From Actinopolymorpha singaporensis (lineage in GTDB: Bacteria > Actinomycetota > Actinomycetes > Propionibacteriales > Actinopolymorphaceae): DNA of 64,000 nt. Below, piece by piece: positions 1 through 64,000 of this stretch; positions within the stretch are counted from its first letter, which is position 1; the number at the start of each line of letters is the position of its first letter. The stretch covers positions 992,001 through 1,056,000 of the forward strand of contig NZ_LT629732.1 in the NCBI RefSeq assembly GCF_900104745.1, written 5' to 3'. Under the pieces are notes generated by a model. That model was not told the origin of the DNA. It was given only the letters and a program-made list of their open reading frames with translations, and ran no database searches. The position numbers were made by a program, and so were the translations under genes.

Positions 1-41
1 GGGCTGAACCTCGGCGTCGGAGGAGGGCGGTAGTTCGGCGT

Positions 42-782
42 TCACGAGGCGGTCTGCTGCTCCTGCCGCAGCTTCTTCAGCCTCCACCCGAGGCCGTACC
101 AGATGCCGAACAGGACCAGGGCCACCGCGATGACCAGCGCGTTGACCGGCCAACCGGGTTCGAACACGGAGGCCACTGCCCCGACGACGGCGGCGTACAC
201 CACGAACTTGAGGATGTGACGAGCCTGTTCGAGCTGACGCCGACGCTGAAGCGGCGCGGCGACGGACAGCACGCTGGCCTCGGAGAGTACGGGCACTGAC
301 GGATTCGAGTCCGCCGGCGTTGCCGGCGCGGGATACGGAACCCCCAGCACGGATGCGAAGGCCCGGTGCGCCTGTTGGCCCGTCCCGCCGCCCGAGGCCG
401 CGGACGCCTCACCGAGCAGCCGGGTGCGATCGCCGCCCGACGTGGGTGTCACGTGCAGGACCTGCCGCCGCGCGAACGTCTTGGCGAAAGCCTCCAGCGC
501 CTCGGTATCGGCGGCGTCGGCCGGCCCGACCACCTCCCCGTCCGGCTGGAAGAAGGTCACCCGGCACGTCGCGCCATCGTCTTCCCAACGCAGAACATTT
601 GTGCCGAGCAGACGCGCGAGGAGCGGGGCGAAGCGGCCGGCGGCGTCGGCGCGCATCGGAACACTGGTCCAGCCTTCGGCGTGGCTGATGCCGGTCCGGT
701 CACGCCATCCCGGGGCGAGAGTTCCGAGCGCCTCGACGACGACGTCGACACCGGCCGGTGCCTGCACGACTGCGGAAGTCAT
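42..782 (-). CDS. Putative membrane protein of unknown function
   Basis: I do not recognise the family. The 246-residue product begins at an ATG. Its first ~130 residues are soluble, with Trp and charged residues spread through, followed by a Gly/Ala/Pro-rich linker at about 130-170. Two closely spaced hydrophobic helices lie near residues 190-235, followed by a short basic tail (WRLKKLRQ). This suggests a cytoplasmic domain anchored by a C-terminal hairpin of membrane helices. Nothing in the neighbourhood suggests an operon; the next gene in the same direction is about 80 bases upstream (a universal stress protein). The reading frame is well supported by GC-rich third positions. Confidence 0.7.
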   Translation of the reverse strand: MTSAVVQAPAGVDVVVEALGTLAPGWRDRTGISHAEGWTSVPMRADAAGRFAPLLARLLGTNVLRWEDDGATCRVTFFQPDGEVVGPADAADTEALEAFAKTFARRQVLHVTPTSGGDRTRLLGEASAASGGGTGQQAHRAFASVLGVPYPAPATPADSNPSVPVLSEASVLSVAAPLQRRRQLEQARHILKFVVYAAVVGAVASVFEPGWPVNALVIAVALVLFGIWYGLGWRLKKLRQEQQTAS

Positions 783-862
783 GTCCAGAGACTAGGCCGT
801 TCCCCTTCGGCCCCGTAAACCCCTGCCTGCTCACGAACTAGCCGGACAGGGAGAGGCCGCCG

Positions 863-2062
863 TCATCCATCCCGTGCGGCGCTGCCCGCGACGCGCTTCG
901 CAGACGAGCCCGAGGTCAGTGCGGGCGGGATCACGATGACGGGGCAGCGCGCGTTCCGAACGCAGTACGCACTGGCGGAACCGAGCAGGGAGTCCGGGGA
1001 CGCACCCGCGCCGTGGCTGCCGATGACCAGGCCGGCGGCGTGGGCGGCCAGCGCACACAGCGTGGGCCCGGGTCGCCCGTACACCACCGCGGAACGCACC
1101 GGGGTCTCGGACGGCTCCGCCTGGCCGAGCGCGGTGTCGAGCACCTCCTTGTGCGCCCCGGCGGCGGACGCGAGCTCCTCACGCGGAGCCGGGAGCGTGC
1201 GGAACGCCGGCCGCGGGGCGAGCAGGCTGACCGACGAGGCGAGAACGCCTCGGCCAGTCTGCCCGGCGTACCGCAGTCCCCACGTCAGGGCGTACTGCGA
1301 GCCCGCGGACCCGTCGACTCCGACGACGAGCGGCCCCTCCGAGGGCACCGGCTGCCGCAACAGCGCCGCGTGAAGGTCGTGCGCGGTCAGCATTCCCACG
1401 ACCTCTTCTTCGTCGGTGACCACGACCGCATCGCCGACGCTCCCGCGCAGCGCCTCCGCGGCCTCCCGGACGGTCAGATCCTTCGCCACGGTGGGCGCCG
1501 GCTTCCGGGCCACGTCGGCCACCAGCGGCGCCCGGCCGCGCTGCGACCAGCCGTACATCCGCCACAGGAGATCGGCCTCGTGGACGACGCCGACACATCG
1601 CCCCTGCTCCATCACCGGCAGATGGGCGAACCCGGCGCCGAGCATCATCCGCCACGCGGTGTCCACGTCCGTCGCGGAGTCCGCTCCCAGCACGTCGGTG
1701 CTCATCACTTCCCGTACCGGCCGTTCGGCAAGACCGTCAAGCCAGCCTTGCGGGCCGCCGGTCACCGCGCCGGTCTGCTCCGGAACGGGGACATCGGGAA
1801 CGACCGCCACCGGGCACGATGCCTGGCGCAGACAGCGACTCATCGGCGAGGAGCCGAGGACGTCCGCTTCGGGCAACCGCCCGAGCACCAGGAGGGCCGC
1901 GTCGCGGGACAGGGGGAGGAGGGCCTCGACGTCGGTCTCACCCTCGACGTAGATCGGCTCGACCGCCGCCTCCAGACGGTCCCCCTCGGTGACGGCCCAC
2001 TGCAGCGCATGTCTGCTCGTCGACGAGCGATCGAGGGCGACCAGGATCCGTCCGTTGTTCAC
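863..2062 (-). CDS. Universal stress protein with two Usp domains flanking a CBS pair
   Basis: The 399-residue protein has Usp domain 1 at about residues 3-90, a tandem CBS pair at about 115-235, and Usp domain 2 at about 244-375. The second Usp domain keeps the ATP-binding signature G-x2-G-x9-G-S in GSHGAGASPDSLLGS. The first lacks this signature and is probably non-nucleotide-binding. CBS pairs usually bind adenine nucleotides, so the inferred role is sensing energy state, as for mycobacterial and streptomycete Usp proteins of hypoxic or stationary phase. Start is a GTG (MNNGRIL). It stands alone, transcribed away from the secreted SH3 protein gene. The single-chain Usp-CBS-Usp order is unusual compared with separate Usp and CBS proteins. 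Confidence 0.88.
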   Translation of the reverse strand: MNNGRILVALDRSSTSRHALQWAVTEGDRLEAAVEPIYVEGETDVEALLPLSRDAALLVLGRLPEADVLGSSPMSRCLRQASCPVAVVPDVPVPEQTGAVTGGPQGWLDGLAERPVREVMSTDVLGADSATDVDTAWRMMLGAGFAHLPVMEQGRCVGVVHEADLLWRMYGWSQRGRAPLVADVARKPAPTVAKDLTVREAAEALRGSVGDAVVVTDEEEVVGMLTAHDLHAALLRQPVPSEGPLVVGVDGSAGSQYALTWGLRYAGQTGRGVLASSVSLLAPRPAFRTLPAPREELASAAGAHKEVLDTALGQAEPSETPVRSAVVYGRPGPTLCALAAHAAGLVIGSHGAGASPDSLLGSASAYCVRNARCPVIVIPPALTSGSSAKRVAGSAARDG

Positions 2063-2319
2063 GCGTCACCGCCCTGTCCTTAGCCCGGCTGGTGGGTGAG
2101 TCACCTCCAAGGTCACCCGACGCCGATCCGGCGGATCAGGGTCCAGCGGTCAGGTCTGTCCGGGACCTTCGCCACTGCCGGTTCGCCGTGGGTCGCATCA
2201 CGGCCGTCGCCGGCTACGGCCTGACGAAGGGATCCCTCTTTCGCTGAGTCGTACAACCGTCACCGCCCCTCGCACGTCTTCCCAGCCAAAGTGCGGCAAT
2301 CATCGAGAAAGAGAGGCTC

Positions 2320-3000
2320 ATGATGAGTAGTCGCATCCGTATCGCAGCCATCGGGCGCGGTACCGGCCGAGGTGGGCGGGTTGGCCTCCGCATTCGCGAG
2401 TACGCAGCAGCGCTCCGCGTCCCCGGGCTGGGTCGGCTGCGAGTAGGCAGTCGCGGCCGTGGCATCGTCACCGCCGCCGCGACGGTCCTGGTCTCGATGG
2501 TCATGCTGGCCGCGGCGCCGGGGGCTTCGGCCGCCACGACGTACCAGGGCAAGGTCCTGGCGACCCTCAACGTCCGGAGTGCACCGACAACGCTCGCTTC
2601 CGACGTCGGCACGCTGCGGTCCGGGGCGACGGTCACGCTCCTGTGCAAGGTGTTCGGGCCCACCGTGGACGGCAACTACGTGTGGTACAAGCTCGGCACC
2701 GGCAGGTGGGTCACCGCACGTTACGTCGCCAATGTGGGGACCGCGCCGGGGTTCTGCGGCAACGGCAACGAGTACGACGGACGGGCTCTGGTGGCCCTGA
2801 ACGTACGCAGTGGTCCGAACACCGGAAACGCGGTCGTGTCCTCGGTCCGCGCAGGGGGATACCTGGCACTCGTCTGCAAGGCCGACAGCCAGGCCGTCGA
2901 CGGCAACTCCCGTTGGTACCAGCTCACCGGTGACGGCCCCGGCGCATGGGTGGCCGCGCGGTACGTGACCAACGTCGGCTCAGCACCGCCGTTCTGCTGA
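2320..3000 (+). CDS. Secreted protein with two SH3-like (SH3b) repeats
   Basis: The 226-residue product has a long basic N-terminal region, a hydrophobic signal segment at about residues 45-67 ending in a small-residue cleavage site (GASA), and two homologous repeats (about 72-145 and 150-225). Each repeat has the bacterial SH3 signature: L-N-V-R-S-(G/A)-P early, two cysteines, and a W-V-(T/A)-A-R-Y-V motif near its end. Such repeats bind peptidoglycan or polysaccharide outside the cell. An AG-rich ribosome site (GAGAGG) lies just before the ATG pair at 2320/2323. The unusually long region before the signal could mean the true start is further downstream. A strong hairpin follows the stop. 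Confidence 0.85.
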   Translation: MMSSRIRIAAIGRGTGRGGRVGLRIREYAAALRVPGLGRLRVGSRGRGIVTAAATVLVSMVMLAAAPGASAATTYQGKVLATLNVRSAPTTLASDVGTLRSGATVTLLCKVFGPTVDGNYVWYKLGTGRWVTARYVANVGTAPGFCGNGNEYDGRALVALNVRSGPNTGNAVVSSVRAGGYLALVCKADSQAVDGNSRWYQLTGDGPGAWVAARYVTNVGSAPPFC

Positions 3001-3016
3001 CCACCGCTCGGAACAC

Positions 3017-3048
3017 GGTGGTGGCGGCCTGACCCCCCCGCCACCACC
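3017..3048 (+). terminator. Hairpin after the SH3-repeat gene
   Basis: GGTGGTGGCGG and CCGCCACCACC form a perfect 11-bp stem with a 10-base loop, 16 bases past the stop codon. There is no T-run, so it would be an atypical GC-rich actinobacterial terminator. Confidence 0.55.
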
Positions 3049-3184
3049 GGCGGTCACCCCAAGCCCGGTCCTTTCCGCCACGTCCGGCCGGGAAGCCGGT
3101 CGCGGATCTCACGTTCCGGCGGGCTGCGTCGTCGTACCGGTGACGAGGGCCGACCGGCCACACCGAGCGGAGGGACCGACCGCG

Positions 3185-3625
3185 ATGTCCACCCAGCGCG
3201 AGCAGGACGAAGCCAGGATCAGGCAGCGGATCGACCAGATCGTCGAGGGGATCCGAGCCAAGGACCTCGATGCCCTGAGACGGATCTACGCCACCGACGT
3301 GGTGTCCTTCGACGTCGAGCCACCCCTGCAGCACGTGGGGATCGACGCGAAGCTGAAGAACTGGGCGAAGGTGTTCACGATCTTCGAGGAAGTGTCGTAC
3401 GAGGTTCGCGACCTGGCCGTCACCGCGGGCGGGGACGTCGCGTTCGGGCACTGCTTCGGCCGGCTCAGCGGCACGTTGAGCAACGGTCCGGCGACCAGCG
3501 GCATGTGGGTCCGGGGGACGTTCTGCTTCGAGAAGTCCGACGGGGAGTGGCTGATCGTCCACGACCAGGCTTCGGTGCCGTTCGACATCGCGAGCGGCAG
3601 AGGCGTGACCGACCTCGAGCCCTGA
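3185..3625 (+). CDS. SnoaL-like / NTF2-fold protein
   Basis: The 146-residue protein has the SnoaL/ketosteroid-isomerase-like layout: an N-terminal helix with repeated RQRIDQI-type pattern, then 'RIYATDVVSFDVEPP' typical of the cone-shaped NTF2 fold, and a C-terminal 'WLIVHDQASVPF' strand. Family members are small hydrolases, isomerases or ligand-binding proteins; the substrate cannot be told. I chose ATG 3185 because GGAGGG lies 9-14 bases upstream; the frame stays open further upstream but no ribosome site supports it. It ends 23 bases from a convergent esterase gene. Confidence 0.82.
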   Translation: MSTQREQDEARIRQRIDQIVEGIRAKDLDALRRIYATDVVSFDVEPPLQHVGIDAKLKNWAKVFTIFEEVSYEVRDLAVTAGGDVAFGHCFGRLSGTLSNGPATSGMWVRGTFCFEKSDGEWLIVHDQASVPFDIASGRGVTDLEP

Positions 3626-3648
3626 CGGGTCAGCTGCCGGCCGGGCCG

Positions 3649-4731
3649 TCAACTCCCGCTTGCGTCAGCTCGGCCGCCACCGGGCGGGTCCAGCACTTCC
3701 AGCAGAGCCTGCCACGCCTGCTCCTCGTAGAAGCGATGCCCGCCGTCACCGATCACCAGCCGGCACCTTCGGTCGGCTCCCGACGCGGCGTAGATCGTCC
3801 GCAGGTCGTCGAACGCCCTGCGGACGGCGGCCAACGGGAAGATCGGATCGTCGCGGCCGGCGACCACGACAACCGGCTTCGGTGCGAAGAGTCCGAGTAC
3901 GTCGGCCGCCTCGGCCCATCGGAGCAGGCCGGGAACGTAGTTGTCCGCGCAGTGGTAGATGTTCATGACCGAGTCCGCGTAGGTGCAGAAGGCGCAGGAG
4001 GGCATCGCGAACCGCACGCGGTCCAGCAGCGCGGCGGCGTAGATCGTCGCCGTACCGCCGCCGGAGTTTCCCATCACCCCGAGTCGGGACAGGTCGACGT
4101 CGCCCCGTTCGGTGAGGTAGTCGATACCGCGGTCCACGTCGAAAGCTCGCTCACCCACCAGCGTGCGCCCCAGCATCAGGGCCTGCATCGCGGCGTCGTG
4201 ACATCCGTGCGGGGAGGTGGCCGCCTGGGCCTGCTCGCGTCGGTAGCCGAAGCTGCGCTGCTCGATGCACAGGGCGGCGAACCCGTGCCGCAGTGCGCCC
4301 AGCGCGAAGTCACGGTCACCATCGACGGCGAAGGGCACGTTCTCGTCGTCGTGTTCACGCGCGATCGAGACGTGCATCCCCGTGCTGTGCCCCTGCAGGC
4401 AGATCACGGTCGGGTAGGGCGCTGGACGATCGCGTGGTACACAGAAGTACGCCAGCACGTCCGAGTGCGGCTCGGCGGCGAAGGCCACCTTCTCCACCGT
4501 GCCCAGCTTCTGCTCGCTCCGCCACAACGTCCGTACGCGCAGCGGAAGCTGCGTGGGTTCCGGCATGCCCAGCAGCTCACGCAGCTTGGGGCGGAGCCGT
4601 TCCTGCCAGGCCGCCACGTCACCACCGGGGAAGCGCAGGGCGGGGGTGGTGTGCTGCACCAGGTACCGGTGATTCTGCGAGGGGGACAGGCTCAGCTCGC
4701 CGCGTTCCTCCCTCACCTGCGGGCCCTCCAC
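3649..4731 (-). CDS. Alpha/beta-hydrolase, acetyl-esterase/dienelactone-hydrolase-like
   Basis: The product (about 360 residues) is a serine hydrolase. The nucleophile elbow is GNSGGG, preceded by a cap region containing an HDDENVPF segment. An acid residue is likely in VVVAGRDDPIF and the catalytic His in GDGGHRF near the C-terminus. The overall plan resembles acetyl-xylan esterase-type or Abhydrolase_7 proteins acting on small esters. I prefer the GTG at 4731 because GGGAGG sits six bases before it; the frame remains open to 4842, giving a 397-residue form with an Arg/Pro-rich, implausible N-terminus. Convergent with the SnoaL-like gene and divergent from the dihydrofolate-reductase-like gene. 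Confidence 0.82.
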   Translation of the reverse strand: MEGPQVREERGELSLSPSQNHRYLVQHTTPALRFPGGDVAAWQERLRPKLRELLGMPEPTQLPLRVRTLWRSEQKLGTVEKVAFAAEPHSDVLAYFCVPRDRPAPYPTVICLQGHSTGMHVSIAREHDDENVPFAVDGDRDFALGALRHGFAALCIEQRSFGYRREQAQAATSPHGCHDAAMQALMLGRTLVGERAFDVDRGIDYLTERGDVDLSRLGVMGNSGGGTATIYAAALLDRVRFAMPSCAFCTYADSVMNIYHCADNYVPGLLRWAEAADVLGLFAPKPVVVVAGRDDPIFPLAAVRRAFDDLRTIYAASGADRRCRLVIGDGGHRFYEEQAWQALLEVLDPPGGGRADASGS

Positions 4732-4920
4732 GGCGTGCCTCCCACTCCTCGGTCCCTCGTACGACCATGGTCGGGGCCGTGGTCGGCGCACAAGAGCGAC
4801 CCCTGACCGACTTCTGACAGCAGGAGCAGCAGGAACTCTCACGGTCGCCGGCGATGAGTTCTCGCCTCGGCGCGTGTCCTCAGCAGGTGAGGTCTCCCGA
4901 GACTCGTGGAAGGAACGACG

Positions 4921-5487
4921 ATGCCGGAACTCCTGATCGACTTCATCACCTCGCTTGACGGTTACGCGTCCGCCGACGGCTGGCCGGGCTTCTGGGGGCT
5001 GGAAGGACCCGAGTACCTCTCGTGGCTGGGCGAGGCGCCGGAAGGGGACTACACGGTCCTGATGGGCGCGACCACGTACCGCGTCATGTCGGGCTTCGCC
5101 GCGGCCGGCGAGGAGGGCACAGACGTCCTCGCGGACCTGTCGAAGGTCGTCTTCTCGAGCACCCTGACCGAGCCGTTGACCTGGCCCAACTCGCGGCTCG
5201 TCTCCACAGACCCGATCGAGGCCGTACGGGAGATGAAGGAGAAGGGCTCGGAGTCCCTGCGCACCATCGGCAGCCTGACCCTGTGCCGCGCCCTGCTGAA
5301 CGCCGGCCTCGTGGACCGCTTCCGGGTGGTCGTCTTCCCCGTCATCACCGGCGCCACTGGTCGCGAGCGCATCTACGACGGCTATCCCGACGTGGCACTG
5401 GAAATGATCGACAGCCGGACCTTCGACGGCCGCATCCAGCTACTGGAGTACGCCCCCAAGGTTCTGAGCGGGCCGCCCGGCACGTAG
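4921..5487 (+). CDS. Dihydrofolate-reductase-family (RibD C-terminal-like) protein
   Basis: The 188-residue protein matches the RibD_C/DHFR-like family common in actinomycetes: N-terminal 'FITSLDGYAS' strand-loop, a 'MGATTYRVM' nucleotide-binding segment, and a 'IGSLTLCRALLNAGLVD' helix followed by 'VFPVITGATGRERIY'. These proteins bind NADPH; their substrates are mostly unknown. ATG 4921 is preceded by GGAAGGA at 4908-4914; a GTG at 4906 is less likely. A decayed relative lies at 18.2-18.7 kb. It ends within two bases of a convergent membrane-protein gene, so there is no room for a conventional terminator. Confidence 0.85.
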   Translation: MPELLIDFITSLDGYASADGWPGFWGLEGPEYLSWLGEAPEGDYTVLMGATTYRVMSGFAAAGEEGTDVLADLSKVVFSSTLTEPLTWPNSRLVSTDPIEAVREMKEKGSESLRTIGSLTLCRALLNAGLVDRFRVVVFPVITGATGRERIYDGYPDVALEMIDSRTFDGRIQLLEYAPKVLSGPPGT

Positions 5488-5488
5488 G

Positions 5489-5809
5489 TCAGGCGCGCCG
5501 GCGCATCCGCAGGACCGCGATGATCCCGGCCACGGCGGGAAGGGCGGCGAGGATGCCCCACAGCGGCGGGAAGATCGCTGTGCCGTACTCGCTCGCCCCG
5601 AGCAGGGTCAGCGCGAGGGTCGCGGTGACCGCGACCACGATCCAGGCGGTCACCGGCCCGCGCACACCGCGCGCCCGGGTGGCCCTGAGCGTTGCAAGCC
5701 ACAGCAGCGCGTCGAGGATCGCGACGGTGTAGTAGATCAGTCCGTACGTCAGGACCGCGCCGGCGGCCGCCCTGGAGCAGTGGTACGCCGACGGCTGCAC
5801 CAAACCCAT
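5489..5809 (-). CDS. Small three-helix membrane protein, unknown function
   Basis: The 106-residue product has three hydrophobic helices (about residues 17-38, 50-70, 75-98) separated by short Arg-rich loops and ends MRRRA. I do not recognise the family. Its first ~20 residues lie antisense to what looks like the C-terminal tail of another protein on the plus strand (5772-5861). This suggests a deletion junction may have placed a new start here and the gene may be missing its natural N-terminus. Confidence 0.55.
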   Translation of the reverse strand: MGLVQPSAYHCSRAAAGAVLTYGLIYYTVAILDALLWLATLRATRARGVRGPVTAWIVVAVTATLALTLLGASEYGTAIFPPLWGILAALPAVAGIIAVLRMRRRA

Positions 5810-5861
5810 CGCGGACTACGTCGAGGACGGGAAGAAGCCTCTCCGGAAGCTCTGGCCCTAG
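5772..5861 (+). pseudogene. Possible C-terminal remnant of a lost gene
   Basis: One plus-strand frame reads like a natural protein tail (EQWYADGCTKPIADYVEDG, then KKPLRKLWP and a stop at 5859-5861), with coding-like third positions. No start or upstream body is present, and it overlaps the opposite-strand membrane gene. I cannot name the family. Confidence 0.3.
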
Positions 5862-5890
5862 CCCAGGGAACCCGACCGCCGGCCCGGCGA

Positions 5891-6562
5891 TCACGCCGAG
5901 GGGTGGATCCCCAGGACTGGAAGGCACTCGGCGACGCCCACGAGTTCGATGTCGTCGCGGCGGTTCTTCGACCACTGCTCGCGGGTCAGCCGCCAGCGGT
6001 GAATCTCGGCCGGCTCGCCGCGGCGGGTGTCCCAGTCGTTCCCGTTGCGCTCGTAGCCGAGCGCCTGCGAGACCCGGTTCGAGGCGTGGTTGTCGAAGAA
6101 CGCGTCGCTGCCCGCGTACCGAGCCCCGATTCCGTCGAACGCCAACTGGAGTACGGCCTGGCGCATTTCCTTGCCCAGTCCGCGACCGCGAAGGTCAGGG
6201 TCGAGCCAGGAGAACGTGTGGACCGTGCCGAAGGAGGCGAAGTCGGTCCCGACCAGGTCCTGCATGCCGACCGGCTCGCCGTCGACCACCACCACGAAGT
6301 ACAGCCGCCAGAAGCTGTCGGTGACCCGTCCACGGCCGGCCCACACCGCGCGGAGCCAGGACCATTCCCGCTCCGGGCTGTCCTTGTACAACGACATCGG
6401 GTCGTCGAAGGGCCAGGGCGGCGCCGTGGCCACACCCCTGCGGACCGTGGGTACGAGCCGTTCCAGCAGCTCGTCCGTCGCCCCCAGCAAGGAGAGCCGG
6501 GGCGTGTGCACCTGCACGTTCAGCGGGGGGTACGAGGACAGCCTCGTGGCGGGCGACGGCAT
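5891..6562 (-). CDS. GNAT-family N-acetyltransferase
   Basis: About 223 residues from ATG 6562 (MPSPATR). The acetyl-CoA site is seen in 'DPDLRGRGLGKEMRQAVL' (the R/Q-x-x-G-x-G/A loop), preceded by the beta-bulge strand 'GTVHTFSW'. The C-terminal 'VSQALGYERNGNDWDTRRG' is typical of RimJ/RimL-type enzymes that acetylate protein N-termini or small amines. The N-terminal part (TPRLSLLGATDELL) also fits RimJ/RimL. The frame stays open far upstream but those extra residues are Arg/Pro/Gly-rich antisense noise over the sigma-factor gene, so the internal ATG is used. The substrate is unknown. Confidence 0.85.
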   Translation of the reverse strand: MPSPATRLSSYPPLNVQVHTPRLSLLGATDELLERLVPTVRRGVATAPPWPFDDPMSLYKDSPEREWSWLRAVWAGRGRVTDSFWRLYFVVVVDGEPVGMQDLVGTDFASFGTVHTFSWLDPDLRGRGLGKEMRQAVLQLAFDGIGARYAGSDAFFDNHASNRVSQALGYERNGNDWDTRRGEPAEIHRWRLTREQWSKNRRDDIELVGVAECLPVLGIHPSA

Positions 6563-6750
6563 GGGCGAAACCCTAGGAGTTGCCGCTCCAGGTCGGCACC
6601 CGAATTTCCGCCAGCCCGCGCGATCTGACGTACCTGCGACCGTCCTCCCCGCGATCAGCGAGAACGCCGTCGACGGCGCACGGTGCGGGTGGCCACCGCA
6701 CCCGCTCCGGCTGCCGCGAGCAACGACGCCGGCCTGGCGAGACGGAAGTC

Positions 6751-8052
6751 CTACGGCCGCTGAGGACTGGCGAGGCGGCCGGCAAGGAAGTCCCGTTCGG
6801 CTTCGTTGGTGGTCGACTCCAGGGCCTGGCGATAGGCAGCGGCGGCCTCGTCGACGCGGCCAAGCCGCTGAAGGAGATCTGCCCTGATTGCCGAGAGATA
6901 CTGGTAGCCCGCCAACCGGCCGTCTCTTCCCAGCTCCTCGACCTCGGCCAGCGCCCGCGCGGGTCCGCTGACCATCGCCAGCGCCACCGTGCGGTTCAGC
7001 GCCACCACCGGCGACGGCCACACCGACAGCAGTTCGTCGTACAGCGTCAGGATCTGCGGCCAGTCCGTCTGGTCGTAGGTCGGCGCCTCGGCGTAGAGCG
7101 AGGCGATCGCGGCCTGCAGCACATAGCGGCCCGGCCGCCCGCCGCGCAGGCCGTCCACGATCAGGTCGTGTGCCTCGGCGATCGCCGCGCGGTCCCACCG
7201 CGACCGGTCCTGCTCCTCCAACCGCAGCAGCCGGCCCCGGCCGTCGACCCTGGTGGCACGCCGGGCGTCGGTGACCAGCAACAGGGCGAGCAGCCCCCAC
7301 ACCTCCCGCTCGTCGGGCATCAGGCTCCGCAGCATCCGGGTCAGCCGCAGCGACTGGTCCACGAGGTCCGTACGCAGCAGGGACCCGCCCGACGGCGCGG
7401 TGTGGCCGGCGGTGAACAACAGATGGATCACCCCGAGAACCGCGCGCAGCCGGTCCGGCAACTCGGCCGCCTCGGGCACCCGGAAGGGGATGCGGGCGGC
7501 CGAGATCTTCTTCTTCGCCCGGGTCAACCGGGCGGCCATCGTCGGTTCCGACACGAGGAACGCGTGGGCGATGTCGCCGGTCGACACCCCGCACACCAGC
7601 CGGAGGGTGAGCGCCAGCTGCCCGTCCTGCGCCAGGGCCGGGTGACAGCACATGAAGATCAGTCGCAGCCGCTCGTCGGGTACGACGTCCGCCGGGTCGC
7701 CGGTCGCCGATTCGAAGGGGTCGTCCATGGCCGCCTCGTCCACCGAGTCCTCCGACTCCTCCGGCTCCACCAGCAACGGCAGCTTCGCGCGGAACACCCG
7801 CTCGCGTCGTACCGCGTCCATCGCCCGGCGCTTCGCCGTCGTGGTGAGCCAGGCCGCCGGGTTGTCCGGGATGCCGTCGCGGGCCCAGCTCTCCAGCGCC
7901 GCGGCATACGCCTCTTGGACGCACTCCTCGGCCAGGTCCAGGTCACGTGCGACCCGCACCGTCGCGGCGAGCACCAGGGCCCAACCGCGACGGTGCGCGT
8001 CGACGACCGCCGCCTCGACGTCGCCCGCTTCGACGTCTGCCGGGTCGGTCAT
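6751..8052 (-). CDS. ECF42-type RNA polymerase sigma factor with C-terminal TPR-like extension
   Basis: The 433-residue protein has sigma region 2 (about residues 5-95, with 'DLAEECVQEAYAAALESW' and 'AWLTTTAKRRAMDAVRRE') and region 4 (about 130-190, 'GVSTGDIAHAFLVSEPTMA'). It has no anti-sigma-type control domain but carries a long alpha-helical C-terminus ('HLLFTAGHTAPSGG', 'WPSPVVALNRTVALA', 'GYQYLSAIRADLLQRLGR'), characteristic of the ECF42 group, whose extension is needed for activity. The gene starts at ATG 8052 with GGAGG nine bases upstream. That places it four bases after the stop of the DGPF gene, a co-transcribed arrangement diagnostic of ECF42 loci. Confidence 0.92.
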   Translation of the reverse strand: MTDPADVEAGDVEAAVVDAHRRGWALVLAATVRVARDLDLAEECVQEAYAAALESWARDGIPDNPAAWLTTTAKRRAMDAVRRERVFRAKLPLLVEPEESEDSVDEAAMDDPFESATGDPADVVPDERLRLIFMCCHPALAQDGQLALTLRLVCGVSTGDIAHAFLVSEPTMAARLTRAKKKISAARIPFRVPEAAELPDRLRAVLGVIHLLFTAGHTAPSGGSLLRTDLVDQSLRLTRMLRSLMPDEREVWGLLALLLVTDARRATRVDGRGRLLRLEEQDRSRWDRAAIAEAHDLIVDGLRGGRPGRYVLQAAIASLYAEAPTYDQTDWPQILTLYDELLSVWPSPVVALNRTVALAMVSGPARALAEVEELGRDGRLAGYQYLSAIRADLLQRLGRVDEAAAAYRQALESTTNEAERDFLAGRLASPQRP

Positions 8053-8056
8053 GCGG

Positions 8057-8413
8057 TCATGCCTCCGGCAGGCCCTTGGCGAAGAATCCGGCGACGGGGC
8101 GTACCTCGACACCGCCGCCCTGCTGGGTGGCGGGGTTGCTCCGGGCGATCTTCAGGGCGGCGTCCAGGTCGGGCGCCTCGATCACGCAGAAGCCGGCGAT
8201 GACCTCCTTGGCGTCGATGAACGGGCCGTCGGTGATGGCGTCGCCGCGGACCGAGGTGGCGGTGTCCCGCGGCTGGAGCGCGGCAGCGGCGAGCATCGCT
8301 CCGGAGTCGATCAGCTCCTCGGCGTGCCGGTCGTGCGCCGCGAGGTCCTCGGGGGTGGCTTCCGGGCTGTGGGCCGAGTCGTCGGCGTAGATCAGGATGG
8401 CGTACTGGGCCAT
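8057..8413 (-). CDS. DGPF (YCII-related) protein, ECF42 partner
   Basis: The 118-residue YCII-fold protein carries the diagnostic DGPF motif in 'DAITDGPFIDAKEVIAGF'. The N-terminus 'MAQYAILIYAD' and 'VIEAPDLDAALKIA' match the ferredoxin-like YCII fold. In ECF42 loci the DGPF genes are usually the main targets of the sigma factor, so this gene and the sigma factor downstream probably form one autoregulated operon. The biochemical role of DGPF proteins is not established. GGAG lies just upstream of the ATG. Confidence 0.9.
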   Translation of the reverse strand: MAQYAILIYADDSAHSPEATPEDLAAHDRHAEELIDSGAMLAAAALQPRDTATSVRGDAITDGPFIDAKEVIAGFCVIEAPDLDAALKIARSNPATQQGGGVEVRPVAGFFAKGLPEA

Positions 8414-8601
8414 GGGAGGTCTCCGTTCAGCTGGTCGGTTGGTCCGTACGCCTCTACGTCGTACGGCCAGCCCGGAATCGACAGCGCCAGTCAGCCTAGA
8501 TCGCGGCCCGGCTCCGGGTTCCCCCCCGGCATGGTCACGCGTCCCGGCGCGCCAACCTCCGGCAAATCCGCAACCAACGGTTGCTGGGCCGTAGCCGTGG
8601 G

Positions 8602-9828
8602 TCAGCGCGGCAGCCGGCGAATCGAGAGCAGCGCGATGTCGTCCGGTACGTGTTGGTTGCCCACCAGTTGGTACATGACGGATGCGCAGACAGTCTCGGC
8701 CCGGTCGGCGCTGATGGTTCGGCGGAGAAGCTCGATGCGCTCGTCGATCGGCTCGTCACGGCGTTCGACCAGCCCGTCGGTGTAGAGGCACAGGACCGAG
8801 CCGGGCTCGAAGGTGATCCTGTTGCTGTGACGTACCTGGTCCGGGACGGCTCCGATGGCCAGATCCGTCTTGAGGTCCAGCACGGATGCCTCGTCGTCCG
8901 GGCCGACCATGATCGGCGGCAGGTGTCCGGCCACGGAGATCGACATCACGTCCAGCGACGGCTCGATGACCGCGCAGACGACGGTGGCCAGGGTGTCAGG
9001 GCCGAAGTGGTGGACGTTTCGGTCCAGCTTGGCGAGAAGAGTGGCAGGGTCCTCCGTGTCGAGACTGTACGCACGGAGATCGCTGCGTAGCCGGCCCATG
9101 ACCACTGCGGCGTTCAGCCCTCGCCCGATGACGTCGCCGACCACCAGGCACAGTGCACCGGAGGGAAGGTGGAAGACGTCGTACCAGTCGCCGCCGACGC
9201 CGCCCTCTCCGGCCACGTAGCGTGCGGCGACGTCCAACCCCGGCAGCGTCGGCAGCTGGTAGGGCAACAGGCTGCGTTGCAGGGTGCCCGCGGCTGCGCG
9301 GTCGGCGTCGGAGAGCCGCGCCCGGGTCGCCAGAGCCGCTCGGGTCGCCACCAGCTGCAGCAGCTTCACGTCCTCGTCGGTGAACCGCCGGGGGCTGAGG
9401 GTTCCCACGTGCAGTACGCCGACCACGGTGCCTTCGGTCACCATGGGCACGCCCAGGAGGGATCGAATGCCCTTACGCCACAGCAACGGGTTCCACACGT
9501 TGGTGCTGTCGACGTGCTCCAGGATGATCGGATGTCGTTCGGCGGCGATCCGGCCGGCGAAGCCACTGCGCATCGGGATGCGGACGCCCTGGCGTACCTC
9601 CTCCTCGATCCCCTTCGCCGCCGTCGCCACCAGCGACTGCGACGAGTGGTCGAGCAGGAGCACTGCCGCCGTGTCCACCTTGAGCAGGTCCCTGACACGC
9701 TCGAGCAGCTCGTCCAGCAGGTCGTCGACGCTGAGCTGCGCAAGGGCCTCGTCCGTGACCGCGGCGACGCGGCGAATCCCGTGATCGCCGAAGGGGTCCG
9801 TCAGTTCGAACGTCATGCACGCGAACAT
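8602..9828 (-). CDS. GAF-domain SpoIIE/PP2C-type serine phosphatase
   Basis: The 408-residue protein has a GAF domain at about residues 30-165 (ending 'FTDEDVKLLQLVATRAALA') followed by a PPM/SpoIIE phosphatase domain at about 185-405. Metal-binding aspartates are visible in GGDWYDVF, VGDVIGRG, CLYTDGLVERRDEP and the final 'PDDIALLSI'. Such proteins (RsbU-like) dephosphorylate anti-sigma-factor antagonists in partner-switching stress pathways, with the GAF domain sensing a ligand. There is no kinase or STAS gene next to it. Start is ATG 9828 or 9816; neither has a clear ribosome site. Confidence 0.9.
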   Translation of the reverse strand: MFACMTFELTDPFGDHGIRRVAAVTDEALAQLSVDDLLDELLERVRDLLKVDTAAVLLLDHSSQSLVATAAKGIEEEVRQGVRIPMRSGFAGRIAAERHPIILEHVDSTNVWNPLLWRKGIRSLLGVPMVTEGTVVGVLHVGTLSPRRFTDEDVKLLQLVATRAALATRARLSDADRAAAGTLQRSLLPYQLPTLPGLDVAARYVAGEGGVGGDWYDVFHLPSGALCLVVGDVIGRGLNAAVVMGRLRSDLRAYSLDTEDPATLLAKLDRNVHHFGPDTLATVVCAVIEPSLDVMSISVAGHLPPIMVGPDDEASVLDLKTDLAIGAVPDQVRHSNRITFEPGSVLCLYTDGLVERRDEPIDERIELLRRTISADRAETVCASVMYQLVGNQHVPDDIALLSIRRLPR

Positions 9829-9869
9829 TAGTTGCCCGGGAGGTTAGAGTCGCATGCTGCTGCGCCGGC

Positions 9870-10451
9870 TCAGCGGAGGTGGCTCGCCAGTAATGGATGG
9901 TTCAGCCGGGACTGTACGCCGCGCCATCCCGCTGCGACCCCGGGGCTGCTGGCCAGCTCGTCCGGATCCGGATGGAAGCCGAAGTCCAGGTAGACCTTGA
10001 GCGCCCACGTACGCCCCGTCGACGTCCCCAGCACGGCGCCGGGATGACTCTGCGCGAGCCGTTGCATCGCGTGCGTCATCATCGGCTTGGCGAGGCCGCG
10101 CCGCTGGTGGTCCGGATGCACCACCACCCAGTGGATGCGCCCTCGTTCCCTCGGGTTGTGGCGATCTCGCTCCCACCATGCGGTGATGCTCCCCGCGGGT
10201 TCACCTTCGAGCGTCTCCACGAAGAACATGCGATCGGACAGCGGCGCGTGGTCCGTGCCGAACTCACGAACGAACAGGTCCGGCGTCACGTCGACGTACG
10301 GCTCGGCCGCAAGGTGCAGGTCGGTCCAGGTCCGGTCGTCGCCCGCCTCGTACGTACGGAACCGATAGCCCGCCGGCAACTCGTGCTGTGGGACGTCCGC
10401 GAAGTCGTCACGGACCATCCGCACGCTTACGTTGCCACCTGTCTCGCTCAT
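9870..10451 (-). CDS. GNAT-family N-acetyltransferase
   Basis: The 193-residue protein has the GNAT core: 'RIHWVVVHPDHQRRGLAKPM' covers strand 4 and the acetyl-CoA pyrophosphate loop (Q-R-R-G-L-A). It is followed by 'GTSTGRTWALKVYLDFGFHPDP', the usual C-terminal strand with the conserved Tyr and Gly-Phe. The substrate is unknown. It is oriented toward the phosphatase gene, and divergent from the next acetyltransferase-like gene, with about 150 bases between their starts. Confidence 0.85.
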   Translation of the reverse strand: MSETGGNVSVRMVRDDFADVPQHELPAGYRFRTYEAGDDRTWTDLHLAAEPYVDVTPDLFVREFGTDHAPLSDRMFFVETLEGEPAGSITAWWERDRHNPRERGRIHWVVVHPDHQRRGLAKPMMTHAMQRLAQSHPGAVLGTSTGRTWALKVYLDFGFHPDPDELASSPGVAAGWRGVQSRLNHPLLASHLR

Positions 10452-10603
10452 GCCGGCACATCCCGCGTCGTGATTGGCTGATCTTCCTGTACGGGTCTAC
10501 ACCATGGCGAGGCACCCTGACGAACTGCGACGCTGACTACTCGGAGGGCGTACGGTGTGTGGGCCGACATGGCGACGTCCGCCCAGAAGGAGGCTCCCGC
10601 GAC

Positions 10604-11584
10604 ATGTATCGCCGACTGGGGTTCGGGAAGTTGACCAGCGGCGAGTCGCTGGAACTCACGGCGGTCGATGCTCCGGATCCGGAGTGGGCAGGCCGGCTGA
10701 AGTTCTTCCTGCGTCACAAGGGTGATCCCTACGCCGGTCACATCGAGCGCGCGCTCGACCACCCGCTCGACAGCCTGCGGACGCACTTCTACGTCGGATG
10801 CGTGGACGGTGAGCCGGTCACGCACGTAATGGTGGCGGGAGCGCGTGGTTTCGGGGTCCTCGGCCACGTTTACACGCAGCCCCGGTGGCGCCGCCGCGGT
10901 GCCTTCGGCCAGCTCATGGCGGCACAGATGGAGGATGTCAGGAAGCTGGGGTTCACTCGGCTCACGCTGTCCACCGGCTACGGCTCCATGCCGTACGACG
11001 TCTACAGCTCCTTCGGGTTCCGGTCGGCGGTTCCGGAGTCAGGACAGATGTACTGGTTCGCAGAGCCCGGCAGCGACCCGGCACCGGCGGCCACGGGCGG
11101 CACGTCGATCCGGCGAACCATGTGGGACGACTGGGGCGCGCTCTGCTTCGCACTCGCACGTGCCCCCCTTGCCGGGGAGACGACCCCGAGGTCGCCGGCC
11201 CTGGGCATCGACGAGCACGGAAGCGCGGAAGGCAGTTTTCTCGGCCTGCTTGGGCAACTGGACCTTGCCGGCGTGCAATCGTACGTTGCGGAGAGTCCGG
11301 CCGGAGGAGTCGTCGGGTGGTGCCACGTGGTTCCCAGCCCACTCACGCTCGGCGGTGCGTGGCTCCTCGACCTCCATGTGCTTCCCGGATTCGACGACCT
11401 CCTCGGCGATCTCCTCGGCAAGGTCGACTGGCCGCTGCGACCCGTCGTGTTTCCGACCACGGCCGACACGCACAGGTTCGAACGCCCGATGGCCGCCGCC
11501 GGGTTCGCCAACGCAGCCGTCCTGTCGACTGGTAAGCCCGGCGGGTCGACTCACAACCTCACGCTCTGGTGGCGTACGGGCTGA
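10604..11584 (+). CDS. GNAT-family acetyltransferase-like protein
   Basis: A 326-residue protein from ATG 10604, which has a near-perfect ribosome site AAGGAGG ending 10 bases upstream; the open frame further upstream lacks one. The GNAT core occupies the N-terminal half: 'VYTQPRWRRRGAFGQLMAAQ' gives the acetyl-CoA loop, and 'FTRLTLSTGYGSMPYDVYSSFGF' the following strands. The C-terminal half (about 170-326) is poorly conserved and may be a degenerate second GNAT domain, as in double-domain acetyltransferases. It is an unusual, long architecture for a stand-alone GNAT. Confidence 0.8.
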   Translation: MYRRLGFGKLTSGESLELTAVDAPDPEWAGRLKFFLRHKGDPYAGHIERALDHPLDSLRTHFYVGCVDGEPVTHVMVAGARGFGVLGHVYTQPRWRRRGAFGQLMAAQMEDVRKLGFTRLTLSTGYGSMPYDVYSSFGFRSAVPESGQMYWFAEPGSDPAPAATGGTSIRRTMWDDWGALCFALARAPLAGETTPRSPALGIDEHGSAEGSFLGLLGQLDLAGVQSYVAESPAGGVVGWCHVVPSPLTLGGAWLLDLHVLPGFDDLLGDLLGKVDWPLRPVVFPTTADTHRFERPMAAAGFANAAVLSTGKPGGSTHNLTLWWRTG

Positions 11585-11629
11585 GGGCAGGCGCTTGCCG
11601 TCACCGACCCGGAGAGGCACCGGATCCGC

Positions 11630-11920
11630 CTACTCGGTGAGCTCCGGAGCGTAGAAGGCCGGAAGTGGCTCTGGCCCGGCGTACTTCTGGCAGCTACACG
11701 GAACGGACTCGATTCCTGCCCACTTTCCCTGATCCCATCGTGCTACCTCTACGAGTGCGTGACACCTGCCTCTCTCCTCGTGGAACGAAGACGCATGCCC
11801 GCACCCACACAGGGGTTTGACCTCCTCCAGGGTGCTCCGCCGCGGGCGGCCCCAGCCAGGCAGGAAACGGCCGATCAGGATTCCCACCAGGAGTATGACG
11901 GCCCCGATAGTCAGTTCCAT
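11630..11920 (-). CDS. Small membrane-anchored protein with a Cys/His cluster
   Basis: The 96-residue protein starts with one strong transmembrane helix (MELTIGAVILLVGILIGRF), then a cytoplasmic or external segment with 'CGCGHASSFHEERGRCH' and a later 'CSC'. Six Cys and several His residues arranged this way could bind zinc. No family is recognised. A ribosome-like AAGGAG sits just upstream of the ATG (reverse of ctcctt at 11931-11936). Confidence 0.6.
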   Translation of the reverse strand: MELTIGAVILLVGILIGRFLPGWGRPRRSTLEEVKPLCGCGHASSFHEERGRCHALVEVARWDQGKWAGIESVPCSCQKYAGPEPLPAFYAPELTE

Positions 11921-11966
11921 GACAAATTCTCCTTGAAGCTACGCAGACTGTGTCTGCCGGATGCGC

Positions 11967-12791
11967 TCAGTCGTTCGGGTTCGCGCGCGAAAAGGCGGCG
12001 ACCTCGCGTACGGCTTCGGCGATGGCCGCGAAGTCCTTGCGCAGGACGGCGCCGTGGTTGCTGGGGACCTTCGCGCTGATCCGGATGTTGGGGTTTCGCT
12101 CGACCACCCCGTCGAGGCCGGCGCGGATGCGTTCCTGCTCATCGCCCTTGCTTCCGAACGACGTACCGGAAGCAAGCACATACCGGGCCGGGACGGCGAT
12201 GTTGTCCAGCACAGGACCCAGCTCGCGCTCTCGGGAGAGCTTGCCGAGCTCGATGTTGCTGTCAGCCTGCTGTTCTGCCGTCATCCGCGGGGTGAGGCCC
12301 GTCGGGCGCAGCAGCGGCGTGAACCAGCCCATCCGCCGGAACAGCTTCCGGATTCGCTGCTCCATGGCCTCGTCGAGCCAGTCGTACGGGAACGCGCCGT
12401 CGACCAGGACCGCACCCGAGGCGCGGTCGGGATTGCGGCTTGCCCAGTGCGCCGCCACGACCGCACCGTAGGACCAGCCCACGACCAGCGCCCGCTCCAC
12501 GTCCCTCGCCGCGAGGACGGCATCGACATCGCGGACGGCGGCCTCGAAGGAGTAGTCCGCCGAACGCTTCGACTTCCTGCCGCGAGCCCGCTCGTCGTAG
12601 GTGATGTGCCGCCACCCCGTCCCCAGCTCGGCTAGGACCCGCCGCCAGTACCCCTGGGTCGCGAACTGGCCGTTGAGGTAGACCACGGGGATACCGGGGC
12701 CCCCGGAGTCGGTGACAGCCAAGGCCGTGTCGTCGACCGGCACCATGCCGGTCCACTGCGAATTGGTCGAGGACGTGCTGTTGGTTGGCAT
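11967..12791 (-). CDS. Alpha/beta-fold hydrolase
   Basis: The 274-residue protein has the classic single-domain fold: the oxyanion region 'VVYLNGQFATQGYW', nucleophile elbow GWSYGA, a variable cap with Arg-rich helices (about 145-190), the acid residue likely in the 'VPARYVLASGTSF' to 'GSKGDEQE' region, and a C-terminal 'SNHGAVL' in which His is the base. The substrate is unknown; relatives include haloperoxidase-like and lactonase-like esterases. ATG 12791 (MPTNST) is chosen over the upstream ATG at 12851, whose extra residues lack protein-like character. Confidence 0.82.
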   Translation of the reverse strand: MPTNSTSSTNSQWTGMVPVDDTALAVTDSGGPGIPVVYLNGQFATQGYWRRVLAELGTGWRHITYDERARGRKSKRSADYSFEAAVRDVDAVLAARDVERALVVGWSYGAVVAAHWASRNPDRASGAVLVDGAFPYDWLDEAMEQRIRKLFRRMGWFTPLLRPTGLTPRMTAEQQADSNIELGKLSRERELGPVLDNIAVPARYVLASGTSFGSKGDEQERIRAGLDGVVERNPNIRISAKVPSNHGAVLRKDFAAIAEAVREVAAFSRANPND

Positions 12792-13026
12792 GCAGCCATC
12801 TTCCGCGCCCGGCCTGACGTCGACCTGACACGGACCTGACACGGCCCGCACCGAAGACCCCGGCGACTCCGTGTGCCCAACCGTTTCTCTCGGCCGACCT
12901 CAACCACAGGGTTCGGCGCGGCCTCTGCTTGGGCTACACGGTGCCGGCAAGCCGTCGGCCAAGCCCGGAACCCCCTGGGGCTGAACGTTCGTGCGACTCG
13001 GCTACGACGGGAGCCTGCCCTTTGAG

Positions 13027-13043
13027 GGTATGATTATCATACC
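13027..13043. promoter_or_regulatory. Perfect palindrome, probable BrnA operator
   Basis: GGTATGATTATCATACC has 8-bp arms around one central base and lies 18 bases before the toxin start, immediately ahead of its GTGGAGG ribosome site. It is AT-rich in a GC-rich genome, so it may overlap the -10 or the start of transcription. BrnA antitoxins repress their own operon; autoregulation here is inferred. Confidence 0.75.
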
Positions 13044-13060
13044 GTGGAGGTATACTATTG

Positions 13061-13321
13061 ATGGACTTCGACTTCGAGCCAGCCAAGAGCGTGGCGAACC
13101 GGGACAAACATGGGATCGACTTCATCCAAGCGCAGGCACTTTGGGACGACCCCGGGCGGATCGGAGTCCCAGCCCGGACCGTGGACGAAGCTCGTTGGTT
13201 GTTGATCGGCCGAATCGGAGACAAGCATTGGTCGGCAGTGATCACATATCGAGGCGACACAACCAGGATCATCTCGGTACGTCGTTCCCGGCAGGAGGAG
13301 GTAGGACTCTATGAGAGCTGA
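13061..13321 (+). CDS. brnT: BrnT-family toxin (type II toxin-antitoxin)
   Basis: The 86-residue protein matches BrnT: 'FEPAKSVANRDKHGIDF' near the N-terminus (the W/F-D/E-x-x-K-x-x-x-N-x-x-K-H-G-I/V motif), 'RWLLIGRIGDKHWSAVITYR' in the middle, and the C-terminal 'TRIISVRRSRQEEVGLYES' holding the conserved I-I-S-x-R-x-A/S-x-x-x-E. BrnT is a RelE-fold ribonuclease that cleaves mRNA. ATG 13061 is preceded by GTGGAGG. The gene overlaps the antitoxin ATG by 11 bases, so the two are translationally coupled. The toxin-first order is typical for brnTA. Confidence 0.92.
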   Translation: MDFDFEPAKSVANRDKHGIDFIQAQALWDDPGRIGVPARTVDEARWLLIGRIGDKHWSAVITYRGDTTRIISVRRSRQEEVGLYES

Positions 13322-13547
13322 CGAATTCGATCGGCGCTTCGACGAGGGAGAAGATGTCTCGTCTTCCCTCGACGTTGCGGCGGCACGGCGACCTGGCCTC
13401 GAGCAGCGTCGGGTGAATGTGGACTTCCCGGTATGGATGATCGAATCGCTTGACCGTGAGGCGAGGCGACTAGGCGTCACCCGCCAATCGATCATCAAGG
13501 TATGGATTGCTGAACGCCTCGAACACCACGGCCCGGCCGCCGCGTAA
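13311..13547 (+). CDS. brnA: BrnA-type antitoxin (ribbon-helix-helix)
   Basis: The 78-residue protein has an acidic, flexible N-terminus (DEFDRRFDEGEDVS) that would wrap the toxin. A C-terminal ribbon-helix-helix domain reads 'RRVNVDFPVWMIESLDREA' and 'GVTRQSIIKVWIAERLE'. In the BrnTA family the antitoxin binds DNA as a dimer and represses the operon; the palindrome at 13027-13043 is the obvious site. The start ATG lies inside the toxin gene, which supplies AGGAGG (about 13295-13300) upstream. Confidence 0.9.
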   Translation: MRADEFDRRFDEGEDVSSSLDVAAARRPGLEQRRVNVDFPVWMIESLDREARRLGVTRQSIIKVWIAERLEHHGPAAA

Positions 13548-13770
13548 CCCCTCACGGAGTAGGTCACGACCCCGGCCGGGCTACCTTGAACCGCTGCAGC
13601 CGGCCGCAGTTGCTCAGCCGAGGATGAATCGAACGCGTGACACGAGGTCGCTCGACTTGGCGTGACGCGCCGCGACGGCGGCTGCGCCGGTCCTGCGATC
13701 ACTGTCGAACGGGCTCACCGTCGCCTGGCCGCACCCACCGTCGTGTCGGGGCACATCACCCTTGTCCATC

Positions 13771-14931
13771 TCAAAGCCGCGCGCGATCAGCGCTGTTCCT
13801 GGCAGCGGCGACGACTGCCTTGCGCAGGCGGGTGAGAGCTTCCGCGCGCGCGCCGGTCAGGGAAGGCTCGACCGTGAGCTGCGCGGCGCGGATCTCGAGA
13901 CGCCGGGGCAGGTTGCCGACCGCGGAGTTGATCGTCTCGAGCACGGCCGGATGGGTTCCCCACGGGCCGCCGACGATGACGGTTTCGGGATCGGCCAGGG
14001 CGGCGATGGCCACGAGGGTTCCGCCGAGGGCCTGCCCGAGCGTTCGGCGTACTGAAGCGCCACCCTGGTCGTCGGTGACGGCGGCCACCAGCCGGTCGAC
14101 GTCGATTGCCGTCGAGCCGGGTTGGCGCAGGTCGAGTTGCTCGAAGACGTCGATCAGCTGGGTAGCACGACCCTCTGTTCCGACGGTGACGACATGGGAG
14201 ATCTCGCCCGCCATCCCGGTGTGACCCTTCATGACCCGCCCGTCGCTGACGATCGCGCAACCAAGTCCCTCGCCGAGGAAGACGTAGGCGAAGTCCCGTG
14301 ACTGCGGGCCATCGTGGTGGTCGCGTTCGGCGCGCGCCGCCCAGTTCACGTCGTTGTCGACGAGGACCGGCCCACTGACGTACGGCCCGAGAATCTCCGC
14401 CGGATCGAGCTCGCCGATCAGGAACGGCTCGTCCGGGAAACGGATCAAGCGGGCTGTGGAACGATCCACCGGGCCGGCCGCGCTGACGACCGCGAGCCGG
14501 AACGGCCCGTCGGCGCGATCACGGGCCCGTTCCGTCGCGGCAACCACCGCTGTGGCCACGGCCTCCGGGCGGGCCGGCCTGTCGATCTTCTCCTCGGCCC
14601 GCACCTGGGTTTCGCCGTAGGCGTCGACGCACTCTGCCACGATCCCTTCCGGCGCGATGCAGACTGCCAGGGCAGTGCCGATGTCGGCGGCGAGTGCGTA
14701 GTACGAACCGACCCGGCCGCGGCCACGTCCGCCCGCGCTCCGCTCGCCGGTGTCCACCACGAGCCCCAGCTCCACGAGCCGCCGCACACTCTCACCCGTG
14801 GTCGGCTTCGACAGACCGGTCTCGGCGGCCAACTCGGCACGCGTCATCCGGCGCCGTCGCATCAGAGCCGACAGCACATGCTCGTCGGTCAGGCCGCGCA
14901 GCAACTCCTGGGAAGGCTTGGCGGGATCCAC
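13771..14931 (-). CDS. ROK-family transcriptional regulator
   Basis: The 386-residue protein has an N-terminal winged helix-turn-helix (about residues 15-75, 'MTRAELAAETGLSKPTTGESVRRL') joined to a ROK sugar-kinase-like domain ('LVDNDVNWAARAERDH', 'FLGEGLGCAIVSDGRVM', 'GHTGMAGEISHVV'). The cysteine cluster that binds zinc in many ROK proteins is absent after 'GTEGRAT', so sugar or zinc coupling may differ. ROK repressors of this NagC/Mlc/XylR type respond to sugars. It is divergent from the DUF1479 oxygenase gene with about 89 bases between starts, making that gene a likely target. The start is GTG. Confidence 0.88.
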   Translation of the reverse strand: MDPAKPSQELLRGLTDEHVLSALMRRRRMTRAELAAETGLSKPTTGESVRRLVELGLVVDTGERSAGGRGRGRVGSYYALAADIGTALAVCIAPEGIVAECVDAYGETQVRAEEKIDRPARPEAVATAVVAATERARDRADGPFRLAVVSAAGPVDRSTARLIRFPDEPFLIGELDPAEILGPYVSGPVLVDNDVNWAARAERDHHDGPQSRDFAYVFLGEGLGCAIVSDGRVMKGHTGMAGEISHVVTVGTEGRATQLIDVFEQLDLRQPGSTAIDVDRLVAAVTDDQGGASVRRTLGQALGGTLVAIAALADPETVIVGGPWGTHPAVLETINSAVGNLPRRLEIRAAQLTVEPSLTGARAEALTRLRKAVVAAARNSADRARL

Positions 14932-15020
14932 GGGGCCATTCTAGACAGGAGCCTTGCCTGGAAAGCTGCGTACGCCTAGAGTCCCGTTCAAGTAAGGAGC
15001 CGTGACCAGAAGGAGTTGCC

Positions 15021-16319
15021 ATGTCGGCGAGCCCTGTCACCCTGCCCCCGCTGCCGTACTGGGACCAGACGCCGGACGACCTGCCGGCGGCGATCCGCGA
15101 GATCAAGGCCGCGCTGCGTGCCCGCATCGCCGCGTCCGGTCGTACCGTCGAGCAGGTCTTCAAGGTCGTCGAGGACGGCATCCGCGCCGAGGTCGAACAG
15201 ACCACCGCCGCCCGCAGGAACGGCGAGCCGATCTGGCCTGTCATCGACTACGCCGACATCGCCGCCGGGACAGTCTCGGCCGAGCAGGTGGCCCAGCTAC
15301 GCCGGCGTGGGTGCCTGGTCGTACGTGGGCACTTCGAACGTGACCAGGCGCTGGCCTGGGACCGCGAAATCGTCGAGTACGTCGAGAGCAACGACTTCTT
15401 CGCCGACTACCGCGGACCGGGGGACGACTTCTTCGGCAGCGTCGGCTCCAAGCCCGAGATCTACCCCATCTACTGGTCCCCGGCCCAGATGCAGGCCCGC
15501 CAGAGCGACCGCATGGCCCGGGTGCAGGCATTCCTCAACCGTCAGTGGACGTACGCCGCTGACGGTGTCCAGTGGTTCGACCCGGACCGCGACTCCCTCT
15601 ATCCCGACCGGATCCGACGCCGGCCGCCGGGCACCAACTCGGGCGGGCTCGGCGCGCATCTCGATCCCGGCACCCTCGACCTGTGGATGACGCGGTCCAG
15701 CCAGAAGGCCTTTGCTCATCTGTTCGACGGGACCGTGGAGCAGTACGACCCCTGGCAGGCGGCTCACCGAACGGTGGGCAAGCAGTACCCGGGCAGCACG
15801 ATGTGCTCGGCGTTCCGCACCTTCCAGGGCTGGACCGCCCTGTCCGACATGGACCACGACCAGGGCGTACTCCACACCGTCCCGATCACCGGCGCGATGG
15901 CGTACCTGATGCTGCGGCCACTCCTGCCGGACGTGCCCGACGACGACATGTGCGGCGTCACTGTCAACCAGGTCTTTCCTGTCAGTGAGAAGTGGCACCC
16001 GCTCCTGATCGACGCTCTCACCGGCATCCCGGATGTCAAGGCCGGCGACTCCGTGTGGTGGCACTGCGACATGATCCACAGCGTCGCGCCGGTCACCGAC
16101 CAGCAGGGCTGGGGCAACGTCATCTACATCCCCGCCGCGCCGTGGTGCCCACGCAACGAGGAGTACGCCGCCCAGGTGCGCGACGCGTTCTTCACCGGTT
16201 CGAGCCCGAGCGACTTCCCGGACGAGCACTACGAACGCACCTGGGCCAACCGCTTCTCACCTGACGATCTCAACCACACGGGCCGGCGCGGGCTCGGCCT
16301 CGACCAGGGCGTGCGCTGA
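15021..16319 (+). CDS. DUF1479 (YbiU-like) Fe(II)/2-oxoglutarate-type oxygenase
   Basis: The 432-residue protein is full length for the YbiU/DUF1479 family. Visible hallmarks are 'GCLVVRGHFERDQALAWD', 'GSVGSKPEIYPIYWSPAQMQARQS', and a cupin-like core. 'GAHLDPGTLDLW' supplies His and Asp that may hold the metal, and 'DSVWWHCDMIHSVAP' the second His, with 'GNVIYIPAAPWCPRN' after it. The family is predicted to be a 2-oxoglutarate-dependent dioxygenase; the substrate is unknown. It has a GAAGGAG ribosome site at 15010-15016 and is divergent from the ROK regulator, which suggests sugar-related control. Confidence 0.88.
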   Translation: MSASPVTLPPLPYWDQTPDDLPAAIREIKAALRARIAASGRTVEQVFKVVEDGIRAEVEQTTAARRNGEPIWPVIDYADIAAGTVSAEQVAQLRRRGCLVVRGHFERDQALAWDREIVEYVESNDFFADYRGPGDDFFGSVGSKPEIYPIYWSPAQMQARQSDRMARVQAFLNRQWTYAADGVQWFDPDRDSLYPDRIRRRPPGTNSGGLGAHLDPGTLDLWMTRSSQKAFAHLFDGTVEQYDPWQAAHRTVGKQYPGSTMCSAFRTFQGWTALSDMDHDQGVLHTVPITGAMAYLMLRPLLPDVPDDDMCGVTVNQVFPVSEKWHPLLIDALTGIPDVKAGDSVWWHCDMIHSVAPVTDQQGWGNVIYIPAAPWCPRNEEYAAQVRDAFFTGSSPSDFPDEHYERTWANRFSPDDLNHTGRRGLGLDQGVR

Positions 16320-16333
16320 TCCTCGGGCTGCGT

Positions 16334-16776
16334 CAGCCGCAGGTGACCTGGGCATCGGCCCAGTCGCCACGGTCGCCGTAGCTCCCGTCCCCACCGTCGC
16401 CCATCCGGAGCGAAAGCGTGTCGACACCGGACAACGGCACGTCAACGTCGACCGTCATCCCGGCCGAAGGACGCCGGAATCGAAAACCTTCTGCCCGTCG
16501 GCGTACGCCTGGAAGCGCACCGTCGCGCCAGTGGTGTAGCCCTTGACGTGATCATCGACGCCTACGTTCGCCGTCAACCGCGCACACCTCTTGCCGAGGC
16601 TGTACGTCACCTCCCCCGGCGCGTCCAGCCCAAGACCCATAGGCATAGGCATAGGTGATACCGGCAAGGCGCAAGGGGTTACCGCCCACTTCCGTGTCGC
16701 GGGCAACCGTCCGCCGCCCGCTGAAGGCCAGTACCCAGTCCAGGCCCACTGTCCCGAAGCAGTTGCCGTTCTGCAT
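16334..16776 (-). pseudogene. Broken NPCBM carbohydrate-binding domain gene
   Basis: Three frames on the minus strand together rebuild the end of an NPCBM domain. The pieces are 'GGNPLRLAGITYAYAYG' (frame of 16776), 'GEVTYSLGKRCARLTANVGV...VRFQAYADGQKVFDSGVLRPG' (frame of 16706), and 'MTVDVDVPLSGVDTLSLRMG...GDWADAQVTCG' ending at the TGA 16334-16336. At least two frameshifts separate them. NPCBM domains occur at the C-terminus of secreted glycoside hydrolases such as alpha-galactosidases; the catalytic part is gone. Frameshifts from sequencing error are possible but two in 200 bases plus a missing enzyme favour decay. Confidence 0.8.
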
Positions 16777-16809
16777 ATGGGCTTGCCGAACGCCGGAACT
16801 GTCGGCGCT

Positions 16810-17625
16810 TCAGAACCGGAACCGCACGATGCGGACGGACCGCTTCATGCCGGGCAGCAGGTTGAGGACGCGGTACATCCGGCGTACGTTCGCGGGCGCC
16901 TTGGCCATCAGCACCGGCGAGTCGTTCATCGGCGCATCGTCGACGTACTCCAGCCGCGGGTGCCAGTGGGCCAGTGCGGCCGGGTCGTCGAAGCCGCAGT
17001 GGAACCGGACGCCGTACTTGCGCAGCGTGGGATCCCACTTCGAGGTTCGCCACGCCCAGACCGTCACCAGGTCGAGCTGGATCTGGCCGGCGGGGAACGC
17101 ATCGACGACGCCGGTCAGCAGTTGCCGCACCTCGGCCTCGGTCAGGTAGGGCACCAGGCCCTCGGCGATCATCAGCACCGGCCGGCCGCGGGGGATGCGG
17201 TCCAGCCAGGCCAGGTCGGTGACGCTGGAGCCGATCAGGTTGTAGTGGTCACGCGGCGGCAGGAGTCGTTTCCGTAGTTCGATGATGGAGGGGTAGTCCA
17301 GGTCGTACCACTCGACGGTGGCGGGTGGGTCGACCCGGTACACCCGGGCGTCGAGGCCGCAGCCAAGGTGCAGCACCACCGCATCGGGGTGATCGGAAAG
17401 GAAGGTTCGGGCCCAGTCGTCGTGGGCTTTGGCGCGCACGACGGCGGCCAGACCCAGCTGGCTGGTGCCGAATCTGCGCTTGTCGTAGTCGGGGTCGATC
17501 CCCCGCATCGCCTGCTCGGCGTACCTGTCACCGAGAATCGGGTCCGGCAGGCGGTTGTCCAGTGCCTTGGCCCTGAGGATGGGGCTGAGGGTCTTCTGCA
17601 CTCCGACGAGTTCGGTGTCGCTCAC
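16810..17625 (-). CDS. SAM-dependent methyltransferase, LCM/TcmP-like family
   Basis: The 271-residue protein resembles leucine-carboxyl-methyltransferase-type enzymes of actinomycete secondary metabolism: 'VQKTLSPILRAKALDNRLPD' and 'QLGLAAVVRAKAHDDWARTF' up front, the SAM-binding 'VVLHLGCGLDARVYRVDPP' with 'VEWYDLDYPSIIELRK', then 'VLMIAEGLVPYLTEAEVRQL'. Relatives methylate carboxyl or hydroxyl groups on polyketide-type products. The start is GTG at 17625. It is divergent from a MarR regulator, and the perfect palindrome between them suggests that regulator controls it. Confidence 0.88.
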   Translation of the reverse strand: MSDTELVGVQKTLSPILRAKALDNRLPDPILGDRYAEQAMRGIDPDYDKRRFGTSQLGLAAVVRAKAHDDWARTFLSDHPDAVVLHLGCGLDARVYRVDPPATVEWYDLDYPSIIELRKRLLPPRDHYNLIGSSVTDLAWLDRIPRGRPVLMIAEGLVPYLTEAEVRQLLTGVVDAFPAGQIQLDLVTVWAWRTSKWDPTLRKYGVRFHCGFDDPAALAHWHPRLEYVDDAPMNDSPVLMAKAPANVRRMYRVLNLLPGMKRSVRIVRFRF

Positions 17626-17644
17626 ACGTCGACGCTACTCTTGT

Positions 17645-17661
17645 TTCACGAAATTCGTGAA
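17645..17661. promoter_or_regulatory. Perfect palindrome, probable MarR operator
   Basis: TTCACGAAATTCGTGAA (8-bp arms, one central base) lies in the 89-base gap between the divergent methyltransferase and MarR genes, 20 bases from the former's start. The size and symmetry fit a MarR-dimer site. Binding is inferred, not shown. Confidence 0.75.
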
Positions 17662-17714
17662 GTCTGCGACAAGGTCGGATTCTGTCGGGGCCACGACAAG
17701 GAAGGGGGCCGCTG

Positions 17715-18194
17715 GTGGGAGCGGACGAGGGCGCCGTCGCCGCCTTCCGGGAACGGTTCGCGCAGATCATGGTCGAATCCGGCATGCCCAGGATGGCCGC
17801 GCGTGTGTACGCCGCGCTGATGGTCGCCGACTCCGGCAAGCTGTCGGCCGCCGAGCTCGCCGAGCAGTTGAGCGTCGGCGCCTCGGCGATCTCGGGGGCG
17901 GTCAAGTATCTGGTGCAGGTACGGCTGGTCAAACGCGGGCGCGACCCCGGTAGCCGCCACGACTTCTGCCGCATCCACGAGCACACCTGGAGCCACTACA
18001 TCAGCCAGTCCGACCCAGTTTTGGTCCGGGTGCAGGCCGGCGCCGACGAGGGCGTCGCGATCCTGGGTCCGGACTCCCCCGCCGGCCGGCGAATGGACGA
18101 GACGAGCAGGTTCTTCGCGTTCCTGCGCGAGGAGATCACGCACTCGATGGCCAAGTGGCGGCGGCTCCAGGCAGCCGAACGCGAGGCCGGGTAG
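17715..18194 (+). CDS. MarR-family transcriptional regulator
   Basis: The 159-residue protein has a winged helix-turn-helix at about residues 35-95 ('GKLSAAELAEQLSVGASAIS' then 'YLVQVRLVKRGRDPGSRHDF') between helices that form the dimer interface. The N-terminal 'MVESGMPRMAARVYAALMVAD' is typical of the PadR/MarR-like GbsR branch found beside transporters and methyltransferases. It starts at GTG 17715 after GAAGGGGG. It likely represses itself and the divergent methyltransferase through the palindrome between them; the inducer is unknown. Confidence 0.88.
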   Translation: MGADEGAVAAFRERFAQIMVESGMPRMAARVYAALMVADSGKLSAAELAEQLSVGASAISGAVKYLVQVRLVKRGRDPGSRHDFCRIHEHTWSHYISQSDPVLVRVQAGADEGVAILGPDSPAGRRMDETSRFFAFLREEITHSMAKWRRLQAAEREAG

Positions 18195-18204
18195 CCGAGG
18201 GGTG

Positions 18205-18684
18205 GCGGCGCCGTCGACAACTCGGACCTGCTCCAGGAACTACACCGCCAGGACAGCCGCGCAGACGCGTTCCTTGTGGGGCGCCAGACGTTCGAGGACC
18301 TGCGCGGGTACTGGCCCCAGCAGGCCGACGACCCGACGGGCGTCGCGGACTACCTCAACCGCGTTCAGAAGTGCGTGATCTCCACGACGATGGCCGATCC
18401 CCAGTGGCAGAACACGACGATCCTGTCCGGCGACCCGGTCGAGGAGGTTCGCGCACTGAAGGCGAAGCCAGGCGCGGACATCGTGGTCACCGGAAGCATC
18501 ACCCTCTGCCACACCCTGATCGAGGCCGGCATGGTCGACGAGTACCGGGTGTTCGTCTACCCGGTCGTCCAGGGGCCGCGGCCGGCGGCTGTTCCCGGAC
18601 GGGTTCGCGCTGCCGGCGCTGAGGCTGCTGGACTCGAGGGCCCTCCGCTCCGGGATCACGTTCTCGCGTTACGCACCGGCCTGA
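18205..18684 (+). pseudogene. Broken dihydrofolate-reductase-family gene
   Basis: The plus-strand reading 'DLLQELHRQDSRADAFLVG', 'RQTFEDLRGYW', 'ADIVVTGSITLCHTLIEAGM' is a RibD_C/DHFR-like protein like that at 4.9 kb. The first strand (with the start) is missing, replaced by the end of the MarR gene. After 'VFVYPVVQG' a frameshift moves the rest ('LFPDGFALPALRLLDSRALR', stop at 18682-18684) into another frame. Truncation plus frameshift mark it as a pseudogene. Confidence 0.75.
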
Positions 18685-18706
18685 TGCTCTGCGGGCAGGG
18701 AGCGGG

Positions 18707-20413
18707 TCAGGACGATGATGCGGCGCCCGCGTCTGCCCAGGCGGCCGCGACCAGCCGGTTGATCTGTTCGCGCGTACGCCGGTAGTGATTCGGGTCGTAG
18801 CTGAACGCGTCGAACCTGAGGCTCCCTCCGCTGCCGTCGGTGTCGATGAGGCGCATCACCGCATCCTTGCCCGCGACGTCCCGCAGTGCCTGCATCGCCC
18901 GATGGTCCTGCATGGCCGCTGCGAACACCTTGAACCTGATCGAGTCCAGCGGCTGACCCTTCGGCCCCGGATAGACGATGAAGGGGTCGCCGGCCGGGAA
19001 CCCGCCTCCGGCGCAGGTGTCCTGGAACGGGTCGACGTGTGAACGCGAACCGACCGAGTTGTAGAAGTTGAACCCCCAGTGCAGGAAGCCCGCCACGTCG
19101 AACGCGAACAGCTGGTGCCCGAGGACGCGATTACGAAGCGACGGCAGGCCGATGAAGCGGTTGGCGACATCCCGCTGCTGGGAGACGCAGTAGTAAACCC
19201 ACAGATCGTCGATCTTCGCGTCCAGGAAGGGCCCGATCGCATTGGTGGCCACCACCGGAATCGGCACCACGCCGTTCTGGTAGAAGGCGAAGTCGCTGAG
19301 GGCATCGACGATGGTGCAGCCGGGGAGCAGGTCGGCGATCACCGCACGCGCCGCTTCGTAGGTGGCGAGCGCCTTCTTGCCGTGCGGTTCGTCGGAGACG
19401 TGGTAGATGACGTCGCCGGACCACTGCGAGGCCAGGAACTTCCGAAGCTCCGGCACGAGCTGCTCGAGGAGCTCGCGGTATGCCGGATCCGTGGCGCCGA
19501 CATGCCAGCCGAACTTGTGCACGGTCTCGCCGTTTTCCTCGACGTAGATCGCCGGGGTCGCCTCGGCCCCCCACTGGGTGAAGAAGTGCGCGATCTCGAC
19601 CTGGGCCAACCCGTGCTTGCGGCACAGGTCCAGCCAGCGACCGAGCTTGTCGAAGCCGAACGAATAGCGACCGGCCGAAAAGCTGATGTCGAGAAGCTGG
19701 ACAGGTGTTCTCGTGGTACCACGGGCGGTGTCCAGCGGCGGGGTCCACACCGGCGTGAGTACCGACGTCGCACCCATCTCGGCAGCACGGCCGAGAAAGT
19801 TATCGATGGCGTTCCAGTGCTCTTCGCTGAAGACCGGCACGTCGTAGTAGTGCGCCAGTCCGTCGCAGTGGAACCAGTGCGTGTTGACGATGTCGAGCGG
19901 CGGGAGTTCGTACGGGAACACCTCGAACTCGACCGTGTCCTCGAAGAGACGATCACCGTCGGCGGTCCGTGCCGTGATCGACACTTCGTGAATCCCGGCA
20001 TCCGCCGCGTCGTCCACTCGCAGGTCGATCCAGACTGCGCGCCACCAACCGAACAGCGGCATGACCTCGCCGTCCACAGCCGGTCGGAGCAGGTCCGGAT
20101 ACAGGCCCGGCGCCTCCCGGTCGTACCGATCGTCGTGGAGTCCGGGATAGGCCATGGTGGTGCACGGGACCAGTTCGACCGTGTGCAGGGTCGCGAACCG
20201 GCTCGCGTCTCCCGCCAGTTCGAAGACGATCGGCCGGAGATCCGGAGAGCGTCCGTCGAGCGGCGGCCTGAACGCCACCTGTACGGACCCGGTCTCACGA
20301 AGGAAGAGGCTCTGCGGGATGGACCGGTCGAGCGGACGCGGATCACCATCGGTGTAGACCTTCTCCAGCGAGTCGGTGGTCACGAATGACCAACCGGTCG
20401 ATGCCGTGCTCAT
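18707..20413 (-). CDS. DUF4091 / GH123-like glycoside hydrolase
   Basis: The 568-residue protein from ATG 20413 has an N-terminal beta-sandwich (about 1-170, Cupin-free, with 'VWIDLRVDDAADAGIHEVSI'), followed by a TIM-barrel-like DUF4091 domain (about 190-550). GH123 enzymes use an Asp-Glu pair; here 'VIYHVSDEPHG' supplies D-E in the right context. 'GHQLFAFDVAGFLHWGFNFYNS' is the conserved end-of-barrel segment. Relatives release N-acetylgalactosamine-type sugars; the exact substrate here is unknown. No signal peptide is visible, so it may act inside the cell. A GAGGGAG ribosome site precedes the start. It sits with other sugar genes (GH51, permease remnant). Confidence 0.82.
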   Translation of the reverse strand: MSTASTGWSFVTTDSLEKVYTDGDPRPLDRSIPQSLFLRETGSVQVAFRPPLDGRSPDLRPIVFELAGDASRFATLHTVELVPCTTMAYPGLHDDRYDREAPGLYPDLLRPAVDGEVMPLFGWWRAVWIDLRVDDAADAGIHEVSITARTADGDRLFEDTVEFEVFPYELPPLDIVNTHWFHCDGLAHYYDVPVFSEEHWNAIDNFLGRAAEMGATSVLTPVWTPPLDTARGTTRTPVQLLDISFSAGRYSFGFDKLGRWLDLCRKHGLAQVEIAHFFTQWGAEATPAIYVEENGETVHKFGWHVGATDPAYRELLEQLVPELRKFLASQWSGDVIYHVSDEPHGKKALATYEAARAVIADLLPGCTIVDALSDFAFYQNGVVPIPVVATNAIGPFLDAKIDDLWVYYCVSQQRDVANRFIGLPSLRNRVLGHQLFAFDVAGFLHWGFNFYNSVGSRSHVDPFQDTCAGGGFPAGDPFIVYPGPKGQPLDSIRFKVFAAAMQDHRAMQALRDVAGKDAVMRLIDTDGSGGSLRFDAFSYDPNHYRRTREQINRLVAAAWADAGAASSS

Positions 20414-20513
20414 ACTGGTTGACGCTCCCTCGCCTCTGGCACAGCGCGCAGATGCATGTCGCGCTGGTGCGCCACATCGTAGCCAGCGGCCGCAGTGACG
20501 AGGCAGTGTGATC

Positions 20514-21434
20514 TCAGCCGCAGTTGTTCTTGCTTGTGACCACCACGTCATCCGTCGACTCGGTGAGCGCGTACTTCGCGCCTTGGATGATCAGCGGGAT
20601 CTGGATCTCGGACGGCGTCGATCCACGGCCGTCGCCGTTCTCGTCGTAGACCTGCTCGTAGTGCAGGTGGGCCACTCCGGTGTTGACCGAGCCGACCTCA
20701 CCGATCTTCTGGCCCTGTGCGACCTTCTGGCCTTCGCCGACAGTGAACGTGGGCATGTGGATGTAGACCGAGTACCAGCCGCCACCGTGGTCGAGTTCGA
20801 TCAGGCCGGAGCCCGGCGAGATGTGGGCGACGACGCCCGGCGCGGACGCAAGCACGTCCTGGCCTCGCGTGGTCCCGTCCTCGAAGAACCAGTCGATCTT
20901 GCCCTGCTCGGGGTTGTGTCCCGCGTAGGTCGTGGCGCGCCAGCGTTGCCCGCACCTGAAGGGCAACAGGAAGTTCGGTCGACCATCCGGCAGTCGGGTG
21001 GGGACGGCCGTCGGCTTGGGTTTCGGTGTCGGCTTCGGTTTCGGTTCGGGCCTGGGCTGGGGCTTGGGCACTGCCTTCGGCCTCGGCGCCGGCTTGGGTT
21101 TCGGCCTGGGCGTGGCGGTCTTCGTCGGCTTCGGTGTGGGCGTGGCCGTGCGAGTGGGCGTGGGCGTGGGCGTTTGTGTCGGCGTGCTCGCCATTGCCAT
21201 CTCGGTAGCCGTCGGCAGCGGCACACGCACTCCGCTCCGGCTCGGGCGGTGGGTGACGACTCTCTGACTCGGGGTCGGCTCGTACAGCACCTTCGCCTGC
21301 GGCTCGACGGACGCGAACACGTACGAGTAGGTAAGGACACCGACGGCCGCGAGTGCGACGGCTGCCCCCGTGGTCGCGGCAAGCAGTACCTTCCGCTTGC
21401 CCCTGTGGGTGGGAGCCGGTCTCCGCCGGGTCAT
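20514..21434 (-). CDS. M23-family metallopeptidase with Pro/Lys/Thr-rich stalk
   Basis: The 306-residue protein has a membrane anchor or signal near residues 14-36, then a long low-complexity stalk of PTPT and KPKP repeats (about 80-150). The C-terminal M23 domain has 'YAGHNPEQGKIDW' (metal His and Asp), 'GGGWYSVYIHM', and 'VNTGVAHLHYEQ' carrying the H-x-H pair. These enzymes cut peptide bridges in peptidoglycan; the stalk probably spans the wall. It is likely active since the metal ligands are present. The start is ATG 21434; the upstream frame is open but lacks support. The closing 'SKNNCG' adds a Cys pair with 'FRCGQRW'. Confidence 0.88.
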   Translation of the reverse strand: MTRRRPAPTHRGKRKVLLAATTGAAVALAAVGVLTYSYVFASVEPQAKVLYEPTPSQRVVTHRPSRSGVRVPLPTATEMAMASTPTQTPTPTPTRTATPTPKPTKTATPRPKPKPAPRPKAVPKPQPRPEPKPKPTPKPKPTAVPTRLPDGRPNFLLPFRCGQRWRATTYAGHNPEQGKIDWFFEDGTTRGQDVLASAPGVVAHISPGSGLIELDHGGGWYSVYIHMPTFTVGEGQKVAQGQKIGEVGSVNTGVAHLHYEQVYDENGDGRGSTPSEIQIPLIIQGAKYALTESTDDVVVTSKNNCG

Positions 21435-21758
21435 CGGCCGAACTCGGTGCGTGCATCCCCGTCGAACAGGCCCCTGCACGGAGCATTACCGTGATCTTTC
21501 ACGCCGTCACCTCGTCATTTCGGCTGCGCGGATGGGGGAACACGCCCCCGCGACGGTCGTGTGAAGCGCATCTTGGCCGAAAATTTCAGGTCTTGGACGG
21601 TTGGGTTCCGAACTCGGCCAGTACCCACCTTCGGTGGTCGACCGACTACGACGGCCGGCGGCGGACCGTTGGTGCTCGTCAAGCGATCGTTGACAAGCGT
21701 CAACGACCACGGTCAGGGCGCGGCTGCGACCATCAGCGTCGCCGTGCTGTCTGGGTGC

Positions 21759-22371
21759 TCAGCCCTTCAGCCCGCTGTTGGCGACGCCCTCGATCACGTA
21801 GCGCTGCACGACGACGTACAGGATCAACACCGGGACGGCCGCCACGGTCGCCCCGGCCATCACCACGGGATAGTCGGTGGTGCACGCCCCCTGGAGGGTG
21901 GCGAGGCCGGGTGTCAGTGTCATCTTGTTCGGGCTGAAGAGCACGAACACCGGCCAGACGAAGTCGTTCCACGCGCCGAGGAAGCTCAGTACCGAAAGCG
22001 TCACCAGCCCGGGCTTGGAGAGCGGCAGCACGATCCGGGTGAAGATCGTCCACGAGTTCGCACCGTCGATAAGTGCGCTCTCCTCCAACTCGCGAGGGAT
22101 CGACAGGAAGAACTGGCGGAGGAAGAAGACGCCGAACGCGCCGGCCGCACCCGGCACCACCAGTGCCCAGTAGCTGTCCAGCCAGCCGAGCCTGCTCATC
22201 GTGAGGTAGTTCGGCATGAAGAAGATGAAGCCGGGGACGAAGAGCGTGGCGATTAAGCCCGCAGGGTCCATTCACTGGGCATGACCCGGATCGGGATCGA
22301 GCGGGCGTCGGACTCGGTCTTGAACGTGGTGAGCACCATCCACAGCAACGGCAGCACGAAGATCAGCGGCT
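21759..22371 (-). pseudogene. Broken carbohydrate ABC-transporter permease gene
   Basis: The larger piece (21759 to about 22265) contains the EAA loop of sugar permeases ('EESALIDGANSWTIFTRIVL' followed by 'PLSKP') and 'FLGAWNDFVWPVFVL', i.e. the C-terminal half of an MalG-type protein. The N-terminal piece (22254-22371) reads 'VLPLLWMVLTTFKTESDARS' and ends at a TAA. The region between them (about 70 residues in intact relatives) is missing and the start codon is lost against the GH51 stop. This is an internal deletion with a frameshift. It was probably part of an arabinoside uptake operon with the GH51 gene. Confidence 0.8.
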
Positions 22372-23871
22372 GGCGAGTCGAATGCAGTGCCACGATGCCG
22401 GCGGGAGCGTGACGGACAACTGGTCACCAGCGAGTGCGGAGACGCCGGCCTTGGGAACGACCCGGTCGGGGAAATCCTCGGAATTGACGGCACTGTGGTC
22501 CTCGTCGCCGACGACGAGGTGCTCGACCAGGCGGAGCTCGCCGAACGCGCCCAGCCGTACGGTCCAGGAGGCGGGGTCGGCCAGCGACCGGTTGGCGGCG
22601 AAGATCGCCAGCTCACCGGACTGCGCATCGTGCGTCGCGACTGCCCACACCTGCTCGACCGCACCATGGGCAGGAGTGTCGACCTGCCCATGGTCACCGC
22701 CGAGCATCAGGACGGTGCCTCGGGCGTACTTGGCGGTCAGAGCGAACGGATGGAAGATCGTCTGCCGCCACGCGGCTCCGCCCGGCACCGTCAGAATCGG
22801 CGCGATCGCGTTCACCAGTTGCGCCTGGCAGGCCACCCCGACCCGGTCCGTGTGGCGGAGCAGGGTGATCAGCAAGGATCCGACCACGACCGCGTCGAGC
22901 GCGGTGTAGACGTCCTGGATCAGCGCGGGTGCCTCGGTCACCTCGGCGGTCTGCTCCACCTCCTTCTCGGCGTGCCGGGCTGCGAACCAGACGTTCCACT
23001 CGTCGAAGGAGATGTTGATCCGCTTCTGCGAGTGCCGTTTGGCTGCCACGTGGTCCGCGGTCGAGACCACGTCGCGGATGTAGCGGTCCATGTGCGCCGA
23101 GACCGCCAGGAAGGACACGTCGTCGCCGCCGATCGGCTCGTAGTACACGTGTGCCGAGATCAGGTCGACGTCGTCGAAGCAGTGCTCGAGAACGATGCGC
23201 TCCCAGTCGCCGAAGGTCGGCATCGCCGGGTTCGAGGAGCCGCATGCGACCAGTTGCAGATCAGGGTCGAAGGTCTTGTACGCGTGCGCGACCTCCTGCG
23301 CGAGCCGGGCGTACTCCACCGGCGTCTTGTGGCCGATCTGCCACGGGCCGTCCATCTCGTTGCCCAGACACCACAGCCGTACGCCCCACGGCTTGACATG
23401 TCCGTTGCCCACACGCTGATCGGCGTACCGCGTGCCGGGGGCGCCGTTGACGTACTCGAGGTAGTCGACCGCCTCGGCCAGGCCGCGGTTGCCGAGGTTG
23501 ACTGCGAGCATCGGTTCCAGCCCGACGCGGGTACACCAGGCGAGGAAGTCGTCGGTGCCTACCTGGTTGGTCTCGATGGAACGCCAGGCGAGGTCGAATA
23601 CTCGAGGTCGCGACGCGCGCGGCCCCACGCCGTCCTCCCAGCGGTAGTTGGACACGAAGTTGCCGCCCGGGTAGCGGACGACGGTCGCGCCGAGTTCACG
23701 AACGAGCGCGGCGACGTCGCCGCGGAAACCGTCCTCGTCGGCCGAGGGGTGCGTGGGCTCGTAGATGCCGGTGTAGACACACCGGCCGAGGTGCTCGACG
23801 AAGGTACCGAACAGCCAGGGATTGACCAGTCCGACGGAGAAGGCCGGATCGATCGTGGAGGTCACAGGCAC
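22363..23871 (-). CDS. abfA: GH51 alpha-N-arabinofuranosidase
   Basis: The 502-residue protein is full length for intracellular GH51. The acid/base is E172 in 'CLGNEMDGPW' and the nucleophile E291 in 'ISFDEWNVW'. The N-terminal 'FGTFVEHLGRCVYTGIYEPT' and 'VVRYPGGNFVSNYRWEDGVG' are GH51 hallmarks, and the C-terminal beta-sandwich ends 'LPPASWHCIRL'. It removes arabinofuranosyl ends from arabinan, arabinoxylan and their oligomers. There is no signal peptide, so it acts on imported oligosaccharides, consistent with the broken sugar permease gene touching its 3' end. The region upstream of the start is AT-rich, a likely promoter. Confidence 0.95.
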   Translation of the reverse strand: MPVTSTIDPAFSVGLVNPWLFGTFVEHLGRCVYTGIYEPTHPSADEDGFRGDVAALVRELGATVVRYPGGNFVSNYRWEDGVGPRASRPRVFDLAWRSIETNQVGTDDFLAWCTRVGLEPMLAVNLGNRGLAEAVDYLEYVNGAPGTRYADQRVGNGHVKPWGVRLWCLGNEMDGPWQIGHKTPVEYARLAQEVAHAYKTFDPDLQLVACGSSNPAMPTFGDWERIVLEHCFDDVDLISAHVYYEPIGGDDVSFLAVSAHMDRYIRDVVSTADHVAAKRHSQKRINISFDEWNVWFAARHAEKEVEQTAEVTEAPALIQDVYTALDAVVVGSLLITLLRHTDRVGVACQAQLVNAIAPILTVPGGAAWRQTIFHPFALTAKYARGTVLMLGGDHGQVDTPAHGAVEQVWAVATHDAQSGELAIFAANRSLADPASWTVRLGAFGELRLVEHLVVGDEDHSAVNSEDFPDRVVPKAGVSALAGDQLSVTLPPASWHCIRLASR

Positions 23872-24084
23872 CGGCGACTCCTGAATAAAAATTCAACGAT
23901 GTAATCGCGGTGCCGGAAGTGTGCTACAGCCCAAATGTGCTGTCAATGACTCGGCGGCGGCAATACTGGCCAGCCCTCTCCCCGGTTTCGTGGTCGCTCT
24001 CGACGTCGGGGTTGCGACGGCCGGGGGGTTCCTCAGGTCCACTCCGGACGAACCTCGTCCGGACAGATATCGTCGCGTCGCCGA

Positions 24085-24741
24085 TCACCAGCCTCTGTGG
24101 CCGGAAGCAGAGCCGCGATCGTTTCCCTTTCCAGCTCCCGGGTTCTTCCCCTTCTTCTTCCCGTTGTTACTTCCGTGGTTGCTCCCATTGCTGTTCTGCC
24201 TGTCGTTCCCTCGGGTGGTCTTCTCTCCCGTGGTCTGGCCCGGCTGGGTCTGCTGCTCCTGCTCACGCGACTGCTGCTGTCGTCGTTGGTCCTGCGTCTG
24301 TTGTTCCTGCCGCCGCTGCTCCAGGGCCAGTTGTTCCTGGGTCTGCTCTGCGAGCTTCTTCTTCTCTTCCGCCAGTTCCTTCGCCAGTTCCTCGCGTTCC
24401 TTCTTCAACTCTTCGCGCGCCTTGTCGTCTGTCGGCTGCAAGCGGGGGAACCTGGCGGTGAGGCTGGTCACCGCGGCCAGGATGGGCTCGGTCTGCGCGC
24501 TGTCGAGCTCGCCGGCCTCGTGGGCCGCGATCGTCACCTGCACCAAACGGTCGAGTTCCGTGCGCGCCTGGTCGAACTGCCTGGCGGCGAGCGCACGGTC
24601 GACTCTGCCGAGGATGGCGTCCAGCTCGGGCACGGTCTCAGCAGGCGCGCCCGCGCCGCCGCAGCCGGTGGCCAGCAGCAGTGACAGCCCCAGCCCGGCG
24701 AGGCGTAGACCGTGCCGTCTCCAAGGACGTACGAGGCTCAT
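24085..24741 (-). CDS. Lipoprotein with charged coiled coil, kinase partner
   Basis: The 218-residue product has a lipobox 'LLLATGCGG' near residue 25, so it is probably a membrane-tethered lipoprotein. Residues ~30-100 form a helical domain. Residues ~100-160 are a charged E/K/Q-rich coiled coil ('REELKKEREELAKELAEEKK'), and the C-terminus is a Q/N/G/K-rich disordered tail. The ATG overlaps the stop of the upstream kinase gene (ATGA), so translation is coupled. Co-expression suggests it is a substrate, sensor or scaffold for the kinase at the membrane; the function is unknown. Confidence 0.82.
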   Translation of the reverse strand: MSLVRPWRRHGLRLAGLGLSLLLATGCGGAGAPAETVPELDAILGRVDRALAARQFDQARTELDRLVQVTIAAHEAGELDSAQTEPILAAVTSLTARFPRLQPTDDKAREELKKEREELAKELAEEKKKLAEQTQEQLALEQRRQEQQTQDQRRQQQSREQEQQTQPGQTTGEKTTRGNDRQNSNGSNHGSNNGKKKGKNPGAGKGNDRGSASGHRGW

Positions 24742-25922
24742 CGGTCTCCCTCCACAGCGTCGTGCAGGTCCTGCAGGGGCTTCTGTACTCGGTCCGGTAC
24801 ACCGGCCGGAGTGTCTCGCTGCGGGGGACGGCCACTGAGGGTGTTGCTCCAGAGGGTCACACCGAGCACGAGGACGAGCGCCAGCACCGCAGCCGTTGCC
24901 CATCTCCAGGCAAGGCCGGCCCTCCGTGCAAGGCCCGCCGGCCGGGAAACGGCACCCAGCCCCGTTGTCCGTAGTTGTCCGGCGGCGGCCGTCACCACCG
25001 CACTGCCTGGCAGCGAGCCGGCCGTCGAGCGGGTCGCAGGAGACTCTCCGACGTCGGTTCGCCCCGTGAAACCAGGCTTCGCGGGCTCCGTCTCGGCGGC
25101 GAGTCGACGCAGGCTGTCCACCGCCTCCACGGTGGTTGGACGGTCGGCAGGGTCCAGGGCGGTCATGGCCAGAAGAAGGTCGCGCCAGCCGGCAGGCAGT
25201 GTCGACGGCATCGGAGGTGGTGTCGTCAGGCGGGCAAGTGCCGCTTCGGCGGGCGAGCCGTCGTACGCGCGCTCGCCGGTCAGCGCCTCCAACAACACCA
25301 GACCGAGCGAGTAGACGTCGGTCGCCGGAGAGACCGGCTCGCCACGTACCTGCTCGGGCGCGATGTAGGCGGCGGTTCCCACGGCGGTCCCCGTCGCGGT
25401 GTGGCCAGTGGAGGCCGACAGCAACCGGGCGATTCCGAAGTCGGTGAGCAGTGCGCGGTCATCCTCGGCCAGCAGCACATTGGCCGGCTTGACGTCGCGG
25501 TGGACGATTCCGTTGTCATGGGCATAGCGAAGAGCTTCTGCCAGTTGCGCGCCGATCGCCGCCACCCGCGTCGTCGCAAGCGCCACCCCCCGGCAACAGT
25601 CGGCGAGACTGGGCCCGTGGACCAGCTCCATCACGAGGTACGGCTCCTCGTCGCTGGTCGCGGCGTCGAGAACCGTCACCAGTCCCGGATGACTCAGCCT
25701 GCCCAGCAGGCGGGCCTCGTCGGCGAACCGCGCCCGGTCGCGTTCCTCCACCGAGGCTTGCCGCAGCAGCTTGACCGCCACTTCGCGCTCCAGGACCCGA
25801 TCACACGCGCAATACACCTCCGCGGTGCCGCCCTGACCGATCAGTGAACGCAACACGTAGCGGCCCCCGAGGACGGCCGATCGCCTCATAGCCGGATTGC
25901 TCACCTGGTTCCTCTCCCGCAC
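24738..25922 (-). CDS. Membrane-anchored Ser/Thr protein kinase (Pkn type)
   Basis: The 394-residue protein has a full Hanks kinase domain (about residues 20-275): glycine loop 'IGQGGTAEVY', 'VAVKLL' lysine, catalytic loop HRDVKPANVLL, DFG in 'LLTDFGIARL', and 'APEQ'. A juxtamembrane linker (275-335) rich in Thr/Ser/Gly is followed by one transmembrane helix (about 338-360) and a short extracytoplasmic tail with no PASTA repeats. It is therefore active-looking but has only a minimal sensor; the coupled lipoprotein may supply that. GAGGAAC precedes the start. Confidence 0.92.
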   Translation of the reverse strand: MRERNQVSNPAMRRSAVLGGRYVLRSLIGQGGTAEVYCACDRVLEREVAVKLLRQASVEERDRARFADEARLLGRLSHPGLVTVLDAATSDEEPYLVMELVHGPSLADCCRGVALATTRVAAIGAQLAEALRYAHDNGIVHRDVKPANVLLAEDDRALLTDFGIARLLSASTGHTATGTAVGTAAYIAPEQVRGEPVSPATDVYSLGLVLLEALTGERAYDGSPAEAALARLTTPPPMPSTLPAGWRDLLLAMTALDPADRPTTVEAVDSLRRLAAETEPAKPGFTGRTDVGESPATRSTAGSLPGSAVVTAAAGQLRTTGLGAVSRPAGLARRAGLAWRWATAAVLALVLVLGVTLWSNTLSGRPPQRDTPAGVPDRVQKPLQDLHDAVEGDR

Positions 25923-26097
25923 ACCCCACGCAGGCTCCGTGCGCCGCGGCCATGCGGGCGGGGCAGGCCGCCCGTCTCACCTACCCCAATCTGGCGAGCC
26001 ATCCCCCTAACCGCCTCTTGATCTTGGCCGCCGGCGGCCACCGTGGGTTTGGGTTCCAGAAGGCCGTTGACCCCCCCCCCCGTCGACCAGGCGATAC

Positions 26098-26412
26098 TCC
26101 TGCCGAGCCTCCTGCTCGGCCGAACCATGCCCGAAGCCCAGTTCGTCGGCGGCCGACTGGAGAGGTGGACCTTCGGCTACCTCGTCGACGTCCTCCTCAC
26201 CCGCGACCCATCCCGAGCACGACGGCCGAATCCTCGACGACATCGCGCGCGACTGGGCCGACCGCCACGGCCGGCCCTGGACCCTCGAACTCACAGGTCC
26301 CGCCGGCGGCCGCTGGGGAACCGACGGCGAACTCATCACCCTCGACGCCCTCGACTTCTGCCGCATCCTCTCCGGACCAGGCGACGGCGCTGGGCTACTG
26401 GCTACCTCCGTT
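26098..26412 (+). pseudogene. Broken mycothiol-dependent maleylpyruvate-isomerase-family gene
   Basis: Two frames together rebuild the C-terminal half of an MDMPI-family protein: 'TMPEAQFVGGRLERWTFGYL' and 'VDVLLTRDP', then, after a deletion and frameshift near 26210, 'EHDGRILDDIARDWADRHGR', then 'LDALDFCRILSG' and 'GAGLLATSVPF'. The conserved 'W-M-H-R-x-D-I-A/S-R-A-T-G' stretch expected between the two pieces is gone, as are the N-terminal half and the stop. The original enzyme would be an actinobacterial mycothiol-using isomerase or S-transferase. Confidence 0.75.
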
Positions 26413-26635
26413 CCGTTCCAGCCAGCCCGTTCCGGGGGCTGCTGTCCGGGGGCTGCTGTCCGAGGGCTCCGCCGTGGCCAGGCGACCTGCGCTGGACACA
26501 ACCCGCTGCGGGTCGCACGATATCCGGGACAATGGCGGCCTTCCGGTGTGCGCGCGGCGACCCGGACCAGCTGCGGATGAAGGGACGGTTGATGAGGACC
26601 GAACGAGGAGTTCCTTCGCGGCCGAGGGCCCGGTC

Positions 26636-27142
26636 ATGACGGCCGAGGTCGCGCCGCACTCGAATGGCGCCGCACCGGACCCGAACGACGCACCGGGTGC
26701 CGACACCATCCGGCTCACCCTCAACGGCCAGCGCTACGAGGTCGCCGCACCGGTCGGACGTACCCTCGCCGAACTCCTCCGCAACGACCTGGGCTTCACT
26801 GGCACCAAGGTCGCGTGCGGCGAAGGACACTGCGGCGCCTGTACCGTGCAGGTCGACGGCAAACCCACGCTGTCCTGTATCACCCTCGCCCACACCGTCG
26901 ACGGCGCCGAGGTCACCACCATAGAGGGGCTGCGCGAACACGCGATGGTCGACGCGTTCGTCCGCTGCGACGCACTCCAGTGCGGCTTCTGCACGCCCGG
27001 GCAGATCGTGTCCGCGACCGCCCTCGTCGCCGGCAATCCGCAGCCCAGCCGCGAGGAGATCCGGCACGCGATGGCGGGCAACATCTGCCGCTGCGGTGCC
27101 TATCCGAAGATCGAGGAGGCGATCCTGACATGGCGCGCCTGA
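26636..27142 (+). CDS. Molybdenum hydroxylase, [2Fe-2S] subunit
   Basis: The 168-residue protein is the small subunit of a xanthine-dehydrogenase/CO-dehydrogenase-type enzyme. The plant-ferredoxin-like domain has 'KVACGEGHCGACTV' and 'CRSC'-equivalent 'PTLSC' for the first cluster. The helical domain has 'QCGFCTPGQ' and 'NICRCGAY' for the second. It passes electrons from the molybdenum centre to FAD. The first ~25 residues are an extra acidic leader. It overlaps the Mo-subunit ATG by 13 bases, so the genes form one operon, in the order S-L-M rather than the more usual M-S-L of cox operons. The start ATG 26636 lacks a strong ribosome site; the GAGGAG at about 26605-26610 is 26 bases away. Confidence 0.92.
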   Translation: MTAEVAPHSNGAAPDPNDAPGADTIRLTLNGQRYEVAAPVGRTLAELLRNDLGFTGTKVACGEGHCGACTVQVDGKPTLSCITLAHTVDGAEVTTIEGLREHAMVDAFVRCDALQCGFCTPGQIVSATALVAGNPQPSREEIRHAMAGNICRCGAYPKIEEAILTWRA

Positions 27143-29400
27143 TCAGGACCGAGAAGGAAGTCGAAGGACGCTTCGAGACCATCTGGCTGGTCGTCGACGA
27201 GGACTCCCTCGACCAGTGGCCGTCCGGCCCGCTCGACGTCGTGGGCCGCCCCGCCACCCGCAAGTCCGGCCACGCCCGCGCCCGCGGCGAGGCCACCTAC
27301 ACTGCCGACGTCCGCCTGCCGGGGATGCTGGCCGCCGCCGTCCTGCGCTCGCCGTACGCCCACGCCCGCGTCCGCCACATCGACCTGTCCCGCGCCCTGC
27401 AGGCGCCAGGCGTGCGCGGCGCGATCGGCCCCGGCGACGCCCCCGAGGTCCAGGCCCTCGCCGGCTACCACGGCGCACCCGTCGCCGCGATCGCCGCCGA
27501 CAGTGAGGGCCAGGCCCGCGCCGCCCTCACGCTCATCGACGTCGACTGGGAAGTCCTGGAACCCGTCCTCGACCCTGACGAGGCCGTACGCCGCGGCCAG
27601 CTGACTTCCGAGCCCCGCCACTACGAGCGCGGCGACTTCGATGCGGCTCTGGCCGAGGCCGCCGTCGTGATCGAGTCGGAGTACCGCACCCAGGTCGTCC
27701 TCCACAACTCCCTCGAGACCCACCAGTCGGTGTGTACGTGGGAAGGCGACACCCTGGTCGTCCACACCTCCACCCAGGACATCTGGGGCGTCCGCAACGG
27801 CGTCTCCCAGGCGCTCGGCATGCCGGCGGACAAGGTTCGGGTGATCTGCGAATACATGGGCGGCGGCTTCGGCGCCAAGAACGACCCCGGCCACTACACC
27901 TTCATCGCCGCCGAACTCGCCAAGCGCACCGGGCGACCCGTCCGCTGTGCGCTGACCCGCCGGGAGGAGAACCTCGCCGCCGGCAACCGCAACGCCACCA
28001 TCCAACGCCTCACCATCGCCGCCCGCCGCGACGGCACGATCGTCGCGCTTGGCGGGGAGTTCGTCGCCGCCCTCGGCTGGGACGGCTGGATGGCCTCCAC
28101 CGCCGGACCGATGCAGGGCCTGTACGCCTGCCCCAACGTCCGGACCGTCGAGTACGCCGCCCGCCTCAACACCCCGCCGATGGCGGCCTTCCGCGCACCC
28201 GGGTTCGTCGAGGGCACCTTCGGCCTGGAGTGCCTGGTCGACGAGCTCGCGGTGAAGCTGGAGATGGACCCGCTCGAGATCCGTCGCCGCAACTTCTCCC
28301 CAGCCGACCCGGCCACCGGCACCGCGTACTCCTCCAACAACCTCATGGAGTGCTACGCCCGCGCCGACAAGCACTGGGCCCGACGCCACGACGTCCGTGC
28401 CCGTAGTGAAGGGCCGTGGCGGCGAGGCGTCGGCATGGCGTCCCAGATCTGGTACGGCGGCGGCGGACCGCCCGCCTATGCGTGGGTGCGGGTCGGCTCC
28501 GATGCCCGCGCCACAGTCGTCACAGCGATGCAGGACATCGGCACCGGCACCCGCACCGCCATGTCCCAGATCGCCGCCGAGGAGCTGGGCCTGCCGCTGG
28601 GCAGCGTCGACCTCGTCCTCGGCAACACCGACCGAGGGCCGTACGCCGTCGCCGCGGCCGGCTCCTCCACTACCCCGTCGATGGGTCCCGCGATCCGCGC
28701 CGCCGCGGGCGACGCCCGCCGGCAGATCCTCGACATCGCCGCCCAACGCTACGAACGCGACCCCGACCAGCTGACGCTGCGCGGCGGCCGCATCGAGGCC
28801 GCCGACGGCGAGTCCTGGCCGGTCGGCGAGGTCCTCGGGCTGCTCGGCAACGCCCAGATCCTCGGCAAGGGCGCGCGTGGCCCGAACCCCACCGGCATGG
28901 GCGTGCACACCTTCGGCGTCCAGGTCGCCGAGGTGGCGGTGGACGTCGAGACCGGCGAGGTACGGGTCGAACGCCTCGCCGCGATCCACGACGTCGGCCG
29001 CGTCATCAACCCGCTCGGCGCCTCCAGCCAGCTCGAGGGCGGCGTCATCCAGGGCATCGGCCACACCCTGTCCGAGGAACGCCTGCTCGATCCGACCACC
29101 GGGCAGATCCTCACCCAGACGCTGGACGCCTACCGCATGCCCACGATCGCCGACGTACCCGAGATCATCACCGAGCTCGTCGACGTACCCGACCCCAACC
29201 TCACCAGCCTCGGCGCCAAGGGACTCGGCGAACCACCGATCATCCCGGTCGCGGCAGCGATCGCCAACGCCATCCGCGACGCGACCGGCGCCGACGTCCA
29301 CGAACTCCCCCTCGACCGCGAGGAGATGCTGCGCGCCCTCCGCGACGCGGCCGACCGACAAGCAGCGAAGGAACGCCATGAAGCTCCGGCGACTGTCTAG
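27130..29400 (+). CDS. Molybdenum hydroxylase, molybdopterin-binding large subunit
   Basis: The 756-residue protein is full length for the XdhA/CoxL-type family. The N-terminal Ald_Xan_dh domain (about 45-145) precedes the MPT-binding domain: 'EYMGGGFGAKNDPGHY', 'RPVRCALTRREENLAAGNR', 'AFRAPGFVEGTFGLE'. The active-site Glu is expected in 'GAKGLGEPPIIPVAAAIANA', which is present. The CO-dehydrogenase signature (AYRCSFR) is absent, so it is not a CO dehydrogenase. The substrate is an aldehyde or N-heterocycle. It overlaps both neighbours and is thus translationally coupled. Confidence 0.93.
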   Translation: MARLIRTEKEVEGRFETIWLVVDEDSLDQWPSGPLDVVGRPATRKSGHARARGEATYTADVRLPGMLAAAVLRSPYAHARVRHIDLSRALQAPGVRGAIGPGDAPEVQALAGYHGAPVAAIAADSEGQARAALTLIDVDWEVLEPVLDPDEAVRRGQLTSEPRHYERGDFDAALAEAAVVIESEYRTQVVLHNSLETHQSVCTWEGDTLVVHTSTQDIWGVRNGVSQALGMPADKVRVICEYMGGGFGAKNDPGHYTFIAAELAKRTGRPVRCALTRREENLAAGNRNATIQRLTIAARRDGTIVALGGEFVAALGWDGWMASTAGPMQGLYACPNVRTVEYAARLNTPPMAAFRAPGFVEGTFGLECLVDELAVKLEMDPLEIRRRNFSPADPATGTAYSSNNLMECYARADKHWARRHDVRARSEGPWRRGVGMASQIWYGGGGPPAYAWVRVGSDARATVVTAMQDIGTGTRTAMSQIAAEELGLPLGSVDLVLGNTDRGPYAVAAAGSSTTPSMGPAIRAAAGDARRQILDIAAQRYERDPDQLTLRGGRIEAADGESWPVGEVLGLLGNAQILGKGARGPNPTGMGVHTFGVQVAEVAVDVETGEVRVERLAAIHDVGRVINPLGASSQLEGGVIQGIGHTLSEERLLDPTTGQILTQTLDAYRMPTIADVPEIITELVDVPDPNLTSLGAKGLGEPPIIPVAAAIANAIRDATGADVHELPLDREEMLRALRDAADRQAAKERHEAPATV

Positions 29401-30265
29401 CCTCGCCGACGCCGAGTCCAGCGAGGCTGGGCTCGGCACCGGTTCGGTGGCCCTGGCCGGCGGTACCGAGGTTGTCCCGCTGCTGCGCGACGGGCTGCTC
29501 GCGGCCGACACCCTCGTCGACGTCCGCGCCGTGCTGCCACGCGAGATCACCCCGTACGACGGCGGGGTGCGGATCGGTGCGGGTACGACGCTCGCGGAGC
29601 TGGAACACGCCGACGCCTCGACCGGCCTGCCCGATGCCCTTCGGGAGGCATGCCGACTGTCGGCGTCGCCGCAGGTCCGCAACATGGGCACCATCGCGGG
29701 CAACCTCCTGCAGGCGACCCGCTGCTGGTACTGGCGACTCGGACACGACTGCTGGCTGGCAGGCGGCGAGAAGTGCCTGGCCCGCGACGGACGCAGCGAC
29801 GAACACGCGGTGTTCGGCAACAGCCGCTGCGCCTCGGCGCACCCCTCCGACCCGGCCGCGGCGCTGCTCGCGCTGGAGGCGACGGTGCGTACGTCACGGC
29901 GGGAACTGCCCATCGCCGACCTGTACCGGCTCCCCACCGACGACGACCGGGCTGTCACCGCGTTGGAACCGGGCGAGCTGATCCTGGAGATCGACGTGCC
30001 GCGGCCCGATGCCAGTACCTACCTGAAGGCGATGGACCGCAAGCGGTACGCGTTCGCCCTGGTCGGCGTCGCGGCGGTCCGGTCCGATGAGGCTGTGCGG
30101 GTCGCACTCGCCGGGGTAGCCCCGGTGCCGTGGCTGGTCGAGTCGCCCGACGGCGATGCGGTCGGCTTCGGCGACGCCACGCCACTGCCTGGGTCGGCGT
30201 ACAAGATCGAGCTCGCCCAGGCACTGGTCCGCCGCGCCAAGGACGTCATCTCCGAGGCCGTCTGA
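29378..30265 (+). CDS. Molybdenum hydroxylase, FAD-binding subunit with extra Cys cluster
   Basis: The 295-residue protein is the FAD (CoxM/XdhB-like) subunit: 'ALAGGTEVVPLLRDG' and 'RNMGTIAGNLLQ' bind FAD, and 'AYKIELAQALVRRA' closes the CO_deh_flav_C domain. A cysteine-rich insert follows the second motif: 'ATRCWYWRLGHDC', then 'GGEKCLARDG' and 'SRCASAH', four cysteines. In E. coli YagS (PaoB) and 4-hydroxybenzoyl-CoA reductase beta such an insert holds a [4Fe-4S] cluster. The same is inferred here and suggests a PaoABC-like aldehyde oxidoreductase. The ATG lies in the end of the Mo-subunit gene, with GAAGGA before it. Confidence 0.9.
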   Translation: MKLRRLSSLADAESSEAGLGTGSVALAGGTEVVPLLRDGLLAADTLVDVRAVLPREITPYDGGVRIGAGTTLAELEHADASTGLPDALREACRLSASPQVRNMGTIAGNLLQATRCWYWRLGHDCWLAGGEKCLARDGRSDEHAVFGNSRCASAHPSDPAAALLALEATVRTSRRELPIADLYRLPTDDDRAVTALEPGELILEIDVPRPDASTYLKAMDRKRYAFALVGVAAVRSDEAVRVALAGVAPVPWLVESPDGDAVGFGDATPLPGSAYKIELAQALVRRAKDVISEAV

Positions 30266-30379
30266 CAGCCCGAGCACGGGGCCCGCCTCGGCACAGATGC
30301 TGCGCCGCGACCTGCCATAGGTAGGCAGGGTAAGCGCCGGTCGTACCGGTTCTGCGGGTCCGTGGGGCGGGTTTCACAC

Positions 30380-30457
30380 ATGCTCACGCACGTGGGGGGC
30401 GTGGTCGCGATCGTCTTCGGCCTGTTCCTGTGGCACCTTGCCGGGAAGGCGACTTGA
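30380..30457 (+). CDS. Possible small transmembrane peptide
   Basis: A 25-codon frame reads MLTHVGGVVAIVFGLFLWHL plus AGKAT. It is almost entirely one hydrophobic helix and has GGGGCGGG about 10 bases upstream. It is too short to judge by codon use. It could be a real small membrane peptide or chance. Confidence 0.2.
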   Translation: MLTHVGGVVAIVFGLFLWHLAGKAT

Positions 30458-30572
30458 GCCCGAGGACGACGCCTTGGTGCCGGCCCGCAGGGCATGGCCG
30501 CGCGGAGGCGTCCGGTGCCTGTTCGGCTGGCGTCTGCTGACGTGGTTGTTGACCAGCCCGCATGATGGGCGC

Positions 30573-30971
30573 ATGGCCGACGAGGTGCGCGCGGTGTTCG
30601 TCTTCGACCGGGACCACGACGCCCTGGTCTTCCGGTCGCTGGAACACGCGACCGGCTACATGGAGGCTATCGACGTCGAAGAGGGTGAGTACGTAGCCCT
30701 GTTCACCGAGACCGGCGGCATCGTCAACGCCACCACCACGGCAGAACGAGTCGTGCTGACCGTCACGGGCGAACGCGATGAAGCAGACCTGCGGGCGCGC
30801 CTACGTGACCACCAACGACGGATGCGCACACCCGAACCGATCACCGATCCCGTCGCGTTCGCCAGCGACTACCTGCGGCGTGAGCGGGAGTGGGAGTGGG
30901 CGCACCGCTGGCCCCGGTGGCCGGCCTGGCTGGACCGGCGCTTGCACGGGGAGCATCCGCCAAAGGCGTAG
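30573..30971 (+). CDS. Hypothetical protein (132 aa)
   Basis: I do not recognise a named family. The protein starts with a beta-strand segment 'EVRAVFVFDRDHDALVFRSL', then 'YMEAIDVEEGEYVALFTETG' and a helical C-terminus rich in Arg/Trp ('REREWEWAHRWPRWPAWLDR'). It is small, soluble and acidic in the first half. The layout resembles immunity proteins of polymorphic toxin systems, but no toxin is nearby. ATG 30573 is the start, with weak ribosome signal; the frame is open upstream but without protein-like character. Confidence 0.65.
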   Translation: MADEVRAVFVFDRDHDALVFRSLEHATGYMEAIDVEEGEYVALFTETGGIVNATTTAERVVLTVTGERDEADLRARLRDHQRRMRTPEPITDPVAFASDYLRREREWEWAHRWPRWPAWLDRRLHGEHPPKA

Positions 30972-31118
30972 AGTCCCCGGCGGCCACTCGATGCGAGCTG
31001 TCGGCGCACCGTTCGGTGGGGCTGCTCGGATGCAGCGGGGTCGGTGCGAGCTACGCAAGGACAAGGAATCGCCTGGAAGTCCGGGGGCGAGGAGGCCAGG
31101 CTAGGAGGCATGCGTGGC

Positions 31119-31436
31119 ATGAACTACGTCGTGGCTACCGAAAGGCTCGGTTGGCCGTCCACTCCGCGCGGACTCGCCAGGATCCTGCCAGGAGAAGCGC
31201 AGACGCGCCTCAGGTATGAAGACGAACCGGAACGGCCTACGGCAACGTGCCATCTCCAACCTGCTCAGACAGAACCCGCTCTCTGCGGTTACCTATGGGA
31301 GATTCTGGTTCCCGTCCCTGGCGCGCCCGCGTGGACGGACCTTCACCCTGATCTGCGAGGCGACATGTGTGAGGAAGACGCGGGTTACGGTCGCGAAGAT
31401 CCACGGGGCCGCAGCTACCGGTACACCTATGACTGA
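31119..31436 (+). CDS. Hypothetical protein (105 aa), coupled to the next gene
   Basis: A perfect AGGAGG at 31103-31108 lies ten bases before ATG 31119 (MNYVVATERLGWP). The product has an Arg-rich N-terminal half and a distinctive C-terminal part: 'CGYLWEILVPVPGAPAWTDL', then 'DLRGDMCEEDAGYG'. That part, with three cysteines, looks like a conserved actinobacterial hypothetical. Its TGA overlaps the ATG of the following gene (ATGACTGA), indicating coupled translation. No function can be assigned. Confidence 0.6.
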   Translation: MNYVVATERLGWPSTPRGLARILPGEAQTRLRYEDEPERPTATCHLQPAQTEPALCGYLWEILVPVPGAPAWTDLHPDLRGDMCEEDAGYGREDPRGRSYRYTYD

Positions 31437-31836
31437 TCACGACGCTCAGCATGGAAGGGTCGTAGGTCCTGTGGTGGTCTTCTTCGACGACGGCGACGTG
31501 GTTGTCGGCGAGGATCCGTCGGAGTTCGATGTCGATTTCATGCACTACGTCGAATGGCACGGCGGCTATGACGGACTGGCGAGGCCCCTTCGGCTGGAGG
31601 GCGGCGATGGCAGGCACTACGCCGAACGGTTTGGACTGGCGTCGGAAGTACCGCACGAGGAAGAACTGCGTACCCGGATCCGTGAGTGCTACCGCATCCA
31701 CCGACCTGGCATGCCTCACCCCGACATCGCCGACCTACGCGAATACCTACGAGCAGTCGCTGCCGACGAACCCGACGATCCTCGAGCGTCCTGGTCCCTG
31801 TGGGACCACATGAAGTCCTGGCTGCGGTCGAACTGA
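31429..31836 (+). CDS. Hypothetical protein (135 aa)
   Basis: The product starts at ATG 31429 inside the end of the preceding gene. It has 'GPVVVFFDDGDVVVGEDPSE' strands, then 'DFMHYVEWHGGYDGLARPLR', and a C-terminal helix pair ending 'SLWDHMKSWLRSN'. Its opening resembles that of the protein at 30.6 kb (VFxFDxD), which hints that both may be distant copies of one small fold. It is acidic and soluble, with no recognised family; immunity-like is a guess. Confidence 0.65.
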   Translation: MTDHDAQHGRVVGPVVVFFDDGDVVVGEDPSEFDVDFMHYVEWHGGYDGLARPLRLEGGDGRHYAERFGLASEVPHEEELRTRIRECYRIHRPGMPHPDIADLREYLRAVAADEPDDPRASWSLWDHMKSWLRSN

Positions 31837-32032
31837 ATCCGTCTCGACACGGCTCCAAGCTCCCGTGGCGCGCGCCCGACGACTACTTCTGACAGACCGC
31901 CTTACGAGCGTCGATGAGTACCGCGCATGGGCCAGTGGGCCCTGGGATCACGGTGTCCCTGGGGCCCGGCCTGACGGACCTAGTGATCAGGTCTCGCGGT
32001 TCGTTGTGGTCACGCCGGGGGGCCCTGCGCTG

Positions 32033-32440
32033 TCAGCACCGTTCTTCGACGACGAGGAGCGAGCGGTGACTGTCGTCCTTGAACTCGCCGAGGAAGTAGT
32101 CGGTGAAGTCGCCGGACGATGGGCGCTTCACGCCTTTGAGGTACGGACGGATCGTGACCAGGAATGCCTCTCGCTCCTCCACCGGGACGTCACGAACTTC
32201 CGGTCCCAGCGCGTGGAGGACACGGACATCGGGGTCGCGCATCAGGTGTTCGACCCTGGAGACCCTGACCTCGCCGCGACGAAGACGCCACCGCACTCCT
32301 TGCTCGTCGGTGTATTCACCGCCCTCAAGCGCAGAGGGGAAAGAAACCCATTCCGCAGGCGGTCCCGGATCGGCGGCCACGACAGCCTCCACTACTTCGG
32401 CGAAGGTCACACGCCGTTCAGCCTTCTTCTTGCGTCCCAC
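32033..32440 (-). CDS. Hypothetical protein (135 aa)
   Basis: The protein opens with a basic patch 'MGRKKKAERRVTFAEVVEAV', continues with 'EYTDEQGVRWRLRRGEVRVS', and ends in a helix and strand 'FTDYFLGEFKDDSHRSLLVV'. The central 'YTDEQGVRWRL' could be a small beta-barrel. Nothing definite can be said about function. It is transcribed convergently to the 31.4-kb gene, with about 200 non-coding bases between them. Confidence 0.6.
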   Translation of the reverse strand: MGRKKKAERRVTFAEVVEAVVAADPGPPAEWVSFPSALEGGEYTDEQGVRWRLRRGEVRVSRVEHLMRDPDVRVLHALGPEVRDVPVEEREAFLVTIRPYLKGVKRPSSGDFTDYFLGEFKDDSHRSLLVVEERC

Positions 32441-32513
32441 CTAGCCATGGTCCTGCCTGAGCAGGTGCCCTGCCAACCAGCCCTGGCTGACGGCGAGCGA
32501 GGTACGTGCGCAG

Positions 32514-34118
32514 TCAGAACGTGTGTGTCCGGCGCAGGTGCCGCGGGCGGCCGTCGGGATCGGCGACGGTGCGGTACGCCAGGCCGGCCCACCTCATGGT
32601 CGAGGGTGAAAGCCGCGGCAGCTGGTAGGGCCGCAGCCGGCCGGGTGGCCGCAAACCGGTGCGTTCGCTGTCGTGCCAGTGCTGCAGCCGCTGCGCTGCT
32701 TCGGCGAAGGCGGTGAACAGTGACCCGGGATCGACCAGGTCAGCATCGTCACCGGGGTCGCGGTCGAGGTGTTCGCGGGCGAGTTCCAGGCGAAGGTTTC
32801 GGGCGAAGACGCGGGCGCCGTCACCGTGACGATCCACAACGCGCGGTTCCCGAATGTCGCGGACCTGGTCGATCACCGCGCACGACAGCTCGGAGTCGTG
32901 CGTCCAGGAACGGCGGTTGAAGTTGTCGGAGCCGACCGAGGCCCACACGTCGTCGATCACGCACACTTTGGCGTGGACGTATACGGGGTTGCTGTGGTGG
33001 TTCTCGATCCCGTACACGCCGACGCGGCCGGGAGCGGCTGCGTTGAGTAGGTCGAGCGCTTGCCGGCGTCCGACCAGGTTCATCGGGAGGCTCAGCCGAC
33101 CGTCCTGGTCGGGGTGGTGAGGGATCACCGCGACAAGTAACAGGTCGGAGTTGGCGGCGAGCGCGTCGGCGAAGCAGGAGGCCACGTCATCCGACCACAG
33201 GTACTGGTCTTCGACGTAGACGAGCCGGTGCGCGCGGGCGAGGACCTTGCGGTAGGCGCGGGCGATGCTGCGTTCCCCGTCCGGAGCGAACGGGTAGCGG
33301 GGACGCCGCGACGGATAGGTGCGCAGCACCTGCACGAGATGGGTGCCCACCGGTGACGGGTCGGACGGCTGCGCGGGAAGGGTGGACGGGTCGTCATCGT
33401 CGCGCCGTAGTACGTCGGCCACCCGGTAGGCGGGGTTGAGACTGACCGGTGTTGGGTCGTTCCAGCGTTCCCGAAAACTGAACTCGAGATCCCCTACCGC
33501 CGGCCCACGGATCTCCAGTTGAATGTCGTGCCACGGTGGATGGGGGCCATAGACATCGCTCATCGGCTGCCGCTGCGGGTCGCCGTGGTGTTCGCTGGTG
33601 TCGCGCCGGCTGTGGCACAGGTCGATACCGCCGGCGAATGCCACGTCCCGCTCGGGGTGTCGGGCGTGCCGGACGACGACGAACTTCTGATGATGAGACC
33701 CGCCAGGACGCACCCGCATGTCGCGGATGCACTCACCGCCCGCGGCATTGATGTCCTCGCCCAAATGCCGGTTCTGCTCCGCGCTGAACGCCAACCGGTC
33801 CCAGTGCGAACGCCAGATGAGCCCCTTGACGATCACACCGCGGCCGGCGGCTTCACACAGCACGCGCGACACCTCGGCGCCCGGCTCGTCGAGACGCTCG
33901 TCGGGGTCGCCACGCCAGTCGGTGAACATGATGACGTCCCCGGCTTCGGTGGCAGTGACGACCTCGACGAGGCGGGCGAAATAGGTCGCGCCGTGCACCA
34001 GCGGCGTGACCGTGTTCCCGCCAGACCATGCTGCCGCCCCGTCGCCGCGTCGGTGGTCGAGTTCGGTGGCGTGGTTGCCCCGCTCAGCCGCGGTGAGGAA
34101 CCACTCCTGGTCCGTCAT
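32514..34118 (-). CDS. Phospholipase D-superfamily protein with two HKD-type motifs
   Basis: The 534-residue protein has two PLD repeats. The second motif is complete: 'HAKVCVIDDVWASVGSDNFN' (H-x-K-x4-D). The first is 'SHHQKFVVVRHARHPERD', in which His and Lys are present but the Asp position is Arg; the downstream 'DVAFAGGIDLCHSRRD' is the typical following strand. Full-length bacterial relatives with this first motif are known as cardiolipin-synthase or phospholipase D-like. No signal peptide is seen, so a cytoplasmic or membrane-surface role is inferred. GGGTAG precedes the start weakly. Confidence 0.88.
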   Translation of the reverse strand: MTDQEWFLTAAERGNHATELDHRRGDGAAAWSGGNTVTPLVHGATYFARLVEVVTATEAGDVIMFTDWRGDPDERLDEPGAEVSRVLCEAAGRGVIVKGLIWRSHWDRLAFSAEQNRHLGEDINAAGGECIRDMRVRPGGSHHQKFVVVRHARHPERDVAFAGGIDLCHSRRDTSEHHGDPQRQPMSDVYGPHPPWHDIQLEIRGPAVGDLEFSFRERWNDPTPVSLNPAYRVADVLRRDDDDPSTLPAQPSDPSPVGTHLVQVLRTYPSRRPRYPFAPDGERSIARAYRKVLARAHRLVYVEDQYLWSDDVASCFADALAANSDLLLVAVIPHHPDQDGRLSLPMNLVGRRQALDLLNAAAPGRVGVYGIENHHSNPVYVHAKVCVIDDVWASVGSDNFNRRSWTHDSELSCAVIDQVRDIREPRVVDRHGDGARVFARNLRLELAREHLDRDPGDDADLVDPGSLFTAFAEAAQRLQHWHDSERTGLRPPGRLRPYQLPRLSPSTMRWAGLAYRTVADPDGRPRHLRRTHTF

Positions 34119-34346
34119 CCGCGCGCTCTACCCTCCGTGACCGCCTGCCCAGGCAGCCGCGCCCGGTTCATCCGCGGCAACGCGCCGGTCAGGTAGAAGA
34201 GGGTCACCGGCGCAAGGTAGCACCAGCGACTGGGGCGCCGGTCCGGCCACCGCCTCGACCACGGCGGCGCGCCCAGCGCCGCGCGCCGCGCTGGAGTTTG
34301 CGTAGTCGAGTGCGATGGAGTACCCAATACCGGACATAACGCCCCA

Positions 34347-34388
34347 CCCGGGGCCGGCGGGCGAGGGGAGGGCCCCCCCGGCCCCGGG
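34347..34388 (+). promoter_or_regulatory. Strong hairpin just before the ribosome site of the 34.4-kb membrane gene
   Basis: CCCGGGGCCGG (34347-34357) pairs perfectly with CCGGCCCCGGG (34378-34388), with a 20-base loop. GAAGGAG follows six bases later. It may be a leader structure affecting translation, or a GC-rich terminator of upstream transcription. Confidence 0.5.
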
Positions 34389-34439
34389 ACAACGAAGGAG
34401 ACCATCATTTCGACTCACCAGCCGTACCGGGCAGGCCAC

Positions 34440-35003
34440 ATGGCAACCCGCGAGGACCTGGCCACCCGGCGGGTACCGGTGGCCGACCCGGCGCAGCCGG
34501 TGGTCCAGCACCAGACTGCCGGACTTCACTGGCCGCAGTACGTCAACAACCACCGGCTCATCGGCGGACTCGTAGCGGGCTTCGCGGCCCTCCACATCGC
34601 CGACATGATCGGCTACTGGCTACCCGGCATCGGCCTGCCGAAGCTGGACTTCGCCTACTTCAATGGCGCCATTCTCATGCCCAAAGCGGCCGCCACGCCG
34701 CAGTGGTTCGAAGGGCACATCTTCCACACGTTCAACGGCCTCGTGTTCGCACTCGGCTACGCGCTGGTGGTCTTCCCGCTGCTGGGCAAGACGCTGACGA
34801 CCGCGCGAAACGTCGCCCGCGGAGTCGCCATGGGTATGGTCCTGGCAACGCTGAGCTGCCTGTGGTGGATCCCGACCCAGTTCCCGGCTCTCCACGCGGG
34901 CTTCATGTCGCACAACCTCGGCTGGAAACTCGTGCTGGGCGTGTACGTGTGGCACCTTGCCTGGTCACTCGCGATCGGCTTCTTCTTCAACCCGAAGGAC
35001 TGA
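34440..35003 (+). CDS. Four-helix membrane protein, unknown function
   Basis: The 187-residue product has a polar N-terminus (~40 residues) and four hydrophobic helices (about 42-62, 95-118, 128-146, 158-180). A conserved-looking 'FEGHIFHTFNGLVFALGYAL' has His residues in or near the membrane, and 'HNLGWKLVLGVYVWHLAWSL' likewise. The His pattern could bind metal or haem. Start choice is odd: the ATG at 34440 has only a weak GCAGG ahead. The best ribosome site, GAAGGAG at 34394-34400, points to an in-frame ATT (34407) or ATC (34404) 11-12 codons earlier. Confidence 0.75.
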   Translation: MATREDLATRRVPVADPAQPVVQHQTAGLHWPQYVNNHRLIGGLVAGFAALHIADMIGYWLPGIGLPKLDFAYFNGAILMPKAAATPQWFEGHIFHTFNGLVFALGYALVVFPLLGKTLTTARNVARGVAMGMVLATLSCLWWIPTQFPALHAGFMSHNLGWKLVLGVYVWHLAWSLAIGFFFNPKD

Positions 35004-35021
35004 GCACCACATCAACGACGG

Positions 35022-35945
35022 TCACTCGGCCGCCGGCCAGCCCTCGAGCTGGCCGGCGCCACCCGCACGCAGATAGGCGTGGAGGCGTACGCAGGCGTCC
35101 TGGTCGCTGTCCGGCCGCAGCGTCAACTGCCGCTTGCCGGAATGCACGGACGCGACACCCCCGCCGAGCACGAGATGGTCGGTGAGGACCTCGGCCAACA
35201 GGCACACCTCAGGGGTGCTGCCGCCTCGCGCAGCCACCCTCGTACGGACGAGCGGTGTCGCCCAGATCAGCCGGCTCTCGACGACCACGAGACGCCGCTG
35301 GGTGACCAGCACCGTGACCGGCTCCCCGGCACGGCATACCAGCTCGGCGGCGAACTCGATCCGCTCGTCATCCCCCATGAACGTCGCGAGCGCACGGTCG
35401 ACCACCTCGGCCGGTAGCGGTTCGGCGGAAACGGCCTCGTCTGGCACGGGGGCTCGCACCGCCTCACCTCCCCAGCTCGTGTCGACCTCGGGGAGCGCAC
35501 CCGCTGCCCGGGCCGCGTCCAGCAGCGTGGGGAAGAAGCCGTGGAACGCCTCCCGGTCACGGATCCGCATCGTCGTGGTGAACTCACCGCCGGAGGGCCC
35601 GCCGGCCGTCCTCACCGTCACAACGAAGTCACCGAGACTGGGGCCGATCGGCCGGCCCACGAAGACGACATACGCCAGAGCCACCGCCGTCACACGTTCG
35701 CGGGACTCGAAGATGACCCGTTGGTCGGTGACAAAGGCGAAACCCGCGGCGTTCCCCTCGTGCGGGAAGCGCACCGCGACTCGCGCACGCTGCCGCTCGC
35801 CGGGTTGAAGCACCGACTTCACCCGCAGCCAGTCACGCGACTCCGCCGCGATGGCGCGGCCGCGCTGGGTCGCCGCCCGGACGTGCAGATCTTCCAGGGC
35901 ACGGTCGCCGACCGAGATGCTGACTGACTTTCTGCCGAGACGCAC
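35022..35945 (-). CDS. Hypothetical protein with two PH-like segments
   Basis: The 307-residue protein seems to contain two copies of a bacterial PH/GRAM-like fold. The motif 'GFAFVTDQRVIFESRERVTA' lies near residue 70, and 'VTVLVTQRRLVVVESRLIWA' near residue 210, each followed by strands and a closing helix. Such YokE-like domains are common in actinobacterial hypotheticals and often bind lipid or protein. The start is GTG 35945. It is convergent with the four-helix membrane protein, 18 bases between stops. Confidence 0.65.
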   Translation of the reverse strand: MRLGRKSVSISVGDRALEDLHVRAATQRGRAIAAESRDWLRVKSVLQPGERQRARVAVRFPHEGNAAGFAFVTDQRVIFESRERVTAVALAYVVFVGRPIGPSLGDFVVTVRTAGGPSGGEFTTTMRIRDREAFHGFFPTLLDAARAAGALPEVDTSWGGEAVRAPVPDEAVSAEPLPAEVVDRALATFMGDDERIEFAAELVCRAGEPVTVLVTQRRLVVVESRLIWATPLVRTRVAARGGSTPEVCLLAEVLTDHLVLGGGVASVHSGKRQLTLRPDSDQDACVRLHAYLRAGGAGQLEGWPAAE

Positions 35946-37123
35946 GAGGCCGCAGATTAGACCGTCCCGCGTATACCTCTCAAACCTGGGCGAAGCGGGC
36001 CAGCGGACCCATCACGACCTGTGCCTTCGAGGTTGCCGCGGGTGGCTGCGCAGCTCGATGTCCCTGGGTTCGGCGGTTGCTGCGGTCCGCGGGCGCGCTG
36101 CCGGGCAACGGACCGCTGATCAGCGGCTAACTCCGAACTCCACTAGCTTCGTTGATGATCGCCCCGGCTGGTCCTCGGATGGCTCCGGCAAGGGGAGGGT
36201 TAGGGCCCGTGTCGATGACCATGAGGGGGGCCGGGGCGGTCACCTTCAAGCCGGGACCGCGTCCGTGGCCTGTCCCGCATTCAGCGGCCAGTACGCCGGC
36301 CGATGACCGGCCGCCGTTGGCATCGTGGCTATGGCCACATTCGGAAGCAGTGTCAGCGTGTCGATACATGGTCAGACCGCGGCCCGCTAGCGTTCGGGCA
36401 CCCGGCCCGTTGGCTCATAGCCGCTACTCCTGGCATACCCCCGTCGTCAGTGGTCAGCGACCTCCACCTGTGGACCAACGGGCCGGGCTTCCCCCGGTTC
36501 CCGGTGCCGGCTGCTCATGTGAACCAATCCTTTTCGGCCCAGTACGGCGCCCGCGGGTCGAGTTCGTTCCCCTCGCTCACGAGCAAGTGGTGCCGAAGTG
36601 CTGTAGCTTCGCCGGACGATCGCCCCGGCGGCCTTCGCCAGGTCTTCGACCCAGCGGAGCGCCTTTCGGAGGTCAGCGCAGGTGGCCGGGGCGATCACCG
36701 CGCCGGGTAGCGGTGGCAGAAGGGTCGGAGGGTTTGGCCGGTGGCCTGGCTTGGTCCGGGAGAGCGGCAGTCCGTAGCCTGTCCCGGCGCAGGCGGGCAG
36801 CTCGCTGGCCACCCCCAACCGCCCGCCGAGGGCCGCCGCTCTTCGGGTACCCGGACCAAGCGAGTGGCCAGACCTCCGGCCCGGCATCAACCACGCACCG
36901 TCCGCCACGGCCCGGATACCCCCGCACACCGGTAGCGTCGTGCGATCCGACAGTGGATGGGCTGCAGATCCCCGTCAGGTGATGTGCACGGGCTGAATGT
37001 GCCCTGGTCAGGCGCACACCCTTGGCGAGGAAGAGGAGTTCGCCGCCCGGCCCCCTCCATCACCATGGCCGGCCACGCGGTACGCGAGATAGCGTGGGAG
37101 GCATCCCAGACTTCGGGAGAATC
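35946..37123. other. About 1.2 kb without a supported gene
   Basis: All open frames here have poor codon bias and overlap each other. A near-duplicate segment with AGCTTCG followed after 5-6 bases by GATCGCCCCGGC occurs at 36145-36168 and 36605-36629. The region may be decayed sequence; I see no promoter, RNA or mobile element I can name. Confidence 0.5.
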
Positions 37124-38266
37124 ATGCCGAAGCGGACAGATCTGTTGGTCATCGGCGCGGGGCCCTACGCCTACGCGGCTGCCGCTTTCGCGCGTGCCAA
37201 CGGGATCGACACTCACATCGTCGGCCACCCCATGGCTTTCTGGCGCGAGCAGATGCCGGCGGACATGTACCTGCGCTCGGGTCCCGACTGGCACCTCGAC
37301 GCAGACGACACCTACACCTTCGAGGCGTTCTTCGAGGACCACAACATACGGTCCGAGGAGTTCGACCCGATACCGATCGCCGTCTTCGTCGACTACGCCG
37401 AGTGGTTCCGTAGGCGTACGTCGCTCGACGTCGACGCACGCCTGGTCGACGACCTGTCCAAACCAGGCGGAGCGTTCGTCGCAACCCTGAACGACGGATC
37501 GACGATCACCGCGGACAAGGTCCTCGCCGTCCCCGGCATCGGCTCCTTCGCTCACTTCCCGTGCTGGCACACGGAGATCCCGCCGACTCGCCGGTCACAC
37601 ACGAGCGAACTTGTCCACTTCGAGAATCTTGCCGGCGCCCGCGTCGTCATCATCGGAGGGCGGCAAAGCGCCTACGAATGGGCCGCGCTGCTCTGTGACC
37701 ACGGCGCCGAGCAAGTGCACATCGTGCATCGACATCCGATTCCTGACTTCGCCAAGGTCAGCTGGGCCTTCGTGAACCCGTACGTCGACCAGACTCTGGC
37801 GCACCGGGGATGGTGGCGTCGACTCCCCGCAGAAGAACGGCAGCGGATCGTCAGCGAGTTCTGGCGAGTGGGCCGTCTCACCCTTGAGCCCTGGCTGGTC
37901 CCACGCCTCACTCCGAGCGTCGTCACCAGCCATCCCCACTGCACGGTCACGGACGTGACACCGGTCGACGAGGCTGTGCGCCTGCGGCTCTCGGATCGAT
38001 CAACCCTCACCGCGGATCATGTGATCTTCGCCTGTGGCTACAGGGCGGATCTGTCTCGTGTTCCCTTCCTTCGCGGCGTCTCGGACCAGGTACGGACGAC
38101 CGACGGTTTCCCCGACCTGACCGAAGGCTTCGAGACATCCCTTGCGGGGCTGCACGTGATCGGCTTCGCCTCGACCCGCGACTTCGGGCCCTTCTACGGA
38201 TTCACCAAGGGCTGCCCGTCATCCGCGCGCATCGCGGTGGACGAAGCGATGCACCGCGCCGCCTGA
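37124..38266 (+). CDS. FAD/NAD(P)-dependent oxidoreductase, monooxygenase-like
   Basis: The 380-residue protein from ATG 37124 (GGGAGA upstream) has an N-terminal FAD Rossmann motif 'LLVIGAGPYAYAAAAFARAN' and a central second Rossmann motif 'ARVVIIGGRQSAYEWAALL' for NAD(P)H. The 'ADMYLRSGPDWHLDADDTYT' segment and the closing 'GLHVIGFASTRDFGPFYGFT' are typical of the group containing siderophore amine N-hydroxylases and flavin-containing monooxygenases. The substrate is unknown. It is followed by a broken alcohol dehydrogenase gene. Confidence 0.88.
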   Translation: MPKRTDLLVIGAGPYAYAAAAFARANGIDTHIVGHPMAFWREQMPADMYLRSGPDWHLDADDTYTFEAFFEDHNIRSEEFDPIPIAVFVDYAEWFRRRTSLDVDARLVDDLSKPGGAFVATLNDGSTITADKVLAVPGIGSFAHFPCWHTEIPPTRRSHTSELVHFENLAGARVVIIGGRQSAYEWAALLCDHGAEQVHIVHRHPIPDFAKVSWAFVNPYVDQTLAHRGWWRRLPAEERQRIVSEFWRVGRLTLEPWLVPRLTPSVVTSHPHCTVTDVTPVDEAVRLRLSDRSTLTADHVIFACGYRADLSRVPFLRGVSDQVRTTDGFPDLTEGFETSLAGLHVIGFASTRDFGPFYGFTKGCPSSARIAVDEAMHRAA

Positions 38267-38430
38267 CCGACCACCGATGGGACGTCCCTACCGAGCATGT
38301 GCGGCAGTGACGCATGACCACCGCAGGAGTGGGCACGAGGCCCGTAGCCGAGGTCAAGGCCCAGCCCGCAGAGCCCGCCGAACCCCCTGGGGTCGCAGGC
38401 TTCCCAGCACACCCCCAGGAGGCTTCTCAT

Positions 38431-38992
38431 GAAGCGAGGTCCCCGACGCGGAGATCGAACGTCCTACCGACATTCTCGTGCGGATCACCGCCGCCAACAT
38501 CTGCGGCTCGGACCTGCATATGTATGAGGGCCGGACCGACTTCGAAACCGGCCGCTGGTTCGGCCACGAGAACCTGGGCGAGGTCATTGAGGTCGGCGAT
38601 GGCGTCGACAAGGTGAAGGTCGGCGAGCGGGTGGTCCTGCCATTCAACATCTCCTGCGGGTTCTGCAAGAACTGCGAGCGCGGGTTCACCAACTACTGCC
38701 TGACCACCCAGCCGGACCCGAAGATGGCCGGCGCGGCCTACGGCTTCGCAGCAATGGGTCCGTGGGCAGGCGGGCAGGCTGAGCTGATGCGAGTGGCTGG
38801 CCGACATCTTCCCCACCAGCTACCACGCCACCGAGATGGCCGGGGTCGTCCCCGGCGACTCGGTGGTGATCTACGGCGCCGGTCCAGTGGGGCTGATGGC
38901 AGCGCTGTCGGCCACGATCAAGGGCGCCAGCAATGGTCGTCGACCGCCACCCGGACCGAATGCGGCTGGCCAAGGAACTGTCATGGCGGACC
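38431..38992 (+). pseudogene. Broken zinc-dependent formaldehyde/alcohol dehydrogenase gene
   Basis: Pieces in different plus-strand frames rebuild a medium-chain dehydrogenase of the glutathione-independent formaldehyde type. These are 'EVPDAEIERPTDILV', 'RITAANICGSDLHMYEGRTD', then 'CGFCKNCERG' (structural-zinc cysteines), 'ADIFPTSYHATEMAG' and 'VVIYGAGPVGLMAALSATIK' (NAD Rossmann). The N-terminus is missing, the segment between the structural-zinc loop and 'ADIFPT' is deleted, and the frame changes again at 'VVDRHPDRMRLAKEL', after which nothing remains. Several independent lesions show it is dead. Confidence 0.82.
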
Positions 38993-39217
38993 TCGACCAC
39001 AGCGCTGCAGGCCCGATGCCAAGTCCTGGGGCAAACGGGTTCGGACCAGCGATCGCGCGTGCCCCCAGCCACGCCGGCGGGTGTGTCAGCTTGACCGCTG
39101 CTCGACGGCTTCTGGATCGGCGACCGTGAATAGGGCGCGCCTTGACCGCTGCGGAGCGATGGACGACGCTCGAGGAATAGACACCCATCGCGGCACAATC
39201 TGCGCTTGTGCGGTCCG

Positions 39218-40321
39218 ATGACAGGTTCGCCAGAGGTCGCGGTGATCGGGGGCGGGATCGTTGGCCTCTCGACTGCGTACGCGTTACGTGAGCAGGGCGT
39301 CGCGGTGCGCCTGTACGAGACCGGTTTGCCCGGCGGCGGCCAGTCCGCCGGCGAGTCGCGAATCTTCCGGCATGCGCACGACGACCCTCGGCTCGTCGCG
39401 TTCGCGCGCAAGAGCCGCGGAGTGTGGGCTGAGTGGGCCGAACGGTTCAACGTCGAGCTGGTCTCATCAGATGGTGCGGTGGCAATCGGCGAAAGCGCGC
39501 TCGCGCGGCTGCGTGTGCTCGACCGTGTCGGCGGCGTGCCCGCGCGCGCGATCGATTCAGACGAGCTCGCCGAGCGAATGCCGCTGCTCGCTGGGTACTC
39601 CGGACCAGCGATGTTCGACGAGGCGGGCGGCGCGATCCGTACGCGCGCCACCATCAAAGCGCTCGCGGGTCAGCTCGGGGACGCCGTCGTAACTGGCGAG
39701 GTGGTCTCGATCGAACCCCGCGGCAGTAGGACGGTTGAGGTGCGTAGCGTCACCGACTGCGCTGTCTACTCGAATGTAGTCGTGTGCGCCGGCCGCGAAA
39801 CCGCACGCCTGGCGCGAAGCGTCGGCCTTTCGCTGCCAGTTCGCCTGGCCGCACACGTGCGGCTGACTTTCGCCGTGAAGGCCGCCGCCCCGGCGCGGGT
39901 CGCGTGCCTGCAGGACGGCAGCGGCGACTTCGGCGAAGTCGGCGTCTACGCGACGCCGCTGCCGGGCAACAGCCGCTATGCGGTCGGACTCAGCGAGACT
40001 GTCGGCGTCCGCGACGATGGGACGTTCATCGACCCGGCGGCAGTTCGATCACTGGACGAACGTGCACGCGATTACGTGGCACGGGCGCTGCCTGGCCTCG
40101 ACCCGGAGCCGCGCGAGTTTGTCCACTGCTGGGTGACCGACCTCCCGTGGAGTGAGGACGGCGTGGCCGTCTGGGAGGCAGGTCGAATCCTTTTCGTGGC
40201 CGGCCACAATCTCTTCAAGCAGGCACCATCACTGGGTCGCGCCCTCGCGCGGGCCACGACCGGCGACGGTCTCGCCGCCGAGCTCACGCCCGAGGCGCGC
40301 CTCGGCGAACCCCAGCAATAG
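39218..40321 (+). CDS. FAD-dependent oxidoreductase (DAO / sarcosine-oxidase-like)
   Basis: The 367-residue protein begins with the FAD dinucleotide fold 'VAVIGGGIVGLSTAYALREQ' and 'RLYETGLPGGGQSAGESRIF', followed by 'RHAHDDPRLVAFARKSRGVW' as in monomeric sarcosine and N-methyltryptophan oxidases. 'LFVAGHNLFKQAPSLGRALA' is the C-terminal FAD-binding end. It probably oxidises a secondary or primary amine with H2O2 release. The alternative TTG start at 39206 adds four residues. Codon use is slightly less GC-biased than in neighbours. Confidence 0.88.
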   Translation: MTGSPEVAVIGGGIVGLSTAYALREQGVAVRLYETGLPGGGQSAGESRIFRHAHDDPRLVAFARKSRGVWAEWAERFNVELVSSDGAVAIGESALARLRVLDRVGGVPARAIDSDELAERMPLLAGYSGPAMFDEAGGAIRTRATIKALAGQLGDAVVTGEVVSIEPRGSRTVEVRSVTDCAVYSNVVVCAGRETARLARSVGLSLPVRLAAHVRLTFAVKAAAPARVACLQDGSGDFGEVGVYATPLPGNSRYAVGLSETVGVRDDGTFIDPAAVRSLDERARDYVARALPGLDPEPREFVHCWVTDLPWSEDGVAVWEAGRILFVAGHNLFKQAPSLGRALARATTGDGLAAELTPEARLGEPQQ

Positions 40322-40861
40322 TTCCCGGGGACCCTTCGGGCGCCGCACTCAGGGAGTCGCTGCAAGCGGTCGGCGCGGAGCGGTGTGGTCGCTGCGGACG
40401 CGAGGGTCCCCGCGCGACAATGTGACCAGGTGACTTGCGTACGAGCCGTTGGGCTGGCGACCCGCCACCTGGTACCCGGTCCGCCGCTCCCGACTGACGC
40501 ACTCGCTGGAAACGTGGCGCCAAGACAGCAGCCGCGGCCGAACCTTGGGTGATGCCGTCACGGTGCGGGCTACGGTGGGCATCGAAGGCACCTGACCGTT
40601 GTCGGGACGCTGAGGGCCTCCACGTCACCTGGAACGCTTGCCTAGAACGCCGTTCTGCCGAGTTCGTTCCGCTCGGAGGGTCGCTATCCAGATACACCAT
40701 GGGCCTCTCCAAGAATGCTTGAAGAGCAGGAAGGCACCCGGTCAGGAGTTTCCAAGAATTTCCAAGGAATCGCGTCGACCGCGAGTGACTTTTGCTACCG
40801 GGTCGAACACAAGCCCAGATCATAAAGACATAAGACAACGCCCCAAGTAGCGTTGCCCGCC
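40322..40861. other. Intergenic region with hairpins and a direct repeat
   Basis: GGGGACCCT at 40327-40335 and AGGGTCCCC at 40403-40411 could form a stem just after the oxidase stop. TTTCCAAG occurs twice in tandem at about 40758-40776. CAACGC...GCGTTG forms a small hairpin immediately before the next ATG. No coding frame is convincing. The AT-rich stretch at about 40815-40835 may be a promoter. Confidence 0.45.
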
Positions 40862-41089
40862 ATGACGACCTGCCCGGACACCATCCCCGCCGTCGTCTAC
40901 CTGCGGACGGGCGACCAGTTGCAGGTCATCGCGTTCCGCGCCGGGATAAGCGACGGCGGGCTGATCCTGTACGAGCTGGCGCTGCAGGACGGCAGCCCGC
41001 TCCGCCTCGACGTCACCATGGTCGAGCGGGTGTGGCTGGAGCAGATGCCGGCCGGGTCGGCGGTCATCCTCGGGCGCTCCGACGCGTGA
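40862..41089 (+). CDS. Small hypothetical protein (75 aa)
   Basis: The product begins MTTCPDTIPAVVYLRTGDQL and forms a predicted all-beta small protein ('YELALQDGSPLRLDVTMVER' then 'VWLEQMPAGSAVILG'). It is coding-like with strong third-position GC, preceded by AT-rich DNA. No family is recognised. A hairpin (41093-41133) follows four bases after the stop. Confidence 0.55.
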   Translation: MTTCPDTIPAVVYLRTGDQLQVIAFRAGISDGGLILYELALQDGSPLRLDVTMVERVWLEQMPAGSAVILGRSDA

Positions 41090-41092
41090 AAC

Positions 41093-41397
41093 CGGCCCCG
41101 CGCCCTCGGGGTGATGTAGGGGACGCGGGGCCGACGGGTGGGCGGAGTGTGACGGGCCAACTTCGGGCCCACTTGTGGACGCGAACGACCCAGACACCGA
41201 TCGGTCACGGGTCGTGTCGCCCACGCAGGTCCGTCATTCCGGCTCCAAGATGAGAATCGGCCCCGCGCCCGGAGGGGGGAGGTGGGCGCGGGGCCGACAG
41301 GCGGACGGCCCGGGAGGTGGTTTGACAGTCACCGGGCGGCCGGCCTTGCCACGTGAACGACCCAGCCACCCATCAGTTACGGGTCGTACCACCGGTA
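41093..41397. repeat. Two tandem copies of a hairpin-rich unit (~165-172 bp period)
   Basis: Each copy starts with a perfect stem: 41093-41102/41124-41133 (CGGCCCCGCG/CGCGGGGCCG) and 41258-41270/41284-41296 (CGGCCCCGCGCCC/GGGCGCGGGGCCG). About 50-60 bases later each copy has a second stem: ACGACCC/GGGTCGT at 41185-41215 and 41357-41387. The second stem has a largely conserved internal sequence (CAG-CACC-ATC-GT). The first hairpin of copy 1 could terminate the 75-aa gene; the second stem of each copy, read on the minus strand, encodes the same '(H/Y)DP-stop'. The role is unknown. Confidence 0.65.
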
Positions 41398-41590
41398 CGC
41401 CACGAGACCGCCCGGAACGCCGCTTCGCAGTAGCCCCGACTCCTCCATCGCCTTGAGGTCGCGTGGCGGCAAGAAGTGGGCGGGATGATCACCAGTCGAC
41501 CAGAACCGCACACGGCCGGGCAGGCGCTGTGTGCCGAGCGGGCCTGCCACTGGCGAGTTTCGTTGGGAACCCCCAAGGTGGTGAGCGATC
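41377..41590 (-). pseudogene. C-terminal fragment of an unknown protein
   Basis: One minus-strand frame has clear coding character: 'RLPGRVRFWSTGDHPAHFLP', then 'PRDLKAMEESGLLRSGVPGG', then 'LVAYRWYDP' and TAA at 41377-41379. Upstream the signal disappears, and another frame ('RIGRPRTGHRVGSLTTLGVP') looks coding, so a frameshift near 41590 is likely. I cannot name the family. Confidence 0.4.
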
Positions 41591-41847
41591 CGACCCGGTG
41601 TCCGGTCCGTGGTCGCCCGATGCGCGCTGCGGTCGATCGAAATCGACGCATCCTGTCGATCACCGAGTTCGTTGCGTTGACCGGCTGAGTTTGCTCAAGA
41701 CGGGTGCGGTCCTGTCCTCTGTGGCCTCTCCAGCTGATAGGGCCGGGGTGTCTTCGTGGTACCACAACCAAAGTCTGCGCCTCGCCGTATGCGTGTAAGA
41801 AACGCCTGACCGGCCCGTCCTCCGCCGAGAGATGCCATGCAGGTGAA

Positions 41848-41909
41848 GCGGAGGGCATGGGATCGAACCCACGACCGAGAGGGGTCCCTCGGTAGCGGTT
41901 TTCAAGACC
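41848..41909 (-). tRNA. 3' half of a tRNA-Ser(UGA) gene, probable att site copy 1
   Basis: On the minus strand: a CTTGAAA anticodon loop (UGA), a long variable arm (CGAGGGACCCCTCTCG), a T-arm GTGGGTTCGATCCCAT and the acceptor end GCCCTCCGC. The 5' acceptor strand and D-arm are absent, so it is not a functional tRNA. It matches the copy at 52975 in about 51 of 54 bases in direct orientation, as expected for integration-site duplications. Confidence 0.85.
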
Positions 41910-41959
41910 CGAAGGACTTCGGGCTTGACCTGCGGCTTTCCCGAGCGCATGTCGTCAGC

Positions 41960-42170
41960 CGAGCCCATTCCCCGCGATGTTCTGTATCCTTCGCCGAGTT
42001 CGGTCTACAACTGGCAGGCCCACGGGCAGGTCCCTGCCCGCCGCAGTCCCGCTGGACGCTGGGTGCATCCCGTGGATTCCCGCCACCCAGGAGATCTACC
42101 GGCAGAAGGTCGCCAAGTCCTTCCGCCTCAAGCCTCGTCCGCCGCGCGTGAGCCCTCGCCCGAGGCGGCC
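41960..42170 (+). pseudogene. Possible excisionase-like helix-turn-helix remnant
   Basis: The plus-strand reading 'PSSVYNWQAHGQVPARRSPA' (then GRW) resembles the HTH of excisionase/MerR-type proteins. A neighbouring frame continues 'IPATQEIYRQKVAKSFRLKP'. There is no intact start or frame. It lies just inside the tRNA-fragment boundary, which is where an excision gene would be expected. Confidence 0.35.
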
Positions 42171-42326
42171 GCTCCCGGGCGAGCCGGCGCACCGCCGATC
42201 GACCCGCGACCTAACCGCCCAGGCGTACAAGAGCGACGTCTTGCCGCGGTGCGCGGGCGCCTGGTCACCGGACCGCCCACCCGTCGGGAACGCTTTGACT
42301 GTCGGTAGTTCCTTGCCGCAGAGGCA

Positions 42327-43400
42327 TCAGATGTCCTGATCAGGATCGTAGAAGAAGATGCTGGATGCGGCTTCCTGCTGGAAGAGCACGGAGGGCCACC
42401 ACGGCGCGTCCGGCGGAACCTGTACCACGGTGGCCCGCCGCTCCAGTTCCGCGGTGACGTCGTTGTCGAGGACGCTCCGGGCGGAAGGGGGCTGGTGCAT
42501 CAGGAAGCCGCGCGGACCGAGGTACAGGTAGCCGTCGATTCCCGGGTAGCCCTTGCCCGGATCCAGCGGCGCGTCTCCGGGCAGCGAGAAGTAGGAGGAG
42601 TCCAACTCGCCCAGCCAGGTGCCCTTGAAGGTGGTGAGCGACGGCACGGGCCAGGAGGCCATCCGCCGTTCCAGCTCGTCGTTGTCCTTCGCGAACCCGA
42701 GATGTCCGGTGATGACGAAGGTCGAGTTCGGATAGGTCTGCTCGTAGATCTCGGCGGCGCCCCTGCCGTGCCGCAGATGACCCGTCCCCATCAGGATGAG
42801 GGCCTTGCGTCGCTTCGAGAGCACCTCGCTCTCCAGCACGGAGGCGATGTGCTGGTCCCGGTCGGCGAGGAACGGGTAGAAGTCCGCGGGACTGGTCACT
42901 TTGCTCCAGTCGATTGGTGGTTCGCACGCCAGGACCCGCAGCTTCTTCGCACGGGGCAGCCGCTGGTTGATCCGGCGTACCAGGGGGTAGAGCTGTTCGT
43001 AGAAGGTCGAGTAGCTGCCGGCGGCGTTCAGGCCGTTGCGCCACACCTGCCGCACCTCGGCGAAGGGCACGTCCCCGCCCGCGATGTACTCGTCCAGCAT
43101 CGGTTGGTACAGCGAGTTGCCGTTCTCCGCGACGATGTCGGTCACGACGGACGGCAGGCGGGGGTTGCACACCAGGGAGATGAGGAATTCGTCGATATTC
43201 CGGACGCCGTGCGATGGGCTCAACCCGCCCACTATCGGGTAGGTGTTGAAGGCGGCCAGCATGGCGTCCTGAGCGCCCCGTGGAGCTGTTCCGGCAGGAG
43301 TGTCCTCGGCCCCCGCCGGACCGGCCAGTACAGCACCGGCCAGGGCGGTACCGGCAAGCATGGTTCCCCCGGCGCCTACCAGGAAGTTGCGACGTCGCAT
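42327..43400 (-). CDS. Tat-signal secreted protein of unknown function
   Basis: The 357-residue protein starts MRRRNFLVGAGGTMLAGTAL, a twin-arginine-type signal (R-R-N-F-L) followed by a hydrophobic core and an A-x-A cleavage site (PAGAED). The mature part is soluble: 'CNPRLPSVVTDIVAENGNSL', 'LVRRINQRLPRAKKLRVLAC', 'LILMGTGHLRHGRGAAEIY'. The last part, with GTGHLRHG, suggests a metal- or substrate-binding His cluster as in ChaN/TraB-like or erythromycin-esterase-like proteins, but I cannot assign it. Tat export implies folding or cofactor insertion before export. Confidence 0.75.
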   Translation of the reverse strand: MRRRNFLVGAGGTMLAGTALAGAVLAGPAGAEDTPAGTAPRGAQDAMLAAFNTYPIVGGLSPSHGVRNIDEFLISLVCNPRLPSVVTDIVAENGNSLYQPMLDEYIAGGDVPFAEVRQVWRNGLNAAGSYSTFYEQLYPLVRRINQRLPRAKKLRVLACEPPIDWSKVTSPADFYPFLADRDQHIASVLESEVLSKRRKALILMGTGHLRHGRGAAEIYEQTYPNSTFVITGHLGFAKDNDELERRMASWPVPSLTTFKGTWLGELDSSYFSLPGDAPLDPGKGYPGIDGYLYLGPRGFLMHQPPSARSVLDNDVTAELERRATVVQVPPDAPWWPSVLFQQEAASSIFFYDPDQDI

Positions 43401-43714
43401 CAGGTGGTCTCCGTTTCGTGGTTGCCCGCGTCAGCGGGTCGATGGCGGATGGTGCGGCGCTGTTAGGCGTCGCGGATTAGCACCAGGGGTGCCGCCGGTG
43501 AGCAGCGCCCCGGCGGCCACGCGTTCGTCAGCTTTGCGCAGCCCGGTGATTTCGATGGTCGCCTCACTCATCCGAGTGTCCTTCTCCGTCCGTGATTCCG
43601 GTTCGACGCTCGTTGTACGCCGGTGCCGGTCTCGACACGGTGCGCGCGGCTGATACCTGGCTGAGACCGACGGCCTGGCATGCTTGGAGCAGGTCAGCCG
43701 CTGTGTGAAGGAAC
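43401..43714. other. Intergenic region, no gene seen
   Basis: This divergent gap between the Tat-signal protein gene and the response regulator probably carries both promoters. I see no conserved RNA or repeat. Confidence 0.4.
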
Positions 43715-43723
43715 GTGCCCGCC

Positions 43724-44401
43724 GTGAGAGTGCTGGTGGTCGAGGACTTCGAGCCCATGGCCCGGGCGATCCTGACTGGACTGCGGCGCGAAGGAATGGC
43801 TGTCGATGTCGTGTACGACGGCGGTGCCGCGCTCAGCCACCTGGCACTGACCCGCTACGACGTCGTGGTGCTGGACCGGGACCTACCCGGCGTGCACGGC
43901 GACCAGATCTGCCGCCGACTGGCCGCTGGGCGCTCACCCAGCCGAATCCTCATGCTCACCGCGGCGGGCAGCCTCGACGACCGGGTGGAAGGTCTCGGCA
44001 TGGGCGCCGACGACTACCTGGCCAAGCCGTTCGACTTCCCGGAGTTGATCGCCCGCGTGCGTGCACTCGGTCGCCGCGCCGCGCCTCCGGTACCCCCGAT
44101 GCTGAGCCACGGCGACATCCGCCTCGACCCCGGCAGCCGGGCCGCGTTCCGGGCCGGGCGGCGCCTGCCGCTCAGCGCGAAGGAGTTCGCCGTCCTGGAG
44201 CACCTGCTCACCCGCGCAGGCAAGGTGGTCTCCGCCGAGGAACTCCTGGAACGGGTCTGGGACGAGGCCGCCGACCCCTTCACCACCGCGGTCAAGCAGA
44301 CGATGTACCGGCTGCGGGCCAAACTCGGCGATCCACCCGTCATCGATACCGTGCGCGACGGCGGGTACCGGATCGGAGAACCCGATGCCCCCGTTGCCTG
44401 A
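43724..44401 (+). CDS. OmpR-family response regulator
   Basis: The ~225-residue protein has a receiver domain ('RVLVVEDFEPMARAILTGLR', phospho-acceptor Asp in 'VVVLDRDLPGVHG', 'DDYLAKPFDFPELIARVRAL' with the conserved Lys). The C-terminal winged helix reads 'SAKEFAVLEHLLTRAGKVVS', 'TTAVKQTMYRLRAKLGDPPV' and 'GYRIGE'. It is the DNA-binding partner of the downstream kinase. GTG 43724 is preferred because GAAGGA lies about 11 bases upstream; the GTG at 43715 is too close to it. The stop lies 17 bases inside the kinase gene. Confidence 0.93.
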   Translation: MRVLVVEDFEPMARAILTGLRREGMAVDVVYDGGAALSHLALTRYDVVVLDRDLPGVHGDQICRRLAAGRSPSRILMLTAAGSLDDRVEGLGMGADDYLAKPFDFPELIARVRALGRRAAPPVPPMLSHGDIRLDPGSRAAFRAGRRLPLSAKEFAVLEHLLTRAGKVVSAEELLERVWDEAADPFTTAVKQTMYRLRAKLGDPPVIDTVRDGGYRIGEPDAPVA

Positions 44402-45548
44402 CGACGTATCGGCCGGCGTTGTTCTCCGGCCCACCCTACGGATGCGGATGGCCCTGCTGTACGCCGCCCTCATCTGCACCTCGGTCGTCGCGATCCTCGG
44501 CAGCACCTACCTTCTCGCGCCCGGCCTCCTCGTGCACCGCACCTGGCAACCCGCCCCGAACCAGCCGGCGCAAGCCACGGGCACGGCCACGACCGGGCAC
44601 TCCTCCGGTGTCTTCGCCGAATCCATCGGCTCGGATAAATTCGGCGGCCTGCTCATGGCACTCGCGGTCATCGCCGCGTTCTCGCTCGCGCTGAGTTGGC
44701 TCATCGCCGGTCGTTTCGTCCGGCCACTACGCGCCATCATCGGAACCGCCCAGGACATCTCGGCCAACGACCTGCACCGCCGCCTGGGCCTGCACGGCCG
44801 CCACGACGAGTTCACCCAACTCGGCGAGACCCTCGACGACCTGTTCGCCCGCCTCGAAGCATCGTTCGAGGCACAACGACATTTCATCGCCAACGCCTCA
44901 CATGAACTGCGTACCCCGCTCAGCGCCGGCCGAGCCCTGCTCCAGGTCGCGATCACCGATCCCGCCCCCACAGTGGAGACCTTGCGGGCGACCTGCGAAG
45001 AACTGCTCCAGCTCGGCGAACAGCAGGAGCGCCTCATCGCAGCACTGCTCACCCTGGCCAACAGCCAACGCGGACAGCAGCGACCACAACCCCTGGACCT
45101 CGCCGACGTCGCCCGCACCGTGCTCCTCACGCGTGGGCCCGAGGCCGAACGGCGCCGCGTACGGCTCGACGTCGCGCTCACCGCCGCCCCCGCCACCGGC
45201 GACCCAAGCCTGGTGCAAAGCCTGGTGACGAACCTCGTCGACAACGCCCTCCGGCACAACGTGCCCAACGGACACGCCGAGATCCGCACGGCCACCGGCA
45301 CCGCCGGTGCGGTCCTGTCGGTCGCCAACACCGGGACGATCGTTCCCGCGATCGAGGTGGAGCACCTCTTCGAGCCCTTCCGGCAACTCGGCACCGAGCG
45401 GATCCGTCACAGCGAAGGGCATGGACTCGGCCTTGCCATCGTGCGCGCCATCACCCATGCGCACGGCGCCACGCTCACAGCCCACGCCCGCCCGAAGGGC
45501 GGTCTCGACATCCAGGTGGTCTTTCCAACACCCAGCGCGCTGCGATGA
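44385..45548 (+). CDS. Sensor histidine kinase
   Basis: The 387-residue protein has two transmembrane helices (about 22-46 and 88-110) around a short extracytoplasmic loop of ~40 residues. HAMP follows (about 110-160), then HisKA with the phosphorylated His in 'FIANASHELRTPLSAGRALL', then HATPase_c with 'LVTNLVDNALRHNVPNGHA' (N box), 'LFEPFRQLG' and 'GHGLGLAIVRAITHAHGATL' (G boxes). All catalytic motifs are intact. The loop is small, so it may sense the membrane state. It overlaps the regulator gene and is translationally coupled. Confidence 0.93.
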   Translation: MPPLPDDVSAGVVLRPTLRMRMALLYAALICTSVVAILGSTYLLAPGLLVHRTWQPAPNQPAQATGTATTGHSSGVFAESIGSDKFGGLLMALAVIAAFSLALSWLIAGRFVRPLRAIIGTAQDISANDLHRRLGLHGRHDEFTQLGETLDDLFARLEASFEAQRHFIANASHELRTPLSAGRALLQVAITDPAPTVETLRATCEELLQLGEQQERLIAALLTLANSQRGQQRPQPLDLADVARTVLLTRGPEAERRRVRLDVALTAAPATGDPSLVQSLVTNLVDNALRHNVPNGHAEIRTATGTAGAVLSVANTGTIVPAIEVEHLFEPFRQLGTERIRHSEGHGLGLAIVRAITHAHGATLTAHARPKGGLDIQVVFPTPSALR

Positions 45549-45996
45549 CGCGCGGGTCGGAAAGCTGCGACTGCACCGCGGCCACGGCCATCCGGTAGTT
45601 TGCTGGCCCGCCGGTGGTCTCAGCCGTCATCGCCACCACGGGATCGGATCGAAGTGGTCGGCGCAGTTGCCTTCGCAGGCGTAAAGCTGACTCCCGTTCC
45701 CTTACGAGTGGCCGATGACCACTCGCGGTTCGCGCTCGTCACGGGACGTGCCACAGACGACGCAGGCACGTCCGACTCCTTGCTCATCCATCAGTTACAT
45801 CAGTGTCGAGGGTCGGCGCGGTCGGTAGCTGGTTCGCCGTCTGCGCATCCGCCAAAGTGCGCGTCTCTGGACGTCCCGGCTTGGTGCTTGTGGTCACTAG
45901 GTGTTGCAGCCATCGGGGTCACGCTGGGGTCAGCCCGCCGGGACCGGCAGGTCGTTGCGTTGACGGGCAGGGTGGGTGTCTGCCAGTGAGCCTCAC
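45549..45996. other. About 450 bases without a supported gene
   Basis: No frame has coding character or a recognisable domain, and no strong hairpin or repeat is seen apart from general GC-rich symmetry. Confidence 0.4.
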
Positions 45997-46281
45997 GCCA
46001 CCAGGACATCATCACCGACCACGGCCAGGCCGCGGCCGCGATCATCAGCGCCGCCGAGTTGGAAGACCTCGAGGACCGGCTCGCCATCGCCCAGTACGAG
46101 CTCGAGAAGGCCAACGGCACCCTGCGGACCATCCCGCACGAGGAGGCCAAGCGCAGGCTCGGGCTCACCGAGTGACCTACGCTCTGGACTGGCGCGAAAA
46201 CGCGCCGTTACCGCATCGTCTACGAGATTCGAAGACCACACCGTGACCGTGGTCGTAGTCCACGTCGGCCGCGCCGGTTGA
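45997..46281 (+). pseudogene. Decayed RelB/RelE-type toxin-antitoxin pair
   Basis: The first part reads 'GQAAAAIISAAELEDLEDRL', 'AIAQYELEKANG' and 'HEEAKRRLGLTE' then TGA at 46173-46175, the C-terminal part of a Phd/YefM-type antitoxin. Overlapping GTG 46172 begins 'TYALDWREN', as in RelE toxins; most of the toxin is then deleted. 'RRYRIVYEI' and, one frame on, 'EDHTVTVVVVHVGRAG' with stop at 46279-46281 give its end. Both genes are non-functional. Confidence 0.75.
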
Positions 46282-46614
46282 CTACCAACAGGCGCCACGT
46301 CGGCCGGGCAGTGAACTAGCAGCGGGCAAGGCCGACGTATTGGACGGGGACGCCGGCGATCGGTCCTGACGCAGGCCGGAGACCACGATCGCGGCACAGG
46401 CCTGTTGGCGTTGCCCTGCCGCCACTACTACCCTCACCGCGTGCGCTGGCGGCTGGTGGTGCCCGCGGTGGCGAGGACGGCCCTCATGGCGGGTTGTTCG
46501 GTGGTCGACAACGGGCTGGCGGTACGGACGGGGATCGAGGACGTGCGCCGCACTCCCTCACAGACCGGACGGACGAGCGGCAGCTCGCCGCGATCGATCG
46601 AGGAGAGAGACCAG

Positions 46615-48222
46615 ATGCTGGGGCAGATGTCGGACCACCCGCTGACACTCATCCACGCGTTCAACCGCGCCGAGCGGCTGTTCGCCGAGAAGACGATCAC
46701 GACGCTGACGGCGACCGGGCGGGAGCGGCAGACCTACGGCGAGTGGGCGCGGCGGACGCGCCGGCTCGGCGGGGCGCTCGACGCGCTCGGCGTCGCGCCC
46801 GACGCGCGCGTCGGCACGTTCGCGTGGAACAGCGCGCGCCACCTGGAGCTGTACTTCGCGGTCCCGTGCAGCGGGCGCGTGCTGCACACACTGAACATCC
46901 GCCTGTTCCCCAAGCAGGTGACCTTCATCGTCAACCACGCCGAGGACGAGGTCGTATTCGTCGACCGCTCGCTGGCCGCGACGCTGCTGCCGCTGATCGC
47001 GGACGCGCCGGCGGTGCGCCACGTTGTAGTGATGGACGACGGCGCCGGCGAGGTGCCGGCCGACGATCGCATCATCGACTACGAGGCGCTGATCGGCGCG
47101 TCCCCGGCCATCGACTTCCACGTCGACGACGAGAACCAGGCCGCGGCCATGTGCTACACGAGCGGGACGACCGGCCACCCCAAAGGGGTTGTCTACTCGC
47201 ACCGCTCGACGGTGCTGCACTCGCTCGGCGTGATGCTGGCCGACACACTCGGCGTCAGCGAGCGGGACACGATCCTGCCGATCGTCCCGATGTTCCACGC
47301 CAACGCCTGGGGCCTGCCGTACGCGGCCGCGATGGCCGGCAGCGCGCTCGCGTTCCCTGGGCCACAGATGAGCCCGTCGGCGATCGCCGAACTGATCGAG
47401 CGCGAGCGCGTCACCTTGGCCGCCGGCGTGCCGACGATCTGGACGGCCGCGCTCGACGAGCTGCACGGCCGCGACCTGTCCGCGCTGCGGGCCGTCGTCT
47501 GCGGTGGGTCGGCCGTGCCGCAGGCGCTGTCGGAGGCATACGAACGGCGGCTCGGCCTGCCGATCCTGCAGGCGTGGGGCATGACCGAGACGAGCCCGGT
47601 CGGCTCCGTGTGCACGATCAAGAGCACGCTTGCCGACCTGCCCGCGGACGAGCTGGCGCGCCTGCGGGCAAGCCAGGGCGTGCCCATGCCGCTGGTGGAG
47701 GCGCGGATCGTTGAGCCCGGGACGACCCACGAGGTGGCGTGGAACGGCAGCGACCACGGCGAGTTGGAGGTCGTCGGGCCGTGGGTCGCGGCCTCCTACT
47801 ACGGCGCCGAAGGCGACCGTGGAGCGTCGTTCACCAAGGACGGCTGGCTGCGGACCGGCGACGTCGCCACGATCTCGCCCGACGGATACATCCGGCTCGT
47901 CGACCGCACCAAGGACCTCGTGAAGTCCGGCGGGGAGTGGATCTCCTCCGTCGAGCTGGAGAACGCGATCATGGCCCACCCCGCGGTGCTGGAGGCGGCG
48001 GTGATCGCAGTGCCCGACGAGCGGTGGGGCGAGCGCCCACTGGCCTGCGTGGTCCGCGCGGACGACCATGCGCTGACCGCGGACGACCTCCGCGCGTTCC
48101 TGTCGTCGCGCGTCGCACGCTGGTGGATCCCCGAGCGGGTCGAGTTCATCGACGAGGTCCCCAAGACCTCGGTCGGGAAGTTCTCCAAGAAGACGCTGCG
48201 GGAGCGGTTCGGGGCGGGCTAA
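46615..48222 (+). CDS. Fatty-acyl-CoA synthetase (AMP-forming)
   Basis: The 535-residue ANL-superfamily enzyme has the AMP-binding loop 'MCYTSGTTGHPKGVVYSHRS', 'FHANAWGLPYAAAMAG', the 'QAWGMTETSPV' motif, 'DGWLRTGDVATISPDGYIRL', 'VDRTKDLVKSGGEWISSVEL' and the catalytic Lys in 'VPKTSVGKFSKKTLRERF'. These are hallmarks of medium/long-chain acyl-CoA ligases. ATG 46615 has AGGAGA at 46601 upstream; the frame is open before it but without coding character. Codon use is more uniformly GC-rich with frequent 'gacgcg' pattern than in neighbours, perhaps from a different donor. No beta-oxidation genes are beside it. Confidence 0.92.
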   Translation: MLGQMSDHPLTLIHAFNRAERLFAEKTITTLTATGRERQTYGEWARRTRRLGGALDALGVAPDARVGTFAWNSARHLELYFAVPCSGRVLHTLNIRLFPKQVTFIVNHAEDEVVFVDRSLAATLLPLIADAPAVRHVVVMDDGAGEVPADDRIIDYEALIGASPAIDFHVDDENQAAAMCYTSGTTGHPKGVVYSHRSTVLHSLGVMLADTLGVSERDTILPIVPMFHANAWGLPYAAAMAGSALAFPGPQMSPSAIAELIERERVTLAAGVPTIWTAALDELHGRDLSALRAVVCGGSAVPQALSEAYERRLGLPILQAWGMTETSPVGSVCTIKSTLADLPADELARLRASQGVPMPLVEARIVEPGTTHEVAWNGSDHGELEVVGPWVAASYYGAEGDRGASFTKDGWLRTGDVATISPDGYIRLVDRTKDLVKSGGEWISSVELENAIMAHPAVLEAAVIAVPDERWGERPLACVVRADDHALTADDLRAFLSSRVARWWIPERVEFIDEVPKTSVGKFSKKTLRERFGAG

Positions 48223-49223
48223 AGCCCGCGGTGCTCGCCGTCGGCGGCGGCAAACTCATTTTCAGACCACACCCGGATGCTCGCAGGCTACGTCGCCGTC
48301 CACGTCGTGTGGTGGTCTCTCACCCTCACCGACTCCACTTCAGGGTGCCCAAGGCCCTGGAAGTCGCGCAGGCGCTCACGTTCCCGCTCATTCCCATCGT
48401 CATCGCGTGGATGGTCGCCCTAAGGATCGTCAGCCGTTGCAGCTTGGCCTGGTGGAAGTCGTTGACGGTGAGGTCACGGCGCGCCGCTGCTGCTGGTTCC
48501 GGGTGCTCGGCCACCCGTGGGACACGATCAGCTGGTCCCACACCCTCCACGACAAACACGGGGGAAAGCTGGACCGCGCGACCTACGAGCGTGCACCGTT
48601 CATTGTCGTGGCCATCCATCGCTGCCGTAATCGCCGGCCGCCCGGTGTTCATCTACAACGCCGGGACGGACATGACGTACCTGCGCGCCGCGTTTGATGC
48701 CCACGGGGCGCCTTGGCCACGGCTGGACTACGCGTGCGCGTACAACGTCGCGCAGACGGTGAGGGGTCCGGGGAAGCCCGGGTACCTGGGCGGCTATCGC
48801 CTCCACTACGTGTACGAGCGGGTGGTCCCTGACCGCTCACCGGCGTTCGAAGCGAGTTGGGGCCAAATCGGCCACGACCCGGTTGAGGACGCCGAAGCGA
48901 CCGCTCGGATCGTCCTCGCCGCCTCCGAGCGTGTCGGCGCCAACTCCGTTGCCGAACTGCTGGACGAGGCCTACTGCCCACTGCTGCGGATGGAACCCGA
49001 CAGCTGCGAAACCGCGACCACGGGGACACGTACGCGCAGGCCACGGCCGCCTCTCCCGCCGGCGAAGATTTGGGAACGCAACTGCGCGACCCGGCGGGCG
49101 TATCTGGAGATCCGCCGGTACTGGCGGGGCGACCCAGCGGTCCTTGATGCCCACAATTACCCGAAGCTCGGTACCCCGCCGGTAGAGCTACAGGCCTACG
49201 TGCGGCGGCGGAGGCGGTGGTAG
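48223..49223 (+). pseudogene. Broken DEDD-type exonuclease (DnaQ-like) gene
   Basis: The coding pieces are 'RQPLQLGLVEVVDGEVTARR' and 'LGHPWDTISWSHTLHDKHGG' (about 48430-48590), 'AGRPVFIYNAGTDMTYLRAA' and 'FDAHGAPWPRLDYACAYNVA' (about 48630-48760), and 'DAEATARIVLAASERVGANS' (about 48889-48950). They match a DNA-polymerase-III-epsilon-like exonuclease. The N-terminal D-x-E metal motif is missing and at least two frameshifts occur. A further coding-like tail 'EIRRYWRGDPAVLDAHNYPK' up to 49223 may be from the same or an adjacent lost gene. Confidence 0.7.
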
Positions 49224-49273
49224 GGCCAACTAGATCCGTTTTCGTCCCGGCGTCACGTGGGAAGGGAGCGCGC

Positions 49274-49462
49274 ATGAGATTGTCGATGCGAGCCAAAGTG
49301 ATCGCCCTGGCCGTGCTGGTCGTCCTCGGCGCCGGGGCCGTCGTGGCGTTCCGGACGGTGGGGTCCAGCCAGGACCAGTGCGACAAGCCGCTCAGCGAAC
49401 GCGTGGGCGGGTGGACCTGCTACAGCCCTGACCCGTACGGTGAGGTCGGCGTGTCGCGGTAG
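49274..49462 (+). CDS. Small single-pass secreted or membrane protein
   Basis: The 62-residue product (MRLSMRAKVIALAVLVVLGA) has one N-terminal hydrophobic helix and a short exposed part with two cysteines ('QDQCDKPLSERVGGWTCYSP'), which could form a disulfide. GAAGGGA precedes ATG 49274 by about six bases. No family is recognised. Confidence 0.6.
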   Translation: MRLSMRAKVIALAVLVVLGAGAVVAFRTVGSSQDQCDKPLSERVGGWTCYSPDPYGEVGVSR

Positions 49463-49861
49463 CCCAGGACCGTGCAGCGGGTATCGACCGCCTCCCGTCC
49501 CCAGGCGGGTCGGCGGCGCGCAACTCAGCCACCGCTTCACGAATCAGCGAGACAGCACGGACTCAAGATCAAAACGCACACCGGGCGAGCTCACATCGGG
49601 TAACAAGACGCAGCCGGCCGGCAGGAGTCAACGGGGCGCTAGCGTGGCACACGAGGGGTAGATCCCTTTCGCCCCTCCCTCACGCCCCGGCCACCGTCAT
49701 GGCGCCAGCATGCACGGCTGACGCTACGTCAAGGTCAAGCCTGGGGATACCGGCACGCGAATGCGCCGCCACAACACGCATCAGGTGGCGGACACCTGCC
49801 GCGCATCAGCCGACGAAGACACCGCCACCATCCGACGCAAGCTGATCACCGTCCGCCGGGC
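49463..49861. other. About 400 bases without a supported gene
   Basis: No frame is convincing. The region is part of the decayed interior of the tRNA-flanked segment. Confidence 0.4.
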
Positions 49862-50191
49862 GTCGAGCTTGTCGAGGGCGATCTGTCCGATCTGGCGGCG
49901 GTGCCGGGGCTCGCTGGCCGGCTGTTCGACCGGATCCTGTTCCTGCAGTCCTTCGGGTACGCCGCGGGCCCGGTCCGGGCGTTGCAGACCGCGCGCGAGA
50001 TGTTGGCCGAGGACGGCTTCATCCTGCTCACCCGGACCCAGCCGATCCGGTACGCGATGGAACGAGCGGAGCAGAACCTGTGGATCGAAGCCGCGGTCGA
50101 GCCGCAGATGCCTGCCGAAGCCGCCGAGCGCTATTCCCAGCATCAGGTTCCCGATGAACAGGCTCGCGATCAAGGCCCACACCAGAGTTGA
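49862..50191 (+). pseudogene. Fragment of a class I SAM-dependent methyltransferase
   Basis: The plus-strand reading 'VELVEGDLSDLAAVPGLAGR', then 'FDRILFLQSFGYAAGPVRAL' and 'AREMLAEDGFILLTRTQPIR' is the middle of a methyltransferase (the 'D-x-x-x-x-Q/H-S-F-G-Y' motif 4 and the motif-5 helix). The SAM-binding motif 1 region and the C-terminus are missing, and no start codon is evident. Confidence 0.6.
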
Positions 50192-50344
50192 TTCACGCTG
50201 GAACAACAACGGACCCGGCTGGTGCGATGGTGCCGGGTCGGACGACCAGGCGCAACGGTTCGAGGCTTGGATCGACGCCGCCTACCCACGCTGACGGCAC
50301 ACGGTCACCGAACTGCGGGCGGCGCGGCACGTCCACCTCGGCGG

Positions 50345-51160
50345 TCACCCGGAGGTGAGCGGGACGCTGGCCTCGGCCGTCAAGGCCAGGAACGCGAACG
50401 ACTCCTCGAGATACAGCTGGACAGTGTCCGCGTCGTGGGACAGATACCCGATCGACACCTCCTGCCCCAGGTGCAGCTCGAAGTCACCACCGCGCGTCGA
50501 CACCAACAGGCCACCCTCGAGGGCAGGCGCCCACACGATCTGCCCGTCCCCGAGCAACCGTGCCAGATGGTCGAGGATCGGGTAGCCGTGGTCGGTGGTC
50601 TCCGCTACCGATGTGTATGCCTCGGCCGACAGCAGCAAGCTGTACGGCCCGGCGACACCCGCCAGCCGTAACGCGCTGATCGCCCGCGCCACAGCGTCCG
50701 GCGTCTCCGGCACATCCGCGGGCAACATCTGTGCAGGATTGGAGCTCAACGGCGCGATACCCACGATCCCCGCCGCGTCCAACCCGGCCACGATCGCGCG
50801 GTCCTCCGCGTACGCGATCTGCTGCGCGGCGTCCTTCACGGGCTGCCAGTCGGAGTCCTTCGCACCGCGCTCGACGTCGTCCACGGCCTGTCGAGAGACC
50901 GTGAACGGAACGCGCAGTTCGATCGCAGGCTGTGCCAGCCTCCGGTGCACGACCACCCCGGCGGGCAGCCCGCCGCCCGGTGCATCGACGGCCCGGACGT
51001 GCCCAGTGCCAACCGCCGCCAGCGCCGGCCCGGTCGGGCCGACCACGTCCACGACCCGGCGGCCCGCGACGTTCCGAATGAACGTTCGTCGTGCCTCGGC
51101 CTCGATGGCGGCCCACGCGGCGTCGGAGATCGGTGCGAGTTCGCGGTGCAGATTCTTCAT
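50345..51160 (-). CDS. Encapsulin shell protein (family 1)
   Basis: The 271-residue protein is a family-1 encapsulin with the HK97-like fold. Hallmarks are 'MKNLHRELAPISDAAWAAIE' at the start (which forms the cargo-binding site), 'RTFIRNVAGRRVVDVVGPTG', 'AAQQIAYAEDRAIVAGLDAA', 'VAGPYSLLLSAEAYTSVAET', and the end 'YLSHDADTVQLYLEESFAFL'. Sixty copies normally form a 24-nm shell. The ATG overlaps the DyP-peroxidase stop (ATGA), so shell and cargo are coupled. Intact length and all core segments suggest it works. Confidence 0.95.
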   Translation of the reverse strand: MKNLHRELAPISDAAWAAIEAEARRTFIRNVAGRRVVDVVGPTGPALAAVGTGHVRAVDAPGGGLPAGVVVHRRLAQPAIELRVPFTVSRQAVDDVERGAKDSDWQPVKDAAQQIAYAEDRAIVAGLDAAGIVGIAPLSSNPAQMLPADVPETPDAVARAISALRLAGVAGPYSLLLSAEAYTSVAETTDHGYPILDHLARLLGDGQIVWAPALEGGLLVSTRGGDFELHLGQEVSIGYLSHDADTVQLYLEESFAFLALTAEASVPLTSG

Positions 51161-52194
51161 GAGCTGGCACTCCCTTTCAGGCTGCCGACGTCCAATGAGC
51201 CATCCACGCCTGCCGGCGTACCGTCGGCGGCGGCGAGGTGGGGCGGGTCGGATTCGGGCGGGTCGGAGAGGAAATCCGCGGTGGGCACGAAGAACAGGTT
51301 TCCGGTCACAGCCACCGAGAAGTCCAGGATCCGGTCGTAGTTGCCGGCAGGGTTCCCGATGAACATGTTCCTCAGCATCTGCTCGATCACCTCGGGCGTG
51401 GAGGCGTACCCGATGAAATAGGTGCCGAACTCCCCGGCACCGAGCGAACCGAACGGCATGTTGTCGCGGACGATCTTCCGCTCTGTCCCGTCCGGGTCTG
51501 TGATCGTGTTCGCAGCCACATGCGAGTTGGACGGTTTCACCTCGTCCGGAAGTTCGATATCGCTCAGCTTGTGGCGGCCGATCACCCGCTCCTGCTCCTC
51601 CACCGGCAGCGCGTCCCAGGCGGTCAGGTCGTGGAGGTACTTCTGCACGATGACGTAGCTGCTCCCCGCGAACCGCGGATCCTCCTGCCCGACCTGCACC
51701 GCGTCCACCGCGTCCGCGCCACCCGGGTTCTCCGTTCCGTCGACGAAACCCAGCAGGTCGCGTTCGTCGAAATACCGGAAACCGTGCACCTCGTCGACGA
51801 CCTCGACCCGTCCGGCCAGCCTGATCATCAGCTGCCGGGCGAGCTCGAAACACAGATCCATCCGCCGCGCGCGCACGTGGAACAGCAGGTCACCAGGAGT
51901 CGACACCGCCGCGTGCTTGCTCCCGCTCAGCGCCCGGAAGGTATGCAGGCCCTTCGGCCGGGGCAGGACGTACAACCGATCCCACGCGTCCGCGCCGATA
52001 CCCACCACACAGCTCAGGCCGTCCTCCGGCTGCCGGAACCCGACCGCCCGGACCAACCCGGCGACGTCGGCGAACAGATCGAGCACCTCAGCCTCGGCAC
52101 CCGGGCACACCGTCACGACCAGGAAGATCGCCGCCCTCGCCGGCGGCTGCAGGACGTCCTGTGGCGTGCCCTGGGTTGTGCACTGCAAACTCAT
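51157..52194 (-). CDS. DyP-type haem peroxidase, encapsulin cargo
   Basis: The ~345-residue protein has the DyP signature 'GFVDGTENP' (catalytic Asp about residue 152), a proximal haem His in 'SNSHVAANT' (about 225) and a distal Arg in 'IVRDNMPFG' (about 243). Its C-terminal end, after a Pro/Gly/Ala-rich linker, is 'DGSLDVGSLKGSASS'. That is an encapsulin cargo-loading peptide (D-G-S-L-x-[IV]-G-S-L-K). The protein therefore is packed inside the shell encoded by the next gene. Start ATG 52194 (MSLQCTT) follows ACGAGGG; ATG 52209 is the alternative. The role is peroxide or dye-type substrate oxidation, probably in oxidative-stress defence. Confidence 0.95.
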   Translation of the reverse strand: MSLQCTTQGTPQDVLQPPARAAIFLVVTVCPGAEAEVLDLFADVAGLVRAVGFRQPEDGLSCVVGIGADAWDRLYVLPRPKGLHTFRALSGSKHAAVSTPGDLLFHVRARRMDLCFELARQLMIRLAGRVEVVDEVHGFRYFDERDLLGFVDGTENPGGADAVDAVQVGQEDPRFAGSSYVIVQKYLHDLTAWDALPVEEQERVIGRHKLSDIELPDEVKPSNSHVAANTITDPDGTERKIVRDNMPFGSLGAGEFGTYFIGYASTPEVIEQMLRNMFIGNPAGNYDRILDFSVAVTGNLFFVPTADFLSDPPESDPPHLAAADGTPAGVDGSLDVGSLKGSASS

Positions 52195-52209
52195 CGACCC
52201 TCGTCTCAT

Positions 52210-52458
52210 TCAATTGGCCCGACGCCGGCCGGTCTGGTGCGCCGGTGTCAGGCCCAGCGAGAAATCCGGGCGCGCCGTTGCCGCGACGATCGAGCGCAGG
52301 TTCTGCTCGACCGAGCGGTGCAGGTCATCCAACGGGACCAACCGACCGCTGCGATAGAGCTCGATCCGATCGAGAATCGCGCCGTACGCGTCATCGATCA
52401 GCAAGGGCAGCCGCGCCCGCGCCCACTCCGTCAACTCGCCCCGCCCCGCCCGGCTCAT
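52210..52458 (-). pseudogene. Truncated PucR-family regulator N-terminus
   Basis: From ATG 52458 the frame reads 'MSRAGRGELTEWARARLPLL', then 'DDLHRSVEQNLRSIVAATAR' and 'GRRRAN' and stops at 52210. This is the N-terminal helical domain found in PucR-type helix-turn-helix regulators, where 'GRRRAEQGVPL' would continue. The gene is cut off 15 bases before the peroxidase start, so the peroxidase operon seems to have been joined here by a deletion or insertion. CCGGAGG lies upstream, so a short peptide may still be made. Confidence 0.6.
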
Positions 52459-52606
52459 GCACACCGACCTCCGGAAAGGGCCACCAGTCCCCCGCCGTTC
52501 CCACCGACCCACTCGACAACAACCACAGGATGCCCGGCCCGAAGCAGATTGGTACCGGCATTCCGGCCCTCCCAGCGAGCCCAGTGCCGCTGCCGCGACT
52601 CCCATA

Positions 52607-52805
52607 ATGGTCGGCCAGGATGGGTTCCGGATCCGTTCGGGTGTGATCAGCGATGAGCTGTGGGCCGTGATCGAGCCGGTTCTCCCTTGTGGGGTTGGAC
52701 GTCGCGACCGTCCGGGTAATGACCACCGTCTAATGCTGGCGGGGATCTGCCAGCGGTTTCGTATCGGGTCGGCGTGGGATCTGCCAGAGTTCGCCGCCTG
52801 CCATT
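52607..52805 (+). mobile_element. IS5-family transposase N-terminal fragment
   Basis: The frame 'GFRIRSGVISDELWAVIEPV', then 'GRRDRPGNDHRLMLAGICQR' and 'FRIGSAWDLPEF' is the start of an IS5/IS1182-like transposase (DUF4096-type helical domain). Coding similarity ends abruptly after about 65 residues, and the catalytic DDE part is absent. No terminal inverted repeats could be identified. Confidence 0.75.
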
Positions 52806-52974
52806 ACCTACGTTTCGGGGGAACGATCCGAAGCGGATGCTCGGCCCCGGCCTTGTCGAGATGCTCGATCACTTGGCCGAGCTGGCGACACGTCCGCTCG
52901 GTCTCGAGTTGTGCACCGAACGTGTATCCCAGAAGAGCGTTTCCGCAGGTCAGAACGGCTAAGAGGCAGGTCAG

Positions 52975-53030
52975 GCGGAGGGCATGGATTCGAACCCATG
53001 ACCGAGAGGGGTCCCTCGGTAGCGGTTTCA
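52975..53030 (-). tRNA. 3' half of a tRNA-Ser(UGA) gene, probable att site copy 2
   Basis: On the minus strand: CTGAAACCGC (end of the anticodon arm), a variable arm CGAGGGACCCCTCTCG, a T-arm ATGGGTTCGAATCCAT and acceptor end GCCCTCCGC. The 5' half is absent. It is a direct repeat of 41848-41909 with three mismatches in 54 bases. Confidence 0.85.
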
Positions 53031-53556
53031 GGCAATCTCCAACGCCCCTTGCGACCAGCGCGTTCACCGCACCGGCCACCACTTCGCCGCGTATCCGCCG
53101 CGCCATGATCCGAGCAAGCGACCGCCAACCGCTCCCTGCCGCACCGATGGCGTACGCCCGCCGGCACCTACCCTCGCTGGCTCGGACGTCTGTGCAGACG
53201 GTGCCAGCCACAGATGCCGACACGGCAGCGGTCGGCACCGTCATCAAGTGTCATGTAGTGCACTGACCGGCCTGCAGCCCCGGTCTTCGAGCGCTTCCTC
53301 TCCCGTCGACGCCACCGTCGTGCGGGTCGCGGAGGGATGCAAACGGAAGCAGAGCGACGACGCATCGAGTGCCCCACTTCTCTTCTACCCCTGCAGGGAG
53401 GTACCAGGTCGAGTTGATGCTCCCAAAGTTCTGCAATTCCCCAGACGCGTTGATCTGCCGGGTGTGATCATGATGCCGCGCTGGCCAGCGAGCGTGTCTC
53501 TTCCTCGTCAATCAGCTTGGACGGGGGCCGTCTTCCTTACGTTGAGGAGAATGTTC
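53031..53556. other. About 525 bases without a supported gene
   Basis: No convincing frame. It contains the AGTGTCATGTAGTGCACTGA area with small dyad symmetry near 53246-53266 and a possible promoter for the next gene. Confidence 0.4.
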
Positions 53557-54021
53557 ATGCCAACCTTTCCCATCAGCCACACCGCCAGTTGGAGCGACCC
53601 GGCTGGTCGTGGCTTCCACATCAGCGCTACGGGTCACATCTCGGCGCAGGGGCAGCTGTACCTGCAGGTACTCACCAACACCAACAGTTGGGGCTTGGGT
53701 TTCACCAGCGGCACCTCGGCCCTGGCGATGGCCGGCGACGGCACCGTGGTGTGGGCCTCGGGTATCCGCACCGCCGGGGTCGACGCCAAGTCGGTGTTCT
53801 GGGGCCGCTCGAGCCGCACAGACACCTACTACAACGAGTGGATTCCCGGCGACAAGCTCGCCCAGGTGGAGTCCCTGCAGTTCCTGCTGGGCCACGACCC
53901 GCATGACCGCTGGGCCGAGGACTGGGCGAAACTGACCGCCGGTCTCGCTGTCGCCGCCAAGAGCGTCGTCGAGATCATCACCGACATCAGCACCGTCATC
54001 AAGGATGTCAAGGTCAGCTAG
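53557..54021 (+). CDS. Hypothetical beta-rich protein (154 aa)
   Basis: ATG 53557 (MPTFPISHTASW) has GAGGAGA seven bases upstream; ATG 53551 is too close to it. The protein is predicted mostly beta ('GFHISATGHISAQGQLYLQV', 'VVWASGIRTAGVDAKSVFWG') with a C-terminal amphipathic helix 'WAKLTAGLAVAAKSVVEIIT'. The last ~35 residues look like a membrane- or oligomer-forming helix. I do not recognise the family. It precedes a CHAP endolysin-like gene in the same direction, 310 bases away. Confidence 0.7.
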   Translation: MPTFPISHTASWSDPAGRGFHISATGHISAQGQLYLQVLTNTNSWGLGFTSGTSALAMAGDGTVVWASGIRTAGVDAKSVFWGRSSRTDTYYNEWIPGDKLAQVESLQFLLGHDPHDRWAEDWAKLTAGLAVAAKSVVEIITDISTVIKDVKVS

Positions 54022-54334
54022 CAACCGAGGTCGACCACCCGCGCCGACCGCAGGTGTCCTCGAACTCGTACACCTCAACGGTGTCGTACCAGGCGTGGTA
54101 ATGGGCGGTAGAAGCAGGAGGCCCTTGCGTGCGGAGAAGAATCGGACCTGCCGAAGGTTCGACTTTGCCAGCACGCAAGGGCATTTCCCGGGGGCTTGCC
54201 GATGCGTGTCTAATACGCCGCCGCCCGGCGGTAGGTGGCTATGGGAATCCAACTGTATGAGGTGTACACCGCCTGCTGCATCGATGCTGCGAGCGGCGAC
54301 ATGGCTGATGCCTTGACATGGAGGGGGTTGGGAC
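54022..54334. other. Intergenic region with a long-spaced inverted repeat
   Basis: GCCCTTGCGTG (54121-54131) and CACGCAAGGGC (54172-54182) are perfect 11-bp inverted repeats 40 bases apart. The spacing and sequence could be remnant mobile-element ends or a structured RNA. No coding frame is seen. Confidence 0.45.
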
Positions 54335-55603
54335 ATGGGTGACGAGAGCACAGCTGCATCGGATCTGGGCCTTACGGCAGAACAGGTGGCCGATCAGACG
54401 GCCCGGTTGATAGGGCCTGATGCGGAGCTGGAGCAGCCGTCGCAGGACCAGGATGCTGCGATCGACGGCGACGAGCCGGACCAGGACCACAACGCTCCGG
54501 CGCCTGGGCTGCACCGGGAGAAGCCAGCGGTGAGAGCTCGTGTCGGTGAGGTCGTGGACCTTGCCCGCAGGCAGTTGGGGATCGGGGAGGATCCCCCCGG
54601 GAGCAACCGCAACAAGTTCACCTCGTGGTACGGCACACCGACGGCATGGTGCGCGATCTTCGTGCGGTGGAACTTCGTCAACCCCGAGGGGTTCCCGTCG
54701 GGGTGGTCCGACTCCGAGCTGAACCCGAACTCGGCGTACTGCCCCGCAGTCGCGAAGTGGTATCAGCAGCAGCGCCAGTGGATCAGGATCGGACACGGTG
54801 CTCCCCGACCCGGTGACCAGGTCTTCTTCGACTGGACACGTGGACGCTCCGGCAGTGGCTACAACCACACAGGGCTGGTCGAGGCCGTCCACGCCGACGG
54901 CACTGTGACCACCATCGAGGGGAACTGGTCGGACGGCGTCCGGCGGGTCCGGCGTACGAGCTACTACATCGTCGGGTTCGGACGCCCCACCTACGATGAC
55001 TCCACCCCTGTGCCTCCCGAGCCCACACACCCGGCCCGATACAAAGTGAAGATCGCGGGGCTTGAGTACGGCTACGGCGCGGCCGGCAGCCAGGTAGCCG
55101 AGCTCGGCAAAGCTCTGGTGGCCAAAGGCTTCGGCAAGCACTACACGAACGGGCCCGGCCCGCGGTGGACCGACGCCGACACCGAAAACTACAGCGACTT
55201 CCAGAAGTCCCTCGGCCTGTCCGGCCGCGATGCCGACGGCGTTCCAGGCCCCGACAGCCTCAAGAAGCTCCTCGGCCACCTACCCACCATCACACCGAAA
55301 CGACCAGATCACATCGTCGACCTCGCCCAACTGGTCAGCGCCGCTGAGCAGGACCCCGCCCGCAAGCAGGGCGGCACCACTCCCGGATCAGCCGACGACG
55401 TACGACTCGTCGAAGACGCACTCCACCGCGAAGGCCTGCTCGCACAGACCTACGCCGGGGACGGCAGCTTCGGATCGACCACCGTGCAGGCCTACCGCAA
55501 ATGGCAGCTCCGCTGCGGTTACAGCGGCAAAGACGCCGACGGAATCCCCGGCAAGGACTCCCTCACACGCCTCGGCAAGAAATACGGCTTCACCGTTAAG
55601 TAG
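54335..55603 (+). CDS. CHAP-domain peptidoglycan hydrolase-like protein with PG-binding repeats
   Basis: The 422-residue protein has an acidic disordered N-terminus (1-60) with no signal peptide. A CHAP/NlpC-like domain (about 65-220) follows: 'LGIGEDPPGSNRNKFTSWYG', the Cys nucleophile in 'TAWCAIFVRW', His in 'YNHTGLVEAVHADGTVTTIE', then 'GNWSDGVRR'. Two peptidoglycan-binding repeats end in 'GLSGRDADGVPGPDSLKKLL' (about 315) and 'GYSGKDADGIPGKDSLTRLG' (about 410). This is an endolysin layout. The absent signal suggests release by lysis or a holin-like route, so a phage-derived origin is likely. Confidence 0.85.
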   Translation: MGDESTAASDLGLTAEQVADQTARLIGPDAELEQPSQDQDAAIDGDEPDQDHNAPAPGLHREKPAVRARVGEVVDLARRQLGIGEDPPGSNRNKFTSWYGTPTAWCAIFVRWNFVNPEGFPSGWSDSELNPNSAYCPAVAKWYQQQRQWIRIGHGAPRPGDQVFFDWTRGRSGSGYNHTGLVEAVHADGTVTTIEGNWSDGVRRVRRTSYYIVGFGRPTYDDSTPVPPEPTHPARYKVKIAGLEYGYGAAGSQVAELGKALVAKGFGKHYTNGPGPRWTDADTENYSDFQKSLGLSGRDADGVPGPDSLKKLLGHLPTITPKRPDHIVDLAQLVSAAEQDPARKQGGTTPGSADDVRLVEDALHREGLLAQTYAGDGSFGSTTVQAYRKWQLRCGYSGKDADGIPGKDSLTRLGKKYGFTVK

Positions 55604-55733
55604 CAACCTGACGGCGCCCGGCATCGTTCGGTCTCACTGAGCAGAGCGCACGTAACAGCCCGCTTGCGCAGGGGCTCGCGACGGTGACGAACGACTGCCC
55701 CACTACCGCCGCACGCTCACGTATACCGGCTGA

Positions 55734-56285
55734 CTAACTCGTCGCCTCGTCGCCAGGCTGTGGGCGCACCGGTAGGCGACCACTGAGCCATTCGGCCTCA
55801 AACCGACCGAGCCAGATGTACGCCCAGTGGATGAGCCAGCTGAGAGTGGCCACCTGCTCCATCAGCGTTGCCTCGGTCTCACCGACATGCGCGACGCCGC
55901 TCGTGCGGTTGCCCTGGCCATTGGAACTCTTCCGGGGATAGCGAGTACCCCAAAGAGTGTCCTCCACCTGGAGCCACACCGAGTGAGCGACGCCGTGCCG
56001 GAACTCCAGCGCTGTGGTCACTTCGCTCAAATATTCGTCAAACTCGTCACGGCGATGATCGGGGACTCCTGCGTCGGGCTTCTGCATTTCTGCAGCCATC
56101 AATGTCCCGGGCCTGCTCGCCCAGGTCTTGACGAACGCCCGACGCTCGTCCTCTTCTGTCGTCCCGTCCGGCGGTCCGAGCGTAAGGGTGGTATACACCT
56201 CCGCCAGCGCCCGTTCGAGTTCGGCCGCCTTCACGACAACACGACCAATATATTCATACAAAATGTTGGGGAGATCGTTGCTCAC
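55734..56285 (-). CDS. HEPN-like helical protein, unknown function
   Basis: The 183-residue all-helical protein contains 'GRVVVKAAELERALAEVYTT' and, further on, 'VTTALEFRHGVAHSVWLQVE'. The R-x4-H motif (RHGVAH) after a helix with E-x3-L patterns is the signature of HEPN ribonuclease-type domains. HEPN proteins act as RNases in toxin-antitoxin, abortive-infection and CRISPR systems, though some are inactive structural versions. No clear antitoxin partner is adjacent. The catalytic assignment is inferred from the motif only. Confidence 0.6.
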   Translation of the reverse strand: MSNDLPNILYEYIGRVVVKAAELERALAEVYTTLTLGPPDGTTEEDERRAFVKTWASRPGTLMAAEMQKPDAGVPDHRRDEFDEYLSEVTTALEFRHGVAHSVWLQVEDTLWGTRYPRKSSNGQGNRTSGVAHVGETEATLMEQVATLSWLIHWAYIWLGRFEAEWLSGRLPVRPQPGDEATS

Positions 56286-57493
56286 GCCAGGAATCTACTC
56301 GCCCTAAGACACGTGCCGCGCCATCGCACGGTTTGACGGTCGGCGAGCAATCAACATCGGGCCATGCGAGAGCGTCGAGCCGCGACGGGAGGTTGCGGGG
56401 GGTGCGGACGACGCTGACCTGCACAAAAGTACTTGCTTGGCGGTGGCGGACGAGGGCTCGACGTCCGCCCCGGTGACCCCCAGCGCCCCGTTTTGGCCAC
56501 AACACGGGCCTCCACCTCCCCTGGGTCGGAGCCATGCGAGAGCCATCCGGGGACTTCGTTGCCGCTGTTAGGCACGGGCCGGTTCCGAACCCTCACGAGC
56601 CGCCGACACGCTGGATCGCTGAGAGCCCGGACCGACGCGAGGACCCGACGGAGTCCCGGTCCGCAGCTCCGCTCCGAGGGTTGTCTCGAGCCCGACCCGA
56701 TGATTCACCGAGAGGTGACTGACCTACGGAGACGGGGGAAAGCACCGAAGATCACGGCTATGAACCAACGGGCCGGATACCTCGACGCTCGGCCCGTAGG
56801 AGCGGCTCGGTCATGTCCCGCCACGAACCATGGACGACGTCCTCGAACCTTCCACCGGCTGCGGTGTGCTGAAGTTGCGACCCCCGTACAGGACCCTGGT
56901 CGTTTGAGAGTCGCACGACGCCGTCCTACGCACCGGTGCACGACTCACCTGGACTCCCCGAGTTCCATGCCATCGACAGTATGGGGATCCGCGTGGTCCC
57001 TTCGTCCTTCGAGCGTCTACCACCGTGCGGGCGAGTACTGGCGACTGCCTGCGAGAGGCCGAACCCAGATCGATAGCTGACGACTGCGACGGCGAAACGT
57101 CGCCGTGTATTCGCCGCAGGCAGTCGCAGACGCCCGCCTGTCGGTGCCCGCACCTACTACGACCGCCGACGGGCCGCCGGCGACAGCCACGAGACAGCGG
57201 TCAGACGGCTGGCCAACAAGCTGATCGGGCAACTCCACCACTGCGGGCCCACCGCTAGCTCTACTGCGAAGACCTCCCCTGGCCACCGGTAGAGGAGACC
57301 GCGGCCTGAACCGACCAACCTCTCCTCTCCGGACCGGGACAGCCGGGCTCCCGCGGGTCGCAGCACAAGTCCAGGCGCCCGGGCCGGTGGTCACCACGCA
57401 TGTGCGTGCGCACTGCTCGGGGCTGCCGACGGCGCAAGCGTGGACCGGGCAGGATGGGTGGATCACCGCACCGACCGAGGCCGCGGCCAGGGA
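56286..57493. other. About 1.2 kb without a supported gene
   Basis: The frames overlap and have poor codon character. Part may be remnants of a lost gene; I see no RNA gene, and the IS256 fragment begins at its right end. Confidence 0.45.
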
Positions 57494-57730
57494 ATGAACG
57501 GTTCACCGAGTTCGCCGGCAAGTGGGGCGGGCAATAACCGGCGATCACCAGGTTGTGGGAGAACGCGTGGGCCGAGTTCGTGCCGTTCCTGGACTACGAC
57601 GTGGAGATCCGCCGCGTCATCTGCTCCACCAACGCCATCGAGTCCCTCAACGCCCGCTACCGGCGGGCGGTCAAGGCCCGCGGGCACTTCGCAACGACCA
57701 GGCCGCCCGGATCCACCGTTCATCGGACAC
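57494..57730 (+). mobile_element. IS256-family transposase fragment
   Basis: 'ERFTEFAGKWG' (then a break) and 'WENAWAEFVPFLDYDVEIRR' followed by 'VICSTNAIESLNARYRRAVK' and 'ARGHF' are the signature region of IS256/mutator transposases, including the third acidic residue (E in CSTNAIESLN). An in-frame stop or shift separates the pieces, and the frame shifts again at 'GHF'. Only about a fifth of a transposase remains. Confidence 0.85.
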
Positions 57731-57759
57731 ACCCTCAGCCGCGCTGTCCTGCACGGACA

Positions 57760-58362
57760 TTATCTGGTAGGCGTGACATGCAGCGCGGACTCGGCATGCT
57801 CGGCATGTCTCAGGTGCGTCTGCAGGATTGGCAAGTAGCGAGCAGCATAAGCCTTCACCGCTGGGTTACTGCCTGCGCTCTCTTCCTTCCTGAATACGGC
57901 GATGGCTGTCTGGTGGCCCCTGGCGGAGGCCGTGACGAAAGCGGCATCCTTGCTCCTGCCCTTCTGGGCCTCCACCCGAGCCACCATGGATTCGAGCTGC
58001 ATGCCGGGCGTCGTCGGCAGGGCCACACGCAGGCGCGAGGCGAGTGCCCGCAGGTTGGCTTGCGCTGCTGTGTGGTCACGGACGTAGTGGGCGGCGAGGT
58101 TCTTCGCTGTCATGGTGGTGGCGTGTGCCTCCATGTACCTGCCGAGCGAGATCTCGGTCAGGTTGATCTGCGACGCCTGGTCCATGAACATGTGATCGTG
58201 GCTGGATACCGGCTGAGCAGTCCGACTGGTGACCAAGCTGACGTTAGCGGCCCTGGTGCTGGTATCGGCCGCTGCTGTCCCAGCAGTCGCCGCTATGCCC
58301 CAGCCCGCTATGGCCAAGCCGACGGCCAGCCCGGCGCGTGTTGCCATCTTTTGCAGGGTCAT
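57760..58362 (-). CDS. DUF4142-family secreted protein
   Basis: The 200-residue protein has a signal peptide (MTLQKMATRAGLAVGLAIAG, cleavage near AAADTS). The DUF4142 (ferritin-like helical bundle) domain contains 'DHMFMDQASQINLTEISLGR', 'AAHYVRDHTAAQANLRALAS' and 'VKAYAARYLPILQTHLRHAE'. The His/Asp positions (DHT, ILQTHLRH) are conserved in the family. These periplasmic or secreted proteins are of unknown function, often linked to stress. The start is in a region rich in AG (GAGGGGAGG at about 58369-58377 on the minus strand), a good ribosome site. Confidence 0.88.
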   Translation of the reverse strand: MTLQKMATRAGLAVGLAIAGWGIAATAGTAAADTSTRAANVSLVTSRTAQPVSSHDHMFMDQASQINLTEISLGRYMEAHATTMTAKNLAAHYVRDHTAAQANLRALASRLRVALPTTPGMQLESMVARVEAQKGRSKDAAFVTASARGHQTAIAVFRKEESAGSNPAVKAYAARYLPILQTHLRHAEHAESALHVTPTR

Positions 58363-58829
58363 GGAAGCCTCCCCTCCTCCTGTAGCTGTCAGCCCACTCC
58401 CCGCTAGCCTTCAATGTGACGACAACGCAACGTAACCGTCGCTTTTTGCACTTTGACGCCTCTTCCACCTGAAGGCAGAAGATTGATTGCAACCCGGCAA
58501 TGAAAGCCGTTGTGATCGCGGGTTCCATTCTGTTCTCTTCTGGCCCGTGGGTCGCGTCGATTGCCGGCTAGGTTAGCCCGCTCGGCCAGGCCGACGTATC
58601 CCCCGATGGTCCGACCTGCGCACCAGCCCTTTGGACTTCAATCTGCGAACTAGCGGAACCCTCGAATCAGGTGAGTGTCGCGATTTCTCAGCGCCGCGAG
58701 ATCGGAGCTGTACGGGGCGCGGCAGCCTCGATCCGCACCTGCAGGTCCGCGGTCGAACCGCGTCCGATCGAGCGGTGGCCGGCCAAACCCGCCAGCCCGC
58801 TCAGCGTTGTCGGCCGCAGAGCGCATCGC

Positions 58830-59485
58830 ACGCCCAGAAGCACCCACGCGAGTGCGACGCCGTACCCCCATGCCGGCATGTCCAGCTCGCGGAGAACGAA
58901 GACTGCGAAGACCGTAGACACAATGCTGTTCGCAAGGAACCACGTGTGCACGGAGATCGCCGGAGGGCGGAGTGTCCGATGCTGATACGTGTACCGCATC
59001 CCGTCCGCGATGTCGTGGCCGGTATGGCGGCCGTGAGGACGAGGCTCTGGTCTCGGCTCGTCCACCCTGATTCGAGACTGCAGGACAGCCGCAATCGCGT
59101 TGATAGCGCCTTCGAATACAAACAGGATCGGCGCGCCCACCAGGTTGAGCAGTGCGCCACCCAGTGCGGGTCCGACCGTGCGCGCAACCGTTTCACTTTG
59201 ACCGAGCCGAGCGTTCGCCATCACGAGCGAGTTCCTCGGAACGATGCGTGGAAGGAACGGCTGAGCGGCCGAGTCCCCGAACAATGTAAGGACACCGAGC
59301 ACCAGGACGACGGTCGCGAGCGACCAGAAGTCGAGTGCATCGGTAAGCAACAGCACCGGCACCGAAGCCAAAGCCACCGCGCGGACCACGCTGGTGATCA
59401 TCAATGCCCGCTGCCGACGCCACCGATCCATCAGTGCACCGATGATCAACCCGAGGAACAGGTACGGGACGACGCCCCGACCACG
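58830..59485 (-). pseudogene. Fragment of an MFS transporter (EntS-like)
   Basis: The minus-strand frame starts without a proper start codon context ('VVPYLFLGLIIGALMDRWRR' runs in from upstream) and lacks the first membrane helix. It has the conserved G-x-L-x-D-R-x-x-R loop (GALMDRWRRQR), several transmembrane helices and 'SAAQPFLPRIVPRNSLVMAN', as in the enterobactin-exporter/DHA3-like MFS group. Near 58850 the frame goes from membrane-like to Arg/Pro-rich, so the C-terminal half is missing. It was probably an efflux protein. Confidence 0.72.
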
Positions 59486-59517
59486 GCCTGATGCGTCCTA
59501 CTGGGCAGGATGTCGAG

Positions 59518-59904
59518 ATGGAGGTACTTACCAGCCGGCTGATACTGCGACCGACCGACCTGATGCGCAGCCAGCGGTTCTACCGGGACGTGCTCGGCCT
59601 GGCGATCTACCGGGAGTTCGGACCGCCGGACCGTCCAGGAATCGTGTTCTTTCTCGGTACAGCGCTTCTGGAGGTGTCCGGCATGTCGACCGCTCCTCCG
59701 CCGGCGAACCTCGCGATCTGGCTGCAGGTTCGCGACGTGGCCGCCGAACACGCCCGCCTGGCCAAGGCCGGGGTCGACGTAGTGGCGCCTCCACGGCGTG
59801 AGCCCTGGGGCCTGATCGAGATGACGATCCAGGACCCAGACGGCACGCGGCTCATCCTCGTCCAAGTCCCCGACGACCATCCGCTGCGCCGCGACCAGCG
59901 CTGA
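59518..59904 (+). CDS. VOC-family (glyoxalase/bleomycin-resistance-like) protein
   Basis: The 128-residue protein from ATG 59518 (MEVLTSRLI) has two beta-alpha-beta-beta-beta units of the vicinal-oxygen-chelate fold: 'TDLMRSQRFYRDVLGLAIYR' and 'LQVRDVAAEHARLAKAGVDV', ending 'WGLIEMTIQDPDGTRLILVQ' with the D-P-D-G turn and a metal-ligand Glu. Function within VOC proteins varies (dioxygenase, isomerase, resistance). A weak GGA lies upstream. Divergent from the MFS fragment. Confidence 0.87.
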   Translation: MEVLTSRLILRPTDLMRSQRFYRDVLGLAIYREFGPPDRPGIVFFLGTALLEVSGMSTAPPPANLAIWLQVRDVAAEHARLAKAGVDVVAPPRREPWGLIEMTIQDPDGTRLILVQVPDDHPLRRDQR

Positions 59905-60013
59905 CTCACAGAAGGTTGTGAGTTCGACTTCCCTCGGCCGCGCACATGTGAAAGGCCCACCACCAGGGGGAACCTGGAGTTCGCCCGCCTGTTCTCCGAG
60001 CCCTGATACGGCC

Positions 60014-60355
60014 TCAGGTCGTGGATTCGACTCGGATCGGGTGGGACAGCACCGGGTGGTAGCAGTAGCCCAGGTCATTCGATGGGACGGTGTCGGGCTG
60101 GGTATGGCCCTGGTCGTCGGTGGCGCGTACCCGGATGGTGTGATCGCCGGGTTCGGGATCCCAGCTGAACTGCCAGCGTACCCGCGCGCCCGGTATCTCC
60201 GGCGGAGCCAGGGACGCCTCCTGCCAGGAACCCTCGTCGATGCGGTATTCGACTGCCGTGACCTGGATCTCTCCCGCGAACGCACGCCCCCGGACGACTT
60301 GCGGTACCGGCCGCAGCCGTGCCGGCCAGGACAGTTCTGTGGAGCGAGGAACAAA
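60014..60355 (-). pseudogene. C-terminal fragment of a sulfite-oxidase-type molybdoenzyme
   Basis: The minus-strand frame 'VVRGRAFAGEIQVTAVEYRI', then 'WQFSWDPEPGDHTIRVRATD' and 'SNDLGYCYHPVLSHPIRV' is the Mo-co oxidoreductase dimerisation domain. The Mo-binding domain that should precede it is absent, and the open frame upstream is not coding-like, so this is a remnant. Confidence 0.78.
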
Positions 60356-60757
60356 CGCTGCCGCATCAAATGACTGCTGATGCGGCAAACGGCGACTATG
60401 ATCATTTTGGGAACCCGCGATTGTCATGCCCGGTGCTCGTGCTCTTACCGGAGCAGACAGAGCCGCCCGTCATCCGACAGTTGATCGGTAATGACTTTTC
60501 CCAAACGTCTTCAGGGGCGACCACAGGTCGCCGCACGCCCGCCTGACGGCGCCGGCTCTCGCTCCGCGCCTTCGGCGCCCGGCCGGCTGGCCCAACTGGG
60601 CGCGACAAGAGGGCCGCCAGAACACTGGCGACCCTCATCACGTCCCGCCCAACGGGACCACGTGCGTGGTTGGTGCCGGGCGATATGCCGAGCCCACTGT
60701 GACGGACGTCGATTACTGCGGGCTCATCGCCAGCGTGTCTGCGAAGTCAGGTGGTGC
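60356..60757. other. About 400 bases without a supported gene
   Basis: There are GC-rich dyads (e.g. GGCGCC-containing near 60548-60580), probably termination for the WhiB gene transcribed toward it. No gene was found. Confidence 0.4.
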
Positions 60758-61093
60758 TCAGGACGCACGTGTGGCTTCGCTGTAAGCGTGCGTTCTCGCC
60801 CACTGCCGGTGGTTCCGTCGGCTTGCCTCGGTGGTGCCGCCCCACACCCCGTAGGGTTCCGGCAGGTTGATCGCATGCGCTTCACACTGGGAGCGGACCG
60901 GACAGCGCGCACACACCGCTGTGGCCGCTGCCTCTCTGGCGGCACGTTCTGCTGCGCTTTCCGACTCGCGTCCGTAGAACAGGTGGGACGGCACGTCGGC
61001 GCAGGCTGCGTATTCGTGCCAACGGGTCCACGCCTTCGGCGGTCGGGAAGTGTTGCTCCGTCCGCCAAGGATCGCTCTTCGGCGCTTGGGCAT
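60758..61093 (-). CDS. WhiB-family transcriptional regulator
   Basis: The 111-residue protein keeps the four WhiB cysteines: 'ACADVPSHLFYG' (first), 'AVCARCPVRSQCEAHA' (C-x2-C-x5-C), followed by 'PYGVWGGTTEASRR', the G-V-W-G-G beta-turn that contacts sigma factor. Cys ligands bind a [4Fe-4S] cluster. The C-terminal basic segment would bind DNA. ATG 61093 (MPKRRR). WhiB-like genes are frequent cargo of actinomycete mobile elements. Two tandem 20-bp repeats lie 77-116 bases upstream and may be control sites. Confidence 0.95.
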   Translation of the reverse strand: MPKRRRAILGGRSNTSRPPKAWTRWHEYAACADVPSHLFYGRESESAAERAAREAAATAVCARCPVRSQCEAHAINLPEPYGVWGGTTEASRRNHRQWARTHAYSEATRAS

Positions 61094-61169
61094 CGTGGTG
61101 TCTCCTCGCCTCAGGTCACATCGGGTCAACGCAACAGCGACGCGCTGTACGACGTGTGCAGTGGATGGG

Positions 61170-61209
61170 ATGACGTACTGCTACGTGTGATGACGTACTG
61201 CTATGTGTG
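61170..61209. repeat. Tandem 20-bp repeat upstream of the WhiB gene
   Basis: ATGACGTACTGCTACGTGTG is followed immediately by the same 20 bases with one change (C to T at position 15). An ACGT-containing part-copy is nearby (GTACGACGTGTG at about 61147-61158). It could be an iteron-like or regulator-binding array. Confidence 0.65.
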
Positions 61210-61348
61210 GTTGCCTTGGCCGGTGGGTTCCGACAAGCCGCGTCTGGGCTGGTGGGGCTGGCAGCCGAGAGCGGCCGAGTCGACTGCCCGGTCAGGGTTT
61301 GCCACGGGGGTCCCGTGGCGGGAACTGCAAGTGCGGGTCGCGGCCGGA

Positions 61349-61816
61349 TCAGGGCATCAGCGGATGGCCTGGGCGGGTCATGTGGAGTACCCGGTTGTCG
61401 CCGCTCGCGGGTGCCGCCACCCTCATGTCCACTCCCAGCTGACCGGCCCGCTGGTACGCGGCAGCCAGGCACCGGACCCCTAGCGGGCCGACGAAGCGTG
61501 CCTGGTTCAGTTGCAGAAGTAGCACCGGTGGCCGGCTCAGCAGCAGCCACTGCAGCCGGCGCTTCAACTCCCACGCGTTGTGGTCGGTGACGGCCCCGGC
61601 AACGGAGGCCACGGTGTGGCCTCGGGTGTCTGCGCTCCACGTCACGTCAAGTGTCGAAGCGATCTCCGGCCGTGGACCTGCCACCAACGCGCCGCCCCAG
61701 GGCGGTCGCGGGGACGCGCCTGTGTTCTGACCGCCGGGCTCGCAGCGAACGTTCTGGCTGGGAAAGGACCTGTCCAACGGGCCTACGTCGGCAGGCAAGA
61801 AGGCGTGTCCAGTCAT
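61349..61816 (-). CDS. STAS-domain protein, degenerate antagonist-like
   Basis: The 155-residue protein has a non-conserved N-terminus and a C-terminal STAS domain (about 60-150, 'HTVASVAGAVTDHNAWELKR', 'VLLLQLNQARFVGPLGVRCL', 'AYQRAGQLGVDMRVAAPASG'). In anti-sigma-factor antagonists the loop before the helix is D-S/T-S-G with a phosphorylatable Ser; here it reads F-V-G-P-L-G, so the Ser is missing. It could be a constitutively active or non-phosphorylated form. ATG 61816 is the start. Confidence 0.78.
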   Translation of the reverse strand: MTGHAFLPADVGPLDRSFPSQNVRCEPGGQNTGASPRPPWGGALVAGPRPEIASTLDVTWSADTRGHTVASVAGAVTDHNAWELKRRLQWLLLSRPPVLLLQLNQARFVGPLGVRCLAAAYQRAGQLGVDMRVAAPASGDNRVLHMTRPGHPLMP

Positions 61817-61989
61817 AGCTAGCCTCACAGAGGACAATCGGCGACGACCCCCGTGGCTGTCGACCGGGACCGTACCCGCACTGATCAAGGCCAAACGTTG
61901 CGGCCGGATCCGGACTGCAGATCGGCGGTGCACCACCGGGGTTCCGGTGGCGGAAGTGAGTGGCTATGGGGTCCCGGCGGTCGCACTGG

Positions 61990-62529
61990 TCAATTGCGTT
62001 GACCACAGATGTCGATGCGGATCAGATGTGTCCACCGCCGGTGGACTTGGACTTGGCCGGAGCGTGCGTAGCAGGTGGAGCCGAGGGACCGGATGCGTTC
62101 CTCGACGTCTTCCACGCAGATCCCGCCGACCAGGACCATCCAGGCTCGTTCACCGACCCTTGTGGGGTAGATGAACAGCAGCCACGGCAGCCTGCCGGAC
62201 CGGTTGCGGAGCCCGTTCTCGGCCATGAAGGTGCGCAGCCGGTGCCGGGTCACGTCGACCCAGAACACCGCCACGAGGATCCTGCCCGAGTACGGCACCA
62301 CCAGGGCGACGGCGACGGGTGCGACGATCACTGACCCGGCTGCCCAGGCGGGCAGGTTCATCCGGACCAGATACACGAACACCGTCGCCGTAGTGCCGGC
62401 CAGCGCCAGTTCCGGCAGCCACCGCCAAAACGCGAGAAGCAGCTGCGCACCCCACCGTTGGTGGATGCGGGGTTTGACGTTCTCCACCGCACGAGCCCGG
62501 TTACTGCGGCCACCTCGCTTACGCGGCAT
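61990..62529 (-). CDS. Membrane protein of a conjugative element (SpdB-like)
   Basis: The 179-residue protein has a basic N-terminus (MPRKRGGRSNRARAV), two adjacent transmembrane helices (about 38-62 and 68-88), and a cytoplasmic C-terminus ('TRHRLRTFMAENGLRNRSGR'). This size and layout, next to an acidic partner, resemble spread/transfer-associated (Spd/Tra-type) proteins of actinomycete integrative elements. The ATG overlaps the stop of the upstream gene, indicating coupling. Confidence 0.7.
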   Translation of the reverse strand: MPRKRGGRSNRARAVENVKPRIHQRWGAQLLLAFWRWLPELALAGTTATVFVYLVRMNLPAWAAGSVIVAPVAVALVVPYSGRILVAVFWVDVTRHRLRTFMAENGLRNRSGRLPWLLFIYPTRVGERAWMVLVGGICVEDVEERIRSLGSTCYARSGQVQVHRRWTHLIRIDICGQRN

Positions 62530-63091
62530 CGTCGCCACCTCCATGGATGTCGGAGGCGGTTGCTTTGGCGATGTCGTCGAGGGCGGCTTGGGCCTTGTAG
62601 AAGGTCTTGTGGACCTGGCCCGTCTTGAACGCGTTCTGACCGAAGATCGCGCACACCACTTCGGCGGCACGGTCCCGTTCGCCGGCGATCGTCGCCGTCA
62701 TCGCGGTCGCATCTTTGAAGACGGCCTCGCCCTGGCGGCAGTCCATGTCCGCATCGAACTCGCGGGCATCGTTGAGAACCTGCTCCTGCACCTTCAGTTC
62801 CGCGGCCATCCAGTCGACCGCCTGGCGCAGGTGCTCATACACCGCCATCAGCCGGTAACCACGCAGCAGCATCTGCCGCAACGCCCAGCTCAAACCGGCG
62901 ATGTCATCGAGGTCATCGATGTCGTCGTCTGACTCAGCCTCCGGCTCCTCGGCCGGCTCATCGGCGAGCCCGTTGGTGTTGGTTGTGAACTCGTGATCAG
63001 CGCCATTGGGCGCGTCAGCCGGAGTGTCCTGAGGGGTCATCGGGTCCCGGTACGGGTCCTCAGGCGACTGGTTGTAGGTAGCATCAGACAT
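62519..63091 (-). CDS. Acidic conserved protein of an actinomycete conjugative element
   Basis: The 190-residue protein has a disordered acidic N-terminus (about 1-65, 'EPEAESDDDIDDLDDIAGLS') and a helical body with 'QMLLRGYRLMAVYEHLRQAV' and 'FGQNAFKTGQVHKTFYKAQA'. No enzymatic motif. It is most likely an adaptor in the transfer module. It is translationally coupled to the membrane protein gene downstream, and follows hairpins at 63127-63235. Confidence 0.7.
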   Translation of the reverse strand: MSDATYNQSPEDPYRDPMTPQDTPADAPNGADHEFTTNTNGLADEPAEEPEAESDDDIDDLDDIAGLSWALRQMLLRGYRLMAVYEHLRQAVDWMAAELKVQEQVLNDAREFDADMDCRQGEAVFKDATAMTATIAGERDRAAEVVCAIFGQNAFKTGQVHKTFYKAQAALDDIAKATASDIHGGGDDAA

Positions 63092-63126
63092 GCCACAGCC
63101 CTCCTCATCAGGGTGTGTGGAAGGCA

Positions 63127-63163
63127 GAGAGCCGGAAGGTTTCCAGGCCTTGTTCCGGCTCTC
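63127..63163. terminator. Hairpin A between two element genes
   Basis: GAGAGCCGGAA pairs with TTCCGGCTCTC (perfect 11-bp stem, 15-base loop). It lies about 36 bases upstream of the acidic-protein start (minus strand), so it could attenuate transcription from the gene at 63.6 kb. Confidence 0.55.
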
Positions 63164-63176
63164 CGCCGTCTGTGGG

Positions 63177-63200
63177 GAGCGGCCCCTTCGGGGGCCGCTC
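63177..63200 (+). terminator. Hairpin B: strong stem with TTCG loop
   Basis: GAGCGGCCCC-TTCG-GGGGCCGCTC is a perfect 10-bp stem with a stable UUCG-type tetraloop followed by TTCT on the plus strand. It is the best terminator-like structure in the window. On the minus strand it would sit between genes 63.6 and 63.1 kb. Confidence 0.75.
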
Positions 63201-63218
63201 TTCTACTTGTTGTGGATC

Positions 63219-63235
63219 GCGCCGCTCAGCGGCGC
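63219..63235. promoter_or_regulatory. Hairpin C
   Basis: GCGCCGC-TCA-GCGGCGC is a perfect 7-bp stem with a 3-base loop, in series with hairpins A and B. Confidence 0.45.
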
Positions 63236-63320
63236 CACCTGCCCACGATTGGCAGGCTGCTCAACGGTTGGGCACTCGAACTCGAAGGGTGTCTCGGCGT
63301 TCACAGCTGTGACTGGGGGT

Positions 63321-63641
63321 TCAGGCCGCCTTGACCGCCTGCTTGGCCTCCAGCGCCTTCGCACGGAAGGCGACACCGTTCCGGCCGCCCGTCGCCCACG
63401 GGATGGCTTCCAGCTCGACCGGGGTAACGGACTGCCCCACGGCCACCTTCGGCGGTGCACCCGCCACAGTGATCGTGATGATGTCCGCCCCGGACTCAGG
63501 TTCGAGCGCCATCACCTGCACAACGAACAACAACTCACCGGTCCTCCGATCCGCCTTGTGCCGACCATCCTGATCAGTCTTCGGCTCCGCCGCCTTCGTC
63601 ACCGTGAACGTGTGAACCGAGGTATCGACGATCAACTTCAT
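63321..63641 (-). CDS. Small conserved regulator-like protein of a conjugative element
   Basis: The 106-residue protein starts 'MKLIVDTSVHTFTVTKAAEP' and continues 'ADRRTGELLFVVQVMALEPE', 'DIITITVAGAPPKVAVGQSV', all-beta, as in the SCO3932/SCO3933-like small proteins encoded near the replication-transfer region of actinomycete integrative and conjugative elements. Its function is uncertain (regulatory or single-strand-DNA-binding-like are proposed by fold). AAGGGAG precedes the start. Confidence 0.8.
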   Translation of the reverse strand: MKLIVDTSVHTFTVTKAAEPKTDQDGRHKADRRTGELLFVVQVMALEPESGADIITITVAGAPPKVAVGQSVTPVELEAIPWATGGRNGVAFRAKALEAKQAVKAA

Positions 63642-63860
63642 GAGTGCACTCCCTTGACTGGGATCGATGGAAACGAGGCACCACTCCTCGTGCCGCTATG
63701 AGATCCCCACGCGGGCTTCTCGCACCACGAACGGGATGCATACGAGGCCGACGCATATGCGCGCGATACATACGGACGAGTGTCACGGAGCGCGTGCGTG
63801 CTCTCACTGTCGTAAGCTCAGTCGCGACCACAGGGGGTTTCCACGTGCGCGTACACCAGG

Positions 63861-64000
63861 CGAGAGCTCAGGGCACCGCAGACACGGAAGCGTGCCCGCC
63901 GACCCCTGCCTGACGAGTTCTGGCAGCAGGCAGAGATTCAGCATGCTGCCCGGAGCAGGCACTTCGGCTACCTGCTCAAGGCGTACAGGGAGCTGCAGAG
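63861..64000 (+). CDS. Partial regulator-like gene running off the window
   Basis: The plus-strand frame 'RRELRAPQTRKRARRPLPDE' then 'FWQQAEIQHAARSRHFGYLL' and 'KAYRELQ' is like the N-terminal leader of XRE-type helix-turn-helix proteins in actinomycete mobile elements (P-L-P-D-E-F-W). No start codon is in this frame just upstream; the GTG at about 63845 is one frame off, so a frameshift or alternative start is possible. The right end is cut by the window. Confidence 0.45.

Follow-up and report, generated by a model that had tools for sequence, protein, structure and literature searches.

The locus analysed here raises the question of what a short, hairpin-rich unit represents when it occurs in two neighbouring copies beside a fragment of a tRNA gene. 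The unit lies in a window of 64,000 nucleotides (positions 992001-1056000 of a 6.4-Mb single-contig genome), and terminators, a structured RNA, duplicated gene ends and a site of a mobile element are all candidate explanations. We interpret it as a duplicated intergenic terminator region, in which the 3' end of a plus-strand orphan gene faces the end of a doubtful or decayed minus-strand gene, and would give this interpretation a probability of about 0.64. The features of the unit, together with those of the nearby tRNA-Ser site, are collected in Table 1.

Table 1. Features of the repeat unit and its surroundings, in window positions
Feature	Position	Strand	Remark
Copy 1 of hairpin pair (A + B)	41093-41220
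Copy 2 of hairpin pair (A + B)	41257-41392
Hairpin A, copy 1 (A1)	41093..41133	either	13-nt arms, 92% complementary
Hairpin A, copy 2 (A2)	41257..41297	either	14-bp perfect stem; 14-nt arms, 100% complementary
Hairpin B, copy 1 (B1)	41180..41220	either	core ACGACCC/GGGTCGT
Hairpin B, copy 2 (B2)	41352..41392	either
Orphan ORF	40862..41089	+	75 codons from ATG; 78 codons from TTG at 40853
10-codon frame MTDLRGRHDP-stop	41205..41237	-	GGAG 5 bases before ATG
Open frame ending ...GGLVAYRWYDP-stop within B2	41377..41694	-	putative gene relic
tRNA-Ser(TGA) 3' fragment	41848-41909	-	~450 bp from unit; probable attachment-site relic
Second tRNA-Ser(TGA) 3' fragment	52975-53028		same direction as intact gene
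Intact tRNA-Ser(TGA) gene	76690-76782 (window-equivalent; L029:12690-12782)		ARAGORN: tRNA-Ser(tga)

The repeat unit and its reading frames

Each copy consists of a strong GC hairpin, A, and a weaker hairpin, B, which follows ~50 bases further on (the A-to-B gap is 46-54 bases). The repeat finder reported inverted repeats at 41093-41133 and 41257-41297, as well as two families of direct repeats, one for stem A (41098-41145 and 41261-41308, 71% over 48 nt, 163 from start to start) and one for stem B (41179-41215 and 41351-41387, 86% over 37 nt, 172 from start to start). Within these, GGCCCCGCG is found at 41094 and 41259, 165 apart, and AACGACCC at 41184 and 41356. Comparison of the copies by blastn gave two matches, with E values of 5.6e-7 (37 bp, 86%) and 2.4e-5 (57 bp, 77%). 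When single copies were used as queries against 104 kb of the same genome plus a separate 5.5-kb stretch, each recovered its partner at E values of 5.6e-7 to 3.0e-5, and the likeness of the copies is therefore beyond chance. The tandem repeat claimed in the sequence-only reading was thus recovered, as two direct copies, by both the repeat finder and blastn. The left flanks of the copies are weakly alike (6.5% of 400 shuffles were equal) and their right flanks share no homology (76% of shuffles equal). We infer that both copies derive from one duplication event.

Hairpin A1 begins 3 bases past the stop codon of the orphan ORF. Based on its codon-position GC, this ORF is strongly coding-like (third-position GC of 0.99, and GC by codon phase of 0.40/1.00/0.75 over 40960-41079). 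No relatives other than the ORF itself were found in 8 genomes of the family and 394 of the class, and none in IMG/VR, plasmids, phages, or GTDB contigs. Similarly, the encoded protein had no match in Pfam, PHROGs, NCBIfam, PADLOC, or PDB sequences, and an AlphaFold model of the protein alone was poor (pLDDT of 58.8).

On the minus strand, stem B encodes HDP-stop (CAC GAC CCG TGA) in one copy and YDP-stop (TAC GAC CCG TAA) in the other, so that the "(H/Y)DP-stop" previously noticed in the second stem of both copies is correct. The 10-codon frame ending in B1 may be due to chance, or may be the relic of a duplicated gene end. The longer frame that ends in B2 has a weak coding signature near its end, as judged by codon-position GC, and has no Pfam family and no known relative. 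A search with the minus-strand peptide returned 36 of 374 genomes at E ≤0.01, its own included, where ~4 were expected; the best outside match had an E value of 2.7e-4, and the targets were long, unrelated frames. We read the excess as composition bias, which does not in itself prove the absence of relatives. An origin of the copies as duplicated gene ends, one of the options offered earlier, is possible. It is a weak candidate, given that the likeness between the left flank of copy 2 and the end of the orphan ORF is equalled by the 6.5% of shuffles mentioned above, and that the minus-strand gene is without a known relative.

Conservation, folding, and distribution of the hairpins

Between the two copies, 23 of the 25 named stem pairs are invariant, one is altered on both sides (C-G to T-A), and one is broken on the plus strand. 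It had been proposed that paired-base changes which keep the stems point to selection for structure. However, the changes amount to the one two-sided pair in 25, and because covariation equal to that observed was reached in 253 of 500 shuffles, they provide no evidence for such selection. Paired letters are identical at 47 of 50 positions versus 44 of 89 for unpaired letters, a contrast that is partly built in, given that the stems served as anchors in aligning the copies. Conservation also extends to the loop of B, beyond its stems. If one more outer pair is added to stem B, minus-strand RNA holds 14/14 pairs in both copies, whereas plus-strand RNA, counted likewise, holds 12/14 in copy 2; this strand preference comes from two one-sided changes, and the chance that a coin toss would put both on the side of the minus strand is one in four.

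As minus-strand RNA, all four hairpins folded better than shuffled sequences (z of -3.55 for A1, -2.66 for B1, -5.73 for A2, and -2.61 for B2). As plus-strand RNA, A1 (-2.35), A2 (-4.61), and B1 (-2.38) did so, and B2 was no better than its shuffles (z of -0.93, with 33 of 200 equal). The energies of A1 and A2 are -29.7 and -35.0 kcal/mol on the plus strand and -29.0 and -33.8 kcal/mol on the minus strand, while hairpin B reaches -23.3 kcal/mol at best (copy 1, minus strand) and is otherwise between -11.9 and -19.8 kcal/mol. The 14 perfect pairs of A2 form the longest perfect stem in 104 kb (loops of 3-30), and A2 accounts for two of the five strand sites at or below -33 kcal/mol in the same 104 kb.

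Within the searches made, the unit appears to be found only in its own genome. This was the single genome hit among six of the genus in a DNA search, and the single one among eight of the family with the exact B pattern. Exact-pattern scans of IMG/VR and GTDB contigs, sets that may omit records of the own genome, returned nothing, as did a scan of IMG/VR with the exact hairpin-A pattern and a search of 72,556 plasmid and 50,697 phage records. A covariance model, R1, built from the two copies only, matched 10 genomes besides its own at E ≤0.05 among 394 of the class, where ~20 are expected by chance, and one besides its own among 38 relatives, where ~2 are expected. Homologous copies elsewhere, to which the sequence-only reading had looked for a check, were therefore not seen in the relatives, the class genomes, or (by exact pattern) GTDB contigs and IMG/VR, using searches that divergent copies could escape through the exact collection scans, the two-sequence model, and the stricter filters applied above 40 genomes.

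The stem-B pattern alone matched 22 places in 13 of the 394 class genomes, compared to six for the backwards control. Two of these are the copies described here, nine are one sequence in a single genome (G139) with a different loop, and 11 are scattered, 10 of them inside open frames that are 179-942 codons long. The remaining one (L012, in G121) consists of a stop codon followed by AACGACCC-GCACC...GGT-ACGGGTCGT and then TTTT. It has the same ACGACCC/GGGTCGT arms as B and an inner stem, CACC...GGT (ACC/GGT), similar to that of B. No hairpin A was seen in the 120-200 bases shown around it, and we have taken it as a like structure only, and not as a homologue of B. A looser B pattern matched two IMG/VR contigs, in both cases within open frames, and these were set aside. 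The nine G139 loci (L008 and L017-L024) are near-identical palindromes of the form AACGACCC...ACGGGTCGT that are spread genome-wide outside long open frames, and are perhaps part of a repeated mobile element.

Comparison with known terminators

In the parts of the S. clavuligerus study that deal with structured 3' ends (PMC8269248), such ends are defined by a cut of -23 kcal/mol for the 40 bases that precede them, and are divided into U-rich ends, with at least 3 U in 8 bases, and U-lacking ends that are likened to I-shaped terminators; bidirectional 3' ends are described there for some units in Streptomyces. The comparative data excerpted from PMC12207403 likewise give Streptomyces terminators few U and the most stable hairpins among the species compared. 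Measured against an energy of about -23 kcal/mol or lower, hairpin A qualifies on both strands, and hairpin B does so in copy 1 on the minus strand alone. The 8 bases after A1 and A2 contain 3 and 4 T, respectively, on the minus strand and 1 and 0 on the plus strand; hairpin B is followed by 0-1 T on either strand. A1 is positioned directly downstream of a stop codon; a corresponding gene for A2, or on the minus strand, is doubtful.

Our reading of the unit as a duplicated terminator region draws on these published classes of 3' ends, the properties of hairpin A, and L012. L012 itself looks like a textbook terminator, and its sequence shows that a terminator stem can be built from B-like arms. 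The region is presumably transcribed, with transcripts ending at the unit. The GC stem of ~14 pairs that A forms in RNA of either strand would halt RNA polymerase or shield the 3' end. A modest T stretch follows this stem on the minus strand; in plus-strand RNA, A would be either a terminator of the U-poor (I-shaped) type or a protector of the RNA end. Hairpin B would be an auxiliary stem that overlaps the minus-strand stop, and the terminator-like pair of A and B would have been duplicated once in tandem.

The unit thus has in common with the U-lacking, or I-shaped, terminators of Streptomyces, as they are outlined in PMC8269248 and PMC12207403, a long GC stem after a stop codon, few U, and a very low energy. 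It differs from them in its tandem duplication and its second hairpin, and termination is deduced here from sequence. The loop of A, which is ~11-21 nt depending on how the stem is counted, is longer than the 4-8 nt given as the optimum for E. coli. Like hairpin-cluster terminators, the unit places several hairpins downstream of a stop codon, but, according to the definition excerpted from PMC8355165, hairpins of a cluster are <15 bases apart, whereas A and B are separated by the gap given above. All four hairpins escaped a simple terminator scan, probably owing to its limits on loop and T-run length.

Stable windows of 41 nt are common in this DNA: 104 kb, scanned in steps of 2 bases, contained 217 strand sites of -23 kcal/mol or lower, 20 of which have at least 3 T after the closing stem. 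In a blind scan at -28 kcal/mol with the T criterion, A2 passed on the minus strand, A1 failed, and three other sites passed. Among the options raised earlier, terminators fit best, with A1 directly behind the orphan ORF and A resembling the Streptomyces ends, while the structured-RNA option did not hold up within the searches described. The repeat is real, ordinary in kind, and has little significance by itself; it would be an example of a terminator region duplicated beside a tRNA integration hot spot.

The tRNA-Ser site and alternative explanations

The tRNA fragment noted beside the repeat is indeed a tRNA-Ser fragment. Together with the second fragment, it is co-directional with the intact gene, and the two are probable relics of repeated element insertion. 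A fourth tRNA-Ser match covers genome positions 1690632-1690691, at which no gene is called by ARAGORN. Partial tRNA matches besides the best one are present in all five of the other genus genomes, including seven within 95 kb before the best match in G003. Some of the low-identity matches may be other genes for tRNA-Ser. The tRNA-Ser site seems to gather elements. Actinomycete elements are known to integrate in tandem at tRNA genes, and the AICE examples described in PMC3218068 share with this site 3' tRNA fragments that are co-directional with the intact gene. In contrast to those repeats, the unit is beyond the outermost fragment found, and not between the two, and no integrase is recognised beside it. 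No attachment repeat was found to the left of the unit, up to 20 kb before the window. An acyl-CoA synthetase-like gene (46405-48222) is situated between the two fragments, and in two relatives homologues of its DNA are separated from the outermost fragment by 0.2 kb (G004) and 6 kb (G005); gene order around the tRNA site has been reshuffled here. When 40322-42327 was compared by blastn with ten stretches from five relatives, the tRNA fragment was matched, and otherwise only 16-31 bases at E values of at least 0.026.

Given this setting, the unit could be a cis-acting DNA site of an integrated mobile element, such as a replication origin repeat, a transfer site, or an attachment arm, whose hairpins are recognised as DNA by an element protein. 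The tRNA-Ser fragments and intact gene that mark repeated insertion, the SCO3933-family-like gene at 63321-63641 (70.1 bits, with a cut-off of 80), and the conservation of the B loop past its stems are consistent with such a site. However, in 32 of the 33 open stretches of at least 45 aa at 40300-42400 there is no Pfam family at cut-off (below it are Amastin, at E 0.084, and Zn_ribbon_SprT, at 0.21), and among these no integrase, replication, or transfer gene was recognised next to the unit. With the location of the unit outside the outermost fragment, and no counterpart among the plasmid, phage, and IMG/VR records searched, we regard an element site as unlikely. Another explanation, that one short repeat was inserted twice, independently, and not duplicated in tandem, draws on the A-B spacers, whose alignment between the copies is matched by 15.7% of 2000 shuffles and so is at chance level. 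It is quite unlikely, as no third copy was found in the genome by DNA, pattern, or covariance-model search. The orphan ORF and the two A-B units might also be left over from a small element or regulatory cassette of an undescribed kind. The orphan protein, or a protein of the element, would then recognise the hairpins as nucleic-acid structures, and they would not merely be terminators. We consider this improbable; if true, the gain would be an orphan protein that targets a nucleic acid.

A trans-acting or riboswitch-like structured RNA in two copies would account for strong stems on both strands, and for stems that are kept while spacers vary. No Rfam family matched in the window at gathering score. 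Under permissive settings, 40300-42400 returned four weak matches, the best at the unit being ar14, over copy 2, with 22.8 bits versus a gathering score of 58.8. A permissive match to tRNA-Sec was discarded; it corresponds to the tRNA-Ser fragment, and the intact gene is called tRNA-Ser(tga). Because no homologues were found in the genomes searched, the R1 matches elsewhere not being above chance, and because only one pair is compensatory, this explanation failed the tests of homology and covariation set for it, and is in our view highly improbable; the conservation of hairpins in GC-rich DNA argues only weakly for a structured RNA. Finally, the minus-strand frame MTDLRGRHDP-stop, with a GGAG ahead of its ATG and a stop that falls in B1, might be a leader peptide with an attenuator hairpin. 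Next on the minus strand, however, is the antisense of the orphan ORF, so that there is no apparent gene to regulate; by eye, copy 2 lacks an ATG at the matching place, and ten codons could easily arise by chance. A leader peptide is thus extremely unlikely, and we retain the duplicated terminator region as the preferred interpretation.

Several other features of the neighbourhood may be mentioned. On the minus strand, 40352-40624 resembles an MLTR_LBD regulator domain (E of 0.017, and 15.6 bits versus a cut-off of 26.3), and is perhaps a gene relic or a chance match. A 247-aa frame at 38478-39221, of which residues 2-111 alone match ADH_N (alcohol dehydrogenase), is possibly a broken gene. 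The SCO3933-family-like gene is one of two minus-strand genes at 62519-63641 that have strong hairpins between them (63127-63163 and 63177-63200), and the pair is probably part of an integrative element. Lastly, an endolysin-like protein (PHROG 9589, E of 1.1e-48) with a peptidoglycan-binding domain (NF038080) is encoded at 54335-55603, with the second tRNA fragment on one side and the intact tRNA gene on the other.
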